Shown one piece after another: positions 1 through 64,000 of a DNA stretch of 64,000 nt (position 1 is the stretch's first letter; each line of letters starts with the position of its first letter). The DNA comes from an uncultured Prevotellaceae bacterium (GTDB taxonomy: Bacteria; Bacteroidota; Bacteroidia; Bacteroidales; Muribaculaceae). The stretch lies in assembly GCA_947169265.1 (NCBI GenBank), contig CAMVPC010000004.1:1-64000 (forward strand), read 5' to 3'. The notes under the pieces are model-generated. The model worked only from the letters and a program-made list of their open reading frames with translations, did no database searches and was not told the DNA's origin. Both the position numbers and the translations under genes were made by a program.

Positions 1-3
1 TCG

Positions 4-219
4 TCAAAATAGTCCAAAACTAATTGGCGTGTCCCATTGCGGAAAACAGGAAAGAGTCGATTTGCCACTTCGGCGAACGCCTATCACTACTTGAGCCATA
101 TTTGTGTCAAACTCAAAAAGAGACTCTTCTTTGCGGGCAACCCATTTCTGGGGTTTGTAACTTTTGACTTCTTCTTGTTGCTCGGCAAGGACTTGTAGTA
201 TAATTTTCTCGTCAACCAT
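4..219 (-). pseudogene. ATP-binding protein (DUF4143-type AAA ATPase), N-terminal part, frameshifted at the window edge
   Basis: The 71-residue reading frame starts at an ATG (217-219) and carries a Walker A loop, GVRRSGKST, preceded by FEFDTNMAQVVI. That layout is typical of the DUF4143/ATP-binding proteins abundant in Bacteroidales. The frame stops at 4-6, far short of the usual 350-450 residues. In the neighbouring frame the bases just before the edge read DYFD, which matches the acidic strand expected next in the family. A one-base slip at the A-run 6-9 (T-run on the coding strand) would explain the stop. The gene continues beyond the left edge, so it could be a true pseudogene, a sequencing slip or a contig-end artefact. 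Its promoter is at 255-262, and it lies directly downstream of the hsdR remnant. Confidence 0.6.
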
Positions 220-254
220 AATTCATTGAATTAAACTTAATTCAAGCACAACTG

Positions 255-262
255 CAAAGATA
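255..262 (-). promoter_or_regulatory. -7 box of the ATPase gene promoter
   Basis: On the minus strand this reads TATCTTTG, matching the Bacteroidetes TAnnTTTG box, 36 bases upstream of the ATG at 219. No TTG is seen at the -33 position. A copy of an 11-base direct repeat (281-291) sits there instead. Confidence 0.6.
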
Positions 263-280
263 CAAAAAAATCATCTATTA

Positions 281-322
281 CGCTAAAATGCAATAAAAAA
301 ATGTGCAATTTCGCTAAAATGC
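281..322 (-). repeat. Pair of 11-base direct repeats in the ATPase promoter
   Basis: On the minus strand GCATTTTAGCG occurs at 291-281 and again at 322-312, with starts 31 bases (about three helical turns) apart. The proximal copy occupies the -33 region of the promoter whose -7 box is at 255-262. The sequence shows the repeats. An operator role is inferred from their position and spacing. Confidence 0.55.
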
Positions 323-359
323 CTAAACATCCTTGGTTAAATACGCTATTCCTCTGCAC

Positions 360-440
360 TTATAAATAATACCGTATCTCCTGCTGCTCAAACAGCTCCA
401 TGATGGCCATCTCCAACGCATGTTCGTTAAAGTGTGACAT
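360..440 (-). pseudogene. hsdR: Type I restriction enzyme R subunit remnant (first 26 codons)
   Basis: Starting at the ATG at 438-440 the minus strand encodes MSHFNEHALEMAIMELFEQQ, then six more residues and a TAA stop. This is the hallmark N-terminus of Bacteroidetes HsdR proteins, which normally continue for 900-1000 residues with a PD-(D/E)xK nuclease and helicase domains. None of that follows: the next bases are AT-rich non-coding DNA and then the ATPase promoter. The start codon lies 5 bases after the stop of the preceding membrane-protein gene, so the operon order hsdM-hsdS-two genes-hsdR is preserved up to the break. The identity is recognised from memory of the family. The truncation is directly visible. 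Confidence 0.75.
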
Positions 441-444
441 AATA

Positions 445-1131
445 TCATTTCTTTATTCTAACAGACATAAAATTAACCATACTACTAATAATCCTTATCG
501 TGTTGTAAAACACTTCTATCATATAGTAACATATTAAGAATCTGACAATAATTATCAATAGTATCTTCCCGAATGTCAATATTGAGGGTATCGTTATTGG
601 AACGAACGTATAATCTGCAATATCAACTCTAAAGAATTCGAAATACATCACATTAATACATATTAAGGCTAAAGCCCATATGCCAACAATAACACTCTTA
701 CCAACTAAAACATTGAACTTCTGAACATAGTAAAAAGATTGTTTTTGCCATAGCTTTTCTCTGGCATTCTCAAAAACAACTTCATCAATTGAGACTTCAA
801 TATTCCGAGTTTGTTCATTTTCCGCTAAATCTAATTTATAATCTCCACTTCTTTTCTTTGGTGGCATATAGAACTTGTCTAAAGCAAATACTAATGCTGT
901 CAAAAATAGTCCAATTAAAATGGCTAGAATAGAAGCACCCAATTGAAGGAATTCATTATTATATCCTTCAGAAAGCGAAAAAAGCACAAACACAGTTAAG
1001 GGATAAGCAAGTAAAAACCTACCATTCCTACGAACAAAGGATTTCCTTTGATTATTTATGTCTAAGGTTTCACTTTCCCGTGCCTTGGAATAAACAAAAT
1101 GAATAAATGAGTGTTCTATATTAGGCTTCAT
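445..1131 (-). CDS. Unknown four-helix membrane protein inside the type I RM operon
   Basis: I do not recognise this family. The 228-residue product has four probable membrane helices at about residues 39-54, 62-84, 141-164 and 184-206. A charged stretch of about 55 residues (86-140) lies between helices 2 and 3. The ATG at 1129-1131 is preferred. An in-frame TTG four codons upstream would give 232 residues. The start overlaps the end of the 344-residue gene by 11 bases and the stop lies 5 bases before the hsdR start, so the gene is translationally embedded in the operon. Base composition is strikingly AT-rich compared with hsdM. A membrane effector paired with a soluble sensor is a common design in abortive-infection systems, but that role is inferred only from position and topology. 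Confidence 0.7.
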   Translation of the reverse strand: MKPNIEHSFIHFVYSKARESETLDINNQRKSFVRRNGRFLLAYPLTVFVLFSLSEGYNNEFLQLGASILAILIGLFLTALVFALDKFYMPPKKRSGDYKLDLAENEQTRNIEVSIDEVVFENAREKLWQKQSFYYVQKFNVLVGKSVIVGIWALALICINVMYFEFFRVDIADYTFVPITIPSILTFGKILLIIIVRFLICYYMIEVFYNTIRIISSMVNFMSVRIKK

Positions 1132-2155
1132 TGTTTTGCTCAAATAAATCGGGTCTTATTTCTGGCAATACTTCATCTTGAAAGAGATTCTGACAAAGCT
1201 GATTAAGTTCATTAAATTCCGGAGTGTCATCATCATTATAGTGATTGATACGTCCTTCAAGATATACGACAGGAATTACATTTAAGTTTTCATCGTCAAA
1301 ATCAAAGGTTCTATCAGTTTTTGAGAAAGGACTATTTAACGTCATTTTCTTCCTGTCAAAACTTGTTAGTCCTTCTGTGTTATGTCTATGGCGAGTAAAC
1401 CCCAGTTGACCTAAAAGATTCCCGATTTTTGATTTTTCTGTCAATGAAATGTCTCCGTCTTTAGGCTTTATCTCTATTTTGACATCATACAATTGTTGGT
1501 ACGTTCTCATACCTTCATCTGTAAATACTTCGTCTCTATAAGTATTGCTAAACTCCACAGACTTAATTATAGCCTCATTTTGAAACTCTTCTTGGAATGA
1601 TTTTGGACAGAACATGTTTAGAGCTGGGCACTTATAATTTCCCCCTTTAAAAAGTTTCTCAATATAAACTTTAAATATGTCTGTAATTGTTTCTTCTTTA
1701 CTATTGGAATGTATTATAAAGCACCCTTCACTATGATCTAATGGCAAATATAAAAGGAAATAGTAATAGCGAAGGATGGTCTTATTCTTGCCAAACGCAT
1801 TCGCATCTTCTGCATTTGCGGAAGAATCACTCATCATTCCATCACGTCCAAATCTTCCTCCATTGATTACTCCATATATGATATTCTCTTGAACATTAAC
1901 AACAGGTTTGTTCGCTAAGTGCTTATTAGAAGCCGTTTTTATTAGTTTAAGTTGTTTCTTAATTCTTCTATCTTTTGCGATATCAGTTACTAAGCCATTC
2001 ATAAAATGGTCAAACAATTTATTCATTATTTGGGCATCCGAACTTGGACGACGTTGGTACAACTCTTCGATTGCGAAATCACGAAAGGTTTTATACTCTA
2101 AATCTTTTGACACTAACTTTAGTGTATAAAATTCCAGTTTTGGTCTTAAAGCCAT
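1121..2155 (-). CDS. Unknown soluble 344-residue protein inside the type I RM operon
   Basis: No family is recognised with confidence and no signal peptide or membrane helix is seen. The N-terminal third is helical and Lys/Arg-rich. Around residues 90-105 is a strand with the motif IIYGVINGGRFG. At about 128-145 a second hydrophobic strand region (YYYFLLYLPLD) is followed by CFIIHS. The C-terminus is acidic. The ATG is at 2153-2155, 11 bases after the hsdS stop, and the end overlaps the membrane-protein gene by 11 bases, so hsdS and both unknown genes are probably co-transcribed and the two unknowns co-translated. The codon content is AT-rich like its partner, suggesting the pair was acquired together. 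It may be an accessory defence or anti-restriction-sensing protein. No catalytic motif could be picked out by eye. Confidence 0.7.
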   Translation of the reverse strand: MALRPKLEFYTLKLVSKDLEYKTFRDFAIEELYQRRPSSDAQIMNKLFDHFMNGLVTDIAKDRRIKKQLKLIKTASNKHLANKPVVNVQENIIYGVINGGRFGRDGMMSDSSANAEDANAFGKNKTILRYYYFLLYLPLDHSEGCFIIHSNSKEETITDIFKVYIEKLFKGGNYKCPALNMFCPKSFQEEFQNEAIIKSVEFSNTYRDEVFTDEGMRTYQQLYDVKIEIKPKDGDISLTEKSKIGNLLGQLGFTRHRHNTEGLTSFDRKKMTLNSPFSKTDRTFDFDDENLNVIPVVYLEGRINHYNDDDTPEFNELNQLCQNLFQDEVLPEIRPDLFEQNNEA

Positions 2156-2166
2156 ATTCTTTATCT

Positions 2167-3255
2167 TTATTTATTTTGCCCCATCTTCGCCAAAAGCAAA
2201 GACTGTAAAACCGTTAATATCTCAATTTCTTGTTTTTTTATTAAAATAGCTTGATAGAGAGTTTCTACCTTTTGCGAGAAATTCATACATACTTCTTTAG
2301 CAGGTATCATTATCTCAAATGGCTCAACATTGTTTATTGTAATTTGAGCTTGAGCAGACCCCGAACGTAAAGACATCGTATCGGAATCAAGCAGATGATA
2401 ATATAAATAGTCTTTTGTTGCCAAGTCTTTTGTTTCTATTGCAATAGCAAGGTTTGATAAAAAACATTCTTTCGGTGACATGCATATTTTTCCTGTTCCT
2501 GCATCACCACGAGCAATAATTATTATTGTTGGTTCTTTTAATGTATATTCGTTTGTATAACCAGTGACAGCATAACCACTGAATACGGGATAAGGATACT
2601 TGTCGCTTTTAGAATGTTTATCTGCAAGTTTCCCATATTTAAAGGTTGCGACTTCTCCCAGGGTTCCCATTCGCCAGCCGGTGGGGAGGTTTTCTTTGTC
2701 GATGTTGTCGACGAAGGTTTTGCGGTAAAGGGCTTGGGCGGTAGCTTCGAGATGCTGAATCATTTGATTGTTGAGACGGATTCGGTTGGTCAGCGTTTCG
2801 TATTCAGCCACAATCTCTCGTTGGCGAGTGATGGAGGGGATGGGGAGTTGCATATTGCAAAAGTCTTCCCAAGTCAAACTGCCACGAACACCACCTACTG
2901 CATAGTAACTGGCTTCACGGTCAAACTCACTACGAGAGAACCACATCATCAAATATTGAGGCATCAGTACCGTCTTATCGATGACTTCAAACATAGGATA
3001 GGCTGGCGACATGATAGCCTCATCTTCTTCAAACATAGCAATAGGCATTTTCCCGTCTCGGCTCACCTGCATCAAACTGCAAGCAAATTGTTCTCTTTGG
3101 ATAACCTTATAGTTAGAAAGGTCTGTGCCGATGACATTAGCCACCGACGGAATGAATGCCTTGTCAATTGTAAGACCAACAAGTTTCGTAACCTTTAGTT
3201 CCCGGTTACGGACATTCACCTCTCTGATATAGTCGCCTAATCGCTGATATTCCAT
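2167..3255 (-). CDS. hsdS: Type I restriction-modification specificity subunit S
   Basis: HsdS supplies DNA recognition to the HsdM2S methyltransferase through two target-recognition domains (TRDs). The 362-residue product shows the expected order: TRD1 at about 1-145 ending in LPIPSITRQREIV, a helical conserved spacer at about 145-185, TRD2 at about 190-330 beginning GWRMGTLGEVATFKYGK, and a second helical spacer to the C-terminus. It is slightly shorter than the usual 380-430 residues. The DNA is a mosaic. Coding for TRD2 (about 2190-2640) is AT-rich like the downstream unknown genes, whereas the central spacer (about 2645-2850) is GC-rich like hsdM, suggesting TRD exchange. The gene starts 60 bases after hsdM. 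No second hsdS, recombinase or inverted repeat for shuffling is seen nearby. Confidence 0.9.
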   Translation of the reverse strand: MEYQRLGDYIREVNVRNRELKVTKLVGLTIDKAFIPSVANVIGTDLSNYKVIQREQFACSLMQVSRDGKMPIAMFEEDEAIMSPAYPMFEVIDKTVLMPQYLMMWFSRSEFDREASYYAVGGVRGSLTWEDFCNMQLPIPSITRQREIVAEYETLTNRIRLNNQMIQHLEATAQALYRKTFVDNIDKENLPTGWRMGTLGEVATFKYGKLADKHSKSDKYPYPVFSGYAVTGYTNEYTLKEPTIIIIARGDAGTGKICMSPKECFLSNLAIAIETKDLATKDYLYYHLLDSDTMSLRSGSAQAQITINNVEPFEIMIPAKEVCMNFSQKVETLYQAILIKKQEIEILTVLQSLLLAKMGQNK

Positions 3256-3272
3256 CTTAACTTTTCTCTCTT

Positions 3273-3313
3273 ATTTCTTTCCATTTCTTTCCAATTCTTT
3301 AAATATTGGAAAG
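3273..3313 (-). repeat. Tandem repeat and hairpin between hsdM and hsdS
   Basis: ATTTCTTTCC occurs twice in tandem (3273-3282, 3283-3292). Overlapping it is a perfect 9-base inverted repeat, CTTTCCAAT at 3287-3295 and ATTGGAAAG at 3305-3313, with a 9-base loop. It fills the gap between the hsdM stop and the hsdS start. It could act as an attenuator, an mRNA stability element or a slippage-prone tract. There is no clean T-run typical of a strong terminator. Confidence 0.5.
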
Positions 3314-3315
3314 AA

Positions 3316-4878
3316 TTACAAACTATAGCCCAATTTCTCAAAGAGGTCTTTCAACTGCTGTTTGCTCTCTTCTTCCTGTTGCAAGAGGTCGCGCATGTCT
3401 GCTTGCAATTGCTTCATCTTAGTGTCGAAATCAATCTGCTCGTCACGGTTGCGGAACTCGATGTACTTGCTGGGTACGAGGCTCCAGCCTTTCTTCTCTA
3501 TCTCGTTGAGGGTAGCAGAATAGCAATATTCGGGCTCATTGTGATAGGTCTGTTCATAACCCACACGCTGCCAGTTGTGAAAATTATCGGCAATCTGTTG
3601 TATCTGCTCCGTAGAAAACTGGATGTATTTCTTCTCGAATGGCTCTCCCCACTGGCGTAGGTCGATGAACAGTACTTCATCTTCGCGATTGCGATAGCGC
3701 ACCATCTTGCCGTTCTGCTCCACTGTGCGGGCTTTCTTGTTATTGTTCAGAACCCAAAGCGTCACACTGATGTCCGTTGAATAGAACATGTTCCGAGGCA
3801 AAATAACTATAGCCTCTACCAAATGGTTTTGAAGCAGTTGCTTGCGGATAGCCAACTCAGTGCCGTCACCACTCAATGCTCCGTTGGCCAAGAGGAAGCC
3901 TGCAGTACCGTTGGCAGAGAGCTTAGATACAATGTTCAGAATCCAACCATAGTTGGCGTTGCTTGTAGGAGGCACGTCGTAGCCAGCCCAGCGTGGGTCA
4001 TCCTTCAGTTCGTTCTCGGCTCGCCAAGCCTTCTGGTTGAATGGTGGATTTGCCATGATAAAATCAGCCTTCAGGTCTTTATGCTGATCGTTATGGAAAG
4101 TATCGGCAGCCATCTCACCCAGGTTGCAGGCAATGCCACGAATGGCAAGATTCATCTTCGCCAGTTTGTAGGTGGTGTTGGTGTATTCCTGTCCATAGAC
4201 CGAGATGTCGCGCTTGTTACCATGATGCGCCTCAATGAACTTCATGCTCTGCACGAACATACCGCCAGAGCCGCAACAAGGGTCGTATATCTTACCACGA
4301 TAGGGCTCAATCATCTCGGCTATCAGGTTTACGATGGTCTTGGGTGTGTAATATTCGCCCTTACCTTTGCCCTCGGCAATGGCAAACTTGCCTAGGAAGT
4401 ATTCATATACACGACCGATGAGGTCGTTCTCTGGGTCCTTTAGCGTATCAATTTTATTGATTTCATCAAGCAATGCCGCAAGCTTTGTACGGTCGAGCGA
4501 CAGGCCTGCATAGTAGTTGCTTGGCAAGGCACCCTTCAGCGTAGGGTTGCTCTGCTCCACCTTAGCAAGTGCCTTGTCAATCTTGATGGCAATATCGTTT
4601 TGCTTGGCGTTCTCAATCAAGAAATCCCAACGACTCTCGGGTTCCAGATAAAATACGTTTTTCGCATTATAGAACACTGGATTGTCGGCAAACGCCTCCT
4701 TACCATCGACTATAAGTTCATTGCGTCGCTCGGTGAAGCGATCGTGCGCATATTTCAGGAAGATAAGGCTTAGTACCACATGCTTATACTCCGATGGCTC
4801 CACGGAGCCACGGAGTTTATTGGCCGATTCCCACAAAGCTTCTTCTATAGCCTTTTCTTTAATTACTTTCTTTGCCAT
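3316..4878 (-). CDS. hsdM: Type I restriction-modification DNA methyltransferase subunit M
   Basis: This is the N6-adenine DNA methyltransferase of a type I system, using S-adenosylmethionine. The 520-residue product has an N-terminal helical HsdM domain (about 1-150), the EYYTPKTIV segment that opens the methyltransferase domain (175-183), the SAM-binding motif DPCCGSGG at 199-206 (Cys-Cys where many family members have Ala-Cys) and the catalytic NPPF at 277-280. The C-terminal part ends in a glutamine- and glutamate-rich coiled coil (about 480-515) that would contact HsdS. All key motifs are intact, so with HsdS it should still methylate DNA although hsdR is broken here. It is first in the operon, with a possible promoter -7 box at 5019-5026. 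Confidence 0.95.
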   Translation of the reverse strand: MAKKVIKEKAIEEALWESANKLRGSVEPSEYKHVVLSLIFLKYAHDRFTERRNELIVDGKEAFADNPVFYNAKNVFYLEPESRWDFLIENAKQNDIAIKIDKALAKVEQSNPTLKGALPSNYYAGLSLDRTKLAALLDEINKIDTLKDPENDLIGRVYEYFLGKFAIAEGKGKGEYYTPKTIVNLIAEMIEPYRGKIYDPCCGSGGMFVQSMKFIEAHHGNKRDISVYGQEYTNTTYKLAKMNLAIRGIACNLGEMAADTFHNDQHKDLKADFIMANPPFNQKAWRAENELKDDPRWAGYDVPPTSNANYGWILNIVSKLSANGTAGFLLANGALSGDGTELAIRKQLLQNHLVEAIVILPRNMFYSTDISVTLWVLNNNKKARTVEQNGKMVRYRNREDEVLFIDLRQWGEPFEKKYIQFSTEQIQQIADNFHNWQRVGYEQTYHNEPEYCYSATLNEIEKKGWSLVPSKYIEFRNRDEQIDFDTKMKQLQADMRDLLQQEEESKQQLKDLFEKLGYSL

Positions 4879-5018
4879 ATTGTTATATTAAAAACAAACT
4901 CCGATGTGGCCCAGCGAGCCGACCAATGCTCATAAACTACAAGTGAGTTCGTTGTATCTTAATCAGTTAAGTGGTCATTTGCCGGTGGCATGGTTGAAAA
5001 ATCCTTGCCTATGAAATA

Positions 5019-5026
5019 CAAAGGTA
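5019..5026 (-). promoter_or_regulatory. Possible -7 box for the hsdM operon
   Basis: The minus strand reads TACCTTTG, matching TAnnTTTG, about 140 bases upstream of the hsdM ATG. A TTTG at 5053-5050 lies upstream but 23 bases away, longer than the usual 19-20. The rest of the 252-base gap between abiEii and hsdM shows no gene. Confidence 0.45.
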
Positions 5027-5130
5027 ATGAATTTTTTGTAACGCAGTTACAAAGTGGCCTATAAAGTTTTCCACAATTGCCCAAAAAACGTGAATCGATA
5101 TTAGAGGTTGTTAGAGAAACAGGATGTTGG

Positions 5131-6099
5131 TTACACAGTGATTAGCTTCAAGATTTGCTTGACGGATTGCCTGACATAATCGCTTGGTGGGATGGGGCGG
5201 AAGGCGAGCATTCCCAGTTCTTCCTCGTAACGCTTGCTTAATGGCACCCATAATGAGTCGAATGAGGTCAATAAGGGGGAAGTGGAGATGTCGGCACTTG
5301 GCCATTTGGGCGGAGTGCTGAAGGTGGCTTTGTCATGTTGGATGAGTTCTTTCAACTCTGTCAGGAAGTCTTTGGCAAGATATTCTTGGCAAGCGTTGTC
5401 TTGCGAAAGGAAATGCAGGTCGTAGAAATGGCGAATCTTCTTGCCCAGTTCCATCGCTGGGTTGTCACCAAATGAGAAGCGCAACAGCGAAGCCACTTTT
5501 TCGCACAAAGTGCGACGAAGGTCAAGGATGTTGATTTCAAACGGTTGAAGCCCAAAACCCACGATTAGCCGGTCGTGACCTTTTATCTGTAGTGCTTGGG
5601 CGATAAAGCTTGACACAGGCCGTCGCTCGTATGGGTAAGGGTTGGCAAAGGAGTTGATCTCCACAATGACATGGTCGCCAACTAATGCTTTTTCATTGCT
5701 CATGGCAATCACGCTTTTGTAGCGATGGTATGTTTTGCGGTATCTCGACCCTTTGCTCGTTTCCCCAGGTATATCAACCTCGGTCATGCCTTCAGTCATT
5801 AGTTTTGTCGCAGTTGAGAGCAAGTTTTTGATTTTATTGCCGCTCATTTCGCCGGCTATCACAGCGACATCAATATCACTGGAAAACCGGTCTATGATGC
5901 CATATCCTTTTGACAGAGATGTGCCACCCTTCCACACCACATGGGGAGCTAGGGCAGATTCGGATAAACGGCTTAACATTTTCGTTATCCAGTAGTCTTT
6001 TTCGACGTAAATTGGTGAGATGTCTAAGGTTTCCGATGCAAGGCGGATGGCATCGGCGAATTGTTCTTTATGCTGGTCAAGGGTCATTTGATTTTCCAT
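5131..6099 (-). CDS. abiEii: AbiEii-type nucleotidyltransferase toxin
   Basis: Toxin half of a type IV toxin-antitoxin/abortive-infection pair. The 322-residue product has the DNA polymerase beta-type nucleotidyltransferase signature: KGGTSLSKGY at about 57-66 followed by DIDVAV at 75-80, the metal-binding aspartates. This matches the COG2253/AbiEii family (about 300 residues), whose characterised members transfer nucleotides onto tRNA or other acceptors. The start is taken as the ATG at 6097-6099 (MENQMTLDQH), because the longer open frame upstream runs inside the antitoxin gene. It overlaps the antitoxin by 16 bases, the usual AbiE arrangement giving coupled translation. It lies just upstream of the type I RM operon on the same strand. 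Confidence 0.9.
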   Translation of the reverse strand: MENQMTLDQHKEQFADAIRLASETLDISPIYVEKDYWITKMLSRLSESALAPHVVWKGGTSLSKGYGIIDRFSSDIDVAVIAGEMSGNKIKNLLSTATKLMTEGMTEVDIPGETSKGSRYRKTYHRYKSVIAMSNEKALVGDHVIVEINSFANPYPYERRPVSSFIAQALQIKGHDRLIVGFGLQPFEINILDLRRTLCEKVASLLRFSFGDNPAMELGKKIRHFYDLHFLSQDNACQEYLAKDFLTELKELIQHDKATFSTPPKWPSADISTSPLLTSFDSLWVPLSKRYEEELGMLAFRPIPPSDYVRQSVKQILKLITV

Positions 6100-6809
6100 T
6101 GTTGGGAGAACGATAAAACAGTTTGTGAAATGCCGTAGTTGTACGAACTGATTGGATTCAGTCTGTCCCGTAATGCACTTAAGTCTAATTTGCAGCCTAT
6201 TTGTTGTAGCAACGCTCCGAGTAGAGCGATGACCCTTGGAGGATAGAGCAGTGCCATACGCATTAACGCGTTTATTTGTCGTTCGTTCAACTCCGACAAT
6301 AAAACCAACATTCGGGCACAAGATTTATCAATGCTTCTGTCTGGGATTGATTTGATTGACTTAATCACATCAAGCAGTTGAAGCAGGTATATGTTCGCTT
6401 TCGTTATCTCATTTCTCTGCAAAACAAATCGAATCTCGGTATTTCCCCTTCGTGTCTTGCTGCGCTTTGTGTTAGAACCGATAACTATGATGTTTGGAAT
6501 CTGTGAAGTCAGCCCAAGTTGGTTGTACACGCTATAGTTTGTGAGATAGCCGATAATCTTGCCATTTTTCACCAAAAGGTCCTTCACGACCTCCTCAACC
6601 GACGGATTAAGGGCGCCAAATATGCTTTTCTTGGGCTTGAAATATCTCCCTTTCGAAAGTTTGGAGATCACCCCGCTTTCAGCTAACCGATTCAGTTTTT
6701 TGATGACGTTGGCACTATCCTCGGCAGTTAGTCCCAGGTCACGATAGGTAAAGACGAAGTCCACCGGGATTTCGCTAACTATCTGCTCTATTTTCTTTGC
6801 GGTTGTCAT
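6084..6809 (-). CDS. abiEi: AbiEi-type antitoxin (DUF6088 family regulator)
   Basis: First gene of the AbiE pair. The 241-residue product begins with a winged-helix region (about 1-60, with FTYRDLGLTAEDSANVIKKL and a GVISKLSKGRYFKP wing) followed by the AbiEi/DUF6088 C-terminal domain. In characterised AbiE systems this protein represses its own promoter by binding inverted repeats and neutralises the toxin without forming a stable complex. That is family knowledge, not shown here. The ATG at 6807-6809 is 21 bases from a TATCTTTG promoter box at 6830-6837. The stop overlaps the toxin start. Confidence 0.85.
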   Translation of the reverse strand: MTTAKKIEQIVSEIPVDFVFTYRDLGLTAEDSANVIKKLNRLAESGVISKLSKGRYFKPKKSIFGALNPSVEEVVKDLLVKNGKIIGYLTNYSVYNQLGLTSQIPNIIVIGSNTKRSKTRRGNTEIRFVLQRNEITKANIYLLQLLDVIKSIKSIPDRSIDKSCARMLVLLSELNERQINALMRMALLYPPRVIALLGALLQQIGCKLDLSALRDRLNPISSYNYGISQTVLSFSQQWKIK

Positions 6810-6829
6810 ATCTCAGTTATTTTGCGCTG

Positions 6830-6837
6830 CAAAGATA
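6830..6837 (-). promoter_or_regulatory. -7 box of the abiE operon
   Basis: The minus strand reads TATCTTTG. A TTTTG lies about 23 bases further upstream. The short leader fits the ATG at 6809. Confidence 0.6.
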
Positions 6838-6936
6838 ATAATTTTGTCTTGTTTTTAAGCCAAAAAACTGGACATTTTTTTCATTTTGGGCTTCAAATTC
6901 GCTTTAATCGAGCATGTCGGTTAGCGACTTTTTTAG

Positions 6937-7143
6937 TTCCATTTCCACTTTTGGGAAGTAAAAGACGATGACTATTTCAGACAAAAACTGATTTTTGTCC
7001 GACATTATTTCCCAGCGGTAAAGATTGACGAGCTTGATAATGACGAAGATTTTGCAATGCTGGCTAATGAAGCGGAATGGCTACATACTCAGATGTGCAA
7101 GATGTCATTAGGAGCATTCGGAGCAATGCCGACCAAGAAATAA
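6937..7143 (+). pseudogene. Start-less open frame, probable C-terminal gene remnant
   Basis: After a TAG at 6934-6936 the plus strand stays open for 68 codons to the TAA at 7141-7143, with no start codon near its beginning. The translation is protein-like: FHFWEVKDDDYFRQKLIF, then VRHYFPAVKIDELDNDEDFA, ending in LGAFGAMPTKK. It is mixed-charge and not low complexity. It is followed immediately by a strong terminator, as a real gene end would be. I read it as the 3' end of a gene whose front was lost in rearrangement of this accessory region. The family is not recognised. Confidence 0.45.
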
Positions 7144-7144
7144 A

Positions 7145-7178
7145 AGAGATTGAGTCAAATAACTCAATCTCTTTTTTT
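7145..7178. terminator. Rho-independent terminator, bidirectional
   Basis: AGAGATTGAGT (7145-7155) and ACTCAATCTCT (7162-7172) form a perfect 11-base stem with a 6-base loop. On the plus strand a T-run (7172-7178) follows. On the minus strand the A-run just 5' of the stem gives a weaker signal. It closes the plus-strand remnant and lies just beyond the stop of the minus-strand zinc-ribbon gene. Confidence 0.8.
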
Positions 7179-7425
7179 ATTTGAGTCCTTGCCTAACTTT
7201 ATATGAAAGTTCCCTTCTTGCTTTATCAGTGGCTTCACTCGCTTTGTAAGCATAAATTCCAAAGCCAATACCTAAAAGCAGTAAGATTACAAGTATAATG
7301 ATGTATTTAGTTCTCTTTCGCTTCTTGTCTGACGTAGCTTTTTGTATGGGCTTACCGCAGTGAGGACAAGTCCAAGCGTCAGAACTAATTGAATTTCCGC
7401 ATTCTTTGCATTTAATCAGTGCCAT
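7177..7425 (-). CDS. Small zinc-ribbon membrane protein
   Basis: An 82-residue protein with an N-terminal zinc ribbon (CKEC at about 6-9 and CPHC at about 20-23), a basic linker DKKRKRTK, one membrane helix at about 41-60 (YIIILVILLLLGIGFGIY) and a short charged tail. The start is the ATG at 7423-7425 (MALIKCKECG). A longer frame to 7458 is rejected because the promoter box TACCTTTG at 7445-7452 lies inside it. Zinc-ribbon plus single-helix proteins of this kind are common and usually of unknown role. It stands alone between accessory remnants. Confidence 0.8.
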   Translation of the reverse strand: MALIKCKECGNSISSDAWTCPHCGKPIQKATSDKKRKRTKYIIILVILLLLGIGFGIYAYKASEATDKARRELSYKVRQGLK

Positions 7426-7444
7426 AATTATAGTATTTAGGTTG

Positions 7445-7452
7445 CAAAGGTA
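7445..7452 (-). promoter_or_regulatory. -7 box of the zinc-ribbon gene
   Basis: The minus strand reads TACCTTTG 20 bases upstream of the ATG at 7425. It decides between the two possible starts. Confidence 0.65.
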
Positions 7453-7535
7453 ATGCAATTTTCTTAAACAAAAGCACTCTATTGGCGTAACCTTAATAAA
7501 AAAGTTTTTTCTATTCTTGATAAAACATTGTTATA

Positions 7536-7997
7536 ATGGCAGATTATACTGTTTCATATAATATTAAGACAAATACCTTTAACACGATACAACAGCTTAC
7601 AGAGCTGGCTCGTGTCGCTGGTAAGATGCACAATGCGGCAAATCAAATTAATAAAGTCACGTTAGCAATTGAACAACTGAATAAAGCATGTGCAGGTTCT
7701 GGAAAGGGAATTGCTATTTTCTTGTCTATTTGCCCCACTTGCGCCTTATCCTCCAAATTCTATCAAAAATTTTTCTGTGAAAAAGTGCGATTATTTATGC
7801 CGAGTGGGCGAGTGGCTTCGGCGTTTACGCCAATGTTACGGAAAATCTTCTGGTTATCGGCCGAAACGGGCTTCGACGACATTGACGACATATTCGCCGA
7901 GTTCCTCAAGCTCATTGACCATGTCGACATAGAGTGTGCCGAGCGAATAGTCATATTCGTTATCGTTCACCTTACTCACGTTTTCGCCGGTGAGTAG
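7536..7997 (+). pseudogene. Probable truncated phage-like gene (N-terminal part only)
   Basis: The frame opens at an ATG with MADYTVSYNIKTNTFNTIQQ, followed by a helical stretch to about residue 52 (NQINKVTLAIEQLNKA). That resembles the start of phage tail or tape-measure-like proteins. From about 7715 the frame loses protein character, and from 7854 it runs antisense over the end of the Na/Pi cotransporter gene. I take it as a gene front cut off by recombination at about 7700-7750, with the remaining 80-odd codons being accidental read-through. The family guess is weak. A genuine short gene with a degenerate tail cannot be excluded. Confidence 0.4.
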
Positions 7998-9539
7998 CTC
8001 TTGCTGCCGGTTGATTTCGTTCTCAAGGCGATAGCTGTCGCGGATGTCGTGCTCGGTGCGATAGCCTTGCATCACAATGTTCATTTGGGCAAGAGCCTGA
8101 CCGCATAGGTCCATCATCGCCTGCAGTTGCGTGGTTTGGTGTGGGGTGAAAGTCCTGGCGGCTTGTTGCTTACGGTCGAGCGTGCGAGCCAGTTTCGAGC
8201 ATGCGTCACCAATGGATTCCAGTTCGCTGATTTCGCGTATCATCTGACGAATCTTTTGCTTCGTCTCGTCGCTCAGGTGGCCGTCGCTCACCTGGGCGAG
8301 GAACCGGGCTATTTCAATCTCAATGCGGTCGGTCGTGTCCTCTTCGTGCTCTATTTTGCTCAGTAGCGCTGAGAATTCTTTCTCGTCGGTTATGGTGAAT
8401 AGCTCGCGAACCATGCCGAACATTCGCTCGACACGCATGGCAAAGGCTGTGGTCTCTTTTTGGGCCTGAAGGACGGCGATTTCGGGCGTTTGAACCAAAT
8501 TCGATTGGATGTATTCCAGGCGGAATTCTTCTTGGGCGTCGCCTTTGCCGGGCAATATCCAGCACACCACGCGTTTCATTTGAGGCACAAAACCAAGGAG
8601 AATGGCGGTGTTGATGACGTTGAAGCACGTGTGGAACATGGCCAGCACCACAGGCAAGCGCTCGGTTTGGCCGCCTGCGGCCGGGTCATATCCCACCAGG
8701 TGGCACACCATATTGACAAACGGGTAGAACACAATGAGTACCCACATCACACCGAAGACGTTGAAAAGCAAGTGGGCCATTGCCGCACGGCGCGCTTGCG
8801 TGTTGGAGCCAAGCGCGACGAGGTTGGCGGTGGCTGTTGTGCCGATGTTCTCGCCCATCACCAGCGCTATGCCCAAGTAGATGGGTAACACCCCCGTGGA
8901 ACATAGCAGGATGGTGATGGCCATGACCGCCGCCGATGATTGCACGATGCAGGTGATGAGCGTGCCTATGGCTAGGAAGGCCACGATGGTGAGGTGGCTC
9001 GAGTTGTCAAACGAGGCAAAGAACGAAATTACGGCCTCGTTGTGCTCCAAGTCCATCGCCTTGCCCGTGGTGTTGAGCATTACCAGCGACAGGAACATGA
9101 AGGCGGTGCCAAACAGGAAGTCGCCCACATAGCGGTGGCGTTTCTTGTAAATCAGCACCATACCTATTATGAACGACGGATAGACCATGTTGGTCAGGTC
9201 CACGTTATAACCCAGCGACATAATCCATGCCGTGAGCGTTGTGCCTATGTTGGCGCCCATGATGACCGAGATGGCCTGGGTGAGTGTGAGCAATCCCGCC
9301 GACACAAAAGAGACGGTCATTACCGTGGTGGCCGATGATGACTGCACGGCACAGGTGACGAGCATTCCGGTCAGCATGCCGGTCAAGCGGTTGGTCGTCA
9401 TTCGGGCCAGAATGTGTCGCAATTGTGGTCCCGCCATCTTTTGCAGCGCCTCACTCATCATGCGCATGCCGTAGATCAATAGGCCCAGAGCCCCGAGCAG
9501 TTGTAGCGCAATCATTACATAGTTTTGGTTTGTTTCCAT
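7854..9539 (-). CDS. Na/Pi cotransporter family protein (NptA/PhoU fusion)
   Basis: Inner-membrane sodium-dependent phosphate transporter. The 561-residue product has two inverted Na/Pi-cotransporter repeats, marked by QSSSATT at 66-72 with MGANIGTT nearby, and by VQSSAAVM with MGENIGTTATA in the second half, embedded in about eight to nine hydrophobic helices (residues 1-310). The last 200 residues form a PhoU-like helical domain (acidic and Arg-rich, ending VVNVVEARFGR) thought to regulate uptake. Length and order match the family. Its stop marks the boundary between the accessory region and the core region to the right. The promoter box is at 9559-9566. Confidence 0.92.
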   Translation of the reverse strand: METNQNYVMIALQLLGALGLLIYGMRMMSEALQKMAGPQLRHILARMTTNRLTGMLTGMLVTCAVQSSSATTVMTVSFVSAGLLTLTQAISVIMGANIGTTLTAWIMSLGYNVDLTNMVYPSFIIGMVLIYKKRHRYVGDFLFGTAFMFLSLVMLNTTGKAMDLEHNEAVISFFASFDNSSHLTIVAFLAIGTLITCIVQSSAAVMAITILLCSTGVLPIYLGIALVMGENIGTTATANLVALGSNTQARRAAMAHLLFNVFGVMWVLIVFYPFVNMVCHLVGYDPAAGGQTERLPVVLAMFHTCFNVINTAILLGFVPQMKRVVCWILPGKGDAQEEFRLEYIQSNLVQTPEIAVLQAQKETTAFAMRVERMFGMVRELFTITDEKEFSALLSKIEHEEDTTDRIEIEIARFLAQVSDGHLSDETKQKIRQMIREISELESIGDACSKLARTLDRKQQAARTFTPHQTTQLQAMMDLCGQALAQMNIVMQGYRTEHDIRDSYRLENEINRQQELLTGENVSKVNDNEYDYSLGTLYVDMVNELEELGEYVVNVVEARFGR

Positions 9540-9558
9540 TTCTCGTCGATTTTTGCCG

Positions 9559-9566
9559 CAAAGTTA
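9559..9566 (-). promoter_or_regulatory. -7 box of the Na/Pi cotransporter gene
   Basis: The minus strand reads TAACTTTG, 20 bases upstream of the ATG at 9539. No clear -33 element is seen. Confidence 0.55.
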
Positions 9567-9730
9567 TCGTCTATCCACGTGACTGCCATGAAAATCGTGT
9601 TACGATATGATTACAATTTGTAACGGCGCAATCTGTGCCCCGATTTTCATGTGTCAACCTAAATTGATATGGTGACTACATGATAGTGATAGCCGCCCGA
9701 AGGGTGACCTCTGAGTAACCCCAATGAAAA

Positions 9731-9771
9731 AGGGCGCTCGAGCGAAACGAGGATCTACTCGAGGACGCCCT
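9731..9771. repeat. GC-rich hairpin of unknown role between divergent genes
   Basis: AGGGCGCTCGAG (9731-9742) can pair with CTCGAGGACGCCCT (9758-9771), leaving two unpaired bases and a 15-base loop. On the minus strand the stem is followed by TTTTTC, and on the plus strand by CGTGCGTTTT, so it looks like a terminator in both directions, although no known gene ends here. Confidence 0.5.
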
Positions 9772-9883
9772 CGTGCGTTTTATCTTTGACACCGAAGTTA
9801 CGGCTACTTTGCTTTTCGAGCACTTTTCGATAAGCGATGATAAATATTTCTTGCGGAGTTTTAGATTTTTGATGATTTTTTTG

Positions 9884-9891
9884 TAATTTTG
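9884..9891 (+). promoter_or_regulatory. -7 box of the serine palmitoyltransferase gene
   Basis: TAATTTTG matches TAnnTTTG, with the gene start 73 bases downstream. A second box, TATCTTTG at 9781-9788, could be an additional upstream promoter. Confidence 0.55.
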
Positions 9892-9963
9892 CAGCCTGCA
9901 TTGCACTAAAAAGGGAAAAGTGTAAGTGCGGGAAAAGAAATATTAGACGTTAATGTAAAGTAT

Positions 9964-11151
9964 ATGAAGCCATTACAAGAAAAATTGTCGCGCTATCAAG
10001 AGCCTCAAAAGGCGAAAGCCGCTGGTATATACCCCTATTTTAGGGCCATCTCGAGTGAACAAGACACCGAGGTGCTCATCAATGGGAAAAAAGTGCTGAT
10101 GTTCGGCTCGAATTGCTATTCGGGCCTTGTAAACGATCCGCGCCTTAAAGAAGCCGCCATTGAGGCCACCAAAAAGTATGGTACCGGTTGCGCGGGTTCG
10201 CCTTTCCTTAATGGTACGCTCGATATCCACAAGGACCTGGAACGTAAGCTCGCCGCTTACGAGGGCAAGGAAGATGCAATGATTTATTCCACGGGATTTG
10301 AGGTGAACCTGGGCGTAGTGAGTGCGCTCACCGGTCGCGAGGACTACATCCTGTGGGACGAGCAAGACCACGCCTCAATTATCGAGGGCCGTCGGCTCTC
10401 GTTCTCCAATTCGCTCAAGTACAAGCATAACGACATGGCGTCGCTTGAGCAACAACTTAAGCGTTGCGACCCCGATAAGGTGAAACTCATTGTCACCGAT
10501 GGTGTGTTCTCGATGGAAGGCGACGTGTGTAAATTGCCCGACATCGTTGACTTGGCCCATAAGTATAACGCCAGCATTATGGTCGACGAGGCTCATGGCA
10601 TTGGCGTCTTCGGCGAAGGCGGGCGCGGCGTGTGCCACCATTTCGGGCTTGCCGACGAGGTGGACTTGATTATGGGTACGTTCAGCAAATCGTTCGCTTC
10701 GCTGGGCGGCTTCCTGGCCACCGACAGCATCATCACCAACTTCCTGCGACACCACTCGCGCAGCTACATCTTCACGGCAAGCATCACGCCGGCATCGACG
10801 GCGGCCGTGAGCGTGGCGCTCGATATCATGCTCAACGAGCCCGAGCGTCAGGCCCACTTGTGGGAAATCACCAATTATGCGCTTGAGGGATTCCGTGCAA
10901 TGGGATGCGAAATCGGTGCCACCGAAACCCCCATCATTCCACTCTTTATTCGCGACAACAACAAGACGTTTGCCATTACCCGCGACTTGTTGCTCGAGGG
11001 TATCTTCGTCAATCCTGTTGTCTCGCCCGCGGTGGCGCCCACCGACACGCTCATCCGTTTCAGCCTCATGGCCACCCACACGCGTGAGCAAGTCACTGTG
11101 GCTCTCGAGAAGATAGGCAAGGTGTTCCGTTCCTACGGCCTTATTCCCTAA
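9964..11151 (+). CDS. spt: Serine palmitoyltransferase (alpha-oxoamine synthase)
   Basis: PLP-dependent enzyme joining serine and a fatty acyl-CoA to 3-ketosphinganine, the first step of sphingolipid synthesis in Bacteroidales. The 395-residue product has the alpha-oxoamine synthase fold: GSNCYSGL at 48-55, GTGCAGSPFLNGT at about 73-85, the cofactor-binding VDEAHGIG at 207-214 and the lysine that binds PLP in GTFSKSFASLGG (Lys242). The length agrees with bacterial SPT. Close relatives (8-amino-7-oxononanoate synthase, 2-amino-3-ketobutyrate ligase) are the alternatives, but the N-terminal RAISSEQDTEV style and the organism favour SPT. It is transcribed alone, ending in the palindromic terminator at 11179-11224. 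Confidence 0.9.
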   Translation: MKPLQEKLSRYQEPQKAKAAGIYPYFRAISSEQDTEVLINGKKVLMFGSNCYSGLVNDPRLKEAAIEATKKYGTGCAGSPFLNGTLDIHKDLERKLAAYEGKEDAMIYSTGFEVNLGVVSALTGREDYILWDEQDHASIIEGRRLSFSNSLKYKHNDMASLEQQLKRCDPDKVKLIVTDGVFSMEGDVCKLPDIVDLAHKYNASIMVDEAHGIGVFGEGGRGVCHHFGLADEVDLIMGTFSKSFASLGGFLATDSIITNFLRHHSRSYIFTASITPASTAAVSVALDIMLNEPERQAHLWEITNYALEGFRAMGCEIGATETPIIPLFIRDNNKTFAITRDLLLEGIFVNPVVSPAVAPTDTLIRFSLMATHTREQVTVALEKIGKVFRSYGLIP

Positions 11152-11178
11152 CGAGCTCAAAAAAGATAGTCGAAAAAC

Positions 11179-11224
11179 TATATACCCAAAAAGCCCCTCA
11201 CGTGAGGGGCTTTTTGGGTATATA
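11179..11224. terminator. 46-base perfect palindrome, bidirectional terminator
   Basis: The two halves are exact reverse complements around 11201/11202. They contain CCCAAAAAGCCCCTCAC and its mirror, flanked by TATATA/TATATA. The 23-base stem has A-runs on the left arm and T-runs on the right, so it can terminate both the plus-strand spt transcript and the minus-strand C10 protease transcript that converge here. Confidence 0.9.
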
Positions 11225-11236
11225 TCGTCTTGGCGG

Positions 11237-14200
11237 TTAGAAGACCACTTTCTTGCCGTCGACGATATAGATGCCTTTGCCGGGTCTTGTCACGCGTTGT
11301 CCGTTAAGGTTGTAGTAAACGCTTGGGGCGCAGGCCGGTTGTTCATCAATAATGTCGTTGATGCCCGAATGGGTGTCGGTGCTGAGGCTGATCGACAACT
11401 TCGAAGCCGGGGTTGGAGTGCCTATCGGCATGAAATAAGCGCGGAAGGGACTTACCGATTGGGCGCCGGGCACAAAGGCAGCGCCTTCGCTATCAAGTAC
11501 ATATATGTTTTCACTACTGCTCAGTCCTGTAAATGTGCCCACCATCTTGTAGTCGCGTCCGGTAATAATTGCCTTGGCTGTAGCCACTTCAACCTCATCG
11601 GCGCTGAATGTGATGGGGGCGTTTGTGAGCGACTTGCCGCTGCTTGTATTTGCCGGGACGCCCAGCAGATAGGGGTGGCACGGCATCAGTGACGACTCGG
11701 GAAGCCCATATTCCATGGTGTTGTCGTTTTCATATTGGTAGGTGGCAAGCATGATGTCGCCCTTGTTGTGGTCGGTGTACCACTTGAGTGGCGTGGCAAC
11801 GCCATCGATGGTCGCCTGGCAGGATGTGGCGGCGAATGGCAACACGATGGTGCTCCATCCTTTCATGCCTTTCAGGTCAAAAGTGGCCTCGGCGGTGCGG
11901 GTGTAACTGATGTGATGGGCATTGAAATTGATGGGGCAATAGAACGGGAGACCGTCGGTGAGCTTGATGTTTTCGGCCTGCTTGCCTTTGATGATGTTGT
12001 CGCCGGTGAGTTTGCTGTAACTCTCGGTGATAATTATCATGTTAGGGTTGGCCGAGGTGTTGAGGCTTGTCACAGGGGCTGAATTCGTGAGCTTCACAGC
12101 GCACACCGTGGCGTCGGGTTGTAACGTGGACGTCAGGCGATGGTCGGTGGCATTGCCCTGCGCGTCGTAGGCCGTATAATAAGATGCTACAGAATAATGC
12201 GTGGTCCCGTGATCTTGCTCAATCTCCTGTTCTCCTTTCATGTACATGGTGTAAAAACTGTACTCAAGCGCGCCTATCAGCTCGGGTGACTCGCGATGCA
12301 GGACCACAGTTGTGTGTGGCGGAATGGTCTCTTTCTTTTGGGATGTCTCAGTGTCGCTGTTTTCTCCAATCCATTTGATGCAGTTCACATAAATGTCACC
12401 TTCGTAGGTCTTGTCGCTGTTGTTGGTTACCGTAACATCGAGTTTTGCACGAGACGAGGGAATCTCGGTGCCCTCGGCATTGGTGACCTTGTGGGTGATG
12501 GTAAGGTCGCAATCGTCGGTCGCTTCGCTCTCGACAATGGTCACACTGCCATTATAGAGTTGGTCATTTGCGCTCACGTTGTATTTCAGCACACCGGCAG
12601 TCTTGGGAGTGTAAGACAGTTTGATGGTAGCTGTCTCGCCCGGCTTCACGTCACAACCAAGGGCGTTGAGCCATTCAGAGGAACCATCCTTGTCGTAGCT
12701 CAGTCCCAAGTTGCCGTGGTAGGCTCCGGTGCCTTCGTTGTGCACGGTGATTGTCACTTCGCAGGGCTTGTTCACAATGGGCGTGGCGGGAGTGAATTGG
12801 ATGTGTTTCAGTGTCAGTTTCGGGTCGTTCGACACCGAGACGGCAGTGAGCTCTCTTTTTGCGTGGTCGAGGTGTATCGTGACATAATGGTCCTCACTAC
12901 CTTCGTCAAGTTGCCATTCATCGGCTGTCTTCAGCTTGCTGGTGAAGTAGAGCTTGTAGTCTCCGTCGGTGAGGGCACGGTCGGTTTCGGGATTGAGATA
13001 GATGGGCTTGGAGTGGTCGTCAAAGCCGTCGTCGGGCTTAAAGTTCGAGGGATCCCATTTGAAATCTCTTGTCACGCTGCCGTCGTTTTTCACAAGTCTG
13101 CTCCCCAAGTCAAATTCTGCGGTGATGCTGTTGAAATTATAACTATTCATGACCGGGAACACGATGTATCCGTTTTCATAATAAGGGCTGCGGCTTTCGT
13201 TGCTTCTTTTGTTATATTCGCCCGACTCGTCGGCACAAAGTAATTGGTTCTTTAGCACCGTGAGTCTGGGGGTGTTCGACAGTCCTTCGTCGGGCCGCAC
13301 TCCGAAGAGCGCTATTTGGTCAAACGAGAACGAGTCACTACTTGTTTCGGCACCCTGCTCCTTCGGATCCATGAGCACCACTTTGTAATAGCCGTCGCTC
13401 ATGCCGCCCCAGCCCCAATTCACATGGAAAAAGTCTTCTTCGTCGTAACCATCGACCACAAAGGTGTGTCCGGCAGCGGTCGCGGTGCCGCTGAACAAAA
13501 CCGGGCGGTTGGCCTGCAGCTCGGCATAGAGCATATCAATCCATTCATCGTAGCTGTGCTGGCGGCGCCACTCTGTTTTGGCGCTCGCGTCATATCTAAA
13601 ATATTTTACCATAGCCTCCAGGGCGCTATGGACGGTTACTGCCGTCTCGGTAGCGTAGTTGGCTTGTGTGGCCGTTCCCAAGTATATGAAAAGGCGCGCC
13701 ACTTCGGTACCGTCTTCGCCAAAATTATAGGTTGGATAAATTTTGTCCCAGTTGAATGTGGTAGCCTCCAGAGCTTCCAGGGTAGGGTAGTTGGTCCCCT
13801 GTGAATTGTCGGGTGTGTAGCCCGGGATAGGCGTGCTGACCTGTTGGGGCCATTTGTGGTAGTACATCACTTGTGCCATGGCCGTGATGGTGCAACCCGT
13901 AGCGGCATGCTCCTTGCCTACTAAGGGGCAACGGTCGTTGTAAGGGGCGTCTTGGTTCCACTTACAATCGAGCATTGGTGCGATAGGTGTTTTGACGGCA
14001 AAGCGCCCCGGAGCGCGCTTCGTTCTGGCGACGTTACCATTCCCGGTGGCACTGGTGCTTGCGACGTAGCTCTCAAGCCATGCCCGCATGTTGGCGGGCA
14101 TCAGTTGCGCGTCAAAAGTGCCATGGTCGCAGTAACCGATGATTTCATCGGTCAAGTCGTTGCCGCCCACCAGCACAAAACCTTCATTGTTGCCCAGGTT

Positions 14201-14404
14201 GACGGCATAAACTGCAACCTGCGCATCGGCGTCAACGGCATCGGGTAGAGCAACTTTGATGGCGGTTGCCGGTGTGATGCTCTCTGCATTTCTTTGAGCG
14301 ACAAATCGTTCGGCGGCTTGACGCGCCCGTTCCCGAGAAATGGGCGATGCCACCATGACAAGACTTGTCAGGGCACACATCAATAACAAAATAATCTTTT
14401 TCAT
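11237..14404 (-). CDS. Secreted C10 family (streptopain-like) cysteine protease
   Basis: Exported cysteine protease of 1055 residues. A signal peptide (residues 1-20, MKKIILLLMC start) is followed by a propeptide-like region to about 140, then the C10 catalytic domain: nucleophile Cys171 in AATGCTITAMAQVM, histidine His313 in GHTFVVDGYD, and the HVNWGWGG segment at 327-334. The long remainder holds beta-rich Ig-like/CARDB-like repeats (about 520-760). The C-terminus ends in YYNLNGQRV...GKGIYIVDGKKVVF, resembling the last part of a T9SS type A tail. The start is the ATG at 14402-14404, not the in-frame TTG two codons upstream. Relatives include SpeB, interpain and Bacteroides BfpA-type proteases. 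The substrate is unknown. Confidence 0.92.
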   Translation of the reverse strand: MKKIILLLMCALTSLVMVASPISRERARQAAERFVAQRNAESITPATAIKVALPDAVDADAQVAVYAVNLGNNEGFVLVGGNDLTDEIIGYCDHGTFDAQLMPANMRAWLESYVASTSATGNGNVARTKRAPGRFAVKTPIAPMLDCKWNQDAPYNDRCPLVGKEHAATGCTITAMAQVMYYHKWPQQVSTPIPGYTPDNSQGTNYPTLEALEATTFNWDKIYPTYNFGEDGTEVARLFIYLGTATQANYATETAVTVHSALEAMVKYFRYDASAKTEWRRQHSYDEWIDMLYAELQANRPVLFSGTATAAGHTFVVDGYDEEDFFHVNWGWGGMSDGYYKVVLMDPKEQGAETSSDSFSFDQIALFGVRPDEGLSNTPRLTVLKNQLLCADESGEYNKRSNESRSPYYENGYIVFPVMNSYNFNSITAEFDLGSRLVKNDGSVTRDFKWDPSNFKPDDGFDDHSKPIYLNPETDRALTDGDYKLYFTSKLKTADEWQLDEGSEDHYVTIHLDHAKRELTAVSVSNDPKLTLKHIQFTPATPIVNKPCEVTITVHNEGTGAYHGNLGLSYDKDGSSEWLNALGCDVKPGETATIKLSYTPKTAGVLKYNVSANDQLYNGSVTIVESEATDDCDLTITHKVTNAEGTEIPSSRAKLDVTVTNNSDKTYEGDIYVNCIKWIGENSDTETSQKKETIPPHTTVVLHRESPELIGALEYSFYTMYMKGEQEIEQDHGTTHYSVASYYTAYDAQGNATDHRLTSTLQPDATVCAVKLTNSAPVTSLNTSANPNMIIITESYSKLTGDNIIKGKQAENIKLTDGLPFYCPINFNAHHISYTRTAEATFDLKGMKGWSTIVLPFAATSCQATIDGVATPLKWYTDHNKGDIMLATYQYENDNTMEYGLPESSLMPCHPYLLGVPANTSSGKSLTNAPITFSADEVEVATAKAIITGRDYKMVGTFTGLSSSENIYVLDSEGAAFVPGAQSVSPFRAYFMPIGTPTPASKLSISLSTDTHSGINDIIDEQPACAPSVYYNLNGQRVTRPGKGIYIVDGKKVVF

Positions 14405-14428
14405 AATCAATTAATTAACTTGAAAATG

Positions 14429-14459
14429 CAAATATAAACAATTTCCGGTAGGTTTGCAA
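14429..14459 (-). promoter_or_regulatory. Promoter of the C10 protease gene
   Basis: Minus strand: TTG (14459-14457) in a TTTGC context, a 20-base spacer, then TATATTTG (14436-14429), 25 bases upstream of the ATG at 14404. Confidence 0.75.
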
Positions 14460-14531
14460 AAAAATCAAGATGTGTTTTCCCTGTGGCGCTCTTGGTAGGG
14501 GTTAATATTGTTTAAAAGTGGAATGGAGCGG

Positions 14532-14561
14532 TTGGGAATTACGGGAAAAAGCGTAAATTTG
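14532..14561 (+). promoter_or_regulatory. Promoter of the dxr-rseP-rlmI operon
   Basis: TTG at 14532-14534, a 19-base spacer and TAAATTTG at 14554-14561: a textbook Bacteroidetes promoter, 38 bases before the GTG start of dxr. Confidence 0.8.
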
Positions 14562-14598
14562 CATTTTCTTATTAATAATGTGAAAATTTTCTTCTTTT

Positions 14599-15756
14599 GT
14601 GGAAACAAAACGTAACATAGCGATACTGGGCAGTACCGGGTCGATTGGGCGGCAGACGCTCGACATCATCGCCGAGTATACGCACTTGTTCCACGCCTCG
14701 CTACTCACGGCCCACAGTAGTGCCGAACTGCTCATTGAGCAAGCCCTGCGATTCAAGCCACAGCGTGTGGTGATAGCCAACGAGCAACGCTACGACATGG
14801 TGAAGGAAGCCCTTGCCGGTACCGGCATTGAGGTGCTTGCAGGCCATGAGGCCATCGCCCAAGCTGTCGTTGACCACGATATCGACACTGTCGTGACCGC
14901 CATGGTGGGGTATAGCGGCCTGGCGCCCACGATTGCCGCCATCAAAGCCGGCAAGAAGATTGCGCTGGCCAATAAGGAGACGCTGGTGGTGGCGGGAGAA
15001 CTTATTACAGGCCTGCTCGCTTCGTCGTCATCGGTCGTCTATCCTGTCGACTCGGAGCACGGCGCCTTTTACCAGTGTCTTGTGGGCGAGGACCGGAACA
15101 ATGTGTCGAAACTGATTCTCACGGCCTCGGGCGGCCCCTTCCGCACCACACCTCTCAACCGGCTGGCCACAGTAAAGGCTGCCGACGCGCTTCGTCACCC
15201 CAACTGGGACATGGGCGCGAAAATCACCATCGACTCGGCTACGATGATGAACAAAGGTTTCGAGATGATTGAGGCCAAGTGGCTCTTTGGGGTGTCACAC
15301 GACCACATCGAGATTGTGGTGCACCCGCAATCAATCGTCCACTCGATGGTCGAGTTTGTTGACGGCTCGGTGAAAGCGCAACTGGGATTGCCCGATATGC
15401 ACTTGCCCATACGTTATGCGCTGGGCTTGCCGGCCCGCTTGGCCACCGACAACTATCACATGAGTGTCGCCGACTATGCCACGCTCACCTTCGAGCGTCC
15501 CGATTTCGACAAGTTCCCTCTGCTGGGCATCGCCTACGAGGCTGCCGCCCGTGGCGGAAATGCGGCATGCATCGTCAATGCCGCTAACGAAGTCGCTGTG
15601 GCCGCCTTCCTGCGCGACGACATCGGTTTCCTCGATATCGCGCGTGTGGTGGAAAATACGCTTGCCCGCGTGCCGTTTATCGATAGTCCATGCTACGACG
15701 ACTATGTGAATACCAACGAGGAGGCTCGCCGCGTGGCCGAAACCTTTATTAATTAA
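14599..15756 (+). CDS. dxr: 1-deoxy-D-xylulose 5-phosphate reductoisomerase
   Basis: Second enzyme of the MEP isoprenoid pathway: converts DXP to 2-C-methyl-D-erythritol 4-phosphate with NADPH. The 385-residue product has the N-terminal Rossmann motif ILGSTGSIG (9-17), LANKETLVVAG around 128-138, the metal/substrate segment DSEHGAFYQCL around 153-163 and the signature MMNKGFEMIEAKWLF around 217-231. The length is normal. Translation must start at GTG 14599: the in-frame TGA at 14581-14583 lies just upstream, no ATG precedes the conserved motif, and the promoter is at 14532-14561. It is followed 41 bases later by rseP, the usual Bacteroidetes neighbour. Confidence 0.96.
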   Translation: METKRNIAILGSTGSIGRQTLDIIAEYTHLFHASLLTAHSSAELLIEQALRFKPQRVVIANEQRYDMVKEALAGTGIEVLAGHEAIAQAVVDHDIDTVVTAMVGYSGLAPTIAAIKAGKKIALANKETLVVAGELITGLLASSSSVVYPVDSEHGAFYQCLVGEDRNNVSKLILTASGGPFRTTPLNRLATVKAADALRHPNWDMGAKITIDSATMMNKGFEMIEAKWLFGVSHDHIEIVVHPQSIVHSMVEFVDGSVKAQLGLPDMHLPIRYALGLPARLATDNYHMSVADYATLTFERPDFDKFPLLGIAYEAAARGGNAACIVNAANEVAVAAFLRDDIGFLDIARVVENTLARVPFIDSPCYDDYVNTNEEARRVAETFIN

Positions 15757-15797
15757 CATTCGTTCATTCCAACTAAACAAGATACTCTAATTCGCAA

Positions 15798-17285
15798 ATG
15801 ACCGCAACTTTCTGGATTAAAGCCGCCGAACTGATTGTCTCTCTCAGTTTGCTGGTGTTTGTTCATGAGCTGGGACACTATATGTGGGCCCGCATTTTTG
15901 GCATCAAAGTAGAAAAATTTTACCTCTTCTTCAATCCCTGGTTCACGCTGTTCAAGTGGCATCCCCGTTCAGGGAAAATGTCATTCTTCACCCGCAACCC
16001 CAAGGAAGAGGAAACCGATAAGACAAAGAAAAACGAGAAACCGGCAGATGTCGACACTGCGACAGGGAACGAAAACAACGAAAAGACCGGAAACGAAAAG
16101 CAGTCGTGGCGCGATACCGAATATGGCATCGGGTGGGTACCGCTGGGCGGTTACTGCTCTATCGCCGGCATGATTGACGAGACCAAAGACGCCGGCGACC
16201 TGGCCGAAGAGCCACAGCCGTGGGAGTTCCGCAGCAAGCCCGCATGGCAACGGCTGCTGGTCATGGTGGGTGGTGTACTCAATAATTTCATTTTCGCCAT
16301 CCTCATCTATGCGGGTATGGTGTGTTATTGGGGCGAGGACGTGTTGCCGTTCAAGAACATCACTATGGGTATGAACTTTAGCGAAACCGCTCAAAAGGCC
16401 GGATTTGTCAATGGTGATATTATTCTTGAGGCCGACGGAAAGGAACTCGCTTACGACATGATTAACGACGGCACGCAAAAGCTGGCGCAGGCCAGCGCGG
16501 TGAAAGTGTCGCGCGACGGCAAGGAGGTCACCATCAACTTGCCAAGCGATTTCTTCATGCAAATCACCGAGGACGCTAAGGACGGCACTTTCTTCTTCGA
16601 GCCGCGTTTCCCCGTTGTGGTGGAGCGACTGGTGGGGGGTGAAGGCGCCGAGAAGGCCGGCATGGTCAAGGGCGATTCCATTGTGGGCATCAATGGCAAG
16701 CCAGCCCCCGACTTCTTCTCGTTCAGCAAGGAGTTGCGGGAGAACAAGGGCAAGAATGTGTCGATTGTCTTATATCGCGACAACAAAACCGTCACAATGG
16801 ATGTGCCGGTTAATGGCGATGGCTTGATTGGTATTAACTTGAGGCCGGTGAATGAGTTCTACAAGTTGGAACATCGCGAATTCGGCTTCTTCGAGTCGAT
16901 ACCTCATGGAATTCAGGTGGGATGGAACCAGTTGTATAACTATGTGGCACAGCTGAAGTACCTCTTCACCAAGACCGGAGCCGAGAGCTTGGGTGGCTTT
17001 GGCACTATCGGCAGCATTTTCCCCGACACTTGGGATTGGTACGGCTTCTGGAAAATTACGGCGCTGATTTCGATTATTTTGGCGTTCATGAACATCCTTC
17101 CCATTCCGGCGCTCGACGGTGGCCACGTGTTGTTCCTGCTCTATGAGATTATTTTCCGTCGCCGTCCCAGCGACAAGTTCCTCGAGCGTGCCCAAATGGT
17201 GGGCTTGACGTTGCTGTTGCTCCTACTTGTATATGCCAACGGTAACGACTTGTGGCGGCTGGTGATCAAACCCTTCATTAACTAA
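15798..17285 (+). CDS. rseP: RIP metalloprotease RseP (site-2 protease)
   Basis: Membrane zinc protease that cleaves transmembrane segments of anti-sigma factors and leftover signal peptides. The 495-residue product has the zinc site HELGH at 23-27 in the first helix. A variable acidic/lysine-rich insertion (about 72-104, rich in E, K, N and T) precedes GWVPLGGYC. Two PDZ-like domains follow (about 200-270 and 275-345). The third zinc ligand region LDGGHVLF is near residues 439-446. Family members usually have 350-450 residues. The extra length comes from the charged insertion and the PDZ domains. It sits in the dxr-rseP-rlmI operon, 12 bases before rlmI. Confidence 0.95.
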   Translation: MTATFWIKAAELIVSLSLLVFVHELGHYMWARIFGIKVEKFYLFFNPWFTLFKWHPRSGKMSFFTRNPKEEETDKTKKNEKPADVDTATGNENNEKTGNEKQSWRDTEYGIGWVPLGGYCSIAGMIDETKDAGDLAEEPQPWEFRSKPAWQRLLVMVGGVLNNFIFAILIYAGMVCYWGEDVLPFKNITMGMNFSETAQKAGFVNGDIILEADGKELAYDMINDGTQKLAQASAVKVSRDGKEVTINLPSDFFMQITEDAKDGTFFFEPRFPVVVERLVGGEGAEKAGMVKGDSIVGINGKPAPDFFSFSKELRENKGKNVSIVLYRDNKTVTMDVPVNGDGLIGINLRPVNEFYKLEHREFGFFESIPHGIQVGWNQLYNYVAQLKYLFTKTGAESLGGFGTIGSIFPDTWDWYGFWKITALISIILAFMNILPIPALDGGHVLFLLYEIIFRRRPSDKFLERAQMVGLTLLLLLLVYANGNDLWRLVIKPFIN

Positions 17286-17297
17286 ACCACTCAAGCC

Positions 17298-18482
17298 ATG
17301 ACCTATCCATCAGTATATTTGCACAAGGGAAAAGAGGAATCGATCGCGCGATTCCATCCGTGGGTGTTTTCGGGCGCCATCGCGCGTAAGGACGATGGCA
17401 TCGACGAGGGCGATTGCGTGAGTGTCTACAGCTACGATGGACGTTTGCTGGGTAATGGGCACTACCAGGTGGGAAGCATAGCCGTGAGGTTGCTCACTTT
17501 CGACGACACGGCGCTCGATGCGGCATTTTTCACGTCGCGCTTGACCGAGGCTTGGCGACTGAGAGAAGCTGCCGGCCTGGTGCGCGACGACAATACGGCG
17601 TTCCGTCTTGTTCATGGCGAGGGCGACTTCTTGCCGGGACTTGTGGTCGATGTGTATGGTAGCACAGCCGTAGTGCAAGCCCACTCGCCGGGCATGCACT
17701 TCGCGCGAGAGATAGTGGCCGAGGCCCTTGTGGCGCTCAATGGCGCCGGCATCGAAAACGTTTTTTACAAGAGTGAGACCACGTTGCCGTTCAAGGCCCA
17801 TCTCGACCCTGTCAACCGGTATCTGGTGGGCGGTTTTACGACCGATGTGGCAGTGGAAAACGGGCTGCAATTCCATGTGGACTGGCTCAAAGGCCAGAAA
17901 ACCGGTTTCTTTGTGGACCAGCGCGACAACCGCGCTCTTGTCGAGAAATACGCGCGTGGACGCAATGTGCTCAATATGTTCTGCTATACGGGTGGTTTCT
18001 CGGTGTATGCCATGCGTGGCGGTGCCGAGCAAGTTCACTCGGTCGACAGCAGCACCAAGGCTGTGAGGCTCACACGCCAAAATGTGGAACTGAACTTTGG
18101 CGAAACTGAGCGCCATCAGGCTTTTGACGAGGATGCGTTCAAGTTTCTCGATACCATTGAGCCCGAAGCATACGACTTGATTATTCTTGACCCGCCGGCT
18201 TTCGCCAAGCACAAGAAAGCGTTGCGCAACGCGCTGGTAGGGTACCGCCGGCTTAATGCCAAGGCTTTTGAGAAAATAGCGAAAGGGGGAATTTTGTTCA
18301 CCTTCTCTTGCTCGCAGGCTGTGAACCGCGAACAGTTCCGCCTGGCCGTGTTCAGTGCCGCGGCTCAGGCACGCCGTCGCGTGCGTATTCTTCACCAGCT
18401 CACGCAGCCTGTCGACCATCCCATCAACATCTATCACCCCGAGGGTGAATATCTCAAGGGGTTGGTACTCTATGTGGAGTGA
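17298..18482 (+). CDS. rlmI: 23S rRNA (cytosine) methyltransferase, RlmI-like
   Basis: Class I SAM-dependent RNA methyltransferase. The 394-residue product has an N-terminal PUA domain (about 1-75, starting YPSVYLHKGKEESI), the GQKTGFFVDQRDNR segment near 198-211, the SAM-binding LNMFCYTGGFSVYA near 225-238, DPPAF near 297-301 and a late FSCSQ motif near 335-339. These match RlmI/YccW, which makes m5C1962 in E. coli 23S rRNA. The exact target here is inferred. It is the last gene of the dxr operon. Its stop (18480-18482) lies inside the convergent rarA gene, a 13-base tail-to-tail overlap with no room for a terminator. Confidence 0.9.
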   Translation: MTYPSVYLHKGKEESIARFHPWVFSGAIARKDDGIDEGDCVSVYSYDGRLLGNGHYQVGSIAVRLLTFDDTALDAAFFTSRLTEAWRLREAAGLVRDDNTAFRLVHGEGDFLPGLVVDVYGSTAVVQAHSPGMHFAREIVAEALVALNGAGIENVFYKSETTLPFKAHLDPVNRYLVGGFTTDVAVENGLQFHVDWLKGQKTGFFVDQRDNRALVEKYARGRNVLNMFCYTGGFSVYAMRGGAEQVHSVDSSTKAVRLTRQNVELNFGETERHQAFDEDAFKFLDTIEPEAYDLIILDPPAFAKHKKALRNALVGYRRLNAKAFEKIAKGGILFTFSCSQAVNREQFRLAVFSAAAQARRRVRILHQLTQPVDHPINIYHPEGEYLKGLVLYVE

Positions 18483-19768
18483 TTGTCGCTCTCAGCATTA
18501 GGTTGCCACAACTGCCTCATTCGTGCAGCCATCTTGGCTTCGGCGGGATTGTCCTGCGGATGCCACACGGTGGGGTGGTGTAGCTCTTCGGGCATATATT
18601 CCTGGATGACAAAGTGGCCCGCAAAGTCATGGGCGTATTTGTAGTCCTTGCCGTAGCCCAGTTGGGCCATGAGCTTGGTGGGAGCGTTGCGCAGGTGCAG
18701 GGGCACGGGTGCGTTACCCGTTTCTTCGACCAGACGCAATGCGGCATCGATGGCCAGATAGGCGCTGTTGCTCTTGGGTGACGTGGCCAGGTAAATGGCA
18801 CATTCGCTCAACGGAATGCGTCCCTCGGGCCACCCGATTTTTTGTATGACATCGAAGGTGGCATTGGCCAGCAACAAGGCGTTGGGGTTGGCGAGCCCAA
18901 TGTCTTCGGCGGCCAGGATGGTAAGGCGGCGCGCGATGAACTTGGGGTCCTCACCGCCGGCGATGAGGCGCGCGAGCCAGTAAACTGCCGCGTCGGGGTC
19001 GCTGCCGCGAATCGACTTGATGAACGCCGAGATGATGTCATAGTGCATCTCGCCATTCTTGTCAAATGCCAACGGGTTTTGCTGCAGACTCTCAGTAACC
19101 GCCTTGTCGTTAATGATAAGCGGCTGCTTGTCGCCGGTCGCCTGCAACAACAGGTCGAGGATGTTGAGCAATTTGCGCGCGTCGCCACCGCTAAATCGCA
19201 ACAAGGCTTCGGTCTCTTCGACACGCACTTCACGCTTCGAGAGCACCTCGTCTTTTTCGAGGGCATGCCGCAGCAGCGTGAGCAGGTCGTCGCGGTCGAG
19301 CGGTTGCAGCACATACACCTGGGCCCGCGATAGTAACGGCCTGATGACCTCAAATGACGGATTTTCGGTAGTGGCGCCAATAAGTGTCACCGTCCCTTGT
19401 TCCACGGCGCCGAGCAGCGAATCCTGCTGGCTCTTGTTGAAACGGTGTATTTCGTCGATGAACAAGATGGGCCTCCCTTTGGTGAAAAGGTTACGGGCGT
19501 CGTCACGGCACCGGTCGAGCACCTCGCGCACGTCCTTCACACCGCTTGTCACTGCCGATAGGGTATAGAAGGGCACATGCGTTTGGTTGGCGATGATTTT
19601 CGCCAGCGTGGTCTTTCCCACTCCCGGTGGCCCCCACAGGATAAATGAGGCTATGTTTCCGCTTTCAATCATGCGCCGCAGCACGGCGCCTTCTCCCACG
19701 AGGTGTTTTTGGCCTATATATTCATCGAGCGTTTTGGGCCTAAGTCGCTCGGCAAGCGGTGCAAGCAT
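18470..19768 (-). CDS. rarA: Replication-associated recombination protein A (RarA/MgsA AAA ATPase)
   Basis: AAA+ clamp-loader-like ATPase acting at stalled replication forks. The 432-residue product opens with PLAERLRPKTLDEYIGQKHL, the family N-terminus, then Walker A GPPGVGKT (46-53), Walker B FIDEIHRF (103-110), a sensor-1 region GATTENPSFEV and the C-terminal MgsA tetramerisation domain with a PEGRIPLSECAIYLA segment. The length fits the family (about 420-450). The stop overlaps the 3' end of convergent rlmI by 13 bases. It lies 69 bases downstream of the C40 peptidase gene on the same strand and may belong to that operon, since no clear promoter box lies between them. Confidence 0.95.
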   Translation of the reverse strand: MLAPLAERLRPKTLDEYIGQKHLVGEGAVLRRMIESGNIASFILWGPPGVGKTTLAKIIANQTHVPFYTLSAVTSGVKDVREVLDRCRDDARNLFTKGRPILFIDEIHRFNKSQQDSLLGAVEQGTVTLIGATTENPSFEVIRPLLSRAQVYVLQPLDRDDLLTLLRHALEKDEVLSKREVRVEETEALLRFSGGDARKLLNILDLLLQATGDKQPLIINDKAVTESLQQNPLAFDKNGEMHYDIISAFIKSIRGSDPDAAVYWLARLIAGGEDPKFIARRLTILAAEDIGLANPNALLLANATFDVIQKIGWPEGRIPLSECAIYLATSPKSNSAYLAIDAALRLVEETGNAPVPLHLRNAPTKLMAQLGYGKDYKYAHDFAGHFVIQEYMPEELHHPTVWHPQDNPAEAKMAARMRQLWQPNAESDNHST

Positions 19769-19837
19769 TCTTGTTGTGATTATGGTGTGATGTGACCTGG
19801 ATTGTCTCCCAAGCCGTAATCTACATTTGTTTGTCGG

Positions 19838-20458
19838 TTATTTTTTCACGCGGCCGGCGCTGTGGTAGTGCTCGTCCCAATAGCGTTGGTTCAAGTCGCT
19901 CACCATTACACCCCGCGACGAGGATGTGTGGACAAATTTGTTCTCTTTCAAGTAGATTCCCACATGGGAAATGCCGCCCCCCCCATTGGTGTCGAAGAAC
20001 ACAAGGTCGCCCTCGCGCAACTCGTCGCGCTTCACCGGCTCGCAGTTACGCTGGGCGATGCGTGCCGAATTGCGTTCGATAGCGATGCCGTAAACCGTGC
20101 GGTATACCTCCATCACCATCCCCGAGCAATCAGTGCCCTCACCGCATTTGCTGGCGGCGTGGCGGTAAGGGGTACCTAGCCAGCGTTTCAACTCTTTGTA
20201 GAGTGCTTTGTTGTCGCCGCGTTCGAGCTGTAACGATAGCGTTGCCCACTCCTCGCTCACGCCACGGTTGCTTCCATGGCGCTTACCGCTCTTGTGCTTG
20301 CGGTTGTCGTCCTTGACGCGCTTGTGGTCGGTTTTCTCGTGCTTGTGACGGGCGCGCGCCGTGGTCGTGCCCTTTGTGGTGGAACACGCGGTGGCGCCCG
20401 TGAGCACTATCAAGCAAGCCACCACCCATTTGGCAATATGGCGGCTATGCCTTGTCAA
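19838..20458 (-). CDS. NlpC/P60 (C40) peptidase lipoprotein
   Basis: Probable cell-wall gamma-D-glutamyl endopeptidase anchored as a lipoprotein. The 206-residue product has a basic N-terminus, a hydrophobic segment and a lipobox-like TGATAC (Cys25), then a low-complexity Lys/His/Arg-rich linker (30-66) and the NlpC/P60 domain with nucleophile Cys111 in GTDCSGMV, His165 in ISHVGIYL and a further polar His177. The start is an unusual TTG at 20456-20458 that overlaps the TGA of the upstream DUF5606 gene in a TTGA arrangement. No ATG lies between it and the signal segment, so coupled translation from TTG is the simplest reading. Confidence 0.85.
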   Translation of the reverse strand: MTRHSRHIAKWVVACLIVLTGATACSTTKGTTTARARHKHEKTDHKRVKDDNRKHKSGKRHGSNRGVSEEWATLSLQLERGDNKALYKELKRWLGTPYRHAASKCGEGTDCSGMVMEVYRTVYGIAIERNSARIAQRNCEPVKRDELREGDLVFFDTNGGGGISHVGIYLKENKFVHTSSSRGVMVSDLNQRYWDEHYHSAGRVKK

Positions 20459-20904
20459 TCTTTTTTCTCCTGCGCTTCCTTGTCTTCGCCTTCTTTCTTG
20501 TCGCCTTCCTCTTCTTTCTCAATGAAGGTGGTGAAGCCGCTGTTCACGAGTATGTTGTACCATGAGACGAGCTTCTTGATGTCGCTCGTGTGAACTCGTT
20601 CCTCGTCGAAGGTGGGCAACACGCCCTTGATAAATTCAAGCAACGAGGCGCCGTCTTTCATCATGTCCTTGTCGACAGGCTTGTTCTCATATTTCTTGTT
20701 GATTTCCTCAAGCACTTCGCTAAGGGGCTTGTCGTCTTCGGTGGTATAAATTGAGATGTCGCCCAGGGCCACCACGCGGTCGCGAGGATGGGCTGCCGTG
20801 CGCTTGCCGTCGAGAAGGCTCTCGACGATTATGATGTTCTTACCGTACGAAATCAGTTTAAAGAGGCCCTGACGGCCCGAAATTGATAGAATTTTCTTCA
20901 GCAT
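20455..20904 (-). CDS. DUF5606 domain-containing protein
   Basis: A 149-residue cytoplasmic protein that starts MLKKILSISGRQGLFKLIS and carries RVVALGDISIYT and a C-terminal acidic/lysine-rich low-complexity tail (about 128-149). This matches DUF5606, a conserved Bacteroidetes family with no established function. The start is the ATG at 20902-20904. The 23 upstream codons of open frame overlap the promoter (20951-20980) and are rejected. It is the first gene of a probable operon with the C40 lipoprotein (overlapping TTGA) and possibly rarA. Confidence 0.8.
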   Translation of the reverse strand: MLKKILSISGRQGLFKLISYGKNIIIVESLLDGKRTAAHPRDRVVALGDISIYTTEDDKPLSEVLEEINKKYENKPVDKDMMKDGASLLEFIKGVLPTFDEERVHTSDIKKLVSWYNILVNSGFTTFIEKEEEGDKKEGEDKEAQEKKD

Positions 20905-20950
20905 GATTTGTGAGTGATTAATAATTGAACACTGTGATAAAAAAATCTCA

Positions 20951-20980
20951 CAAATGTAGTCATTTTTTGCCACACGGCAA
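20951..20980 (-). promoter_or_regulatory. Promoter of the DUF5606-C40 operon
   Basis: Minus strand: TTG (20980-20978), a 19-base spacer, then TACATTTG (20958-20951), 47 bases upstream of the ATG at 20904. Confidence 0.75.
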
Positions 20981-21110
20981 AATCTTTAATCTTCTTTGAG
21001 ACTACGGCACCCTCTATGACATTTTTTTGCATTCTTCACCGTGGCCGGGTTGCAATCACTTCACATTTTTATTATATAATGGAAAAAACTTAAAAAAGAG
21101 TGGTGGGTTC

Positions 21111-21149
21111 TTGGAAAAGTGGGGAATTGTGCCTAATTTTGTAACTTTG
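21111..21149 (+). promoter_or_regulatory. Promoter of the 5'-nucleotidase operon with tandem -7 boxes
   Basis: TTG at 21111-21113, a 20-base spacer, TAATTTTG at 21134-21141 and directly adjoining it TAACTTTG at 21142-21149. Either -7 box could serve. The gene starts 49 bases after the second. Confidence 0.7.
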
Positions 21150-21197
21150 AGAGTATTTGACGACAATATTAATTAATCCTAAATAAAATTAAGCAGA

Positions 21198-22727
21198 ATG
21201 AACAAGTTTAAAAAAATCTTTCTTGCGGCCTTAGGGCTTATGATCCTGGCTCCACTTGCCAGTGCCGAGCATCTGGTGATACTCGCGACCAACGATACGC
21301 ATAGTCAAATCGACCCTGTGACCAAAAACAATATGGGGGGCATGTTCCGCTTGCGCGCCATCTTCGACGCCGAGCGCAAAATCAATGACAATGTGTTGTG
21401 TGTCCACGCCGGTGACGCTGTGCAGGGCACGCTGTTCTTCAACATCTTCCGCGGCGATGTGGAATATCCGTTGCTTGATAGTCTGGGATATGATATCATT
21501 ATCCTCGGTAACCACGAATTTGATAACGGCATGGACGAACTGGCCGCCCATTACAGTAAAGTGAAGGCCACCAAGCTCAGTGCCAACTACAACTTCGACC
21601 GCACGCCGCTCAAAGACATGTTCCTGCCTTATACCATCAAGCGATTCGGCGACCGTCGCATCGGCTTCTTTGGCATCAATGTCAATCCGGTGGGACTTAT
21701 CAGCGGCAAAAACGTCGAAGGGCTTGAGTACATGCCCTGTGAGGATGTGGCCGACGCCACCGCTCGTTACCTCAAGGAGGTGCAAAAGGTCGACATGGCC
21801 ATCATGGTGTCGCACATAGGTGTCGTCCCCGAAACTCACGGGGGGGATGAACCCACCGACGCCACAATTGCGGCCTCTAGCCACTATATCGATATGATTA
21901 TCGGTGGCCACTCACACACCGACATCGACCCCGGTAGTCAATTTAACCGCATTCCCAACGCCGACGGCAAAATCGTGGTCATCGGCCAAAACAACAAAAC
22001 CGGGACCTACGTGGGACGCTACGATATCAATCTTGACGACCTCTCGATTGAATATGCGCGCATTCCCGTTGACAACACTTGGGACAGTCGTGCCGACTAT
22101 CCCGCGATGAAGGCCTGGCTGGCACCTTACCGTGTTGACATCGACTCACTCATGACGCGCTGCCCCATCGCCACCAGTATGCGGTACATGGACAACAACA
22201 GCATTGAGGCTTCTAACTGGATTAGCGACGCCGTTAAGGAAATCGTCACCGAAGTGTCGGGCATCAAGGTCGATGCCGCCGTGATGAACGTGGGCGGTAT
22301 CCGCACCGATATGCCCAAGGGCGATGTCAACGAAGGTGTGATTGCTTCCATGTTCCCATTCTACAACCGCTTTGTGGTGCTGGAAATGAATGGTGCCGAC
22401 CTCATCGAGGGGCTTCAAGCGATGGTGAATCGCAACGACTTTTCGTGTGTGAGTAAGGAACTGAGCGCTACTTACAACCCCAAGACGAAGAAAATCATCG
22501 AGGCTAAGTTCAACGGCAAGAAAATAGATCCCAAAAAAATGTATAAGATCGCCACCATCGATTATCTGCAGACCGGTGGCGACGGTATGGTGTCGTTCGG
22601 GCGCGCTAAATGCCTCTACGAAGACCCCAGGGCCTATGGCGACCATGTCGTGAAATACGTCAAGAACCTGGGACGTCAAGGAAAGGTTATCGATGCCGCT
22701 GACAAGCCGCGCCTGCGTGCAAAATAA
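21198..22727 (+). CDS. Secreted metallophosphatase / 5'-nucleotidase
   Basis: Periplasmic 5'-nucleotidase or 2',3'-cyclic phosphodiesterase of the UshA/CpdB type. The 509-residue product has a signal peptide (cleavage after ASA at about 23), the metallophosphatase metal motifs NDTH (32-35), GDAVQG (72-77), GNHEFD (104-109), SHIG and GGHSHTD, and a C-terminal 5'-nucleotidase domain (about 320-490) with NVGGIRTDMPKGDV and DYLQTGGDGM. All metal ligands appear intact. The start ATG is followed by NKFKKIF, a normal n-region. The gene is 13 bases upstream of the GH3/serine hydrolase gene, suggesting one operon that scavenges nucleotides and muropeptides in the periplasm. Confidence 0.93.
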   Translation: MNKFKKIFLAALGLMILAPLASAEHLVILATNDTHSQIDPVTKNNMGGMFRLRAIFDAERKINDNVLCVHAGDAVQGTLFFNIFRGDVEYPLLDSLGYDIIILGNHEFDNGMDELAAHYSKVKATKLSANYNFDRTPLKDMFLPYTIKRFGDRRIGFFGINVNPVGLISGKNVEGLEYMPCEDVADATARYLKEVQKVDMAIMVSHIGVVPETHGGDEPTDATIAASSHYIDMIIGGHSHTDIDPGSQFNRIPNADGKIVVIGQNNKTGTYVGRYDINLDDLSIEYARIPVDNTWDSRADYPAMKAWLAPYRVDIDSLMTRCPIATSMRYMDNNSIEASNWISDAVKEIVTEVSGIKVDAAVMNVGGIRTDMPKGDVNEGVIASMFPFYNRFVVLEMNGADLIEGLQAMVNRNDFSCVSKELSATYNPKTKKIIEAKFNGKKIDPKKMYKIATIDYLQTGGDGMVSFGRAKCLYEDPRAYGDHVVKYVKNLGRQGKVIDAADKPRLRAK

Positions 22728-22740
22728 TAATTGTATTTAA

Positions 22741-25698
22741 ATGATGAGTCGTTTCAAACTCACTACTATAGTGGCAGTGGTACTGTGGTTGTCCACTGCC
22801 ACTTTTGCCAAGACACCGCGTTTACTTGCGCGCGCCGACCTCGATAAGACCGCGTGTCGGGCTTGGGTTGACGCCACTTACGACGCTATGAGTGATGACG
22901 AGCGCATCGCCCAGCTCATGGTGGTGGCTCTCGCGCCCGGTAACGACGATGTGTCGCGGGCGGCGCTGCGTCGTGCTGTCGACAAGCATGTGGGGGGAGT
23001 GATTTACAGCGAGAGCGATTTGGCGACAATGACAGCCTACAACAACTACGCCCAGTCGCTCTCACGCGTGCCGTTGCTCGTGACGATGGACTTTGAGTGG
23101 GGATTGACGATGCGCTTGAGCGATGCGCCCAAGTTTAAACGTAATCTCTTCTTGGGCGGCGTGGGCGACGATAAGCTGTTCTATGACTACGGACTTGAGG
23201 TGGCGCGTGAGTGCAAATTGATTGGGGTGCACGTCAACTTCGCGCCCGTGCTCGATGTTATCGACCGTGAAGGCTCGGCTGTGGCCCGACGCGCTTTTGG
23301 CGCCGACCCGCAACTGGTGGCAAGGCACGGTATCGCCTTCGCGCGCGGACTGGAGGATGGTGGCGTGCTGGCCGTGGGCAAGCATTTTCCCGGTCATGGC
23401 TCGACAACGGCCGACTCCCACAAGACTTTACCGCTCATTGATAAGTCGATGCGTGAGCTGCAATTATACGATTTGGTGCCCTTTAAACAATTCATTGACG
23501 CGGGGTTGGGTGGAATGCTTATCGCGCATCTCAATGTGCCGGCTATCGACAATAGTGGCACCCCTACATCGCTGTCGAAAAAATGCGTGAACGGGTTGCT
23601 CAAAGAACGTTATGGCTTTGAGGGACTTGTCTTTACCGATGCGCTTGACATGGAAGGCGCCAAGACGATTGAAGGCTCGGCTTGCGTCAACGCGCTGCTT
23701 GCCGGCAACGACGTGTTGCTCATGCCATCGAATGTCGACAGCGAAATTGCGGCCATCAAGCAAGCCCTGAACGACGGGCGGTTGAGCCGTGACCTTATTG
23801 AGGAAAAATGCAAAAAAATATTGCGATATAAGTATGCGTTAGGTCTCTCGCACGGAGATAATCAAAGTGACTTGGCCTCTTTGAACAAGAACGTGAACGA
23901 CCCGCGTGCCGAGGTCCTGGCGCGACGCATGACGGCGGCTTCGATAACTGTCGCCAAGAACGTGCGCTCCTTGTTGCCGATTGCCGACGTGAGCCGGCCT
24001 GTGGCTGTGCGATGGCCTGGGCAGCCGGCAGTGGGCGAAACAATGCTCTATCGCCGTGCGGCGAATTACGCGCCGCTGGCGGCCAATGTGACCGATGGCA
24101 TCACCATTATGGTTGTCGATAAGGAGGAACAAATAGCGCGAGTCAAGAGCGAGCTGGTTTCGTTGAACCATGTGGTACTTGTCGTGCTCGCATCGCCCGA
24201 GGCGCTTGCCCATTACGCCCCACTCATGGCCCTTGATGCCGTTGAGGCAGTGGTCGTGGGATACGACACTACCTACTTGACACAAGACTATGTGTCGCAA
24301 ACCATCTTTGGCGGCAATGCCGCTCATGGCGTGCTGCCGGTCACGGTCATTGACCCCTCGACCGGCGTGAGATTCCTGGCCGGTCAGGGCGTGCGTTACG
24401 AAGCCACACGCCTGGGCTATGCTCTTCCGCTCGAGGTTGACGTGAACAATGAGGTGCTCGCCAAAATCGATTCGGTGTGTAACTATGCCATCAAGGAACG
24501 TGCCTTCCCCGGCTGCCAGGTGCTTGTGGCACGGCATGGAAAGGTGATTGTCGACCGCAGCTATGGCACGATTGATTTTAACGATCGTGTGCCCGTCGAC
24601 GAGAATACACTCTACGGGCTCGCCTCGGTGTCGAAAGCTTCAGGAACGCTCAGCGCGGTGATGAAACTTGTCGACGAGGGACGCGTGATGCTCGATGACC
24701 GCGCCAGCCGCTTTGTGCCGGGCCTCGTGGGAACCGATAAGGAAGAACTCACTTTGCGGCAGTTTCTTTACCACGAAACGGGACTTCAGCCGTCGCTCAA
24801 CGTGTGGCGTATGATGATGGACCCGGACACTTACACCGGTCAGCTTATCACCTCAAAACCCACTGCGGTCAATACGATTAAAATCCAAAACGGAGCTTAT
24901 GGACATCGCGACGCACGCTTGCGCACCGATATCCTCTCGACACGACGCACACCGCGGTTCCCCATCGCCATCGCCGAGGGTATCTATGGCGGTCGCGCAA
25001 CTTACGACACGGTGATGGCGCGCATTTACCATTCGCCGTTGCGTCTCACACGCGACTATTGCTATAGCTGTCTCAATTTCAGTATTCTCGCCAATGTGGT
25101 GGAAAACGTGTCGGGGACCACGCTTGACCGCTATGTCGATAGTGTGGCTTTCGCTCCGCTCGGCGCTTATCACATGGCCTACAGGCCACTCAATCACTTC
25201 CCCGCACGTCAAATCGCTTATACCGAAGTCGATACTTATCTGCGCCGCCAGCACATCCACGGATATGTGCACGATGAGCTTGCGGCCTTTAGCGGTGGCG
25301 TGCAAGGCAATGCCGGCCTCTTTGGGAGTGCCAATGACTTGGCCAAGCTGTTTCAAATGTGGCTCAATGGTGGTACCTATGGCGGCCATCGTTATCTCTC
25401 ACAATCAACGGTCGATTTGTTCTTGAAATCAAAAAGCCCCAATTCGCACCGTGGATTGGGATTTGACAAACCCGTGGTGGGCAACCCTAAGGCCAGCAAC
25501 ACCTGCGACGAGGCCACGCCCTCGACGGTTGGACACACCGGTTTCACCGGTACGTGTTTTTGGATTGACCCCGACAACGACATGATTTACATTTTCTTGA
25601 GTAACCGTGTTGACCCCACGCGCGACAATCCCGCTTTCACCCGTGTCATGCCGCGCAGCCGCATTCATTCCATCGTTTACCGGTCGCTACTCAAGTAA
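22741..25698 (+). CDS. Fused GH3 beta-N-acetylhexosaminidase and serine beta-lactamase-like hydrolase
   Basis: Exported two-enzyme protein of 985 residues with a signal peptide (about 1-23). The first half is a GH3 domain of NagZ type: KHFPGHGS at 214-221 followed by a DSH triad motif at about 224-226, which in NagZ supplies the unusual acid/base histidine; a GH3 C-terminal domain extends to about 560. The second half (about 580-985) is a class C beta-lactamase-like serine hydrolase: S629-V-S-K632 as SxxK, Y775-S-C-L-N and H932-T-G. Similar functions are encoded separately in Bacillus (nagZ and its neighbours). Role inferred: trimming or recycling of peptidoglycan fragments. It ends at the terminator 25724-25750. 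Confidence 0.92.
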   Translation: MMSRFKLTTIVAVVLWLSTATFAKTPRLLARADLDKTACRAWVDATYDAMSDDERIAQLMVVALAPGNDDVSRAALRRAVDKHVGGVIYSESDLATMTAYNNYAQSLSRVPLLVTMDFEWGLTMRLSDAPKFKRNLFLGGVGDDKLFYDYGLEVARECKLIGVHVNFAPVLDVIDREGSAVARRAFGADPQLVARHGIAFARGLEDGGVLAVGKHFPGHGSTTADSHKTLPLIDKSMRELQLYDLVPFKQFIDAGLGGMLIAHLNVPAIDNSGTPTSLSKKCVNGLLKERYGFEGLVFTDALDMEGAKTIEGSACVNALLAGNDVLLMPSNVDSEIAAIKQALNDGRLSRDLIEEKCKKILRYKYALGLSHGDNQSDLASLNKNVNDPRAEVLARRMTAASITVAKNVRSLLPIADVSRPVAVRWPGQPAVGETMLYRRAANYAPLAANVTDGITIMVVDKEEQIARVKSELVSLNHVVLVVLASPEALAHYAPLMALDAVEAVVVGYDTTYLTQDYVSQTIFGGNAAHGVLPVTVIDPSTGVRFLAGQGVRYEATRLGYALPLEVDVNNEVLAKIDSVCNYAIKERAFPGCQVLVARHGKVIVDRSYGTIDFNDRVPVDENTLYGLASVSKASGTLSAVMKLVDEGRVMLDDRASRFVPGLVGTDKEELTLRQFLYHETGLQPSLNVWRMMMDPDTYTGQLITSKPTAVNTIKIQNGAYGHRDARLRTDILSTRRTPRFPIAIAEGIYGGRATYDTVMARIYHSPLRLTRDYCYSCLNFSILANVVENVSGTTLDRYVDSVAFAPLGAYHMAYRPLNHFPARQIAYTEVDTYLRRQHIHGYVHDELAAFSGGVQGNAGLFGSANDLAKLFQMWLNGGTYGGHRYLSQSTVDLFLKSKSPNSHRGLGFDKPVVGNPKASNTCDEATPSTVGHTGFTGTCFWIDPDNDMIYIFLSNRVDPTRDNPAFTRVMPRSRIHSIVYRSLLK

Positions 25699-25723
25699 CA
25701 TTGTCGCGACGATACAACATCTA

Positions 25724-25750
25724 AAACGCACCTCTCTGTGAGGTGCGTTT
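25724..25750. terminator. Bidirectional terminator
   Basis: AAACGCACCTC (25724-25734) pairs perfectly with GAGGTGCGTTT (25740-25750) around a 5-base loop. It lies between the convergent GH3/serine hydrolase (+) and RelA/SpoT (-) genes. Confidence 0.8.
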
Positions 25751-25760
25751 GGTTTATCAT

Positions 25761-27095
25761 CTATTGTCGATCAGCGTTTTGCTGCTGTTGCTCTTCATAT
25801 CGTTCCCTGAATTCCTGTTGTTTTCGTTTCATGGCGATGTAGGGTGCCACGTGCAACGGGTCGAATTTTAGTTTCTTGTGCATGTTCACCGTGATTTGGC
25901 TAAGCACGTTGACTCCGTGTTTAATCGAGTTTGTCCACTCGGTTTTGATGCGCAACGAGTTCATGGCTATGCGGTCTTTTTTGAACGAATCCTGTTCGAG
26001 CATCTGCTTTTGAATCCAAAAGGTGAGTAGGCTTAAAAAGTAATGATAGTAGCGTTTAAAGAGCCCCACACGATGCTGGCGGTAAGCGCTTACAACGGCC
26101 TCCGACAGGTAGAGCAGGACATTGATAATCGCGTTGTTGAACGTGAGGAAATAGTTAGAGTAGGCAATGCTTATCTTGGTGAACGATGCCTCTTGCAGGT
26201 GAGTGAGCACGATGTTGCGGTTCTCGTCGTTGTTGATAAATTCATTGAAATAGGCACTCTCGGCTTCTTCAAATTTCATGAACCCCATGAACTCTGGTAC
26301 GCCGTCGCTACCTGTCGAAACAAGGAAAAACGGGTAGCGTTGCAGTTTCAATCCGTTCCATCGTGAGCGTACATCGAGGTAGTTGCGGGCAAACACTTCG
26401 CCTATCGTCTCGATATAATTGTATTTAATTACCGTTTCGGCAATGAAATATTTTTGCTTCTTCTTTATCTCCTCGTCGGGAATTGACAACAAGCGGTGAA
26501 ACTCAAACAAGTCGTTGCTCGCTTCCTTGCCATGCTCCTTGAGCTTGGTGTCGAACAGCAAGTCGGTAATCTCGACCAGCGTGGCCCAGTTGTGATGCTC
26601 CAGGGCGCGAAGCTGAATCTCGATGCGACGGTTGTCGCCATCGATGAGCACGGCATTGATGTGGATGGAACGGTAACCGCTCGGCTTGGGGTGCTGGATG
26701 TAGTCGTGGATGGTGCCCTTGATAACAAATGGCAACTTGTCTTTGTTGCGCATGATGCGGTCATAAAGCTCATACACTTTTTCGACCGACGACATGATGC
26801 ACCGGCAGCCGGCGATGTCCTCGGCGCGGTTTACCTGCATCTCGGGGAAACGAAGCAGCTTGCTGATAATCGATTCAATGCGCTTTACGCGGTAAGTGCA
26901 GATACAATTGTTGTCGACCTTGTGGGCCGTCTTTTCCACCGACTTGAAGATAGTTGACAACGGTTCCTTGTAGCTGAGCCTGAGTGACTGAAGCATCAGC
27001 AGGTCGTCGTCGGCAATGTGGTGTGGGTTTTGCCTGATGCGGTCGCCCAGGCGCCGATAATCCTTGTTGGAGTATTTCTTCTCGCTCTCAATCAT
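25761..27095 (-). CDS. RelA/SpoT-domain alarmone synthetase-like protein
   Basis: Probable single-domain (p)ppGpp or related pyrophosphokinase. The 444-residue product has the RelA/SpoT synthetase core: CTYRVKRIESIISKL (66-80, basic substrate-binding), AEDIAGCRCI (91-100), SGYRSIHINAVL (139-150) and RIEIQLRALEHHNWA (157-171, with the catalytic-site glutamate). There is no HD hydrolase, TGS or ACT domain. The C-terminal 220 residues are helical with a hydrophobic stretch near 305-345 and end in a Glu/Gln-rich tail. The start is the ATG at 27093-27095. A TTG-started frame to 27155 is rejected because the promoter (27114-27145) lies inside it. It could be a small alarmone synthetase or a toxic SAS. 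Downstream of galE, separately promoted. Confidence 0.82.
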   Translation of the reverse strand: MIESEKKYSNKDYRRLGDRIRQNPHHIADDDLLMLQSLRLSYKEPLSTIFKSVEKTAHKVDNNCICTYRVKRIESIISKLLRFPEMQVNRAEDIAGCRCIMSSVEKVYELYDRIMRNKDKLPFVIKGTIHDYIQHPKPSGYRSIHINAVLIDGDNRRIEIQLRALEHHNWATLVEITDLLFDTKLKEHGKEASNDLFEFHRLLSIPDEEIKKKQKYFIAETVIKYNYIETIGEVFARNYLDVRSRWNGLKLQRYPFFLVSTGSDGVPEFMGFMKFEEAESAYFNEFINNDENRNIVLTHLQEASFTKISIAYSNYFLTFNNAIINVLLYLSEAVVSAYRQHRVGLFKRYYHYFLSLLTFWIQKQMLEQDSFKKDRIAMNSLRIKTEWTNSIKHGVNVLSQITVNMHKKLKFDPLHVAPYIAMKRKQQEFRERYEEQQQQNADRQ

Positions 27096-27113
27096 GTGGC
27101 ATGCAATTTCTCG

Positions 27114-27145
27114 CAAAGTTAAATATTTCTCACCAATACCGCAAA
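27114..27145 (-). promoter_or_regulatory. Promoter of the RelA/SpoT-domain gene
   Basis: Minus strand: TTTG (27145-27142), a 20-base spacer, then TAACTTTG (27121-27114), 19 bases upstream of the ATG at 27095. It fixes the start codon. Confidence 0.75.
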
Positions 27146-27193
27146 TATTCTTCAAAATGTCGTAAAAGTGCGGCTCTCTCGACGGGTATAAAA

Positions 27194-27228
27194 GACCGAC
27201 CGTCGCTCCCCGCCGGGGGCAACGGTCG
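27194..27228 (-). terminator. Terminator of the wecB-galE operon
   Basis: CGACCGT (27197-27203) and ACGGTCG (27222-27228) pair, with an inner CCCC/GGGG stem. On the minus strand the stem is followed by GTCTTTTAT. It lies 30 bases after the galE stop. Confidence 0.65.
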
Positions 27229-27257
27229 ATATTCGTTCGCGAGTCGATGAGCGCGCG

Positions 27258-28292
27258 TTACATGATGCCACGCTCGCGCAGGCGCTGTTGCCATTTCCAG
27301 GCGCTGAGCATGGTGTCGTCGAGTGTCTCTTCGGCTTTCCAACCGAGTATTTCGTTGGCCTTCTTGGGATCAGCCCAAATTTTGACGATATCGCCGGGAC
27401 GGCGTCCCACGATTTTGTGAGGCACCTTCACGCCTGTGGCGCGCTCGAACGAGGCAAGCAGTTGCAGCACCGAAGCGCCTTCGCCCGTGCCGATGTTGAA
27501 CACTTCGAGAGCTTCGTCGCTCTTGTCTTCAAGCATGCGCTCGAGGGCTTTAACATGAGCTTTGGCCAGGTCAACCACGTTGATGAAGTCGCGGATGCAC
27601 GACCCGTCGGGAGTGTCGTAGTCATCGCCAAAGATACTCAGCTCCTTGCGCACCCCGATGGCCGTTTGGGTAAGATATGGCACGAGGTTGGCGGGCACGC
27701 CATTGGGAAGTTCGCCAATTTCGGCGCTGGGGTGTGCCCCGATGGGGTTGAAATATCGCAGCAGAATCGCTTTTATGGGCGCTCCGCTCTTGATGAAGTC
27801 GGCAATGATATCTTCGCTCACTTGCTTGGTGGCGCCATAAGGCGAGGTTGCCTTCTTGGTGGGGGCATCCTCGGTGATGGGATTTTTGTCGGGCTCGCCA
27901 TAGACAGTGCACGACGAAGAGAAAACAAAACCTTTAACGCCGAACTCGGGCATTAACTCGAGCAGGTTGAGCAGGATGTTGAGGTTGTTGCGGTAGTAGA
28001 GGATGGGTTTTTGCACACTTTCGCCCACTGCTTTACTGGCGGCGAAGTCGATGATGCCGGTGATGCCGGGATTGTCGGTGAACAGCTTGCGTAGCGTGTC
28101 AATGCATGTGCAGTCGCCCTCGACAAAGACGGGACGCTTGCCGGTTATTTTCTCAATGCCGTCGAGCACCTCGATGTTACTATTGCTCAAGTTGTCGATG
28201 ATGACCACATCGAAACCCGCGTTTTGCAGTTCGACGGTGGTGTGGGAGCCGATGAAGCCGGTTCCTCCGGCCACAAGAATTTTTCCTTTCAT
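27258..28292 (-). CDS. galE: UDP-glucose 4-epimerase
   Basis: Short-chain dehydrogenase-type epimerase interconverting UDP-glucose and UDP-galactose with bound NAD. The 344-residue product has GGTGFIGS (9-16) as the NAD loop, IIDNLSNSN (31-39), FSSSCTVYG (124-132) and the catalytic Y152-G-A-T-K156. The length is typical (about 340). It starts 27 bases after the wecB stop and is likely co-transcribed with it, so both feed nucleotide sugars for surface polysaccharides. A UDP-GlcNAc 4-epimerase activity cannot be excluded from sequence. Confidence 0.95.
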   Translation of the reverse strand: MKGKILVAGGTGFIGSHTTVELQNAGFDVVIIDNLSNSNIEVLDGIEKITGKRPVFVEGDCTCIDTLRKLFTDNPGITGIIDFAASKAVGESVQKPILYYRNNLNILLNLLELMPEFGVKGFVFSSSCTVYGEPDKNPITEDAPTKKATSPYGATKQVSEDIIADFIKSGAPIKAILLRYFNPIGAHPSAEIGELPNGVPANLVPYLTQTAIGVRKELSIFGDDYDTPDGSCIRDFINVVDLAKAHVKALERMLEDKSDEALEVFNIGTGEGASVLQLLASFERATGVKVPHKIVGRRPGDIVKIWADPKKANEILGWKAEETLDDTMLSAWKWQQRLRERGIM

Positions 28293-28319
28293 GTTGTCAT
28301 ATATGGGGTTAATAGGGTG

Positions 28320-29480
28320 TTACTTTACTGTTAAAAGCGTGTCGGCGATGCGGGGGCACGCCTTGCCGTCGCCGTAGGGGTTCACCGAGTGGCTCATGCG
28401 ATGGTACTCGTCCTCGTTGTCGAGCAAGAGCGAGAGCGTGTCGACAATGATGTCTCGATTGGTTCCCACCAGCTTCACCGTGCCGGCGTCGATGGCCTCG
28501 GGCCGCTCGGTGGTGTTGCGCATCACCAGCACGGGCTTGCCCAGTCCGGGCGCTTCTTCCTGGATGCCGCCGCTATCGGTCAGGACAATGTGGGCTTTGT
28601 TCATGAGGAACACGAAGTCGAGATATTCGAGCGGATTGATGAAGAACAGGTTGTTATCGCCTTCCATCAAGTGACCCAGAATGTCGTGAATGGGTTGCCT
28701 TACGTTGGGGTTGAGGTGCATGGGATAAACGAAGTCCACATCGGGATAACGCTCGCCCAGGTCCTTGATGGCGTAGCAGATGTTGCGGAATCCGTCACCA
28801 AAGTTTTCGCGACGGTGCCCGGTGATGAGCACCAAACGCCGCTTGCCGTTGAGGCGCGCGACATCGTAACCGGCATTGCGCAGCTCAACCGCCAGCCTGG
28901 TGCTGAGCGAAGCGTCGTTCTTAATTTTGTCAACCACGATGTGTAACGCGTCGATAACCGTGTTGCCGGTAACTACGATGTGCTCGTCGGCAACGTGCTC
29001 GTCGAGCAGGTTTTGGCGGCTCAGCGGAGTGGGGGCGAAGTGGTAAGTGGCGATGCGGCCGGTGAGCTGGCGGTTCATCTCCTCGGGCCACGGACTATAG
29101 ATGTCGTGCGTGCGAAGACCCGCCTCAACGTGGCCCACGGGAATTTGCTGGTAAAAGGCCGCGAGGGCTGCCGCGGTACTCGTGGTGGTGTCGCCGTGCA
29201 CAAGGACGATATCAGGCTTGACAAGGGTGAGAATGTCGCGCATTCCCACGAGCACCCTTGTGGTGATGTCGTAGAGGTCCTGCCCTTGTTGCATGATGTT
29301 GAGGTCATAGTCGGGCACAATCTCAAAGATTTTCAACACTTGGTCGAGCATTTCGCGATGCTGGCCCGTAACACACACGATGGTGTTAAACTCAGTGTCG
29401 CGACGTTGAAGCTCTTTGACGAGCGGTGCCATCTTGATGGCTTCGGGACGAGTCCCGAAGACGAGCATTATCTTCTTCAT
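28320..29480 (-). CDS. wecB: UDP-N-acetylglucosamine 2-epimerase (non-hydrolysing)
   Basis: Converts UDP-GlcNAc to UDP-ManNAc for surface polysaccharide synthesis. The 386-residue product starts [16 protein letters not shown], with the family signature GTRPEAIK at 9-16, followed by [33 protein letters not shown] and the late [22 protein letters not shown] block, all typical of WecB/MnaA. The start is the ATG at 29478-29480. The open frame extends nine codons further to a GTG that coincides with the -7 box at 29507-29514, so the shorter start is chosen. First gene of a two-gene operon with galE. Confidence 0.95.
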
Positions 29481-29506
29481 AATTGTAGTTATAGATGATT
29501 GTGGCA

Positions 29507-29514
29507 CAAAATTA
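29507..29514 (-). promoter_or_regulatory. -7 box of the wecB-galE operon
   Basis: The minus strand reads TAATTTTG, 27 bases upstream of the ATG at 29480. No -33 TTG at normal spacing. Confidence 0.6.
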
Positions 29515-29568
29515 ATATTTTTTTCTTAATACGCCATAACAAACGGGCCAATAATGAAAAAAATGCGG

Positions 29569-29604
29569 CAGTCCCGCCGGGACGCGTGGTGTCCGGCGGG
29601 ACTG
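29569..29604 (-). terminator. Terminator of the TGS-nucleoside kinase gene
   Basis: CAGTCCCGCCGGGAC (29569-29583) pairs with GTCCGGCGGGACTG (29591-29604), with one bulged G. On the minus strand it is followed by CCGCATTTTTTT. Confidence 0.85.
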
Positions 29605-29630
29605 TGTGGGGGAGAGATGACGGGTTGGCG

Positions 29631-31316
29631 TCAGTTGGTGTATTTGAAGCTGGAGCCGCCCAAGAACTCGCGCATGATGCTGGTGGGCGGAATTTCCTTG
29701 TCGTCGACAGGGATGAAGTAATGGATGAACTTGAGCAGACGGTGGGCTTCGGAATATTCGGGACAGTTCTTGGGCACCGACGCCAGGATAATCTCAGCGT
29801 GCGGGCGAAGCACGGCAAACTCGATGTTGAACGCCGAGTTGAACATCACGTCGGCGGTTTCCTGGAACGGGAAAATCCATTGCTCTTCGGCTTCACACAC
29901 GTTTTTCCACTGGCTGATGGTCTCGCGGGCGCTGAAAGCTCCCTTGTTGTAGTCGCGGATGATGCGGCGAAGTAACCGGTTGTCGCGCGTAGGTATCCAG
30001 TTGTGGTCGTCGAGCGAGATACTGGTGAGTGCCGATACATATACCTTGAACTTGAGGCTGTCGGGGACTTTTTGCGTGAGTATCGGGTTGAGCGCGTGGA
30101 TGCCTTCAATAATGAGCACGCTATCGCTCTTGAGCTTGAGTTTCTTGCCGTTATACTCGCGCTTGCCGGTCGTGAAATTGTACTCGGGAATTTCGACGCG
30201 CTCGCCGTTCATGAGCCGCATGAGATGGTCTTCGAGCAGTTCGCAGTCCACGGCGCCGATATTGTCAAAGTCATAATCACCATTGGGCAGTAACGGGGTG
30301 TCGACGCGGTTGACGAAGTAGTCGTCGGTCGAGAACGAAATGGGACGTAGGCCGCATGCCAGCAGTTGAACTGATAAACGCTTGCACAACGTCGACTTGC
30401 CCGAACTCGACGGACCGGTGATGAGCACTATGCGGATGGGGTTTTCCTCGGTGCGGAAACGGCGGTCAATCTCTTCGGCAATCTGGACGATTTTCTTCTC
30501 CTGGAGCGCCTCGCTCACTTGAATGAGCTCCGAGGCATGGCCCTTGATGATGGCTTTGTTTACGTCGCCGGCGTTCGACAAGCGCATGATGATGTCCCAA
30601 CGCACTTTCTCGGCAAACATCGCAAACGTTTTGGGCATGTCGATTTTGCGGGCCAGCTCGGTGGGGTTCTTGCGGTTAGGCACTCGCAGCAACAGGCCAT
30701 CGTTGAGCGGCTCCACGTCCCACACTTTGAGGTATCCTGCCGATGGCACGAGAGGACCATAGTAATAATCGGCGGTGTCGCCCAGTGTATAGTAGTCGCT
30801 GTAGATTTGTCCGCTCGTTTCGAGCAACTTGACCTTGTCGGAAAATCCTCGCTCGGCAAACACGCGCACGGCCTCTTCGGTCGTGGCCTCGTGACGGCGG
30901 AACGGCATGTCGGCCGCCACAATCTCTTGCATGCGGTTGCGAATCATATCCACGTCCTCGGGGGTAAGCGATTCGCCATTACGTTTCTTCACGTTGCAGT
31001 AATAACCCAGCGACAACGGGTGCTCAATAAAGAGCTTGCTGTTGGGAAACACGTCGCTGGTGGCTTTGTACAGGACAAAGCTGAGCGAACGCACATACAC
31101 GCGGTAGCCCGAGCCCTCGCGCGCATCGAGGAACTCCACATCGCGGTTCTGGAACAGGCGGAATTTAAGTCCTTGAGAGGCATTGTTCACTTTCGCCGAT
31201 ACCACGGGGTAGGGGAACTGCAGTTCATCGGCAAACTCTTTGTAGACTTCGAGCAAGGAAGTTCCCTCGGGGAAACTCTTGGTAACATTGTTGTTTTTAC
31301 ATCTGATTTGGAGCAC
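29631..31316 (-). CDS. Nucleoside (uridine-type) kinase with N-terminal TGS-like and tRNA-synthetase SAD-like regions
   Basis: A 561-residue protein combining parts of different families. Residues 1-65 (MLQIRCKNNN..FPEGTSL) look like a TGS domain. Residues about 70-250 resemble the second additional domain of threonyl-tRNA synthetase (HPLSLGYYC, SLTPEDVDMIRNRMQEIV). Residues 295-540 are a phosphoribulokinase/uridine kinase domain with P-loop GPSSSGKST (301-309) and a downstream DDYFVNR. Such proteins are common in Bacteroidetes and annotated as nucleoside kinases. The true substrate is uncertain. The start is GTG at 31314-31316: no ATG occurs before the TGS motif and the promoter box is at 31381-31388. 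Confidence 0.85.
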   Translation of the reverse strand: MLQIRCKNNNVTKSFPEGTSLLEVYKEFADELQFPYPVVSAKVNNASQGLKFRLFQNRDVEFLDAREGSGYRVYVRSLSFVLYKATSDVFPNSKLFIEHPLSLGYYCNVKKRNGESLTPEDVDMIRNRMQEIVAADMPFRRHEATTEEAVRVFAERGFSDKVKLLETSGQIYSDYYTLGDTADYYYGPLVPSAGYLKVWDVEPLNDGLLLRVPNRKNPTELARKIDMPKTFAMFAEKVRWDIIMRLSNAGDVNKAIIKGHASELIQVSEALQEKKIVQIAEEIDRRFRTEENPIRIVLITGPSSSGKSTLCKRLSVQLLACGLRPISFSTDDYFVNRVDTPLLPNGDYDFDNIGAVDCELLEDHLMRLMNGERVEIPEYNFTTGKREYNGKKLKLKSDSVLIIEGIHALNPILTQKVPDSLKFKVYVSALTSISLDDHNWIPTRDNRLLRRIIRDYNKGAFSARETISQWKNVCEAEEQWIFPFQETADVMFNSAFNIEFAVLRPHAEIILASVPKNCPEYSEAHRLLKFIHYFIPVDDKEIPPTSIMREFLGGSSFKYTN

Positions 31317-31380
31317 GGCTTTATTATGTTTAGGGGTGAATAGGCGGGCCTGTTTACCACAATGGCGGTGGATTATTGCG

Positions 31381-31388
31381 CAAAATTA
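31381..31388 (-). promoter_or_regulatory. -7 box of the TGS-nucleoside kinase gene
   Basis: The minus strand reads TAATTTTG, 65 bases upstream of the GTG start at 31316. No clear -33 element. Confidence 0.55.
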
Positions 31389-31492
31389 CTAAAAAAAATT
31401 GAAAAAATGAAATTTACCTTTATAGATAAGGGTATTTGTGCTTAAAAAAGTATGAAAAATAAATAAATGCTTGAATTTGACCTCAAAAAAAG

Positions 31493-31528
31493 AGGCTCGC
31501 GACCTCATTAGGGACGCGAGCCTTTTTT
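31493..31528. terminator. Terminator of pgk
   Basis: AGGCTCGCG (31493-31501) pairs perfectly with CGCGAGCCT (31515-31523). T-runs follow the stem on both strands (31523-31528 on plus, 31485-31491 read on minus). It lies about 25 bases after the pgk stop. Confidence 0.8.
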
Positions 31529-31551
31529 ATTGGTGATAGGGCGAAGGAAAA

Positions 31552-32805
31552 TTATTCTCCCTTGATGGCTGCCACGCCGGGAAGCACTTTGCCTTCGATG
31601 GCCTCGAGCATGGCGCCGCCGCCTGTCGAGACGTACGACACCTTGTCGGCCAGCCCGAACTTATTGACCGCGGCCACACTGTCGCCGCCGCCCACGAGCG
31701 AGTAAGCGCCGTTTTGGGTGGCTTCGGCCACATATTTCGCGATTTCGCCGGTACCCACAGCGAAGTTGTCAAATTCAAACACGCCCACGGGGCCGTTCCA
31801 CAGAATGGTCTTGCTGGCGAGGATAATTTTCTTCCAGATTTCGAGTGAGGCGGGTGACGCGTCCATGCCTTCCCATCCATCGGGAATGTTGTAGATGTCG
31901 ACCACCTGACGGTTGCAATCATTACTAAAGGCGTCGCCGGCTACAGTGGCCACCGACAGGCTCAGGTTCACGCCCTTTTCCTTGGCGGCGGCAATGACGT
32001 TGAGTGCCTCGGGCATCAAGTCATCCTCGTGCAGCGATTCGCCGATGTGGCCGCCCAGGGCCTTGATGAAGGTGTAACCCATGCCGCCGCCGATGATGAG
32101 GTTGTCAACCTTGTCGAGCAAGTTCTTGATGACGGCGAGTTTCGACGACACTTTGCTGCCGCCGATGATGGCGGTGAACGGGTGTTGCGCGTTCTTGAGC
32201 ACGTTGTCGATGGCGGTCACTTCTTTCTCCATAAGCAGACCTAGCATCTTGTGGTCGTCGTCGAAATAGTCGGCCACGACAGCGGTCGAGGCGTGGCGGC
32301 GGTGGGCCGTGCCAAAGGCATCGTTCACATAGCAGTCGGCATAGCCGGCCAGCGTCTTGGCGAATTCGGCCTGACGGGCCTTCATCTCTTTCTTTGCGGC
32401 GTCATACTCGGGCGAGTCTTTTTCCACACCCACGGGTTTGCCCTCTTCCTCGGGATAGTAGCGCAGGTTCTCGAGTAGCAGTGCCTCGCCGGGCTTGAGT
32501 GCGGCGGCGGCTTCGGCGGCATGGGCGCAATCGGGCGCGAATGCGACGTTCACGCCGAGCGCGGTCGAGACGGCGCCCACAATTTGTCCCAGCGACAACT
32601 TGGGGTTCACTTTGCCCTTGGGCTTGCCCATGTGCGACATGATCACGAGGCTGCCTCCGTCGGCAAGCACTTTCTTGAGCGTGGGCATGGCACCGCGAAT
32701 GCGGGTGTCATCGGTGATTTTACCCTCTTCGTTCAGGGGCACGTTGAAGTCGACGCGCACCAGTGCCTTCTTGCCGGCAAAGTCAAATGTTGAAAAATTA
32801 GCCAT
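31552..32805 (-). CDS. pgk: Phosphoglycerate kinase
   Basis: Glycolytic enzyme transferring phosphate from 1,3-bisphosphoglycerate to ADP. The 417-residue product has the N-terminal signature [14 protein letters not shown] (13-26), SHMGKPKG (57-64), [10 protein letters not shown] (about 115-124), [10 protein letters not shown] (about 169-178), [10 protein letters not shown] and the C-terminal glycine-rich [14 protein letters not shown] nucleotide-binding loop followed by [13 protein letters not shown]. The length is normal. It is a single-gene unit with a -7 box at 32869-32876 and a terminator at 31493-31528. Confidence 0.98.
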
Positions 32806-32868
32806 TGTTTTCTTTGTTCGTTTTTATTAATATTATGTGTAAATGAAAAATTTCCCTTTCAAGTGCCG

Positions 32869-32876
32869 CAAAGTTA
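32869..32876 (-). promoter_or_regulatory. -7 box of pgk
   Basis: The minus strand reads TAACTTTG, 64 bases upstream of the pgk ATG. Confidence 0.55.
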
Positions 32877-32980
32877 CAAAAAATTCACGATTTCTCCCGC
32901 ATGTTCCATTTAAATAATGAAAATCGCGCTCTCAAATGCTTAATATTTCCTAAAATGAATCGCTATACTCTTTTTTTTCT

Positions 32981-32988
32981 TATCTTTG
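32981..32988 (+). promoter_or_regulatory. -7 box of the SPOR-folE-gpmI cluster
   Basis: TATCTTTG, 39 bases before the ATG at 33027. It lies inside a longer open frame starting at 32901 and so excludes that start. Confidence 0.65.
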
Positions 32989-33026
32989 CCGTCGATTTCA
33001 AGAATGATAACTGTTATACATCAATT

Positions 33027-33620
33027 ATGAAACGTTTTGGAATTCTTTGCATCCTCGTCGCCGCGCTGTCTTTAGCGCTCGCCACGAAAGTCAACGCCCA
33101 GGTCAACACCAACGCGCCAAGCGGCCTGCTTGACCGTCCCACTACCAGCCAGCCGGCAAAACCCAATAAGGAAAAAGACAATGGAAGCACGGCCGACAAC
33201 AAAGATAAGGGTGGCAATAAAGACAAGGACCGTGACCGCGATAACTCGGGCGACCGCAAGCATGGTAAAGAAGGCAAGGAAAACAACAAGCAGGGCGACA
33301 GCAATGCCGACAATGGTAAGAAAAAGGCCAACGAGGGTCACACCGTGGCCGGCCACAAGGGAGGCTATCGCATCCAGGCCATGATTGTCACCGGATCGAA
33401 GGGCAAAGGCCAAGCCACGGCACGTGCCCGCGAAATAGCCAGCAAATTTCCTCATTACCGCACTTATATTACTTATAAGGCTCCCTCATGGCGCTTGCGT
33501 CTGGGCGACTTCGACAGCCAGGAAGATGCCCGTAGTGCGCTGGCCAAGATGCGGCGCTCGTTCCCCTCGTTCTCCGGTGAAATGTCGGTCGTGCGCGACC
33601 GTATTAATGTGTGGCGATAA
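33027..33620 (+). CDS. Secreted SPOR-domain protein
   Basis: A 197-residue exported protein likely to bind denuded peptidoglycan glycan strands at the division septum. It has a signal peptide (MKRFGILCIL..., cleavage after VNAQ at about 24), a long disordered linker rich in K, D, N and G (about 45-105) and a C-terminal SPOR domain (about 110-197) with GYRIQAMIVTGS, WRLRLGDFDSQEDARSAL and a final VVRDRINVWR. The start is the ATG at 33027-33029, downstream of the promoter at 32981-32988. The 42 upstream codons of open frame lack coding character. folE follows after 17 bases. Confidence 0.85.
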   Translation: MKRFGILCILVAALSLALATKVNAQVNTNAPSGLLDRPTTSQPAKPNKEKDNGSTADNKDKGGNKDKDRDRDNSGDRKHGKEGKENNKQGDSNADNGKKKANEGHTVAGHKGGYRIQAMIVTGSKGKGQATARAREIASKFPHYRTYITYKAPSWRLRLGDFDSQEDARSALAKMRRSFPSFSGEMSVVRDRINVWR

Positions 33621-33637
33621 GTTTTCCCCTTTGATAA

Positions 33638-34222
33638 ATGAAATATAATCACGACCCAAAACTGGTGGAGCAAATTGCCCACCATTACCGCGAAATAATA
33701 AAGCTCCTGGGTGAAGACCCTGAGCGTGAAGGACTACTTAATACTCCCACGAGAGCGGCTAAAGCTCTGCTCGACAATACCCACGGCTACCATGACGATG
33801 CGCGCGCCATCGCTTCTTCGGCTGTGTTTGAGCATCCGGGTAGCAACATCGTTGTCGTTGATGGGCTCGAATTTTACTCGTTGTGTGAGCACCACATTCT
33901 GCCCTTCTTTGGCACCGCCGCTGTGGGATATGTGCCCGACGGGAAAATCATCGGCTTGAGCAAGCTGGCCCGCGTTGTCGACACCTATGCGCGGCGACTG
34001 CAAGTGCAGGAACGCCTCACAGCCGAAGTGTGCCATGCTGTGGCCGATTCGATGCCCAACAAGGGCGTCATCGTCGTGGTCAAGGCTCAACACCTGTGCA
34101 TGAAGATGCGCGGTGTCGAGAAGCAGTCATCTTCGACTACTACCATGCACTATACCGGGTGTTTCGAGAGGCAGGAGTATCGCGAAGAGTTCTTCCGTCT
34201 GCTCGAGCAACGCACTGTGTGA
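33638..34222 (+). CDS. folE: GTP cyclohydrolase I
   Basis: Converts GTP to 7,8-dihydroneopterin triphosphate, the first step of folate (and queuosine-type) synthesis. The 194-residue product shows GLLNTPTRAAKAL (32-44), the zinc and active-site segment SLCEHHILPF with Cys83, His85 and His86, GLSKLARVVDTYARRLQVQERLT (residues 106-128) and the second zinc cysteine Cys154 in HLCMKMRGV. The length matches the FolE family. It lies between the SPOR gene and gpmI on the same strand with short gaps (17 and 41 bases). Confidence 0.97.
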   Translation: MKYNHDPKLVEQIAHHYREIIKLLGEDPEREGLLNTPTRAAKALLDNTHGYHDDARAIASSAVFEHPGSNIVVVDGLEFYSLCEHHILPFFGTAAVGYVPDGKIIGLSKLARVVDTYARRLQVQERLTAEVCHAVADSMPNKGVIVVVKAQHLCMKMRGVEKQSSSTTTMHYTGCFERQEYREEFFRLLEQRTV

Positions 34223-34263
34223 GCATTTTCATTATCTTGTCAACTAAATTAAATGTTCTATAA

Positions 34264-35781
34264 ATGACACAAAAAGCATTATTGATGATTCTTGACGGGT
34301 GGGGCATTGGAAACCACTCGAAAAGTGACGTGATATACAACACGCCCACCCCCTATTGGGACAGCCTGCTCAACACATATCCCCACAGCCAACTCATGGC
34401 GTGTGGCGAGGACGTCGGCTTGCCCGACGGACAGATGGGTAACAGCGAGGTGGGTCACCTTAATATAGGCGCCGGCCGCGTGGTGTATCAAGACTTGGTG
34501 AAAATCAACAAGGCTATCAAGAGCGGCGACATCCTCAAGAACGAGGAGGTGGTGAGCGCTTTCAGCTATGCGCGCGACCACGGCAAGGCCATGCACTTCA
34601 TGGGCCTCACGAGCGATGGCGGCGTGCACAGTTCGCTCGACCACTTGTTCGCCTTGTGCGACATTGCCCGTGAATATGACCTCAAAGAAGTCTATATCCA
34701 TTGTTTTATGGACGGACGAGACACCGACCCCGAGAGCGGCAAGGGTTTTGTGGCTCAGGTTGAGGAGCATTGCGCCAAGACCGCCGGTGTGGTGGCCACC
34801 GTCACCGGTCGCTACTATGCCATGGACCGTGACAAGCGTTGGGAACGCATCAAGCTGGCCTACGACCAGCTGGTGCGAGGCGAGGGACGCAAGAGCGACA
34901 ACATGACGCAAGCTATCCAGGAATCCTACGACGAGGGTGTGACCGACGAGTTTATCAAGCCCATTGTGAACACCACAGTCGACGGCCGCATTAAAGAAGG
35001 CGACGTGGTGATTTTCTTTAACTACCGCAACGACCGCGCCAAGGAACTCACTGTCGTGCTTACCCAGCAAGATATGCCCGAACAGGGAATGACGACTATT
35101 CCCGGTTTGCAATATTACTGCATGACGCCTTACGACGCTTCGTTCGAGGGCGTGCACATTCTCTTCAAGAAAGAGAACGTGCAGGACACTCTTGCCGAGT
35201 ACCTCAGTGGCAAGGGACTGCGCCAGCTCCACATCGCCGAAACCGAGAAATATGCCCACGTTACCTTCTTCTTCAATGGCGGACGCGAGGAACCCTTCGA
35301 GAACGAGGACCGCATTCTCGTGCCGTCACCCAAGGTGGCGACTTATGACCTCAAGCCCGAAATGAGCGCCTACGAGGTGAAAGACAAATTGGTAGCCGCT
35401 ATCGGCGAACAAAAGTATGATTTCATCGTCGTCAACTATGCTAACGGCGACATGGTGGGGCACACCGGTGTATATGAGGCTATCGAGAAGGCTGTCGTGA
35501 CCATCGACAGCTGCGTGCGCGACACTGTCGAAGCCGCCCGCGCGGCCGGATATGAGGTGATTATCATCGCCGACCATGGTAACTGCGACAACGCTATCAA
35601 CGCCGACGGAAGTCCCAACACGGCCCACTCGCTTAATCCTGTGCCCTGCATCTATGTCACTTCCAATAAGCAGGCACGCGTCAACGATGGACGTTTGGCC
35701 GACGTGGCTCCCACCATCCTGAAAATCATGGGCCTCGAGCAACCCGCCGACATGACGGGAGAGTGCCTCATCTCCAAATAA
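34264..35781 (+). CDS. gpmI: 2,3-bisphosphoglycerate-independent phosphoglycerate mutase
   Basis: Glycolytic interconversion of 3- and 2-phosphoglycerate through a phosphoserine intermediate, Mn-dependent. The 505-residue product starts with [11 protein letters not shown] (6-16, metal-binding aspartate) and has the nucleophile Ser61 in [34 protein letters not shown], and the late metal motifs [12 protein letters not shown] and IADHGNCDN. The length is typical (about 510). The end of the transcript is the hairpin at 35847-35870. Confidence 0.97.
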
Positions 35782-35846
35782 CGAATAACACAAACAACTC
35801 GAATTAAACAATAGGACTTTTCATAATTTTATGTATTCAGAGACGA

Positions 35847-35870
35847 GGGGGACGTTGTGAAACGTCCCCC
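35847..35870. terminator. Hairpin between convergent gpmI and T9SS plug gene
   Basis: GGGGGACGTT (35847-35856) pairs perfectly with AACGTCCCCC (35861-35870) around GTGA. The T-rich tail on the plus strand is interrupted (CGTTGTTGTT), so the terminator call rests mainly on the stem and its position. Confidence 0.65.
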
Positions 35871-35906
35871 CGTTGTTGTTGGTATTTCGTAATGAGGATT
35901 TGGGCG

Positions 35907-37172
35907 TTACCGGCCGGCGCGGATGAGGGCGTGCCCGATGAGGTGGTCGTAGCGCTCACCCACGGGACGATCATAGACTGTGATGAGGTATTCGTTGGCG
36001 GTTTGGTATTTGTCGCCCTCAATCATGAAGGTTTGGCCCTCATCAGTGCCATCGGGGACCCACAGATACTGGTAGTTGTAGTGTCCTTGCTTGAGCAGGA
36101 TGTCGCAATAGTAGCACCCCGAGTTGGGGTCGTAGCGCATGAGCGTCTTTTCGGTGGGTAGCCCTTGGGTGAAGTGTCCTTGCAGATAGAGTTTGCCGCC
36201 TGTGAGTTGCTCGCCGGTCTCGAGTGTGAAGTGGGTGATGAGGTAGTCGGCGTCGATGTCGCTGTCGGTGAACGATTCGCTGTTGCGAATGGTGAAATGT
36301 CCGTGCTGCGTCTGGTCATAGAGGTACTGCACCTCGGTGCGCGGCACGTCGGTGTAGAGCGTGGCGTGGTAGTAAGGGTCGAAGTATCCTATCGACGCCA
36401 CTCCCATGTTGATACTGTTGACGTTGACGGTTTCAAAGCGCCGGTATTCGTTGCCGGCGGCAAAGATGAGGGCCGGATTGTGCTCGAATGTGATTTTCTC
36501 GCCGGTCACCATCAGAGGCTTGGTGACGATAGCCTGGTTGTCGAGTCTTGAGTTCTGGGTGACGATGGCGGCAAGTTCGTTGTAGGGGTCTTTGATGGTG
36601 CCCCAACGCGTGTTGATGTCGAAACTCACTTGCTGGTGGCGCCCGTTGTAGTCGACATCGGTGCGCGAGGTTACTTGCGCGCCAATCCCCACGCTGTTCT
36701 CACTCACCATGAAACGTGTGGTGAACAGGATGGCCTCGGGGTCGTCCTGGCGGTAAACGGTGAGCAGGTAGTTGCCGCTCTTGGTAATGCGCATGTCATC
36801 GTTAGGAATAGCAAAGCGGTAATTGTAGTAGTGTACAAAAGTGGCCTCGCTCTGGCGGTAATCGTCAATGTCGGCCATGTTGAAGCCGTCCACATATTCG
36901 CTCTCGACAAGCGCCGACGGTTGCCAGTTGGCATTGCAATGCGTGATGCTGTAACGAAGATATTGCACATCGTAGTCAAGCACATCGAAGCTCACCAGCA
37001 ACACGTCATCGCCACCCAGCACGAAGATGGGAGGCAGGTAAGGATTGTTGGCGGGCGCTATCTGCACCGAGTGCACACGACTGTCGACGATGCGCGGCAG
37101 CGTGTAGGCGCCTTGAGCGGTGGCGGCTATCGTCATTACCGCGAGGTAAAGTGTGATGGCGGTTTTTCTCAT
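35907..37172 (-). CDS. Type IX secretion system plug protein (DUF5103)
   Basis: Exported protein of the DUF5103 family, whose characterised member blocks the periplasmic side of the SprA translocon of the T9SS. The 421-residue product has a signal peptide (about 1-20) and an N-terminal beta domain with YLRYSITHCNANWQPSAL and EYVDGFN, followed by beta-rich repeats to the C-terminus. The start is the ATG at 37170-37172, giving an ATGA overlap with the stop of the upstream phosphatase gene. The alternative in-frame GTG two codons earlier is less likely. Last gene of the nine-gene operon 35907-44688. It supports a working T9SS, in line with the tail on the amidase at 46892-50770. Confidence 0.82.
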   Translation of the reverse strand: MRKTAITLYLAVMTIAATAQGAYTLPRIVDSRVHSVQIAPANNPYLPPIFVLGGDDVLLVSFDVLDYDVQYLRYSITHCNANWQPSALVESEYVDGFNMADIDDYRQSEATFVHYYNYRFAIPNDDMRITKSGNYLLTVYRQDDPEAILFTTRFMVSENSVGIGAQVTSRTDVDYNGRHQQVSFDINTRWGTIKDPYNELAAIVTQNSRLDNQAIVTKPLMVTGEKITFEHNPALIFAAGNEYRRFETVNVNSINMGVASIGYFDPYYHATLYTDVPRTEVQYLYDQTQHGHFTIRNSESFTDSDIDADYLITHFTLETGEQLTGGKLYLQGHFTQGLPTEKTLMRYDPNSGCYYCDILLKQGHYNYQYLWVPDGTDEGQTFMIEGDKYQTANEYLITVYDRPVGERYDHLIGHALIRAGR

Positions 37173-38653
37173 TTGCACAGCGCGTTGATGGGGTTGCCGA
37201 TGGTAGCGTTAGGCCATGGAATGTGAAGCATGGAACACACTGTGGGCGCGATGTCGACAATATAGGTGGGCGTGTTGGTGCTGCCGTGTGTCACGTGCCA
37301 GCCCATGAACACGAGTGGAATGTGTGAGTCATCGGGGCTCCACACGCCGTGACTGGTGCCTATGTAGTCGTCCTTCACGTTGAAATAGAGATGGCCGGGA
37401 ATGGTGCCGATGATGATGTCACCGCTGCGGTGGCGGCAATATCCGTTGGCAATGCGCTCGCGCAACGTTTGCGGAATGGTGGCGTTCTCCAGATTCTCAT
37501 AGTCAACGGCAAAGGCCAGTGTCTTGTCTTTCTTGAGCCAATCGACGACGAGTGTTTTAGCTTCACGCAGGTCTCCTCTCACACTGTCGATGCGCTCGTG
37601 GTTGAGGTAGATGCGTGTGCCCACGATGTCGCGCAACAGTCCCTTGCTGCCATATTTTGCGGTGAGCAGGCTATCGATGCCTTGTTTGGCCGCTGCCTTG
37701 TCCCATCCACCGCCGGGCATGTGGTGCCGCTTGAGGTAGTTGGGGTTATGGGCCGCGCCGTGGTCGGCGGTGAGGAACAGCAGATAGTTGCCTTTGCCGA
37801 ACTTGCTGTCCAGATAGGTGAAGAACGAGGCCATCTCACGGTCAAGGGTAAGGAACACCTCGCGGTTCTCGTCGCCGCGCGTGCCGTAGGTGTGGCCTAT
37901 GGCGTCGGTCGATGAGATACTGATGGCTATCATGTCGGTTACTTCGCCCTGACCCAGCTGCTCGCCGTCGATGATGGCTTGAGCCATCTTGAAGGTCATC
38001 GTCACGCCCAGGTTGCTCGTGTTGAGCTCGAAGCCCGGCTCGGTGTGGTTCTTTTTGTTGAATTCTTCGGCCCATGCGGGCAGACGGTCCATATAATAGG
38101 TGCTTGTGACGAAGTTGCCGGCTTTCTTGTCCCACCAGAAAGCGCCGTTAGCGCTGTGGCCGGCGGGGAGAATGGCGGCGCGGTCTTTGATGGCGACGCC
38201 GTAGACACGTGCTTTGAAGTCAGTGGCGAGCTTGAGTTCGTCGCCAATAGTCGCCGCAAGCAAGTTGTGGGGCGATGAGTGACCTTTCTTTGTGTCGCTG
38301 CCCACGGTCTCTACGTTGTTGTCGCCGCAGCTGCTCTTTTCGATGCCGTCTTCGATGAAGTCGTTGCCGGCTATGCCGTGAAGTGCCGGCACGCTACCGG
38401 TGTAAACACTCGTATGGCCGATGGCGGTGACGGTGGGCAGGTAATTAATCATTGTGTTCTCGCACGAGAAGCCTTCGTCAACGAGTCGGCGCAGGCCGCC
38501 TTGGCCGTAAATGTCGCGGTAGTGATACAGGTAGTCCCACCGCATTTGGTCCACTACAAGTCCTACGACGATTTTGGGACGTTCCACGCCTTGCGCGCTT
38601 GCCGTGAGGGCGATAAGCATCGCGCATGCTAATAATGTCACTTTCTTGAGCAT
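37169..38653 (-). CDS. PafA-like alkaline phosphatase family protein
   Basis: Secreted metal-dependent phosphomonoesterase/phosphodiesterase. The 494-residue product has a signal peptide (about 1-21), VVGLVVDQMRWDYLYHY (29-45, first metal aspartate Asp35), the nucleophile threonine segment PTVTAIGHTS (73-82), ISISSTDAIGHTYG with a metal Asp/His, FLTADHGAAHN and a late SHGVW-type histidine segment. This matches PafA of Flavobacteriia/Bacteroidia, slightly shorter than the 540-residue reference. It is 49 bases downstream of maf and overlaps the T9SS plug gene by 4 bases. Substrate range is not determinable from sequence. Confidence 0.88.
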   Translation of the reverse strand: MLKKVTLLACAMLIALTASAQGVERPKIVVGLVVDQMRWDYLYHYRDIYGQGGLRRLVDEGFSCENTMINYLPTVTAIGHTSVYTGSVPALHGIAGNDFIEDGIEKSSCGDNNVETVGSDTKKGHSSPHNLLAATIGDELKLATDFKARVYGVAIKDRAAILPAGHSANGAFWWDKKAGNFVTSTYYMDRLPAWAEEFNKKNHTEPGFELNTSNLGVTMTFKMAQAIIDGEQLGQGEVTDMIAISISSTDAIGHTYGTRGDENREVFLTLDREMASFFTYLDSKFGKGNYLLFLTADHGAAHNPNYLKRHHMPGGGWDKAAAKQGIDSLLTAKYGSKGLLRDIVGTRIYLNHERIDSVRGDLREAKTLVVDWLKKDKTLAFAVDYENLENATIPQTLRERIANGYCRHRSGDIIIGTIPGHLYFNVKDDYIGTSHGVWSPDDSHIPLVFMGWHVTHGSTNTPTYIVDIAPTVCSMLHIPWPNATIGNPINALCK

Positions 38654-38702
38654 GATAATTCTTTTTATGAAGGAACGGGATTATTTGTTGTATTATTGTG
38701 TC

Positions 38703-39284
38703 TTAGAATGTTTTGAGCACTTGGTAGAGGCGGTGCAATGGTAGGCCCATCACGTTGTAGAAGCTGCCGTCGATGTGACTGATGCCCATGCAGCCTATCC
38801 ATTCTTGTATGCCGTAGGCGCCGGCTTTGTCGAGAGGCAGGTAGTTTTCCACATAGTGGTCAATCTCGTCGTCATCGAGGGGTGCGAACACGACATGGGT
38901 GATAGCGCTGAACGTTTCTTGCCGCTGGGCTGTAGTCACGCTCACACCGGTTATCACCTGGTGGGTGTTGCCCGAAAGCGCACGCAACATGTGCCGCGCT
39001 TCGTCTTTGTCGTGAGGCTTACCCAGTACGAGGTCGCCCAGCACGACGATGGTGTCGGCGGTGATAATCAGCTCATTGCCGATGATAAGCGAGCGGTAGG
39101 CGTCGGCCTTGGCGCTCGCGATGCGCTCGGCGATGAGCGGGGTCGGGGTTTCGGGGGGATAGCTCTCGTCGATACCGTGGAGCACTTTCACGGTGAAGTC
39201 GATGTCAAGGTCTTTGAGCAACTCGCGACGTCGTGGCGAATTACTGGCCAGGATGATGTTATATTTGTTGAGATTGCTGAGCAT
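38703..39284 (-). CDS. maf: Maf family nucleotide pyrophosphatase
   Basis: House-cleaning nucleoside triphosphate pyrophosphatase (dTTP/UTP type in relatives). The 193-residue product starts MLSNLNKYNIILASNSPRRR, with the Maf signature ASNSPRRRELL (about 13-23), ESYP (about 41-44), LIITADTIVVLGDLVLGKPHD (about 72-92) and the late DKAGAYGIQ segment (about 152-160). The start is the ATG at 39282-39284. The longer open frame upstream runs inside the DUF2520 gene. It overlaps that gene by 26 bases, an unusually long overlap. Confidence 0.93.
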   Translation of the reverse strand: MLSNLNKYNIILASNSPRRRELLKDLDIDFTVKVLHGIDESYPPETPTPLIAERIASAKADAYRSLIIGNELIITADTIVVLGDLVLGKPHDKDEARHMLRALSGNTHQVITGVSVTTAQRQETFSAITHVVFAPLDDDEIDHYVENYLPLDKAGAYGIQEWIGCMGISHIDGSFYNVMGLPLHRLYQVLKTF

Positions 39285-40053
39285 TTTTATCGAGGATGCT
39301 TTGGGAGATGAGACGGTAAATTTCTTTTTTGCGGCCTTCGAGGCGCGACAGGTGACGGCGAATAATGGCCATGTCGCCGCGGGCGGCCGGGCCGGTTTGT
39401 GACGCGGCCGGCGAGAGGTGGTCGAGTTTAGCCACCATATTGCCAATGAGGGGGAGCATGGCCTCGAAAGGCAGGTTCTCGTTGTCGAGCACTTCGCTGG
39501 CAAGGGTGAACATGTGGTTGGCGAAATTGCAGGCGAAAACGGCTGCCACGTGCAGACTCTCGCGCTGACGGCTATTGGCGTGGTGCACGTGAGGCGACAT
39601 CGTGAGCGCCAGTTGCTCGCTGAGCGCGGTTGCTTCGGGGGTGTTACCTTCAATAAAGAAATGCACCCGGTTCATGTCGGCCACAAGCTCGCGTGAAAAC
39701 GACTGCAAGGGGTAGAGCACACCGTGAAACGGCCGGTCACTGCCGAACACTTCCATGGGGGTGGACCCTGAGGTGTGGAGCCACAACGCGTGCCGGTCGC
39801 CACCGGCATCGCGCGACACACCTGCAATGGCGTCGTCGCTCACGCTCACGATATACACGTCGGCGTCGGTCAGTGTCTTCAAGTCGCTCGTGGCGTCGTC
39901 GCAGCCGCACTTACAGGCCAACGCTGTGGCGTGGGCGAGGGTGCGGCTGTAAATTTGCTTTAGTTCGCACTTGTCGCGTAACGTCATCGCCAAACTCGTG
40001 GCCACGTTGCCGGCCCCAAGCAGCACTACCCGTGTGGCCCGTGTTATTGCCAT
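39259..40053 (-). CDS. Rossmann-fold and DUF2520 domain oxidoreductase-like protein
   Basis: A 264-residue putative NAD(P)-dependent enzyme. Residues 1-110 form a Rossmann domain (VVLLGAGNVATSLA at 9-22, and DADVYIVSVSDDAI), and about 120-250 is the DUF2520 helical domain (RPFHGVLYPLQSFS, then HVAAVFACNFANHM and a DNENLPFEAMLPLI segment). The fold resembles pyrroline-5-carboxylate reductase and 6-phosphogluconate dehydrogenase relatives. The substrate is unknown. The start is the ATG at 40051-40053, 10 bases inside the upstream nitroreductase gene. The 3' end overlaps maf by 26 bases. In other Bacteroidales I recall a KdsC-type phosphatase gene between these two; it is absent here. Confidence 0.87.
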   Translation of the reverse strand: MAITRATRVVLLGAGNVATSLAMTLRDKCELKQIYSRTLAHATALACKCGCDDATSDLKTLTDADVYIVSVSDDAIAGVSRDAGGDRHALWLHTSGSTPMEVFGSDRPFHGVLYPLQSFSRELVADMNRVHFFIEGNTPEATALSEQLALTMSPHVHHANSRQRESLHVAAVFACNFANHMFTLASEVLDNENLPFEAMLPLIGNMVAKLDHLSPAASQTGPAARGDMAIIRRHLSRLEGRKKEIYRLISQSILDKNAQQSQQI

Positions 40054-40574
40054 GGTCCTAAGTGTACTTTTTCCCACTTCAACTTCTCGGGGTCGACGGG
40101 ACGGCGAATTTCGTCCTTGTGGCCGATAGAGATGACGCATACCACTTGTTGCTCGCCCGGCAGGTTGAGGAGCTGCTTGACGTATTCGCTCGCCGTAGTC
40201 TCGTCGTCGTGCATACGGTTGCGCAGTTGTATCCAGCAACTGCCCAATCCCAGCGCTTCGACTTGCAGCTGAATGAATGTGGCGGCCACACTGGCATCTT
40301 CCACCCACACGTCGCTTTTCGACGGGTCGGCGCTCACGACGATGGATAGCGCGCTACGGGCGATAGAGGTGCCGTAGAGCGGTTTGCTCTTCGACAGTTG
40401 TTCGAGCAAGTCGCGGTCATCGATTACAGTGAACTCCCAGGAACGCGCGTTCTTTGAGGTGGGAGCCAGCAGGGCGGCCTCAAGAATGGTTTTCACGTCA
40501 TCGGGACTGACGGCTTGCGGCGTGTATTTGCGTATGCTGTGCCGCGTGAACAGCATTTCGTGGAACTTATTCAT
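40044..40574 (-). CDS. Nitroreductase family protein (FMN-binding)
   Basis: A 176-residue flavin oxidoreductase of the nitroreductase fold. The N-terminus FTRHSIRKYTPQAVS (9-23) carries the FMN-phosphate arginines. PTSKNARSWEF (38-48) and the later LGLGSCWIQ and LPGEQQVVCVISIGH segments complete the fold. The size fits the short NfsB-like/SagB-like group. It starts 9 bases after engB and overlaps the DUF2520 gene by 10 bases. The physiological substrate cannot be told from sequence. Confidence 0.9.
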   Translation of the reverse strand: MNKFHEMLFTRHSIRKYTPQAVSPDDVKTILEAALLAPTSKNARSWEFTVIDDRDLLEQLSKSKPLYGTSIARSALSIVVSADPSKSDVWVEDASVAATFIQLQVEALGLGSCWIQLRNRMHDDETTASEYVKQLLNLPGEQQVVCVISIGHKDEIRRPVDPEKLKWEKVHLGPWQ

Positions 40575-40583
40575 CGGTTGTGA

Positions 40584-41189
40584 TTATTGCTGTTTTAAAC
40601 TCTTGTTGATCTGGTCAATATAGTCGAGCAGCTCGTCGCGTCCGTTCCCTTTTTGGCTCGATGTGACGAAAATGGGCGGCAATTCCTCCCAACTCTCGAG
40701 TAGCACAGTCTTGTAATCTTCAATGGCCTTGCCGGCCGCGACGGGCCCCAGTTTGTCGGCCTTGGTGAAGACGATACTGAAGGGCACTTGGTTCTCGCCA
40801 AGCCATTGCATGAACTCAAGGTCGATGGCCTGCGGCTTGAGGCGGATGTCAACGAGCACAAACAAGTTGGTGAGTTGCTGGCGCATGAGGATGTAATTCT
40901 CAATGATGTGGCGCAATTCTTCGCGTTGCGTTTTGCTGCGTTGCGCGTACCCATAGCCCGGAAGGTCAACGATATACCATTCGTTGTTGATAATGAAGTG
41001 GTTGATTAATAGGGTTTTGCCGGGTTTTGACGAGGTTTTTGCCAGTCCGTTTTTCCCCGCGAGCATATTGATGAGCGACGATTTGCCCACGTTTGAGCGG
41101 CCGATGAACGCATACTCGGGTAGGGTGCTTGCCGGGCAGCGTCTCACATCGGTGTTACTGATTTCGAAATAGGCTGTTTTGATGTTCAT
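40584..41189 (-). CDS. engB: Ribosome biogenesis GTPase YihA/YsxC
   Basis: Small GTPase needed for large ribosomal subunit assembly. The 201-residue product has G1 GRSNVGKSS (30-38), the G2 region [13 protein letters not shown]3 DLPGYGYA (about 74-81), and G4 TKAD (about 143-146). The length is typical (about 200). It lies 57 bases downstream of the PAP2 gene within the envelope operon and 9 bases upstream of the nitroreductase gene. Confidence 0.96.
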
Positions 41190-41246
41190 GATTTTTTAGT
41201 AAACGAGTTGAAGAGTAGACAAGTGGGGGGCTCGGGACTCTTTTGA

Positions 41247-42032
41247 TTAGAATTGGACAAAGAGCGATAAGCCGGCGGCGCGTTGAACCGGAGAGTAGAG
41301 TGGGGCAGCGGCTACGGTGGTGCCGCTCGATGTCTTCCTGAGACCCAGCCAACGGCGGTTGAAGGGTAGCAGCCAGTGGGCGATGCGGGCGCTCAAGATA
41401 CCAATGCCGGCACTCATCGCCACGTCGCCCAGCCAGTGCTTGTGATTGTACAAGCGCAGGAACGAGGTGAGAGCAGCTACGCCATATCCGGCCGCGCCCC
41501 ATGCGTTGCCATACTCGATGCGCATCAGCTCGGCGCCGGTGAACGCGATAGCCGTGTGCCCCGAGGGGAATGAGTGGTGGTCGCTGCCGTCGGGACGTTG
41601 CTCGCTCACCGTGTATTTGAGGCCCCATGCGAGTGCCACGGCGATGGCGTGAGCGGTAACGCTTGTGGCGAGACGTTCTTTGAAATTATAGTCGGTTTTC
41701 ACGCCGGCGAAACCCAGTGTGAGGTGAGCCACCGAGGGCACGAATCGCAGGTAGTCATCAGCTGTGGTGTGCCGTCGCTTGTCGTTCTTGTCAAGTCCGT
41801 CGTCAACCCATTTGTTGATACCGTGCTTGTAGTCGATGGCCAGGGCGACGCCGGCGGCGATGGCTGCGGCGGGTGCCGCCAGCTGGGCCGGCTTGAAGCG
41901 GTAAGTGGTCGCTGTGTCGGCGGGTTGGCGCAGAGCCAACGTGTCTTGCGCGCCGGCTTGCAGACCCCCGAGCGTACTCGCCACTGCGAGCGCGATACCG
42001 ATTAAAACCCTTATCAACATTGTCCGGTTCAC
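41247..42032 (-). CDS. PAP2 superfamily phosphatase
   Basis: Membrane or periplasmic acid phosphatase, probably acting on undecaprenyl pyrophosphate or lipid A-type phosphates. The 261-residue product has a signal-like N-terminus (to about 28) and the three PAP2 motifs: KYTVSEQRP (139-147), PSGH (156-159) and R193...H199...D203 in LRLYNHKHWLGD. The start is ambiguous: a GTG at 42030-42032 overlaps the upstream stop as GTGA, fitting the other coupled joints of this operon, while an ATG at 42018-42020 gives four fewer residues. The lipid substrate is inferred from the family. Confidence 0.9.
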   Translation of the reverse strand: MNRTMLIRVLIGIALAVASTLGGLQAGAQDTLALRQPADTATTYRFKPAQLAAPAAAIAAGVALAIDYKHGINKWVDDGLDKNDKRRHTTADDYLRFVPSVAHLTLGFAGVKTDYNFKERLATSVTAHAIAVALAWGLKYTVSEQRPDGSDHHSFPSGHTAIAFTGAELMRIEYGNAWGAAGYGVAALTSFLRLYNHKHWLGDVAMSAGIGILSARIAHWLLPFNRRWLGLRKTSSGTTVAAAPLYSPVQRAAGLSLFVQF

Positions 42033-42712
42033 TTTATGCGGTAGTAATAACCTAACGTGATTGCTATTGACAAGCCTCCACTCCCCGAGAATGTGTCGCT
42101 CTTTTTATTGCTGAACACATCGCCAAGGCCGTAATACACGCGGCCTTCGAGCGAGAACGATTGCTTGTGGCGCGCTATGTATTCCATGCCCACACCGGCG
42201 GTGATGCCGTAGTCAAACTTGCGCTCGACGGGCAATGTCATTTGATCGGTGTATCGGTTCTCGCGGGGAAAGTCCTGGATGTCATCGATGTGATTGTAGT
42301 CGAAGTTGCTCGTTGTGCTCTCCCCAATCATCACCCCCAAGGCGGGACCGGCGTTGAAAAAGGCGTGGAACTTGTCGCTGCCAAAATACACGTGGGTCAT
42401 GATGGGCAATTGAAGATAGGTGAACTTGCGGGAATAAGACAGGTTGTAGCCTTCAAATTTCTCCTTCCAACCGCGCTGCTCCACGTTGAGCTCGGCGATG
42501 ACACCGAAATGCTTCTCCTCCATGTAACGGAACGAGCCTCCCACGACAAATCCGCCCACCAGCGATTGCGGCACCGACGGCTGGAAGTTAATGCGCGACA
42601 AGGTCATGCCTGCCTTGCCGCCAACCGAGATGTTGGCCTCGTAGTGAGTCTGCGCCGTGGCTACGATAGTCATGGCCAACAGCAAAACCAGCAGTGAGGT
42701 GGCGCGTCTCAT
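42029..42712 (-). CDS. PorT-like outer-membrane beta-barrel protein
   Basis: A 227-residue secreted protein with a signal peptide (cleavage after TAQ at about 21) and alternating-hydrophobicity strands typical of an eight-stranded barrel, such as VGGKAGMTLSRINF, FTYLQLPIMTHVYFG, FFNAGPALGVMIG and a final ITLGYYYRIK ending in a basic residue. This is the PorT/outer-membrane beta-barrel family. PorT itself is a T9SS component, but many paralogues have other roles, so T9SS function is not claimed. It overlaps the LysM gene by ATGA (start 42710-42712) and the PAP2 gene by GTGA. Confidence 0.85.
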   Translation of the reverse strand: MRRATSLLVLLLAMTIVATAQTHYEANISVGGKAGMTLSRINFQPSVPQSLVGGFVVGGSFRYMEEKHFGVIAELNVEQRGWKEKFEGYNLSYSRKFTYLQLPIMTHVYFGSDKFHAFFNAGPALGVMIGESTTSNFDYNHIDDIQDFPRENRYTDQMTLPVERKFDYGITAGVGMEYIARHKQSFSLEGRVYYGLGDVFSNKKSDTFSGSGGLSIAITLGYYYRIK

Positions 42713-44688
42713 CGTGCTATCACGTTAACGCCGCTCTTATTGAAGCGGATGAATTGCACGCTCTCGTTGATGGCGCCGCTCCAGTTACTCACACGCTTGA
42801 AGTCGAAGGTGGTCTGCAGACCCTTGTGAGATGCCTCCTCGTCCCACAGGCGGTGGCCGTTGCTCAAGGCGTTGACGATGAACATGCCCACGTCAAAGCC
42901 GTAAACGCCCATCACCGGTGCCGACGGCATGAAGCCCTCGCCGTAGCGCGACTTGTATTTGCGCTCCAGGTCGCGTGCCTGGCGAGTCTCGTAGAAGCGC
43001 GAGAAGATGTAAGTGTCAATCGACGAGAAGCGGTTCTGGTAGTCCTTGATGTACATCGTGTATTCGGGATAGCCCAGCAGAGCCACCTCACAATCGAAGC
43101 GCGACGCTTTCACTTCGTCGATGGCCTCGGCCACCTTCTTGAGCAACGTCTTGCTGCCGTTGCTGGGCAGGAACAGATATTTCACGCCCGGGTCCATATA
43201 CTGGGTGAGTTTCGATTCGGTGAGCTCGTTGATGATAGTGAGCGTCTTGGTGGGTTGCTTGGTGTCGGCGAAATGCTTCTTGAGGTCTTGGTAAATCTCT
43301 TTCTTTTCGGTGTCGGGGTCCTCGAGATAGACGATGGTGTAGCCCTTGAATCGGTTGTCGATCCACTGTGCCACGCGTGCCGAGAGATAAGACGAAGGAA
43401 TGTGTACCTGCATCACCATGGCGTTGTCGACATAGTCCTCATTGTTGGTCGAGAAACAGTTGAGCACGGGGACTCCGGCTGTGGCGCCGAACTTGTTGCA
43501 GCGCTCGAGTTGCTTAGGCTCGCTCGGCGCGATGAGCACGTCGAGGCTCTTGAGCTGGTCCAGGGCCAGGATGCTATCGGTCACGTTGAGGTTGTGTTGC
43601 GTGTCCCACACGTTGATGTTGATTTTCTTGCCGCAGTTGTTGCCCACACTGTCCATAGCCATCATGAATCCCTTGTAAAACTCGGTGTAGAGCAAGGCTT
43701 GGCGTGGGGCTTGCGCCTTGTGTAGCTGGAATGGCAGCACGATACCCACGTTAATCTCGTTGTCGTTGTTCACGTTGTGCACCTTGTCGTAGACTTCGTC
43801 GAGTCGCTTGCCGTAGGTCTCTTCAAGCTCCTGCACGGTGGCTTCGCCCGAACTCACCGTCTTGTGGTCGATGGCGGTGTTAGGGATATACACGATGTGG
43901 CCCTTCTTGAGTTTTTTCACATCGGGGTTGGCGTCGCGCAGTGCCTTGACTGTGATGCCGTGGGCGGCCGCGATACGCTCAAAGGTGTCGCCTTCCTTGA
44001 TACTATAAGGTGTGAATTGCTCTATTTTGCGGTCCACTACAATGCTGGCCGTGGTGTTCGGTTTCACCTTGATGACGTCGTCGGCCTTGAAGTTGGTGGC
44101 GCTCACGCCCGGATTGAGCTTAACCAGGCTCTCGATGGTGGTGTTGTATTTCTTGGCCACGCTGTAGAGCGACTCGCCGCGCACGATGGTGTGATAAATG
44201 ATACCATCGTCCACAAGCGTGGGCGCTTTGGTCGTGGGGATAGTGAGCATCTGCCCGGGGGTGATGCCGGCGTTGATGCCCGGGTTGGCGGCGATGAGGT
44301 CGTCGACATTCACGTTATAAGTGCGCGCGATGCCATACACGCTCTCGCCGCTCTTTACCTTGTGGGTGACGGCGGCAGGCTCGATGACCGTTGTGACGGG
44401 CTTGGTGGCCACGGTGTTGCCCTTGGCTCCAAACTCGCTTACTGGCAAGAACAGCATTTGGTTCTTCTCGAGGCCGTTTTGCGCCTGAGGGTTATACTTG
44501 ACGATGTCGTTGACGGTGACACCGATTTTCTCGGCTACACCGTAAACGCTCTCGTTACTCTTGACCTTGTAGTAATAGTAGTCGTCGTTGCCCAGCCGCT
44601 TTGTGGGCAAGTTGAGCTGAGCCATTGTCGGCATGGCGGCAACCACGGCCATTACTATGCTCCATGTAACGCGATAGATGGTTCTCAT
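42709..44688 (-). CDS. LysM-repeat protein with type 1 periplasmic-binding domain
   Basis: Exported 659-residue protein with a signal peptide (about 1-23), four LysM repeats (about 38-85, 108-153, 165-210 and 225-272; each with a (K/R)xxESxYxxA-like start and an NPG or NPQ middle) and a C-terminal region (about 305-659) resembling a type 1 periplasmic-binding fold, with VGIVLPFQLHK, VLIAPSEPKQL and a VMGVYGFDVGMF segment. The LysM repeats should anchor it to peptidoglycan while the second domain binds a ligand or a partner. It heads the nine-gene operon, with its promoter at 44739-44768. Confidence 0.87.
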   Translation of the reverse strand: MRTIYRVTWSIVMAVVAAMPTMAQLNLPTKRLGNDDYYYYKVKSNESVYGVAEKIGVTVNDIVKYNPQAQNGLEKNQMLFLPVSEFGAKGNTVATKPVTTVIEPAAVTHKVKSGESVYGIARTYNVNVDDLIAANPGINAGITPGQMLTIPTTKAPTLVDDGIIYHTIVRGESLYSVAKKYNTTIESLVKLNPGVSATNFKADDVIKVKPNTTASIVVDRKIEQFTPYSIKEGDTFERIAAAHGITVKALRDANPDVKKLKKGHIVYIPNTAIDHKTVSSGEATVQELEETYGKRLDEVYDKVHNVNNDNEINVGIVLPFQLHKAQAPRQALLYTEFYKGFMMAMDSVGNNCGKKININVWDTQHNLNVTDSILALDQLKSLDVLIAPSEPKQLERCNKFGATAGVPVLNCFSTNNEDYVDNAMVMQVHIPSSYLSARVAQWIDNRFKGYTIVYLEDPDTEKKEIYQDLKKHFADTKQPTKTLTIINELTESKLTQYMDPGVKYLFLPSNGSKTLLKKVAEAIDEVKASRFDCEVALLGYPEYTMYIKDYQNRFSSIDTYIFSRFYETRQARDLERKYKSRYGEGFMPSAPVMGVYGFDVGMFIVNALSNGHRLWDEEASHKGLQTTFDFKRVSNWSGAINESVQFIRFNKSGVNVIAR

Positions 44689-44738
44689 AATTTTCCTTTT
44701 TGCGGTATTTTATTAGTTGATAGTTTCAATGTAAACTG

Positions 44739-44768
44739 CAAATTTACTCATTTTCCCCCACACTGCAA
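44739..44768 (-). promoter_or_regulatory. Promoter of the nine-gene envelope operon
   Basis: Minus strand: TTG (44768-44766) in a TTTGC context, a 19-base spacer, then TAAATTTG (44746-44739), 51 bases upstream of the LysM-protein ATG. Confidence 0.75.
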
Positions 44769-44870
44769 AACAAACGCGCCATTTTTCGGCTTTTTTTCAC
44801 GTTTGACAGCTACGAGGATGATTGTAAGCGGTGGAATGGTAAATTGGGTTTGTGAATTTTTGCTATTTGC

Positions 44871-44901
44871 TTTGAATTTGTGGAAAATTATAATAATTTT
44901 G
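44871..44901 (+). promoter_or_regulatory. Promoter of the PKD-repeat protein gene
   Basis: TTTG at 44871-44874, a 19-base spacer, then TAATTTTG at 44894-44901, 37 bases before the ATG at 44938. Confidence 0.75.
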
Positions 44902-44937
44902 CGTGGAATTATTACAATTTATACTATTTGATTGCTT

Positions 44938-46770
44938 ATGAGAAAGATTACCTTTTTATTGGTTGCGTCGTTAGTGTTCCTGAATGTCGACGCTCAGGAA
45001 TTGGTGGCTGCCTTTGGCTGTGACAAGGCCATGGTACCATACTATGAACAGGGTTGGGACAGTCAGGCGGAATTTGACACTTGGACCTATACCAAGACCA
45101 GTTCGTCAACTTGGATGCTTGCCAACGCGAGTAAGGCCTTTTCGACCATCGATGCCAAGAGCAAGTCATCAATGGCTCTTTATTATGGCAGTGGTCAAAA
45201 GGAGACGGCCACTTCGCCTGCTATCACCGTGCGCGAGCACAGTCAGCTCGAGTTTTACTGCTATGCCAGTGGTATTTACTTGGTTTACGGGGCATGGAAA
45301 CTCTATGCCGAGGCCGATGGGGTCTCAACTTTGCTTCTCGACCAATTCTTGTGGGCACAGAACAAAGGTTACGACGGCCCGAGTTGGGAGCGGTTTACTG
45401 TCGATTTGAGTGCTTATGCCGACAAGCAGGTGCGATTCTCTTTTGTCTACGAAGGTGACTATGGGGAGGACGAGTTTATCGACGGCTTTAAAATCACGCA
45501 GGCCGATACGGGTGAAAGCTCCACGGTCCACATCAAGGAAGGCGAGAGTGTGGAATTTCTCGATATGAGTACCGGAGATGTGAGTACTTGGAACTGGACT
45601 TTTGAAGGCGGTTCCCCGGCAAGCAGTACCGAGCGGAATCCCGTCGTGACCTATGATAAGGCCGGCTCTTATGCGGTGACTCTGACCGTGGGCGACGGCG
45701 CTACTACCGCCACCGCCACCCGCGAGGCCTATGTCAACGTGAGCGGCGAGGCTCCTGTGGCGAATATCGCTTTGCCCGATGGCGCCTATCTCTCGCCGTG
45801 GGTGATGATGTTTGTCCCCACGGGCGTGCCACTCACCTTCAAGGATGCCTCCACCGGCAATCCTTCGCAATGGGCTTGGACTATCTATGGAGCTACCCCC
45901 TCGACCAGCAATGAACAGAATCCCACTGTCACTTACAACAAAAAGGGTGAGTACGGCATTAAGCTTGAGGTGTCGAACGACTTGGGAAGCCATGTGTTCG
46001 AGACCGTCGACAATGCCATTCAAGCCGGTGGCGAGCAGGAAATATGGAACATCGCGCCCGAGGAGAATGGCGACTTGATGATGATGGAGATGGGATGGTA
46101 TGGCAACTACGCCGGCACTAACTGGCTCGGGATGGGTGAATTTGCCGAGCATTTCGATGCGCCTCTCGCCAATGCCACCATCAGCAAGGTGAATATCTAC
46201 TTTGGAAAAACTACTGCCGTGTCGACCGATGCCGACATCGCGGTAAAGATTGTCGAGGCCGGTGCCGATGGTATGCCGGGGCGCACGCTCGGCCAAACCG
46301 GTCTCAAGGCGAGTGAATTGGCTTTTGACCCGAATACAATCAACGCTACCGAGTTTGTATTCGACGAACCGGTGAACGTGAAAGCAGGCACCGAGTTCTT
46401 TGTCGTCGTGGGACCTTTCCCCAACGAGAATGGTGATGACATCGCGATTTTGTTGTGCCGACGAGAGGAGGGGCAGAAATGCACCGGTTACCAGTTTGTC
46501 CTTGATGAGGACGACAATTACAATTACCTTGAGACAGGAACTTGGTACAAAAATAGTGACGATCCCGTTTCGCTGGCTGTCGCACCGGTGCTCAACTACG
46601 CTGTGCCAACCGGTGTCACTACCGTTGATGCCGGCAAGCAGGTCGTTTCGCGCTCCTATTATAATCTGGCGGGCATGGCAAGCGACAAGCCGTTCCAGGG
46701 TATCAACATCGAGGTGACGCGTTACACCGACGGCTCGCAGTCGGCGGTTAAAACCATCAGCGATAGATAG
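44938..46770 (+). CDS. Secreted PKD-domain surface protein
   Basis: A 610-residue exported protein. After the signal peptide (about 1-19, ending VDAQE) comes a jelly-roll-like region (about 25-185, with YDGPSWERFTVDLSAY and FSFVYEGDYGEDEFIDGFKI) like cleaved-adhesin or carbohydrate-binding domains. Two PKD repeats follow (about 195-270 with GDVSTWNWTFEGG, and about 275-365 with GNPSQWAWTIYG), then a further beta domain to about 560, and a C-terminal tail containing SYYNLAGM and GINIEVTRY. The start is the ATG at 44938-44940, not the TTG two codons earlier. It is probably a cell-surface adhesin or carbohydrate-binding protein. Ligand unknown. Confidence 0.82.
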   Translation: MRKITFLLVASLVFLNVDAQELVAAFGCDKAMVPYYEQGWDSQAEFDTWTYTKTSSSTWMLANASKAFSTIDAKSKSSMALYYGSGQKETATSPAITVREHSQLEFYCYASGIYLVYGAWKLYAEADGVSTLLLDQFLWAQNKGYDGPSWERFTVDLSAYADKQVRFSFVYEGDYGEDEFIDGFKITQADTGESSTVHIKEGESVEFLDMSTGDVSTWNWTFEGGSPASSTERNPVVTYDKAGSYAVTLTVGDGATTATATREAYVNVSGEAPVANIALPDGAYLSPWVMMFVPTGVPLTFKDASTGNPSQWAWTIYGATPSTSNEQNPTVTYNKKGEYGIKLEVSNDLGSHVFETVDNAIQAGGEQEIWNIAPEENGDLMMMEMGWYGNYAGTNWLGMGEFAEHFDAPLANATISKVNIYFGKTTAVSTDADIAVKIVEAGADGMPGRTLGQTGLKASELAFDPNTINATEFVFDEPVNVKAGTEFFVVVGPFPNENGDDIAILLCRREEGQKCTGYQFVLDEDDNYNYLETGTWYKNSDDPVSLAVAPVLNYAVPTGVTTVDAGKQVVSRSYYNLAGMASDKPFQGINIEVTRYTDGSQSAVKTISDR

Positions 46771-46826
46771 CATTACTTGTTTGTGCCGCTGAGCGGCTGA
46801 CGATGTGAGGCACTGCGATAAAGAAA

Positions 46827-46860
46827 GGGTGCCGCAAGGACAAAATTCCTTGCGGCACCC
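46827..46860. terminator. Bidirectional terminator
   Basis: GGGTGCCGCAAGGA (46827-46840) pairs perfectly with TCCTTGCGGCACCC (46847-46860), loop CAAAAT, followed by GTTTT on the plus strand. It lies between the convergent PKD (+) and amidase (-) genes. Confidence 0.85.
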
Positions 46861-46891
46861 GTTTTAGGTGTACTATAGCGATTGCTATGGT

Positions 46892-49800
46892 TTACTTCTT
46901 GATGACGCGCACAGCCTCGCCTCCGTTCACCTTAATCAGGTAAACACCGGCGGCCAGGTTGCTCAAGTCAACGCTCTCATTGTTGCTGCGGGCCACAAGG
47001 GCGCCGTTGAGGTTGTAGACCTTGAGGTCGGTCACTTCCACGCCCTTCACGGTAGCCAGGCCACTGGTGGGATTGGGAGTGACAACGATCTTCACGCGCT
47101 GTGCATCGGCGACAGCGTTCACGCCGGTGGTGCGCCCCTTGCGCACGATCAGCGCCTTCTTGGCCGGTGTCGTGTTCTGGTTGTTGTCGGTAGGCATTGA
47201 GTAAATACCCATGCGGCTGCCGGTGCACACGAGGTTGCCGCCCCAGTCAAATTGCATTTGGTACATGTAATTGTTGTGGCTGCTTCCGTCGGCGCGGCGC
47301 ACGTCCGATTTGAAGGAATATCCCTTAGGCGTGACGATGGGCTTGTTGCCGTCCCAGATAATGTCGAAGAACTCAACCTCGGCGCTGCCGTTGTGGATGG
47401 CAAGCGTGGAGCCGTCGCGGCTGATGGCGAATCCGCCACCCATCGAACCGGTGAGATCCTTGAGGTCGGATCCAGAATTAAACTGGATGGTTCCGTCGTC
47501 GGTCACAAACATGAGTGAGGGCACGCCGGCGGCATTGTTGCCGGCACCGCGGATTTGCGAAACCCACACGCCACCATGCTCAAGGTCACCCTTGAGATTC
47601 ACGTTGCCGTTGGCGAGCTTAGCGCCAATGCCAAGCCAAGTGGGAGCCTCGCTCCACTCGCGCAGGATAGAGCCGTCGGCCTGACCCAGCTGATAAACGG
47701 CCACATCGTTGCTGTTGTCCTCGGCATGGATATATGCCTTGGTCTCGGCACCGCTGCCCACGATGCTGATAGCGGTCGATGAGCTACCAATGATTTCGTC
47801 GTCAGCATTCTTGAACAAGCCCGAGGCGGCGCGGGTGCCCATGAAGAACTGGTTCATGGGGCCCTCAAGGTTGCTGGGATCAACCACGTAAACGCCCGAG
47901 TGCGGATCACCCCAGTCGGGGAGATAGACAAAACCTTCGGCGTCCACATCCAAGCGGTAGGGGCTTCCAAACGTCTGTCCACCATTGAGCACTGAGCTGT
48001 TGATGCGATTCCACTGCTGGTCATAAGCCCACATACCATTGGTGCTTACGCCACTGCCCAGACGGGTCGAAGCGTAAATGCGGCCGAAGTAGTCGCTCTC
48101 GGGGCTGTTGTCGATGGCGGCAAACATTTGTGTGCCGGCGGTATAGGTGTACTCACCTGTGCTCAAGTCATTAAGAATAGCGATGGTGGGAATGTTGTTA
48201 CCCTTGAGGGTGACATCCCAGTTCATGCGCTGGCCATCCTCGCCGGGAAGCTCTTCGCTGGCGAAGGTGAACTCGTTGGCGCCTTCCTTGACGTCGGTCA
48301 GCGGCAGTGTGCCCACTTCTTCGCCGCTCTCCATGTCGTAGAGCGTGATGAAGGCCTCGTTGGCGTCGCTGTTGGCATCGAAGCTGAACGTCCAGTCCTT
48401 GTTCTCATTGCCGTGGCTCTTCAGGTTGTAAGCGAAGATGCCCTTCACGCCGGGTTGCTCGTCGGCTTTTGCGGCGAAATGAGTGAGGTTGGCGTTGTCT
48501 ACAAGGTAGGCGTCAATATCAGCACTGGCAACAGTAGCCGTGGCTCTATTGTAAGCATTGGCGTCGTCGGCGGGAGCGCGGCGAGGCGCGTTGCCACTCT
48601 CTGTAAGGTCGCTGTTTTTAGTCTTGATAAGCGTGGCATTGTCGATGCCATCGGTAATGTCAAGCAAGCGGATGCCCTTCACCACACCCTCTTGTGCATA
48701 GGGAGCAATCATGAGACAGTGGTGTGCATATTTGAAGAACTGGAATGCTCCCTTGAGCTCAAATTCACTGCTGAGTTCTTTCACGTTGGTGGGCACGCCA
48801 GCAGAAGTGGTGGGCAGTGTGAAGTCGAAGTACTTTCCATTGCTACCGCCAATCACATACTTGGTCTCGTCGACGGGATTGAGGGCGAGGTGCATGTAGC
48901 CGCCTTGTGCAGGGTCTCCAAAGTTGAGAGCCGTGAATCCATCTGCTTTGTTAGCATTGTCAAAGTTGACGCTGGCAAGTTGGTCATCAATCATATATAA
49001 TGTTTGGAAACGCATGGAACGGGCATCGCTCGAAGTAACTGCTGTGGTAACTACCATGCAATTGTCGGAAGCGCCATTCACGGCCAGCGTGTAACCCATG
49101 TCGCCGCGGTAATAGTTGCCTCCAAGTTGGCTGGTTGCCCATTCGCGCGGATTTGAATCAAGGTCATCCCAAATATAGAGGCGCATAGTGCCTCGTGTGT
49201 AACCTTCGTCGACACGCGTGGGGTCCGATTGGTTACGGCAGCTGTTCACACCCACGAGTTTGTGGTCGGCGGTGAGGGCGATTGCGTTGAGCGGGCTGTA
49301 GAAGCCGGCGCTCTCCTCGCTATAAAGACCTTCAACGCTCAGTTCCCTCACCAGTTCTTGGGTCTTGGAGTTGACAAGGTAGAGGTGTGGAATGAGGCCG
49401 TTGTTGCTAAGGAAGATTGCTGAATCGCCAAGTTGTACCATATCCTTGACAACGCCTTCCATTTCAATGCCCGCTGTGTTCTTGCCGGTGAAGATGTACT
49501 CGTCGGCGAGTTTCAGGTATTCGGGCTGGTTGGGCTCGGGATAGTTCTCAAATGCTTCGAACTGAGGCTCATAGTCTTCTTTCTCAAGGAAGAGCTTGGA
49601 ATAAACTGTCTCGTTGGCTTTGACCGTAATGTTGATAGACGTGGGCTCGATGGTGTTGGTGCTCCCTGTCGTCTTATCTACGGTGTATTCACCCAGGGGC
49701 TTGTAGCCTTCATGGGTTACATTGAGCGTATAGGCTCCCGGCTCAAGGTCTTCAAAGACGAAGATACCGTTATACTCGTTGTCGCAGGTGTAAGTGGCGA

Positions 49801-50770
49801 CGACATTGCCGTTCTTCAACAAGGTAACCACTGCGCCATTGAGTGGCATCCATTTGTCATAGGTGCCGGTGGCATAATGGTAGTTGTTGTCTTGAATTAC
49901 TTCGTGCATGTCGCGCACGCTGCCCATGATATCGCCGGTGCTGAGCGGGGTGAGCCCGAAATAGTTGCCCACACCGCGAGCCTCGCGACGGCCTTCCTGG
50001 CGGTCGTAGTCGAAGTTGAGGGCACGGTGGCGTGCCGGCTGGTAGGTGTGGAAGAAGCCTTCGAGCAGGTAGCCCGGTGTACCATGTTTCAGTACACCCA
50101 GGTAACCGGCGTATTGCTTGCCGTTGCTTCTTGTAGAGGTGCTGTAAGAACCATAGAAACTGATGTCACCCTGCACGTTAGGACTCGTCATGCTATAATG
50201 ACTTGTGGGGTCCAGCTCGTTCATCCAGTGCGGTCCCCATGTAGCCATGGCCATGGCGTAGCTGCCCTCAACGGCATTACCGTTGTAGCCCGCGTCGCCC
50301 GTTTTACCGTTGTTGTAGCCACGGAAAAGCGTCAGCGGATAGTTGGTGGTGGTGCCGTCGGTGGCGGCGTTGGAGTGGCTGCTGATGAACATATCGAAGT
50401 TACCGGCTTCCACTTCCTCGCAAATATCGGCCAAATTGCGGTTGTATTTTTCGGCGTCCTCTCCATTGTCTTTAGGCCAAGGGCCGTTGGTGAGGCGCGA
50501 ATACACAATGTTTTCCCTCTTGACACCCATTTTGACAAGTGTCTCACCTAGACCAAAGGCGCGCGGCAGCGTGCCGCGTCCCTCGTAGAAACCGAAGGTG
50601 TCGGTCAGTTGGGTGGTATTGGGGTGACCAATTGTGTTCATTGGGCGGTCGTTAGAACCGAATGAGCCGTGACCCGGATTGAGGTAGATGCGCAGCTCGT
50701 CGGCGGTTTTAGCCTGCATCATTCCCACTGCCATGATGGCGGCAGCGGCGAGTAATAAAATCTTTTTCAT
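46892..50770 (-). CDS. Large secreted N-acetylmuramoyl-L-alanine amidase with T9SS type A tail
   Basis: A 1292-residue exported protein. It has a signal peptide (1-20) and an amidase_3 domain (about 25-280) with zinc motif NPGHG (31-35), SSHSNA (130-135) and Glu237 in LLEGFFHT. A carboxypeptidase-regulatory-like beta sandwich follows (about 310-385, with MPLNGAVVTLLKNGN and GYKPLGEYTV). A long region of beta-propeller-like repeats spans about 430-1200. The T9SS type A C-terminal domain is about 1225-1292: VTPNPTSG, LKVYNLNGALV, then LAAGVYLIKV. The order suggests a surface-exposed wall hydrolase secreted through the T9SS. The amidase domain lacks the compact size of recycling amidases. It is co-oriented with and 15 bases downstream of the propeller gene. 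Confidence 0.88.
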   Translation of the reverse strand: MKKILLLAAAAIMAVGMMQAKTADELRIYLNPGHGSFGSNDRPMNTIGHPNTTQLTDTFGFYEGRGTLPRAFGLGETLVKMGVKRENIVYSRLTNGPWPKDNGEDAEKYNRNLADICEEVEAGNFDMFISSHSNAATDGTTTNYPLTLFRGYNNGKTGDAGYNGNAVEGSYAMAMATWGPHWMNELDPTSHYSMTSPNVQGDISFYGSYSTSTRSNGKQYAGYLGVLKHGTPGYLLEGFFHTYQPARHRALNFDYDRQEGRREARGVGNYFGLTPLSTGDIMGSVRDMHEVIQDNNYHYATGTYDKWMPLNGAVVTLLKNGNVVATYTCDNEYNGIFVFEDLEPGAYTLNVTHEGYKPLGEYTVDKTTGSTNTIEPTSINITVKANETVYSKLFLEKEDYEPQFEAFENYPEPNQPEYLKLADEYIFTGKNTAGIEMEGVVKDMVQLGDSAIFLSNNGLIPHLYLVNSKTQELVRELSVEGLYSEESAGFYSPLNAIALTADHKLVGVNSCRNQSDPTRVDEGYTRGTMRLYIWDDLDSNPREWATSQLGGNYYRGDMGYTLAVNGASDNCMVVTTAVTSSDARSMRFQTLYMIDDQLASVNFDNANKADGFTALNFGDPAQGGYMHLALNPVDETKYVIGGSNGKYFDFTLPTTSAGVPTNVKELSSEFELKGAFQFFKYAHHCLMIAPYAQEGVVKGIRLLDITDGIDNATLIKTKNSDLTESGNAPRRAPADDANAYNRATATVASADIDAYLVDNANLTHFAAKADEQPGVKGIFAYNLKSHGNENKDWTFSFDANSDANEAFITLYDMESGEEVGTLPLTDVKEGANEFTFASEELPGEDGQRMNWDVTLKGNNIPTIAILNDLSTGEYTYTAGTQMFAAIDNSPESDYFGRIYASTRLGSGVSTNGMWAYDQQWNRINSSVLNGGQTFGSPYRLDVDAEGFVYLPDWGDPHSGVYVVDPSNLEGPMNQFFMGTRAASGLFKNADDEIIGSSSTAISIVGSGAETKAYIHAEDNSNDVAVYQLGQADGSILREWSEAPTWLGIGAKLANGNVNLKGDLEHGGVWVSQIRGAGNNAAGVPSLMFVTDDGTIQFNSGSDLKDLTGSMGGGFAISRDGSTLAIHNGSAEVEFFDIIWDGNKPIVTPKGYSFKSDVRRADGSSHNNYMYQMQFDWGGNLVCTGSRMGIYSMPTDNNQNTTPAKKALIVRKGRTTGVNAVADAQRVKIVVTPNPTSGLATVKGVEVTDLKVYNLNGALVARSNNESVDLSNLAAGVYLIKVNGGEAVRVIKK

Positions 50771-50785
50771 AGTGCTGCCTCCTTT

Positions 50786-51685
50786 TTACTTGGTGTAATT
50801 AATAATGTACGCTTCGCCCGAGGGGGTCGAGAAGGCAATCTTGCCCGTTGCCACCTGGGGATACATGGCAATTACATCTTCACCTGTGAGCGTTTGGGTC
50901 TGGCCATCGAGGGTCATTGCCACAATGCTCGACGAGGTATAAACATAGCCATCGTCGGTGTTCACCATGCCTACCACGGTGTTGTCGTCGAGCCACTTGG
51001 CGGCGCGCAGCGCGCCCAAGCGCTTGACGTTGGTGCCGTTGAGGTCACACACGTAGGCGGCATCGCCGCTCACAAAGAACAACGCCTTAGTGCCATCGGG
51101 CGACAGTTGCGGCCAAATGTAGCGCGCGTCGGCGCCCAGTGGCAGCAGTTCGCGCGTCTTGCCGTTCTCGCTCACTGTGAGGCGGTAGTTCTGGGTGGTG
51201 TAGAGCATGGTGCCCTTGACAGCTTTGTCCTTGCCCAGCGCCTTGGCGTTCATCTTCTTTCCGGTCATGGTCATGGCCGTGCTGCCGGCAACCGCCACGC
51301 CCTGCAATTCGCGGGTGGGCTTGACAAGTTGCTCGATGGCGCCTGTGGCCAGATTGTGGGATTTTACAGCCACCTTGCGCAAGTGGTTCTTGTTCCAAGT
51401 GGCTTCACGATAGACGATACTGTTACCGTCGGGTGAAACCGTCACGTTGTAACCGGCGTTCTCGGCCGTGGTCACAACTTGCGTCGCATTTGTCGCCAGT
51501 TCGAGCTTGGTGAGCCCGCGGTTGCCGTCATCGGTCGCAAGCACATAGTCGCCCGCGGGACTGATGGCGGCAACTTTTGTCGTGCCTTCGGGCAGGGTGA
51601 TTGGCTCAATCCCTGTCACGTTCAGCACTTGGGCCGCCGCGCCAAAACTAACGAATAATGCCAAAGCTAAAGTAACTTTTTTCAT
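50786..51685 (-). CDS. Secreted beta-propeller (TolB/WD40-like) protein
   Basis: A 299-residue exported protein. The signal peptide (MKKVTLALALFVSFGAAAQ) is followed by repeated blades with the TolB-type SPDG signature (NVTVSPDGNSIVY at about 84-96 and WPQLSPDGTKALFF at about 195-208) and AISPAGDYVLAT near 41-52. No enzymatic motif is seen. It is upstream of and in the same transcript as the large amidase (15-base gap), suggesting a partner role at the surface. Promoter at 51771-51801 with an 86-base leader. Confidence 0.78.
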   Translation of the reverse strand: MKKVTLALALFVSFGAAAQVLNVTGIEPITLPEGTTKVAAISPAGDYVLATDDGNRGLTKLELATNATQVVTTAENAGYNVTVSPDGNSIVYREATWNKNHLRKVAVKSHNLATGAIEQLVKPTRELQGVAVAGSTAMTMTGKKMNAKALGKDKAVKGTMLYTTQNYRLTVSENGKTRELLPLGADARYIWPQLSPDGTKALFFVSGDAAYVCDLNGTNVKRLGALRAAKWLDDNTVVGMVNTDDGYVYTSSSIVAMTLDGQTQTLTGEDVIAMYPQVATGKIAFSTPSGEAYIINYTK

Positions 51686-51770
51686 ACGCGTTTAGTTTTA
51701 AAAAGGTTGATTTAAAAGAGAATATAAAATATAAAAAGCGGTTGGATTTGTTTCGCGATAAATTTCCGTC

Positions 51771-51801
51771 CAAAGTTAGGTATTTATTTTTAATTGTGCA
51801 A
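51771..51801 (-). promoter_or_regulatory. Promoter of the propeller-amidase operon
   Basis: Minus strand: TTG (51801-51799) in a TTTGC context, a 20-base spacer, then TAACTTTG (51778-51771). Confidence 0.75.
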
Positions 51802-51923
51802 AAAAAAGAACAAAACTGTTAATAATCATAAGGGCCGCTGTTTGCAACTATTGTGCGTTTGTTTTTCCGCTTGAGCCGCTTATTTGATTTTTTTAACGAA
51901 TTGTGGAAAAAATGGAAAAAAAA

Positions 51924-51954
51924 TTTGGCGAATAGCGAATAATGTGTAAATTTG
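51924..51954 (+). promoter_or_regulatory. Promoter of the ECF sigma factor gene
   Basis: TTTG at 51924-51927, a 19-base spacer, then TAAATTTG at 51947-51954. Confidence 0.75.
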
Positions 51955-52083
51955 CAATGTTTTTTCCATGATATTTCAAGGGAAATACGTTAGAGTTTGA
52001 CGCTAATTATTTGATTATTAACCATTTAAATTCGACTGCCTATAGAACGACCTCTACTCTTATTTAACTAAAAATAGATAGAG

Positions 52084-52677
52084 ATGATTACAACGTTGAA
52101 AGATTTGAGCGATGACCGCCTGGTGTCGCTCTATGCTCAAGGTGATAACACGGCCTTCGACGCGATTATTGAGCGTCATAAGAACAAGTTATTCTCCTAC
52201 ATTTTTCATGGTGTAAAAAACTACGACCTGGCAAACGATATTTTCCAGGAGACTTTTGTCAAGGCTATCATGACCATCAAGCAGGGACGCTACACCGAGA
52301 AGGGACAGTTCGCCGCTTGGCTCACGCGCATTGCCCACAACCTGATTATCGACTCCTTCCGCCAGGAAAAGACCGAAAATCTTCAGTCGACCGATAACGA
52401 AGGCGTCGACTTGCTCAACCGCAAGGAACTGAGCGAAGACACCATCGAGGACCACCTCGTTATGCTGCAGATACACCGCGACGTGCGCAAGCTCCTGCTC
52501 GCCCTGCCCGAGAGCCAGCGCGACGTGTTGCTCATGCGCTTTTACCGCAACATGAGTTTCAAGGAAATCGCCGAACGCACCCAGGTGAGCATCAACACCG
52601 CGCTGGGACGTATGCGCTATGCTATCCTCAACCTGCGTCGACTCGCCGAAAAGAACCATATCGCCCTCTCGTTGTGA
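52084..52677 (+). CDS. ECF-type sigma-70 family RNA polymerase sigma factor
   Basis: A 197-residue sigma factor. Region 2 spans about 20-95 (AFDAIIERHKNKLFSYIF, then DIFQETFVKAI and FAAWLTRIAHNLIIDSFRQ) and region 4 about 135-190 (LPESQRDVLLMRFYRNMSFKEIAERTQ as helix-turn-helix entry, then NTALGRMRYAIL). There is no region 3 and no adjacent anti-sigma or FecR/SusC-D genes, so it is not a typical sugar-uptake ECF. The -35/-10 preference cannot be read from sequence. The gene is alone, with its own promoter and a long leader. Confidence 0.9.
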   Translation: MITTLKDLSDDRLVSLYAQGDNTAFDAIIERHKNKLFSYIFHGVKNYDLANDIFQETFVKAIMTIKQGRYTEKGQFAAWLTRIAHNLIIDSFRQEKTENLQSTDNEGVDLLNRKELSEDTIEDHLVMLQIHRDVRKLLLALPESQRDVLLMRFYRNMSFKEIAERTQVSINTALGRMRYAILNLRRLAEKNHIALSL

Positions 52678-52750
52678 CCCTCAACAGGGCCTCACGACAC
52701 CACATTGCCCCAAGTTGAGACGCCGAAAAGTCACTTTTTGGGAAGAAAAG

Positions 52751-52781
52751 TTGTGAAAAGGCTACGAATGTCGTACCTTTG
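52751..52781 (+). promoter_or_regulatory. Promoter of tig
   Basis: TTG at 52751-52753, a 20-base spacer, then TACCTTTG at 52774-52781, 58 bases before the tig ATG. Confidence 0.75.
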
Positions 52782-52838
52782 CACCGCTTTTTTGGGCAAA
52801 TTACGATAATAATCAATTAAGTCACATCATAACTAACA

Positions 52839-54203
52839 ATGAACGTAACACTTAACAAAGTAGATAATGTGAATGGCAACATCACAATATCGATTGAACC
52901 CGCCGACTATCAAGCCGACGTAAAAAAGCGTATGAACGAACTGGGCCGCACCCGCGCCATTAAGGGCTTCCGCCCCGGCCATGTGCCTGCCGCGCTGCTC
53001 AAGAAACTCTTTGGTTCACAAGCTATGACCGAAGTGGTTGACCGCATGGTGAGCAAGGCCCTGTATCAATATGTGGTCGATAATAAACTTAAAATCCTCG
53101 GTGAGCCCATGCTCAACCGTGATACGAAGGTCGATCTTACCCAAGAAACCGAGCACACTTTCATCTTCGACATCGGCTTCATGCCCGAGATTAAACTCAA
53201 TCTTGCCGACATTACTATTCCTTATTATAATATAGAGGTGAGCGACGAGATGGTTGATAACCAAAACGCCGCTTTCAAGAAACGCTATGGCAAGCAGGTG
53301 CCCGGTGAGGTGAGCGCGAAGGATTCGCTCCTGCGCGGCTCCATGATTGAGCTTAACGAGGATGGCACCGACAAGACCGACGGCATTACCGTCGAGCGCA
53401 CTGTCATCTCGCCCCAGTATCTCAAGGATGACGTTCAGGCTGAGTTCTTCATTGGCCGTCACGTGGGCGACGATATTACCTTCAATCCTCAAGAGGCCGC
53501 CGGTGGCAGCGCCGCCGAGATTGCCGGTATGCTCAACATCGACAAGAAGGACGCTCCCGACGTGAAGAGCGACTTCCGCTTCCATGTGGAGGAAATCATG
53601 ATCAACCAAGACGCCGAGATGAATCAGGAGCTCTTCGACGCCGTTCTTGGCAAGGACGTGGCCAAGAACGAAGAGGAATACCTCACCAAGGTGCGCGAAA
53701 TGCTCGCCGGACAGCTCAAGAACGATAGCAACTATCGTTTCACCATCGACACCAAGGATGCCCTCATGGCTGCCGCCGGTGCCGATACCATGGAGCTCCC
53801 CGATGAATTCCTTAAGCGTTTCCTGGCCAGCCGTGCCGAGAACGAGGACGAAGCCAAGAAAGTCGAGGAGGACTACCCCCGTAGTAGCGAGCAAATCAAG
53901 TGGCAACTCATTCGCGACAAAGTGGCAGAAGACCTTGAAGTGAAAGTCACTAACGACGACCGCATGGCCCTCGCACGCTTTTACACCGCTCAGCAGTTTG
54001 CACAATATGGCATGGGCAATGTGCCCGACGACGTGCTTGACCGCTATGCCGGCGACATGCTCAAGGACGAGCGCATGGCAGCCGACATCGATGCCCGTGC
54101 CCATGAGGACAAGACTTACAACGCCATCCGCCAGGCTGTCAAGCTGAAAGAAACTACCGTCAGCGTTGAGGAATTCAACAACCTGTTCAAGAAGGCGGAA
54201 TAA
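52839..54203 (+). CDS. tig: Trigger factor chaperone
   Basis: Ribosome-bound chaperone that meets nascent chains at the exit tunnel. The 454-residue product has the N-terminal ribosome-binding domain with the signature GFRPGHVPAALLKKLFG (about 43-59), a middle domain (about 150-260) in which the FKBP-type isomerase features are weak, and a helical C-terminal domain with a VEEDYPRSSEQIKW segment. Divergent middle domains are usual in Bacteroidetes. It is placed before clpP and clpX, the conserved tig-clpP-clpX order, but with its own terminator at 54233-54265. Confidence 0.93.
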   Translation: MNVTLNKVDNVNGNITISIEPADYQADVKKRMNELGRTRAIKGFRPGHVPAALLKKLFGSQAMTEVVDRMVSKALYQYVVDNKLKILGEPMLNRDTKVDLTQETEHTFIFDIGFMPEIKLNLADITIPYYNIEVSDEMVDNQNAAFKKRYGKQVPGEVSAKDSLLRGSMIELNEDGTDKTDGITVERTVISPQYLKDDVQAEFFIGRHVGDDITFNPQEAAGGSAAEIAGMLNIDKKDAPDVKSDFRFHVEEIMINQDAEMNQELFDAVLGKDVAKNEEEYLTKVREMLAGQLKNDSNYRFTIDTKDALMAAAGADTMELPDEFLKRFLASRAENEDEAKKVEEDYPRSSEQIKWQLIRDKVAEDLEVKVTNDDRMALARFYTAQQFAQYGMGNVPDDVLDRYAGDMLKDERMAADIDARAHEDKTYNAIRQAVKLKETTVSVEEFNNLFKKAE

Positions 54204-54232
54204 TCAGCCGAGACTGACATTTTATCACCACC

Positions 54233-54265
54233 AAAGAGAACGGCACGAGATTTGCCGTTCTCTTT
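54233..54265 (+). terminator. Terminator of tig
   Basis: AAAGAGAACGGCA (54233-54245) pairs perfectly with TGCCGTTCTCTTT (54253-54265), followed by more T residues. Confidence 0.85.
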
Positions 54266-54336
54266 TTCGTAAGGGGCCAAACTATAAATTTTCATAAAAA
54301 AACACCATTCATTCCACTTGGCTCAAAATTAATTCG

Positions 54337-54344
54337 TAACTTTG
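54337..54344 (+). promoter_or_regulatory. -7 box of clpP-clpX
   Basis: TAACTTTG, 26 bases before the clpP ATG. A TTG at 54318-54320 lies upstream with a short 16-base spacer. Confidence 0.6.
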
Positions 54345-54369
54345 AAAGAAATTTAATTGTGATTACAGT

Positions 54370-55041
54370 ATGAACAACGATTTTAAGAAATTCGCCGTCA
54401 ATCATCTTGGCGTCAATTCACTGGGCCTGCACCAGTATGCGCAACACATCAGCGACAGCTACATCAACCCCACCATCATCGAGGAACGCCAGCTCAATGT
54501 GGCGCAAATGGATGTCTTCTCACGACTGATGATGGATCGCATCATTTTCCTTGGCGCCCCCATTGACGACCTGGTGGCCAATGTCATTCAAGCGCAACTG
54601 CTTTATCTCGACTCGGCCGACCCCGGTAAGGATGTGTCGATTTACATCAACTCGCCCGGCGGCTCGGTCTATGCCGGCTTGGGTATCTACGACACCATGC
54701 AGTATATACAAAGCGACGTGGCTACCATCTGCACCGGCATGGCGGCCTCGATGGCCGCTGTGTTACTCGTGGCAGGCGAAAAGGGTAAGCGTCACGCCCT
54801 CAAGCACTCGCGCGTGATGATTCACCAGCCCATGGGTGGTATCCAGGGCCAGGCCAGCGACATTGAAATCACTGCGCGTGAAATTCAAAAGCTCAAGCAG
54901 GAATTATATAACATCATCTCGACTCATTCGGGTCAACCTTACGACAAGGTGTACGCCGACAGCGACCGCGACTACTGGATGACCGCCGACGAGGCCAAGG
55001 CTTACGGCATGATTGACGACGTGCTCGTGCGCTCGGTTTAA
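54370..55041 (+). CDS. clpP: ATP-dependent Clp protease proteolytic subunit
   Basis: Serine protease barrel that partners ClpX. The 223-residue product has YINSPGGSV (92-100), catalytic Ser127 in [13 protein letters not shown] and His152 in MIHQPMGG. The third member is expected in DSDRDYWMT near 195-203. The N-terminal extension of about 25 residues is typical of Bacteroidetes ClpP. clpX follows after 23 bases, so the two subunits of the protease are co-transcribed. Confidence 0.97.
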
Positions 55042-55064
55042 TAATTCCTGTTATCATCTATCAC

Positions 55065-56306
55065 ATGGCTAAAAATAACAATAAGCATTGTGCGTTTTGT
55101 CAGCGTGGCGTCAACGAGGTCACGCTGCTCATTCCCGGTCCCGAGGCTTGCATCTGTTCGGATTGCGTTGAGCGAGCCCACGAAATCTTGAAGGAGTATG
55201 CCGGCGTCGATGCCGACGAGCAAACCTCGTCGCCCGACAAGATCGACCTCCCCAAGCCGCAAGAAATCAAGGCTTACCTCGATGAGTATGTCATTGGTCA
55301 GGAGGAAGCGAAAAAATTCCTTTCTGTGGCTGTGTATAACCACTATAAGCGTCTTAATCAAGACAAGGACGATGTTGATATCGAAAAGAGTAACGTCATC
55401 ATCGTGGGACCTACCGGTACCGGCAAGACCTTGCTGGCCAAGACTATAGCGCGCTTGCTCAAGGTGCCCTTCGCCATCGTTGATGCCACGGTGCTCACCG
55501 AGGCCGGTTACGTGGGCGAAGACATCGAGAGCCTGCTTACCCGCTTGCTCGCCGCCTGCGACTACAATGTCAAAGAGGCCGAGCGCGGCATCGTGTTTAT
55601 CGACGAGATCGATAAAATCGCGCGCAAGAGCGACAATCCCAGCATTACCCGCGACGTGAGCGGTGAGGGTGTGCAGCAGGGATTGCTCAAGCTGCTCGAG
55701 GGCAGTGTGGTCAATGTGCCGCCTCAAGGCGGACGCAAACACCCTGAGCAACGCATGATTGCAGTCGACACGAAGAATATCCTGTTTATTTGTGGCGGTG
55801 CCTTCGAGGGCATCGAACGTAAGATAGCCCTGCGCCTCAACACCCATGTGGTGGGCTACGGGTCGGGGCGCCACATCACCAAGATGGACCAGGAACGGCT
55901 CATGCACTTCGTCGCGCCGCAAGACCTGCGCGCCTATGGCCTCATTCCCGAAATTATCGGGCGTCTGCCGGTGGTCACCAACCTCGAGCCGCTCGATCGC
56001 GATGCCCTTAAGCGCATCCTCACCGAGCCCAAGAACGCTATCGTCAAGCAGTACACCAAGCTGCTCGAGATGGATGGTGTCGAGTTGGTTATCGATGAGG
56101 AGGCTTTAGACTATGTGGTCGACAAGGCCATAGAGTATAAGTTGGGAGCTCGCGGACTGCGCTCGTTGTTCGAGACCATCATGGTTGATGTGATGTACGA
56201 GGTGCCCACTACCCACGAGAAACAGTACCGACTCACGCGCGACTTCGCCAAGCGGCAGCTCGACAAGTCGAATTTCGACTTGCTTAACGCGGGTCGCAAG
56301 CAATAA
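55065..56306 (+). CDS. clpX: ATP-dependent Clp protease ATP-binding subunit ClpX
   Basis: AAA+ unfoldase that feeds substrates to ClpP. The 413-residue product has the N-terminal C4 zinc domain (Cys9, Cys12, Cys31, Cys34), Walker A GPTGTGKT (115-122), Walker [10 protein letters not shown] near 176-184, [13 protein letters not shown], and the pore and sensor regions with GYGSGRH. A ClpP-binding loop of the IGF type is expected in the 265-275 region but was not pinned down by eye. The length is typical. The operon ends at the hairpin 56346-56385. Confidence 0.97.
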
Positions 56307-56345
56307 CACCCTCGCCGGCAAGGCGGGAATGAAGAGCGATTTTGG

Positions 56346-56385
56346 GGTCTCTAAGGACTTATGGTTCCTTGGAGACCTCGTTTTT
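56346..56385 (+). terminator. Terminator of clpP-clpX
   Basis: GGTCTCTAAGGA (56346-56357) pairs with TCCTTGGAGACC (56366-56377), one mismatch, followed by CGTTTTT. Confidence 0.75.
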
Positions 56386-56426
56386 ACGGTAAAAATCAAG
56401 ATGAGGGCGTTTTTTTTACGAAGAAT

Positions 56427-56457
56427 TTTGCCGATACGTTTTTTTTCGTTAAATTTG
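56427..56457 (+). promoter_or_regulatory. Promoter of recQ
   Basis: TTTG at 56427-56430, a 19-base spacer, then TAAATTTG at 56450-56457, 37 bases before the recQ ATG. Confidence 0.75.
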
Positions 56458-56494
56458 TATCACTTTTTTACCTTATAACATATTTCTCTTCACG

Positions 56495-58669
56495 ATGACC
56501 AATCACAAATTGCTCACCGACGAGCTGAAACAATACTTTGGGTTTGACACTTTCAAGGGCAACCAAGAAGCGATTATCAACAACCTTATCGAGGAGCGTG
56601 ACACTTTTGTGCTCATGCCCACCGGTGGCGGTAAGTCGCTATGCTATCAACTGCCGGCTCTCTTGATGGAGGGCACGGCGATTGTCATTTCGCCACTTAT
56701 TGCCTTGATGAAGAACCAAGTGGACGCGATGCGCAACTTTAGTGAGGATGACGGCATCGCCCATTTCCTCAACTCGTCGCTCAACAAGCAGGCCATTGAG
56801 CAGGTGAAAGACGACATAGTCAATGGACGCACGCGCCTCCTCTATGTGGCGCCCGAATCGCTCACAAAGCCCGAGAATGTGGATTTCTTGCGTCAGGTGA
56901 AAGTGTCGTTCTATGCCATCGACGAGGCCCATTGCATCTCGGAGTGGGGACATGATTTTAGACCCGAATACCGCAACATCAGGCCCATTATCAACCAAAT
57001 AGGTAAGCGCCCTATCATCGCGCTCACGGCCACCGCCACGCCCAAGGTGCAGCACGATATCCAAAAGAACCTTGGCATCGTCGACGCCACGGTCTTTAAG
57101 TCGTCGTTCAACCGTCCCAACCTTTACTATGAGGTGAGGCCCAAGACGAAGGACGTCGACAAGGAAATCATCCGTTATATCAAGTCGATGGAGGGAAAAA
57201 GCGGTATTATTTATTGCTTGAGCAGGAAAAAAGTGGAAGAACTGGCCGAGACGTTGCGCGTGAACGACATCAAGGCGCTTGCTTATCATGCTGGTATGGA
57301 TAGCGCGACTCGTAGCGCGAATCAAGACGCTTTCATCCTCGAGGATGTTGACGTGATTGTGGCTACTATAGCCTTTGGCATGGGTATCGATAAGCCCGAC
57401 GTGCGTTTCGTTATCCACTATGACATTCCCAAGAGTCTTGAGGGGTATTACCAAGAGACCGGGCGCGCCGGGCGCGATGGCGGTGAGGGACGTTGCATCA
57501 CGTTCTATGCCAAGAAGGATCTCGTCAAGCTGCAAAAATTCATGCAGGGTAAACCTGTCGCCGAGCAGGAAATAGGCAAGCAACTGCTACAGGAAACCGC
57601 GAGTTATGCTGAGTCGAGTGTGTGCCGACGCAAATCGTTGCTGCACTACTTTGGCGAGGAATATGACAAAGACAACTGTAATAATTGCGACAACTGTCTC
57701 CATCCGCGTAAAAAGGTGGAGGCCGCCGATGTGATGTGTGACATCATCGACACCGTGATGCTACTCAAAGAGAAGTTCAAAGCCGACCATGTGGTGGCTG
57801 TGATGACAGCGGCCGATTCGGCCGAAGTGATCAGGAACAAGCACAACGAGTTGGAGGTGTACGGTTGCCAGCGCGACAAGTCCCCCCAGTTCCTCAATGC
57901 GGTCATCACGCAAGGCATTATTGCCGGCTACCTCGACCGCGATATTGAGAATTATGGGCTTATCAAGGTGACCAAAAAGGGACACGAGTTCCTCGAGAAT
58001 CCGCAGTCGTTTATGGTCGTTGAGGACCAGGACTTCACCGAGGCCGAAGAAATGGACCCGCAGGGTGGCACGTCCTGTCTTGACCCCACCTTGTTCAGCA
58101 TACTCAAAGACCTGCGCAAGAAAGTGGCGGCGCGCAAAGGGGTGCCGCCTTACGTCGTCTTCCAGGATCCTTCACTCGAGTCAATGGCCACAAACTATCC
58201 CATCACAATTGAGGAGTTGCAGAACATTCCGGGTGTGGGGCAAGGCAAGGCAAGACGTTACGGCAAAGAGTTTGTCGATATTATTAAGAAACATGTCGAG
58301 GAGAATGATATCGAGCGCCCAATCGACATCAGGGTGCGCACTGTGCCCAGTAAGAGTAAAATCAAAATTTACCTTATCCAGGGCATCGACCGCAAGGTGT
58401 CGCTCGACGCGTTGGCCGAGGACAAGGGACTGGAGTTTGATGAGTTGCTCGATGAACTCGAGGCCATCGTCTATTCGGGCACGAAGATTAATATAGATTA
58501 CAGCATCAATGAACGAATCGATGAGGACCATGCCGAGGATATATACGACTACTTCCTCCACAGTACCACCGACGAACTTAAAGCCGCACTCGACGAGCTT
58601 GGCGACGACTACACCGAGGAGGAGGTGAGGCTCATCCGCATCAAGTTTATCAGCGAAATGGGCAATTAG
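56495..58669 (+). CDS. recQ: ATP-dependent DNA helicase RecQ
   Basis: 3'-5' DNA helicase for recombinational repair. The 724-residue product has the RecQ-specific N-terminal region (FGFDTFKGNQ), Walker A PTGGGKS (42-48), DEAH box (143-146), the aromatic-rich loop SEWGHDFRPEYR (149-160), helicase motif VI with QETGRAGRDG (about 311-320), a zinc-binding RQC region (CRRKSLLHYFGEE then CNNCDNC, about 378-402), a winged-helix domain and an HRDC domain (about 525-605). The C-terminal 110 residues are an acidic extension that makes it longer than E. coli RecQ (about 610) but is usual in Bacteroidetes. It stands alone with its own promoter. Confidence 0.97.
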   Translation: MTNHKLLTDELKQYFGFDTFKGNQEAIINNLIEERDTFVLMPTGGGKSLCYQLPALLMEGTAIVISPLIALMKNQVDAMRNFSEDDGIAHFLNSSLNKQAIEQVKDDIVNGRTRLLYVAPESLTKPENVDFLRQVKVSFYAIDEAHCISEWGHDFRPEYRNIRPIINQIGKRPIIALTATATPKVQHDIQKNLGIVDATVFKSSFNRPNLYYEVRPKTKDVDKEIIRYIKSMEGKSGIIYCLSRKKVEELAETLRVNDIKALAYHAGMDSATRSANQDAFILEDVDVIVATIAFGMGIDKPDVRFVIHYDIPKSLEGYYQETGRAGRDGGEGRCITFYAKKDLVKLQKFMQGKPVAEQEIGKQLLQETASYAESSVCRRKSLLHYFGEEYDKDNCNNCDNCLHPRKKVEAADVMCDIIDTVMLLKEKFKADHVVAVMTAADSAEVIRNKHNELEVYGCQRDKSPQFLNAVITQGIIAGYLDRDIENYGLIKVTKKGHEFLENPQSFMVVEDQDFTEAEEMDPQGGTSCLDPTLFSILKDLRKKVAARKGVPPYVVFQDPSLESMATNYPITIEELQNIPGVGQGKARRYGKEFVDIIKKHVEENDIERPIDIRVRTVPSKSKIKIYLIQGIDRKVSLDALAEDKGLEFDELLDELEAIVYSGTKINIDYSINERIDEDHAEDIYDYFLHSTTDELKAALDELGDDYTEEEVRLIRIKFISEMGN

Positions 58670-58751
58670 CACCATATCACCGGGCTACAAACACAGGCCT
58701 ATGATGCTATTTTTAGCCTCGACACACAATTATTTGCCTTTCTCAGCGTTA

Positions 58752-58759
58752 TATTTTTG
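58752..58759 (+). promoter_or_regulatory. -7 box of the SurA-like isomerase gene
   Basis: TATTTTTG, 29 bases before the ATG at 58788. A TTTG at 58734-58737 is too close (14 bases) to be a standard -33. Confidence 0.5.
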
Positions 58760-58787
58760 TGTTTGAATTTTAATGTGTTATTAAATA

Positions 58788-60737
58788 ATGAAAGTAAAAT
58801 TCTTCCTATGTGCCGCCATCGCTTGCGGTGCGCTTTGTGCTTTTGCGGCCAAAGATCCTGTGCTCATGACAATTAACGGAAAGGATGTGACGCTCTCCGA
58901 GTTTGAGTACTTATACAAGAAAAACAGCAGTCAGCAGGTCGAGAAAGAATCGCTCGCCAAGTATGTGGAGCGCTTTGTCAACTACAAACTCAAGGTGGCC
59001 GACGCCGAGGCCGAGGGTATCGACACTACAGCCGCCTTTAAGGCCGAGTTCGAAGGATACCGCTACGACTTGGTGAAACCTTACTTGAGCGACTCCACCG
59101 TGACCGAGCGACTCGCGCGTGAGGCTTACGATCGCATGAAAAAGAATGTCAATGTCACCCATATCATGATCAAGCGGGGCGCTACCGAGGCCCAGCGAGC
59201 TGAACAGATGCAGCGCATGGACAGCATCCGCAACCGCATCCTTGCCGGCGAGAGCATGAACGACTTGGCCGACAAATTCTCTATCGATCCCTCGGTGAAG
59301 AATAATCATGGTGAATATGGCTTTATCTCGGCCGGTATGTTCCCTTATGAGTTCGACGAAGTGGTGTTCAATACGCCGCAAGGCCAAATCTCAAAACCGT
59401 TCTTGACCGATTATGGCGTGCACATGATTCGCGCTAATGAGGTCAGGCCCGACGATGGTCAGGTCGAAGCCTCCCACATCCTCATAACGTGTCCCCGCAA
59501 CGCCACTGCCGAGCAGGAGGCTGCGGCAAAAATGCGCATCGACTCTATCCGCAATATCATTGTGAATGAGGGACGCGACTTTGCCACTGTCGCACGCTCG
59601 CTGTCGCAAGATCCCAGCGCGGCGCGCAACGCGGGCGCTTTGGGATGGTTTGGGCACGGACGTATGGTGAAAGAGTTTGAGAATGCTGTGTTCGCCATGA
59701 AGGTGGGCGAGGTGAGCGAACCCATCAAGACGCAATTCGGCTACCACATCATCAAGAAGACCGGACAACGCCCCATTGACTCTTACGAGAAATTACGTCC
59801 CCAAATCGTGCAAGCCATGCAAGGCGACGCGCGTGGTGAAGCTCCCGTGCGCGAGCGCATCAAAGAGGTTCGTCAGCAATACGATGTGAAGAGGAATCCT
59901 AAGCTCGACACCTATATGAACGACCTGGTGAAGAAAATGGGCAAATACGACTCGACGTTCATCGCCGCTGTCGCAGCAAGCAATATCAATGCCTATACCT
60001 TCGACAAGGGGCGCGGCGTCGTGAAGTTCGCGTCGGTGGCTCCGTTGCTCAACGCCAAGGTGCGTATCACCCCCGAGGAGGTGCCCGACCTGCTGAACAA
60101 TCGCCTTAACGTGCTTGTCGACAACGAGGTGACGATATACTACGTCAATGACCTTATCAATAAGAATCCCGATTACAAGAACCTGCTTAATGAGTATCGC
60201 GACGGATCGTTGCTCTACGAGGTGAGCAACCGGCGCGTGTGGGATGCCGCGGCCAAGGACACCACCGGCCTTAAGGAATATTTTGAGGCACATCGCAGCA
60301 AATACATTTGGGAGAAACCGCGTTTCAAGGGCCTTGTCATGATGGCCAAGAACGACACGGTGCTCAACGAGGCCAAGCAAATGTACATTAATATGCACAC
60401 CCGCAACATGGAACTGGTTGCCGACTCGCTCGTGCGTCATTTTAATAATGATATCCACTTCGAGCGCTTCAACAACTTCGCTCCCGGCCAGAATACAATG
60501 GTCGACTACCTTGTGTTTGACGGAACCGTAAAGCGTTCGCTTGATCCCCGTTGGCCTTCGTTTATGCTCCTTGACGGACGCATCATCGAGTCGCCCGAGA
60601 CGTTTGCCGATGTCAAGGGTCTTGTCACGAGCGACTATCAGGACGTACTCGAGAAACGATGGATTGAGGAGCTGCACAAGAAATATCCGGTGACTATTAA
60701 CCAAGCTGTCCTCAAGAAGGTTAAAGAAATAAAATAA
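58788..60737 (+). CDS. SurA-like periplasmic peptidylprolyl isomerase
   Basis: Exported parvulin-type chaperone for outer-membrane proteins. The 649-residue product has a signal peptide (about 1-21), a SurA-N helical region (to about 115), two parvulin domains (about 120-220 with VNVTHIMIKRG and GFISAGMFPYEFDEVVF; about 225-330 with VEASHILITCPRNA, LGWFGHGRMVKEFENAVF and FGYHIIKKTG) and a long C-terminal region of unknown fold (about 340-649). It is larger than E. coli SurA (428), matching the Bacteroidetes type. It ends at the terminator 60770-60811, just before the ABC-F gene. Confidence 0.92.
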   Translation: MKVKFFLCAAIACGALCAFAAKDPVLMTINGKDVTLSEFEYLYKKNSSQQVEKESLAKYVERFVNYKLKVADAEAEGIDTTAAFKAEFEGYRYDLVKPYLSDSTVTERLAREAYDRMKKNVNVTHIMIKRGATEAQRAEQMQRMDSIRNRILAGESMNDLADKFSIDPSVKNNHGEYGFISAGMFPYEFDEVVFNTPQGQISKPFLTDYGVHMIRANEVRPDDGQVEASHILITCPRNATAEQEAAAKMRIDSIRNIIVNEGRDFATVARSLSQDPSAARNAGALGWFGHGRMVKEFENAVFAMKVGEVSEPIKTQFGYHIIKKTGQRPIDSYEKLRPQIVQAMQGDARGEAPVRERIKEVRQQYDVKRNPKLDTYMNDLVKKMGKYDSTFIAAVAASNINAYTFDKGRGVVKFASVAPLLNAKVRITPEEVPDLLNNRLNVLVDNEVTIYYVNDLINKNPDYKNLLNEYRDGSLLYEVSNRRVWDAAAKDTTGLKEYFEAHRSKYIWEKPRFKGLVMMAKNDTVLNEAKQMYINMHTRNMELVADSLVRHFNNDIHFERFNNFAPGQNTMVDYLVFDGTVKRSLDPRWPSFMLLDGRIIESPETFADVKGLVTSDYQDVLEKRWIEELHKKYPVTINQAVLKKVKEIK

Positions 60738-60769
60738 CCGCCATCATGTCGACGTTGTAAACCGCAAAA

Positions 60770-60811
60770 AAACGGCCACGAAACCCTGCCTCAGGCGTCG
60801 CGTGGCCGTTT
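60770..60811 (+). terminator. Terminator of the SurA-like isomerase gene
   Basis: AAACGGCCACG (60770-60780) pairs perfectly with CGTGGCCGTTT (60801-60811) around a 20-base loop. It lies immediately before the ABC-F start at 60833, so it could also act as a leader hairpin for that gene. Confidence 0.7.
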
Positions 60812-60832
60812 CGGCTAAAAAAGATAAACCCG

Positions 60833-62695
60833 ATGCTGCAAATCGATAACCTGTCGAAATCGTTTGGCTACGAACCGTTGTTTGAGAACGTGTCGCTTGT
60901 CGTCAATGAGGGCGACAAAATAGGACTTATTGCTCGCAATGGAATGGGGAAAACCACGCTGTTGCGCATCATTGCGGGCAATGAAACTCCCGACACGGGC
61001 AAGGTGGTGGCGCGCAACGACCTGCGCATCGGTTTTCTTACACAGATGCCACACTTCAAGCAGGGCCTCACGGTGATTGAGACTTTGCTTGAGGGTGACG
61101 ATAATGTGACTCGGGCTGTGAGAGACTACGAACAGGCATTGGCCGCTAATGATACCGATGCCACCGCAAAGGCGTTGCAGCGCATGGACGAGACGCAAGC
61201 CTGGGACCGTGAGACGCGTTTTAAACAAGTGCTGTCAAAGTTGAAAATCACCGATTTCCACCAGCCCGTGGAACAGCTTAGCGGCGGACAAGTGAAACGG
61301 GTAGCGCTGGCCAAGATTCTCATCGACGAGCCCGAACTGCTGATTCTGGATGAGCCTACCAACCATCTCGACATCGACATGATTGAATGGCTCGAAGGGT
61401 TTCTATTGCGTTCCACCATGACGCTGATTATGGTTACGCACGACCGTTATTTCCTCGATAACGTGTGTAACCGCATCGTGGAACTTGACAGCAGGCAACT
61501 GTTCACTTACGACGGAAATTATAATTACTATCTCGAAAAACGGGCCGAGCGCATCGAGGCCGCCAATGCCCAGGTCGAACGCGCGCGTAATCTGCTGCGC
61601 ACCGAGCTCGAGTGGATGCGGCGCCAGCCGCAGGCGCGCCAGCACAAAGCGCAGTATCGCATTGATGCTTTTTACGACCTCAAGGAGCAGGCACGCGCTC
61701 CGCGTGAGCGGGGCGACGTGTCGCTCGCGGTAAAAGGCGCGCGCATGGGCAAGAAGATTTTTACGGCCCATCATGTGAGCAAGCGATGGGGCGACAAGGT
61801 GATAGTCGACGACTTTAACTATATTTTCGCCCGCTATGAGCGCCTTGGAATTGTGGGCGACAATGGAGTGGGGAAGAGCACGCTCATCAAGATGTTGCTT
61901 TCACTCGTGAAACCCGACGAGGGCTATTTTGAGGTGGGATCTACCGTGCAGTTTGGTTATTACAGCCAGGAAGGCATGTCATTTCCCGACGACAAGCGTG
62001 TAATCGACGCGGTGCGGGATATTGCCGAGGAAGTGCATGTTGACGAGCGTACCACTTACACCGCGTCGCAATTCCTCAATCAATTTCTGTTCACCGTGCC
62101 CGAGCAGCAAAAACTCATCTCGTCATTGAGCGGTGGCGAAAAGCGTAGACTTTATCTGGCGGTGACGCTGATGAAAAATCCCAATTTCCTCATTCTCGAT
62201 GAGCCTACCAACGATCTCGATATCTCTACGCTTGAGGTGCTGGAAGACTATCTGGCACATTTTAAAGGCTGCTTGATTGTGGTGAGCCACGACCGCTTTT
62301 TCATGGACCGTACGGTGGACCACACTTTTGTGATGACTGGCAATGGAACCATCAAGGATTTTCCCGGAAACTATAGCGAATATCGCGCTTGGAAGCAGGT
62401 GCAGGAACGTCATGCCGAGGCCGCGAAAAACCCGGTGGCGGGAAAGTCTAAGAATCCGCGCCGCGAAAAACCTCGCGACAAGGTGGCGAAACTGTCTTAC
62501 CGCGAGCGACAAGAGTTGGAGCGCCTCACGGCCGACATCGAGCGTCTCACAGCCGAGAAGCAAACGCTCGACAACCTTTTTGCCAGCGGTGAAGTGATTG
62601 ACGACATGACAGAACGAAGTCGCCGGTATGCCGAAATCACCGCCGCCCTCGATGAGATGGAAATGCGTTGGCTCGAGCTTGACGAACTGCGATAA
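60833..62695 (+). CDS. ABC-F family ATPase (Uup-like)
   Basis: Soluble tandem-ATPase acting on ribosomes. The 620-residue product has two ABC domains: Walker A RNGMGKTT (35-42) with LSGGQVKR (about 148-155) and ILDEPTNHLDID; and DNGVGKST (about 343-350) with LSGGEKRR and ILDEPTNDLDI. The linker between them is charged. A C-terminal basic and coiled-coil extension (about 520-620, with KNPRREKPRDKV and helical ERLTADIERLTAEK) is like the Uup DNA-binding tail. No membrane segment. It may resolve stalled ribosomes. An antibiotic-resistance role is not suggested by context. The only candidate -7 signal is in the terminator-adjacent leader. Confidence 0.9.
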   Translation: MLQIDNLSKSFGYEPLFENVSLVVNEGDKIGLIARNGMGKTTLLRIIAGNETPDTGKVVARNDLRIGFLTQMPHFKQGLTVIETLLEGDDNVTRAVRDYEQALAANDTDATAKALQRMDETQAWDRETRFKQVLSKLKITDFHQPVEQLSGGQVKRVALAKILIDEPELLILDEPTNHLDIDMIEWLEGFLLRSTMTLIMVTHDRYFLDNVCNRIVELDSRQLFTYDGNYNYYLEKRAERIEAANAQVERARNLLRTELEWMRRQPQARQHKAQYRIDAFYDLKEQARAPRERGDVSLAVKGARMGKKIFTAHHVSKRWGDKVIVDDFNYIFARYERLGIVGDNGVGKSTLIKMLLSLVKPDEGYFEVGSTVQFGYYSQEGMSFPDDKRVIDAVRDIAEEVHVDERTTYTASQFLNQFLFTVPEQQKLISSLSGGEKRRLYLAVTLMKNPNFLILDEPTNDLDISTLEVLEDYLAHFKGCLIVVSHDRFFMDRTVDHTFVMTGNGTIKDFPGNYSEYRAWKQVQERHAEAAKNPVAGKSKNPRREKPRDKVAKLSYRERQELERLTADIERLTAEKQTLDNLFASGEVIDDMTERSRRYAEITAALDEMEMRWLELDELR

Positions 62696-62711
62696 GGCGT
62701 AGGCGCGCGTA

Positions 62712-63074
62712 TTATCGTGTGTCGCCTTTGCGGCGTTTGCTGTATTTCTCCTTCACGATTTGATAGGAGTTGGCGGTGAGCGCTTTAAGTAAGCCGTCAT
62801 CGGCAATTAGGGCATCGACGCCTATCCAATGTTTCTCCGATAGGTTGTAAGGCTTGCCAATGCAATCGTGCTCGGCTTTCAGCTCATCAATTCTCTCGGG
62901 CTGGCATTTTAGCGTGACGATGCTAAAATGGTCCACGTCGAGAAACGAAAACATGTGCCCGCACACGTAAAACACGAGCACACCACGGGCATAGCGGAAC
63001 GCACCGAAGGGCAACTTCTCTTCCACGTCATCGCCTAGCGAGAGGCAGTAATTGCGGTAATCTTCAATGTTCAT
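62712..63074 (-). CDS. MmcQ/YjbR family protein
   Basis: A 120-residue cytoplasmic protein of the YjbR/MmcQ family (CyaY-like fold): MNIEDYRNYCLSLGDDVEEKLPF at the start, then an FSFLDVDHFSIVTLKCQPER strand pair and the late LSEKHWIGVDA and SYQIVKEKYSKR segments. Members are called DNA-binding proteins, but the biochemical role is poorly established. It starts 5 bases after the DUF5131 gene and is surely co-transcribed with it. It converges on the ABC-F gene with only 16 bases between stops. Confidence 0.9.
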   Translation of the reverse strand: MNIEDYRNYCLSLGDDVEEKLPFGAFRYARGVLVFYVCGHMFSFLDVDHFSIVTLKCQPERIDELKAEHDCIGKPYNLSEKHWIGVDALIADDGLLKALTANSYQIVKEKYSKRRKGDTR

Positions 63075-63079
63075 CGAGT

Positions 63080-63838
63080 TTATAGGTCTATATTTGCCTT
63101 GCGGGCTTGTGGTTGTTGCAATTGTCTGGGCACTTGATATATGCGGCCGTCTTTCCTGAATTTGGCTCCGGTTTGCTTGAAATGGAAGCCCACTCCCAGC
63201 TCAAGACACTGGCGGCGGATGTCAACCACCCAGGCATAGTCGCAGGTGCGGGCCTCGGGCCCCGACTCACCACCCACAATCACCTTTGAGCACCAGTGTC
63301 CTATCTGCCGCCTGAAATCAATTCGCTCCAGCAATGGCTCACAAATGATTTCTTTGCGGACTATGGGTAGCGAGGCGAAAATGGGTAGTCGTTCGTCGGT
63401 CCTTTTCTGATTCTCCATCGTGCAGCTCACCGTCACGTTGGCGTAGCCGTTGCCCCAGTCGGTGGGCAGACAAGTGGCAATGCGTTCGGGGCGCTTGGTG
63501 ACCATATAGAAATGTAAGTCGGCGCGCTCGCGGATGATAGCCCATGCCTCATTGCGCCACTTGTCGGCCTCTTCAATAAAGAAATCGGACGTGAAACAGG
63601 TGAAAATCAATGTCCCCGATGGTATTTTGTAGTTCCCGTAACGGTCGCGGCTCGTGGGCATACCGAATGACGATGTCTTGTGCACGATGTCGCTGTCGAC
63701 CCCGATTTTCGCGTCGCGGCGATACACGTAGCAATGCGCGCAACCTTCGCTTTTTTTGTGACATCCATGCCACAAATTCCATAGCTGAGGTTTGAGACGT
63801 GCCTCGCCGATTTCGGGGAAAAGTGATTGTTCGGCCAT
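63080..63838 (-). CDS. DUF5131 (phage Gp37/Gp68-like) family protein
   Basis: A 252-residue protein with an N-terminal cysteine cluster, NLWHGCHKKSEGCAHCYVYRR (residues 22-42), spaced CX6CX2C like a radical-SAM or metal-binding site. Later segments are FTCFTSDFFIEEAD, FYMVTKRPERI, VTVSCTMENQ, PLLERIDF, VGGESGPEAR and FHFKQTGAKFR. This set is diagnostic of DUF5131/Gp37_Gp68, found in phages and bacterial chromosomes. The activity is unknown to me; the TIM-barrel-like order suggests a radical-SAM-like fold (inference). Promoter -7 box at 63871-63878. It forms an operon with the YjbR gene. Confidence 0.87.
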   Translation of the reverse strand: MAEQSLFPEIGEARLKPQLWNLWHGCHKKSEGCAHCYVYRRDAKIGVDSDIVHKTSSFGMPTSRDRYGNYKIPSGTLIFTCFTSDFFIEEADKWRNEAWAIIRERADLHFYMVTKRPERIATCLPTDWGNGYANVTVSCTMENQKRTDERLPIFASLPIVRKEIICEPLLERIDFRRQIGHWCSKVIVGGESGPEARTCDYAWVVDIRRQCLELGVGFHFKQTGAKFRKDGRIYQVPRQLQQPQARKANIDL

Positions 63839-63870
63839 CGGGTGTCGTGATTATAACTTGAAACGTGGTA

Positions 63871-63878
63871 CAAAAGTA
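63871..63878 (-). promoter_or_regulatory. -7 box of the DUF5131-YjbR operon
   Basis: The minus strand reads TACTTTTG, 33 bases upstream of the ATG at 63838. Confidence 0.55.
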
Positions 63879-63932
63879 ATAATTATTCTTCATTGCATCG
63901 CCCTTTTTGCTCGTTTTAGCTTAAATTAAGAG

Positions 63933-63960
63933 TTGATTAGAAAAATAATCGCTAATTTTG
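63933..63960 (+). promoter_or_regulatory. Promoter for a gene beyond the right edge
   Basis: TTG at 63933-63935, a 17-base spacer, then TAATTTTG at 63953-63960, pointing out of the window. No coding start is seen in the remaining 40 bases. Confidence 0.5.
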
Positions 63961-64000
63961 CAGGCTGTAAGGTGAGGACCCTCAAAGCTCAGCATTAAAC

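Follow-up and report, generated by a model that had tools for sequence, protein, structure and literature searches.

A two-gene module recurring beside unrelated restriction-modification systems in Bacteroidota is a candidate anti-phage device

INTRODUCTION

What are two AT-rich genes doing inside a type I restriction-modification (RM) operon, between hsdS and the start of hsdR, and do they belong to that operon? The question is raised by an uncultured Prevotellaceae bacterium (GCA_947169265.1; assembly of 2.9 Mb, 95.6% complete), of which we analysed the first 64 kb of contig 4 (CAMVPC010000004.1, bases 1–64,000), hereafter called the window. A preliminary description of this DNA had proposed that the two genes, here named A and B, encode a soluble sensor and a membrane effector that ride on the RM operon and watch its enzyme. 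The relevant features of the window are as follows.

360..440, minus strand: hsdR remnant, the first 26 codons and then a stop (stop included), no restriction subunit; recognised by its match to the HsdR of a relative
445..1131, minus strand: gene B, open frame of 228 aa, membrane protein with four spans in most relatives, proposed effector
1121..2155, minus strand: gene A, open frame of 344 aa, soluble protein of an undescribed family, proposed sensor/activator
2167..3255, minus strand: hsdS of the host type I RM operon, 362 aa; Methylase_S, E 1.4e-24 (Pfam)
3316..4878, minus strand: hsdM of the host operon, 520 aa; N6_Mtase, E 3.4e-99, and HsdM_N, E 1.2e-19 (Pfam)

RESULTS

A and B lie in a type I operon that retains only a remnant of hsdR

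Gene A follows hsdS, which ends at 2167, after 11 bases; A and B overlap by 11 bases (1121–1131); and the stop codon of B is separated by 4 bases (TGA-TATT-ATG) from the ATG that opens the hsdR remnant. Both frames exceed chance, since the longest stop-free run among 500 mononucleotide shuffles of the 1711-base stretch is 175 codons. The G+C content of B (0.31) and A (0.34) is below that of hsdM (0.48) and of the window (0.52). Coordinates and hydropathy thus bear out the overlapping soluble and membrane genes of the preliminary description, together with its 11-base gap after hsdS. Its remark that the two genes are more AT-rich than hsdM also holds, but the AT-rich stretch already begins within hsdS, the 3′ half of which has a G+C content of 0.33; the 4-base gap that it placed before hsdR is real, but leads only into the remnant.

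In the remnant, 22 codons match residues 1–22 of the relative's HsdR (82%), and the contig ends 359 bases past it; contig 4 ends at window base 1, so nothing is visible beyond. With the relative's full HsdR as query (E ≤ 0.001), no matching hsdR was found elsewhere in the assembly; apart from the remnant, the query hit only another protein, on contig 28, in two short stretches (37% and 29%). A complete set of hsdM, hsdS and hsdR is therefore missing, with hsdR reduced to 26 codons, and because only the remnant and the contig 28 matches were found, the host operon is without its own HsdR in this 95.6% complete assembly. The type I system of the window looks methylation-only.

Two neighbouring features were also recorded. 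Near the contig edge, after the hsdR remnant, a fragment (4–219, minus strand) appears by eye to be a short P-loop ATPase and matches no Pfam family at its cut-off. Upstream of hsdM lies an AbiEi/AbiEii-type toxin-antitoxin pair (5131–6809, minus strand; AbiEii, Pfam E 1.3e-31; AbiEi, PADLOC E 5e-50), which places the operon in a small defence cluster.

A is a soluble protein and B a membrane protein, and neither reaches a family cut-off

In a simple hydropathy analysis of 15 alignment rows each, hydrophobic segments are absent from every A, and B shows four of them in 11 rows, three in 3 rows and five in 1 row. The window copy of B gives three segments at the threshold used, with the first span just short of it, so that the designation of B as a four-helix protein rests on its relatives; it is accurate for most of them and not for the window copy. 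Both termini of window B are positively charged (8 K+R and 4 D+E at the N-terminus, 4 and 0 at the C-terminus), the central loop is slightly positive (11 K+R and 9 D+E), and the two short loops are negative. This charge pattern suggests that the ends and the central loop would be cytoplasmic.

In Pfam and NCBIfam, no model matches either protein at its curated cut-off. PADLOC and PHROGs, which come without curated cut-offs, return nothing for B, and for A nothing in PADLOC and a single match, of E 0.009, in PHROGs. Single scans of the seven A proteins that formed the initial alignment give no E better than 0.014. Among five divergent A proteins none reaches a Pfam cut-off, and no PADLOC match of divergent A proteins (four rescanned plus one more) is better than E 0.05; three divergent B proteins likewise reach no Pfam cut-off and give nothing better than E 0.05 in PADLOC. 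Profile searches of the PDB with A, B and C, a third gene described below, yielded nothing credible, the best match (E 0.058) being a designed protein. The earlier failure to assign A and B to a family is accordingly reproduced across these libraries.

Several candidate relationships were set aside. A relation of A to the PADLOC candidate PDC-M04B was rejected: one of 7 members matches, at E 0.014, and PDC-M04B genes in other genomes are about 165–190 aa, half the length of A, with no match in the window's genome. Two matches below cut-off, of the A protein of locus L037 to PFU (E 7e-4) and of B to CASP_dom (E 8.8e-4), were taken as chance, and profile comparison showed no relation between A and C.

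A is conserved along its length. In the divergent alignment, the only positions invariant in all 17 rows are G95, G100, L263 and P295, and in B only L69 is invariant in all 16 rows; none of these residues is polar. Judged from the alignments, the lack of an invariant polar residue in either protein would fit a sensor and a pore better than an enzyme. Charged positions of A, for example D26, K67 and E332, are kept in 14–15 of 17 rows, which leaves room for an active site.

A and B recur as a pair under purifying selection

Counting the window's own genome, protein searches found A in 7 of 397 genomes of the family and in 2 of 395 of the phylum, and a profile search found it in 7 of 395 genomes of the class. 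A collection of genome contigs contains relatives of A at 16 loci at least, the count being a lower bound because the contig scan needs a conserved peptide. These 16 loci, 7 stretches from the class and family searches and the window make up the 24 loci examined. All belong to the Bacteroidota, which are common in the gut and rumen and to which the sensitive profile search was confined, among them Prevotella sp. P6B1 (L012) and Pedobacter foliorum (L018); many are metagenome bins, and L012/L013, L014/L015 and L021/L022 are near-duplicates in A-B.

In all 16 contig-collection loci, B directly follows A on the same strand (blastp). Among the further 7 loci, B passes its profile in 5, including L036, where an internal stop divides it in two; at L038 and L040 an ORF of 180–182 aa, without support from the B profile, overlaps the end of A. 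Gene A is thus followed by B in 23 further loci, 21 by similarity and 2 by position and size only, and recurrence as a pair, which the preliminary description had named as a check, is confirmed by this survey. The spacing between A and B ranges from −20 to +25 bases over 22 loci (L036 and L038 left out), and in all 23 loci compared A-B has a lower G+C content than its flanks, the difference being just 0.01 in L018 and L037. A search of 119 family genomes with the B profile gave matches in 3, each of them an A carrier. By eye, the copies in L016 and L039 lie among housekeeping genes. The two genes keep together as far as tested, but to judge from these two copies not always in the company of defence loci. 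In L036, the single internal stop breaks B (7918–8700, minus strand) and A is open.

Both genes are under purifying selection. Specifically, dN/dS is 0.03–0.09 for A and 0.08–0.16 for B. These values come from pairs whose dS is finite, though often close to saturation, and leave out, for A, the near-identical pair L014/L015. Between the window (445–2155) and L010 (10001–11711), nucleotide identity is 99.9% in B and 87% in A, a contrast that points to recombination inside the pair or, as both sequences come from incomplete assemblies, possibly to chimerism. No A was detected in scans of viral contigs, in plasmid searches with three A proteins or in a phage search with one A protein. Among the matches listed from the open-licence PMC literature, no paper on the pair was recognised by its title or the opening of its abstract. 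Taken as sequence evidence, these data support A and B as an apparently undescribed unit that recurs as a pair.

An overlapping pair with patchy distribution and a G+C content below its flanks might be a toxin-antitoxin or addiction module, in which B would be a membrane toxin and A its inhibitor, so that loss of the locus would kill the cell and RM or mobile islands would be stabilised. We regard this as very improbable: A is large and conserved throughout, some standalone copies sit among housekeeping genes as judged by eye, and no toxin-antitoxin family is reached at cut-off.

A-B lies beside at least five unrelated kinds of RM system

The surroundings of A-B were scanned for methyltransferase motifs in ORFs of at least 120 aa within 6 kb of the pair at 23 loci, with twenty 20-kb regions at round coordinates on six A-B-bearing contigs as controls. 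N6 or C5 motifs (NPPF/NPPY, PCQ) are present at 10 of the 23 loci, or 11 of 24 with the window's hsdM, and a DNA methyltransferase was found by motif in 0 of 20 controls, a comparison compatible with plain island sharing because the controls were picked by coordinate and not from variable islands. According to Pfam, two control ORFs with DPPF are not methyltransferases, nor are the SPPY/DPPY ORFs of L035 (SEFIR/TIR) and L039 (oxidoreductase). In L037, Pfam gives two methylase ORFs missed by the motif scan, which brings the count to 12 of 24; the figure to be compared with the controls remains 11, since these were Pfam-scanned only at the two motif ORFs. Conversely, no methyltransferase was found within 6 kb at 13 of 24 loci by motif, or at 12 of 24 after the Pfam result for L037. 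A DNA methyltransferase thus accompanies A-B much more frequently than it turns up in the controls. L035, a locus without a methyltransferase, may have another defence neighbour in its SEFIR/TIR-domain protein (10572–11792, plus strand; Pfam E 6e-12 and 2e-11), which is encoded 0.6 kb downstream of A-B.

The counted partners, which Pfam or near identity to the window's HsdM allowed us to name, are of unrelated kinds: type I, type ISP/IIG, EcoRI-type with GmrSD/HNH, Sau3AI-like and BpuJI. In particular, the partner is a type I system in the window, L009, L010 and L038; an EcoRI_methylase followed by a GmrSD_N-HNH protein in L011 and L036 (by Pfam in L036, the L011 protein being 81% identical); Type ISP and Eco57I-type enzymes in L018; an HSDR_N-Eco57I protein with an M.Eco57I-like one in L020; a MutH-type nuclease with a C5 methylase in L023; a BpuJI nuclease, Vsr and two C5 methylases in L040; and an N6_Mtase in L012. 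At least five unrelated RM chemistries are thereby represented, spread over the A tree, although the loci are not independent, with the window, L009 and L010 forming one clade. In L038 the hsd genes are on the other strand, so that A-B stands beside and not inside the operon. The comparison of L011 (7800–11711) with L036 (8697–11830) shows methylases 76% and nucleases 81% identical and A proteins only 26% identical, from which it follows that two distantly related forms of the module have been carried by one and the same RM operon.

The type I operon of the window offers a complementary view. Three relatives with hsdM at 91–92% protein identity (L059–L061) have no A-B and carry other genes between hsdS and hsdR; the contig of a fourth, L058, stops past hsdS. 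By eye, the gap in L059–L061 contains metallo-beta-lactamase-like, (small) membrane and AbiH-like proteins in varying combinations. The interval between hsdS and hsdR serves as a slot for cargo, of which A-B is one example.

These neighbourhoods bear on what A-B might do for its partner. The preliminary description had tied the pair to the type I operon and had it watch the RM enzyme; such a guardian would sense damage to or inhibition of the neighbouring enzyme, for example by anti-restriction proteins, and arrest the cell. The embedding of A-B in the type I loci of the window, L009 and L010, and the presence of two A versions in one M.EcoRI-like plus GmrSD/HNH operon, speak in its favour. 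We nevertheless consider it quite improbable, given the five or more unrelated chemistries, the many loci in which no methyltransferase was found within 6 kb (13 of 24 by motif, 12 after Pfam) and the window itself, where HsdR is lost and A-B is still open. The wider survey therefore supports neither attachment to type I operons nor supervision of the RM enzyme.

The same methyltransferase-free loci, and controls compatible with island sharing, could also be explained by an ordinary membrane or envelope function that comes near RM genes through shared variable islands and has no role in defence. This we find highly improbable, since A is patchy (7 of 397 family and 7 of 395 class genomes, own genome included), the RM association appears on more than one branch of the family and often places A-B within the operon of its partner, and no non-defence family, a match to which would have spoken against a defence role, was reached at cut-off as far as tested.

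A third gene of the NA37 family accompanies the pair in part of the family

At 9 of 24 loci (L018–L024, L034 and L037), B is directly followed by a third gene, C, of about 340 aa. The C protein of L024 belongs to NA37 (PF04245; E 2.2e-25, 90.2 bits against a cut-off of 24.6, residues 14–324 of 340), and that of L018 has no Pfam match, yet is 39% identical when aligned to the L024 copy. Only these two of the nine were scanned with Pfam; the remaining seven were assigned from alignments, from a six-member profile (L034 and L037) or from identity in position and in the start of the sequence (L022 with L021). Sequence downstream of B extends only 0.7–1.6 kb in L010, L011, L016, L017 and L040, so that in those five loci C would have been missed only if non-adjacent. 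No NA37 match was found in the window's genome. Three other genomes (L025–L027) have NA37 genes without A-B, which identifies C as a recruited family.

DISCUSSION

Our analysis reveals two protein families, outside the four libraries searched, whose genes are repeatedly found together in Bacteroidota next to restriction systems of at least five unrelated kinds. A-B is a good candidate for an undescribed anti-virus device, because it travels as a unit and recurs beside unrelated restriction systems.

The reading we favour, which we hold about as readily as we would its denial, is that A-B, with C where present, is an autonomous anti-phage module recruited repeatedly into RM loci and working in the manner of RexAB. 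Its observed basis is the pairing, the gene order, the hydropathy, the purifying selection, the RM neighbourhood and the C gene; from these we infer a defence role, sensing by A, an effector function for B and some way in which C takes part. A-B would form a second layer of defence, for infections that get past restriction. Soluble A would detect a product of infection, either a phage protein or a DNA-protein intermediate, and would then activate B, which would cross the inner membrane about four times. B would make the membrane leak, growth would stop and the infection would be aborted. The NA37-type C protein, in the part of the family that has it, would presumably couple detection to DNA.

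A different use of the same parts would be a new class of DNA surveillance anchored at the membrane, with B holding A, and C where present, at the inner membrane, and the complex seizing unmodified or replicating foreign DNA as it enters. The module would then associate with any RM system available, because the host's methylation mark or the ends cut by restriction would set its trigger. We think this distinctly doubtful.

L011 and L036 constitute a natural experiment, in which the same RM operon carries two versions of A that are 26% alike. If the module is defensive, it raises the question of why restriction loci repeatedly recruit one membrane module, some of them adding a nucleoid protein.

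Comparison with known systems

The hsdS-hsdR interval of type I operons is known to carry cargo genes, RloA/RloB and similar. A-B occupies the same slot, and in L009 shares it with FRG, Mrr_cat and others; it differs from the known cargo in standing also beside other RM types and at loci without any RM gene found. The NA37 family (37-kD nucleoid-associated protein) is represented by genes that occur without A-B, and here supplies a third gene after A-B at 9 of 24 loci.

Kiwa provides the main rival to the RexAB-like reading. In PMC12904381, Kiwa is described as a membrane tetramer that anchors DNA-binding dimers and works by binding DNA at the membrane. By analogy, B would be a membrane sensor or anchor, and A, with or without C, would bind incoming phage DNA and block its replication and transcription without killing the cell. 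The layout is the same, an approximately four-span membrane protein with a soluble partner of similar size (KwaB ORFs, 293–356 aa), and the C protein of L024 falls in a nucleoid-associated family. Like A-B, some Kiwa genes are found near RM genes, in their case as judged by eye; in three genomes (L089, L094 and L095) they lie directly beside hsdS-like ORFs, which suggests that Kiwa too has been recruited to RM loci. We still judge a Kiwa-like mechanism unlikely. There is no profile relation: A has no Pfam match to KwaB (PF16162), hhalign of A against KwaB gives E 0.25, a score reached by 3 of 20 shuffles, and of B against KwaA E 0.3, whereas hhalign does recover distant relatives within the A family (E 3e-35) and the B family (E 3e-17), and the KwaB profile finds solved KwaB at E 4e-26. 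The gene order is reversed, KwaA preceding KwaB where both are seen, and DNA binding by A would be an assumption of the analogy. A-B also differs from Kiwa in the NA37-type third gene that part of its family has.

RexAB, the system on which our preferred reading is modelled, is the closest tested model for a pair with no evident enzymatic motif, a membrane partner of about four spans, the soluble gene ahead of the membrane gene, and RM systems as recurrent company. As reported in PMC12894663, soluble RexA of P. putida binds DNA, and its overexpression lets four-span RexB damage membranes and stop growth; the paper counts only five described systems of this type. Lambda RexA has an RdgC-like fold, according to PMC11077077. 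Sequence homology between the systems was sought by profile comparison and not found. For A and RexA, profile comparison gives E 0.83 with a single sequence and E 0.13 with a shallow profile of 4 RexA rows; two weak collinear local matches were seen, the better of them no higher than shuffles (4 of 40 column-shuffled profiles reach it). For B and RexB, E is 0.065 and 0.042, with probabilities of about 1% (1.3% for the latter).

The likeness is thus one of design. In both lambda RexA/RexB and P. putida PP_5643/PP_5644, as in A-B, the soluble gene comes first and the membrane protein, of about four spans, second; the A-B family matches this layout with four segments in 11 of 15 B rows and three in the window. 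In the tested cases set out in PMC12894663, the soluble partner triggers the membrane effector, a step for which A-B is a candidate by analogy. The soluble sensor with a membrane effector, as first proposed for the window, is the best mechanistic reading of the pair, and RexAB is its tested precedent. The two systems differ in length (A, 344 aa, against 279 aa for lambda RexA; B, 228 aa, against 144 aa for RexB), in the third NA37-type gene that A-B has at 9 of 24 loci, and in setting, the described RexAB systems being borne by phages or prophages and A-B being linked to RM and not seen in phage records. On present evidence A-B would work like RexAB, membership of that type being a further claim; if it is defensive, it would be the RM-linked counterpart, in design, of the RexAB type.
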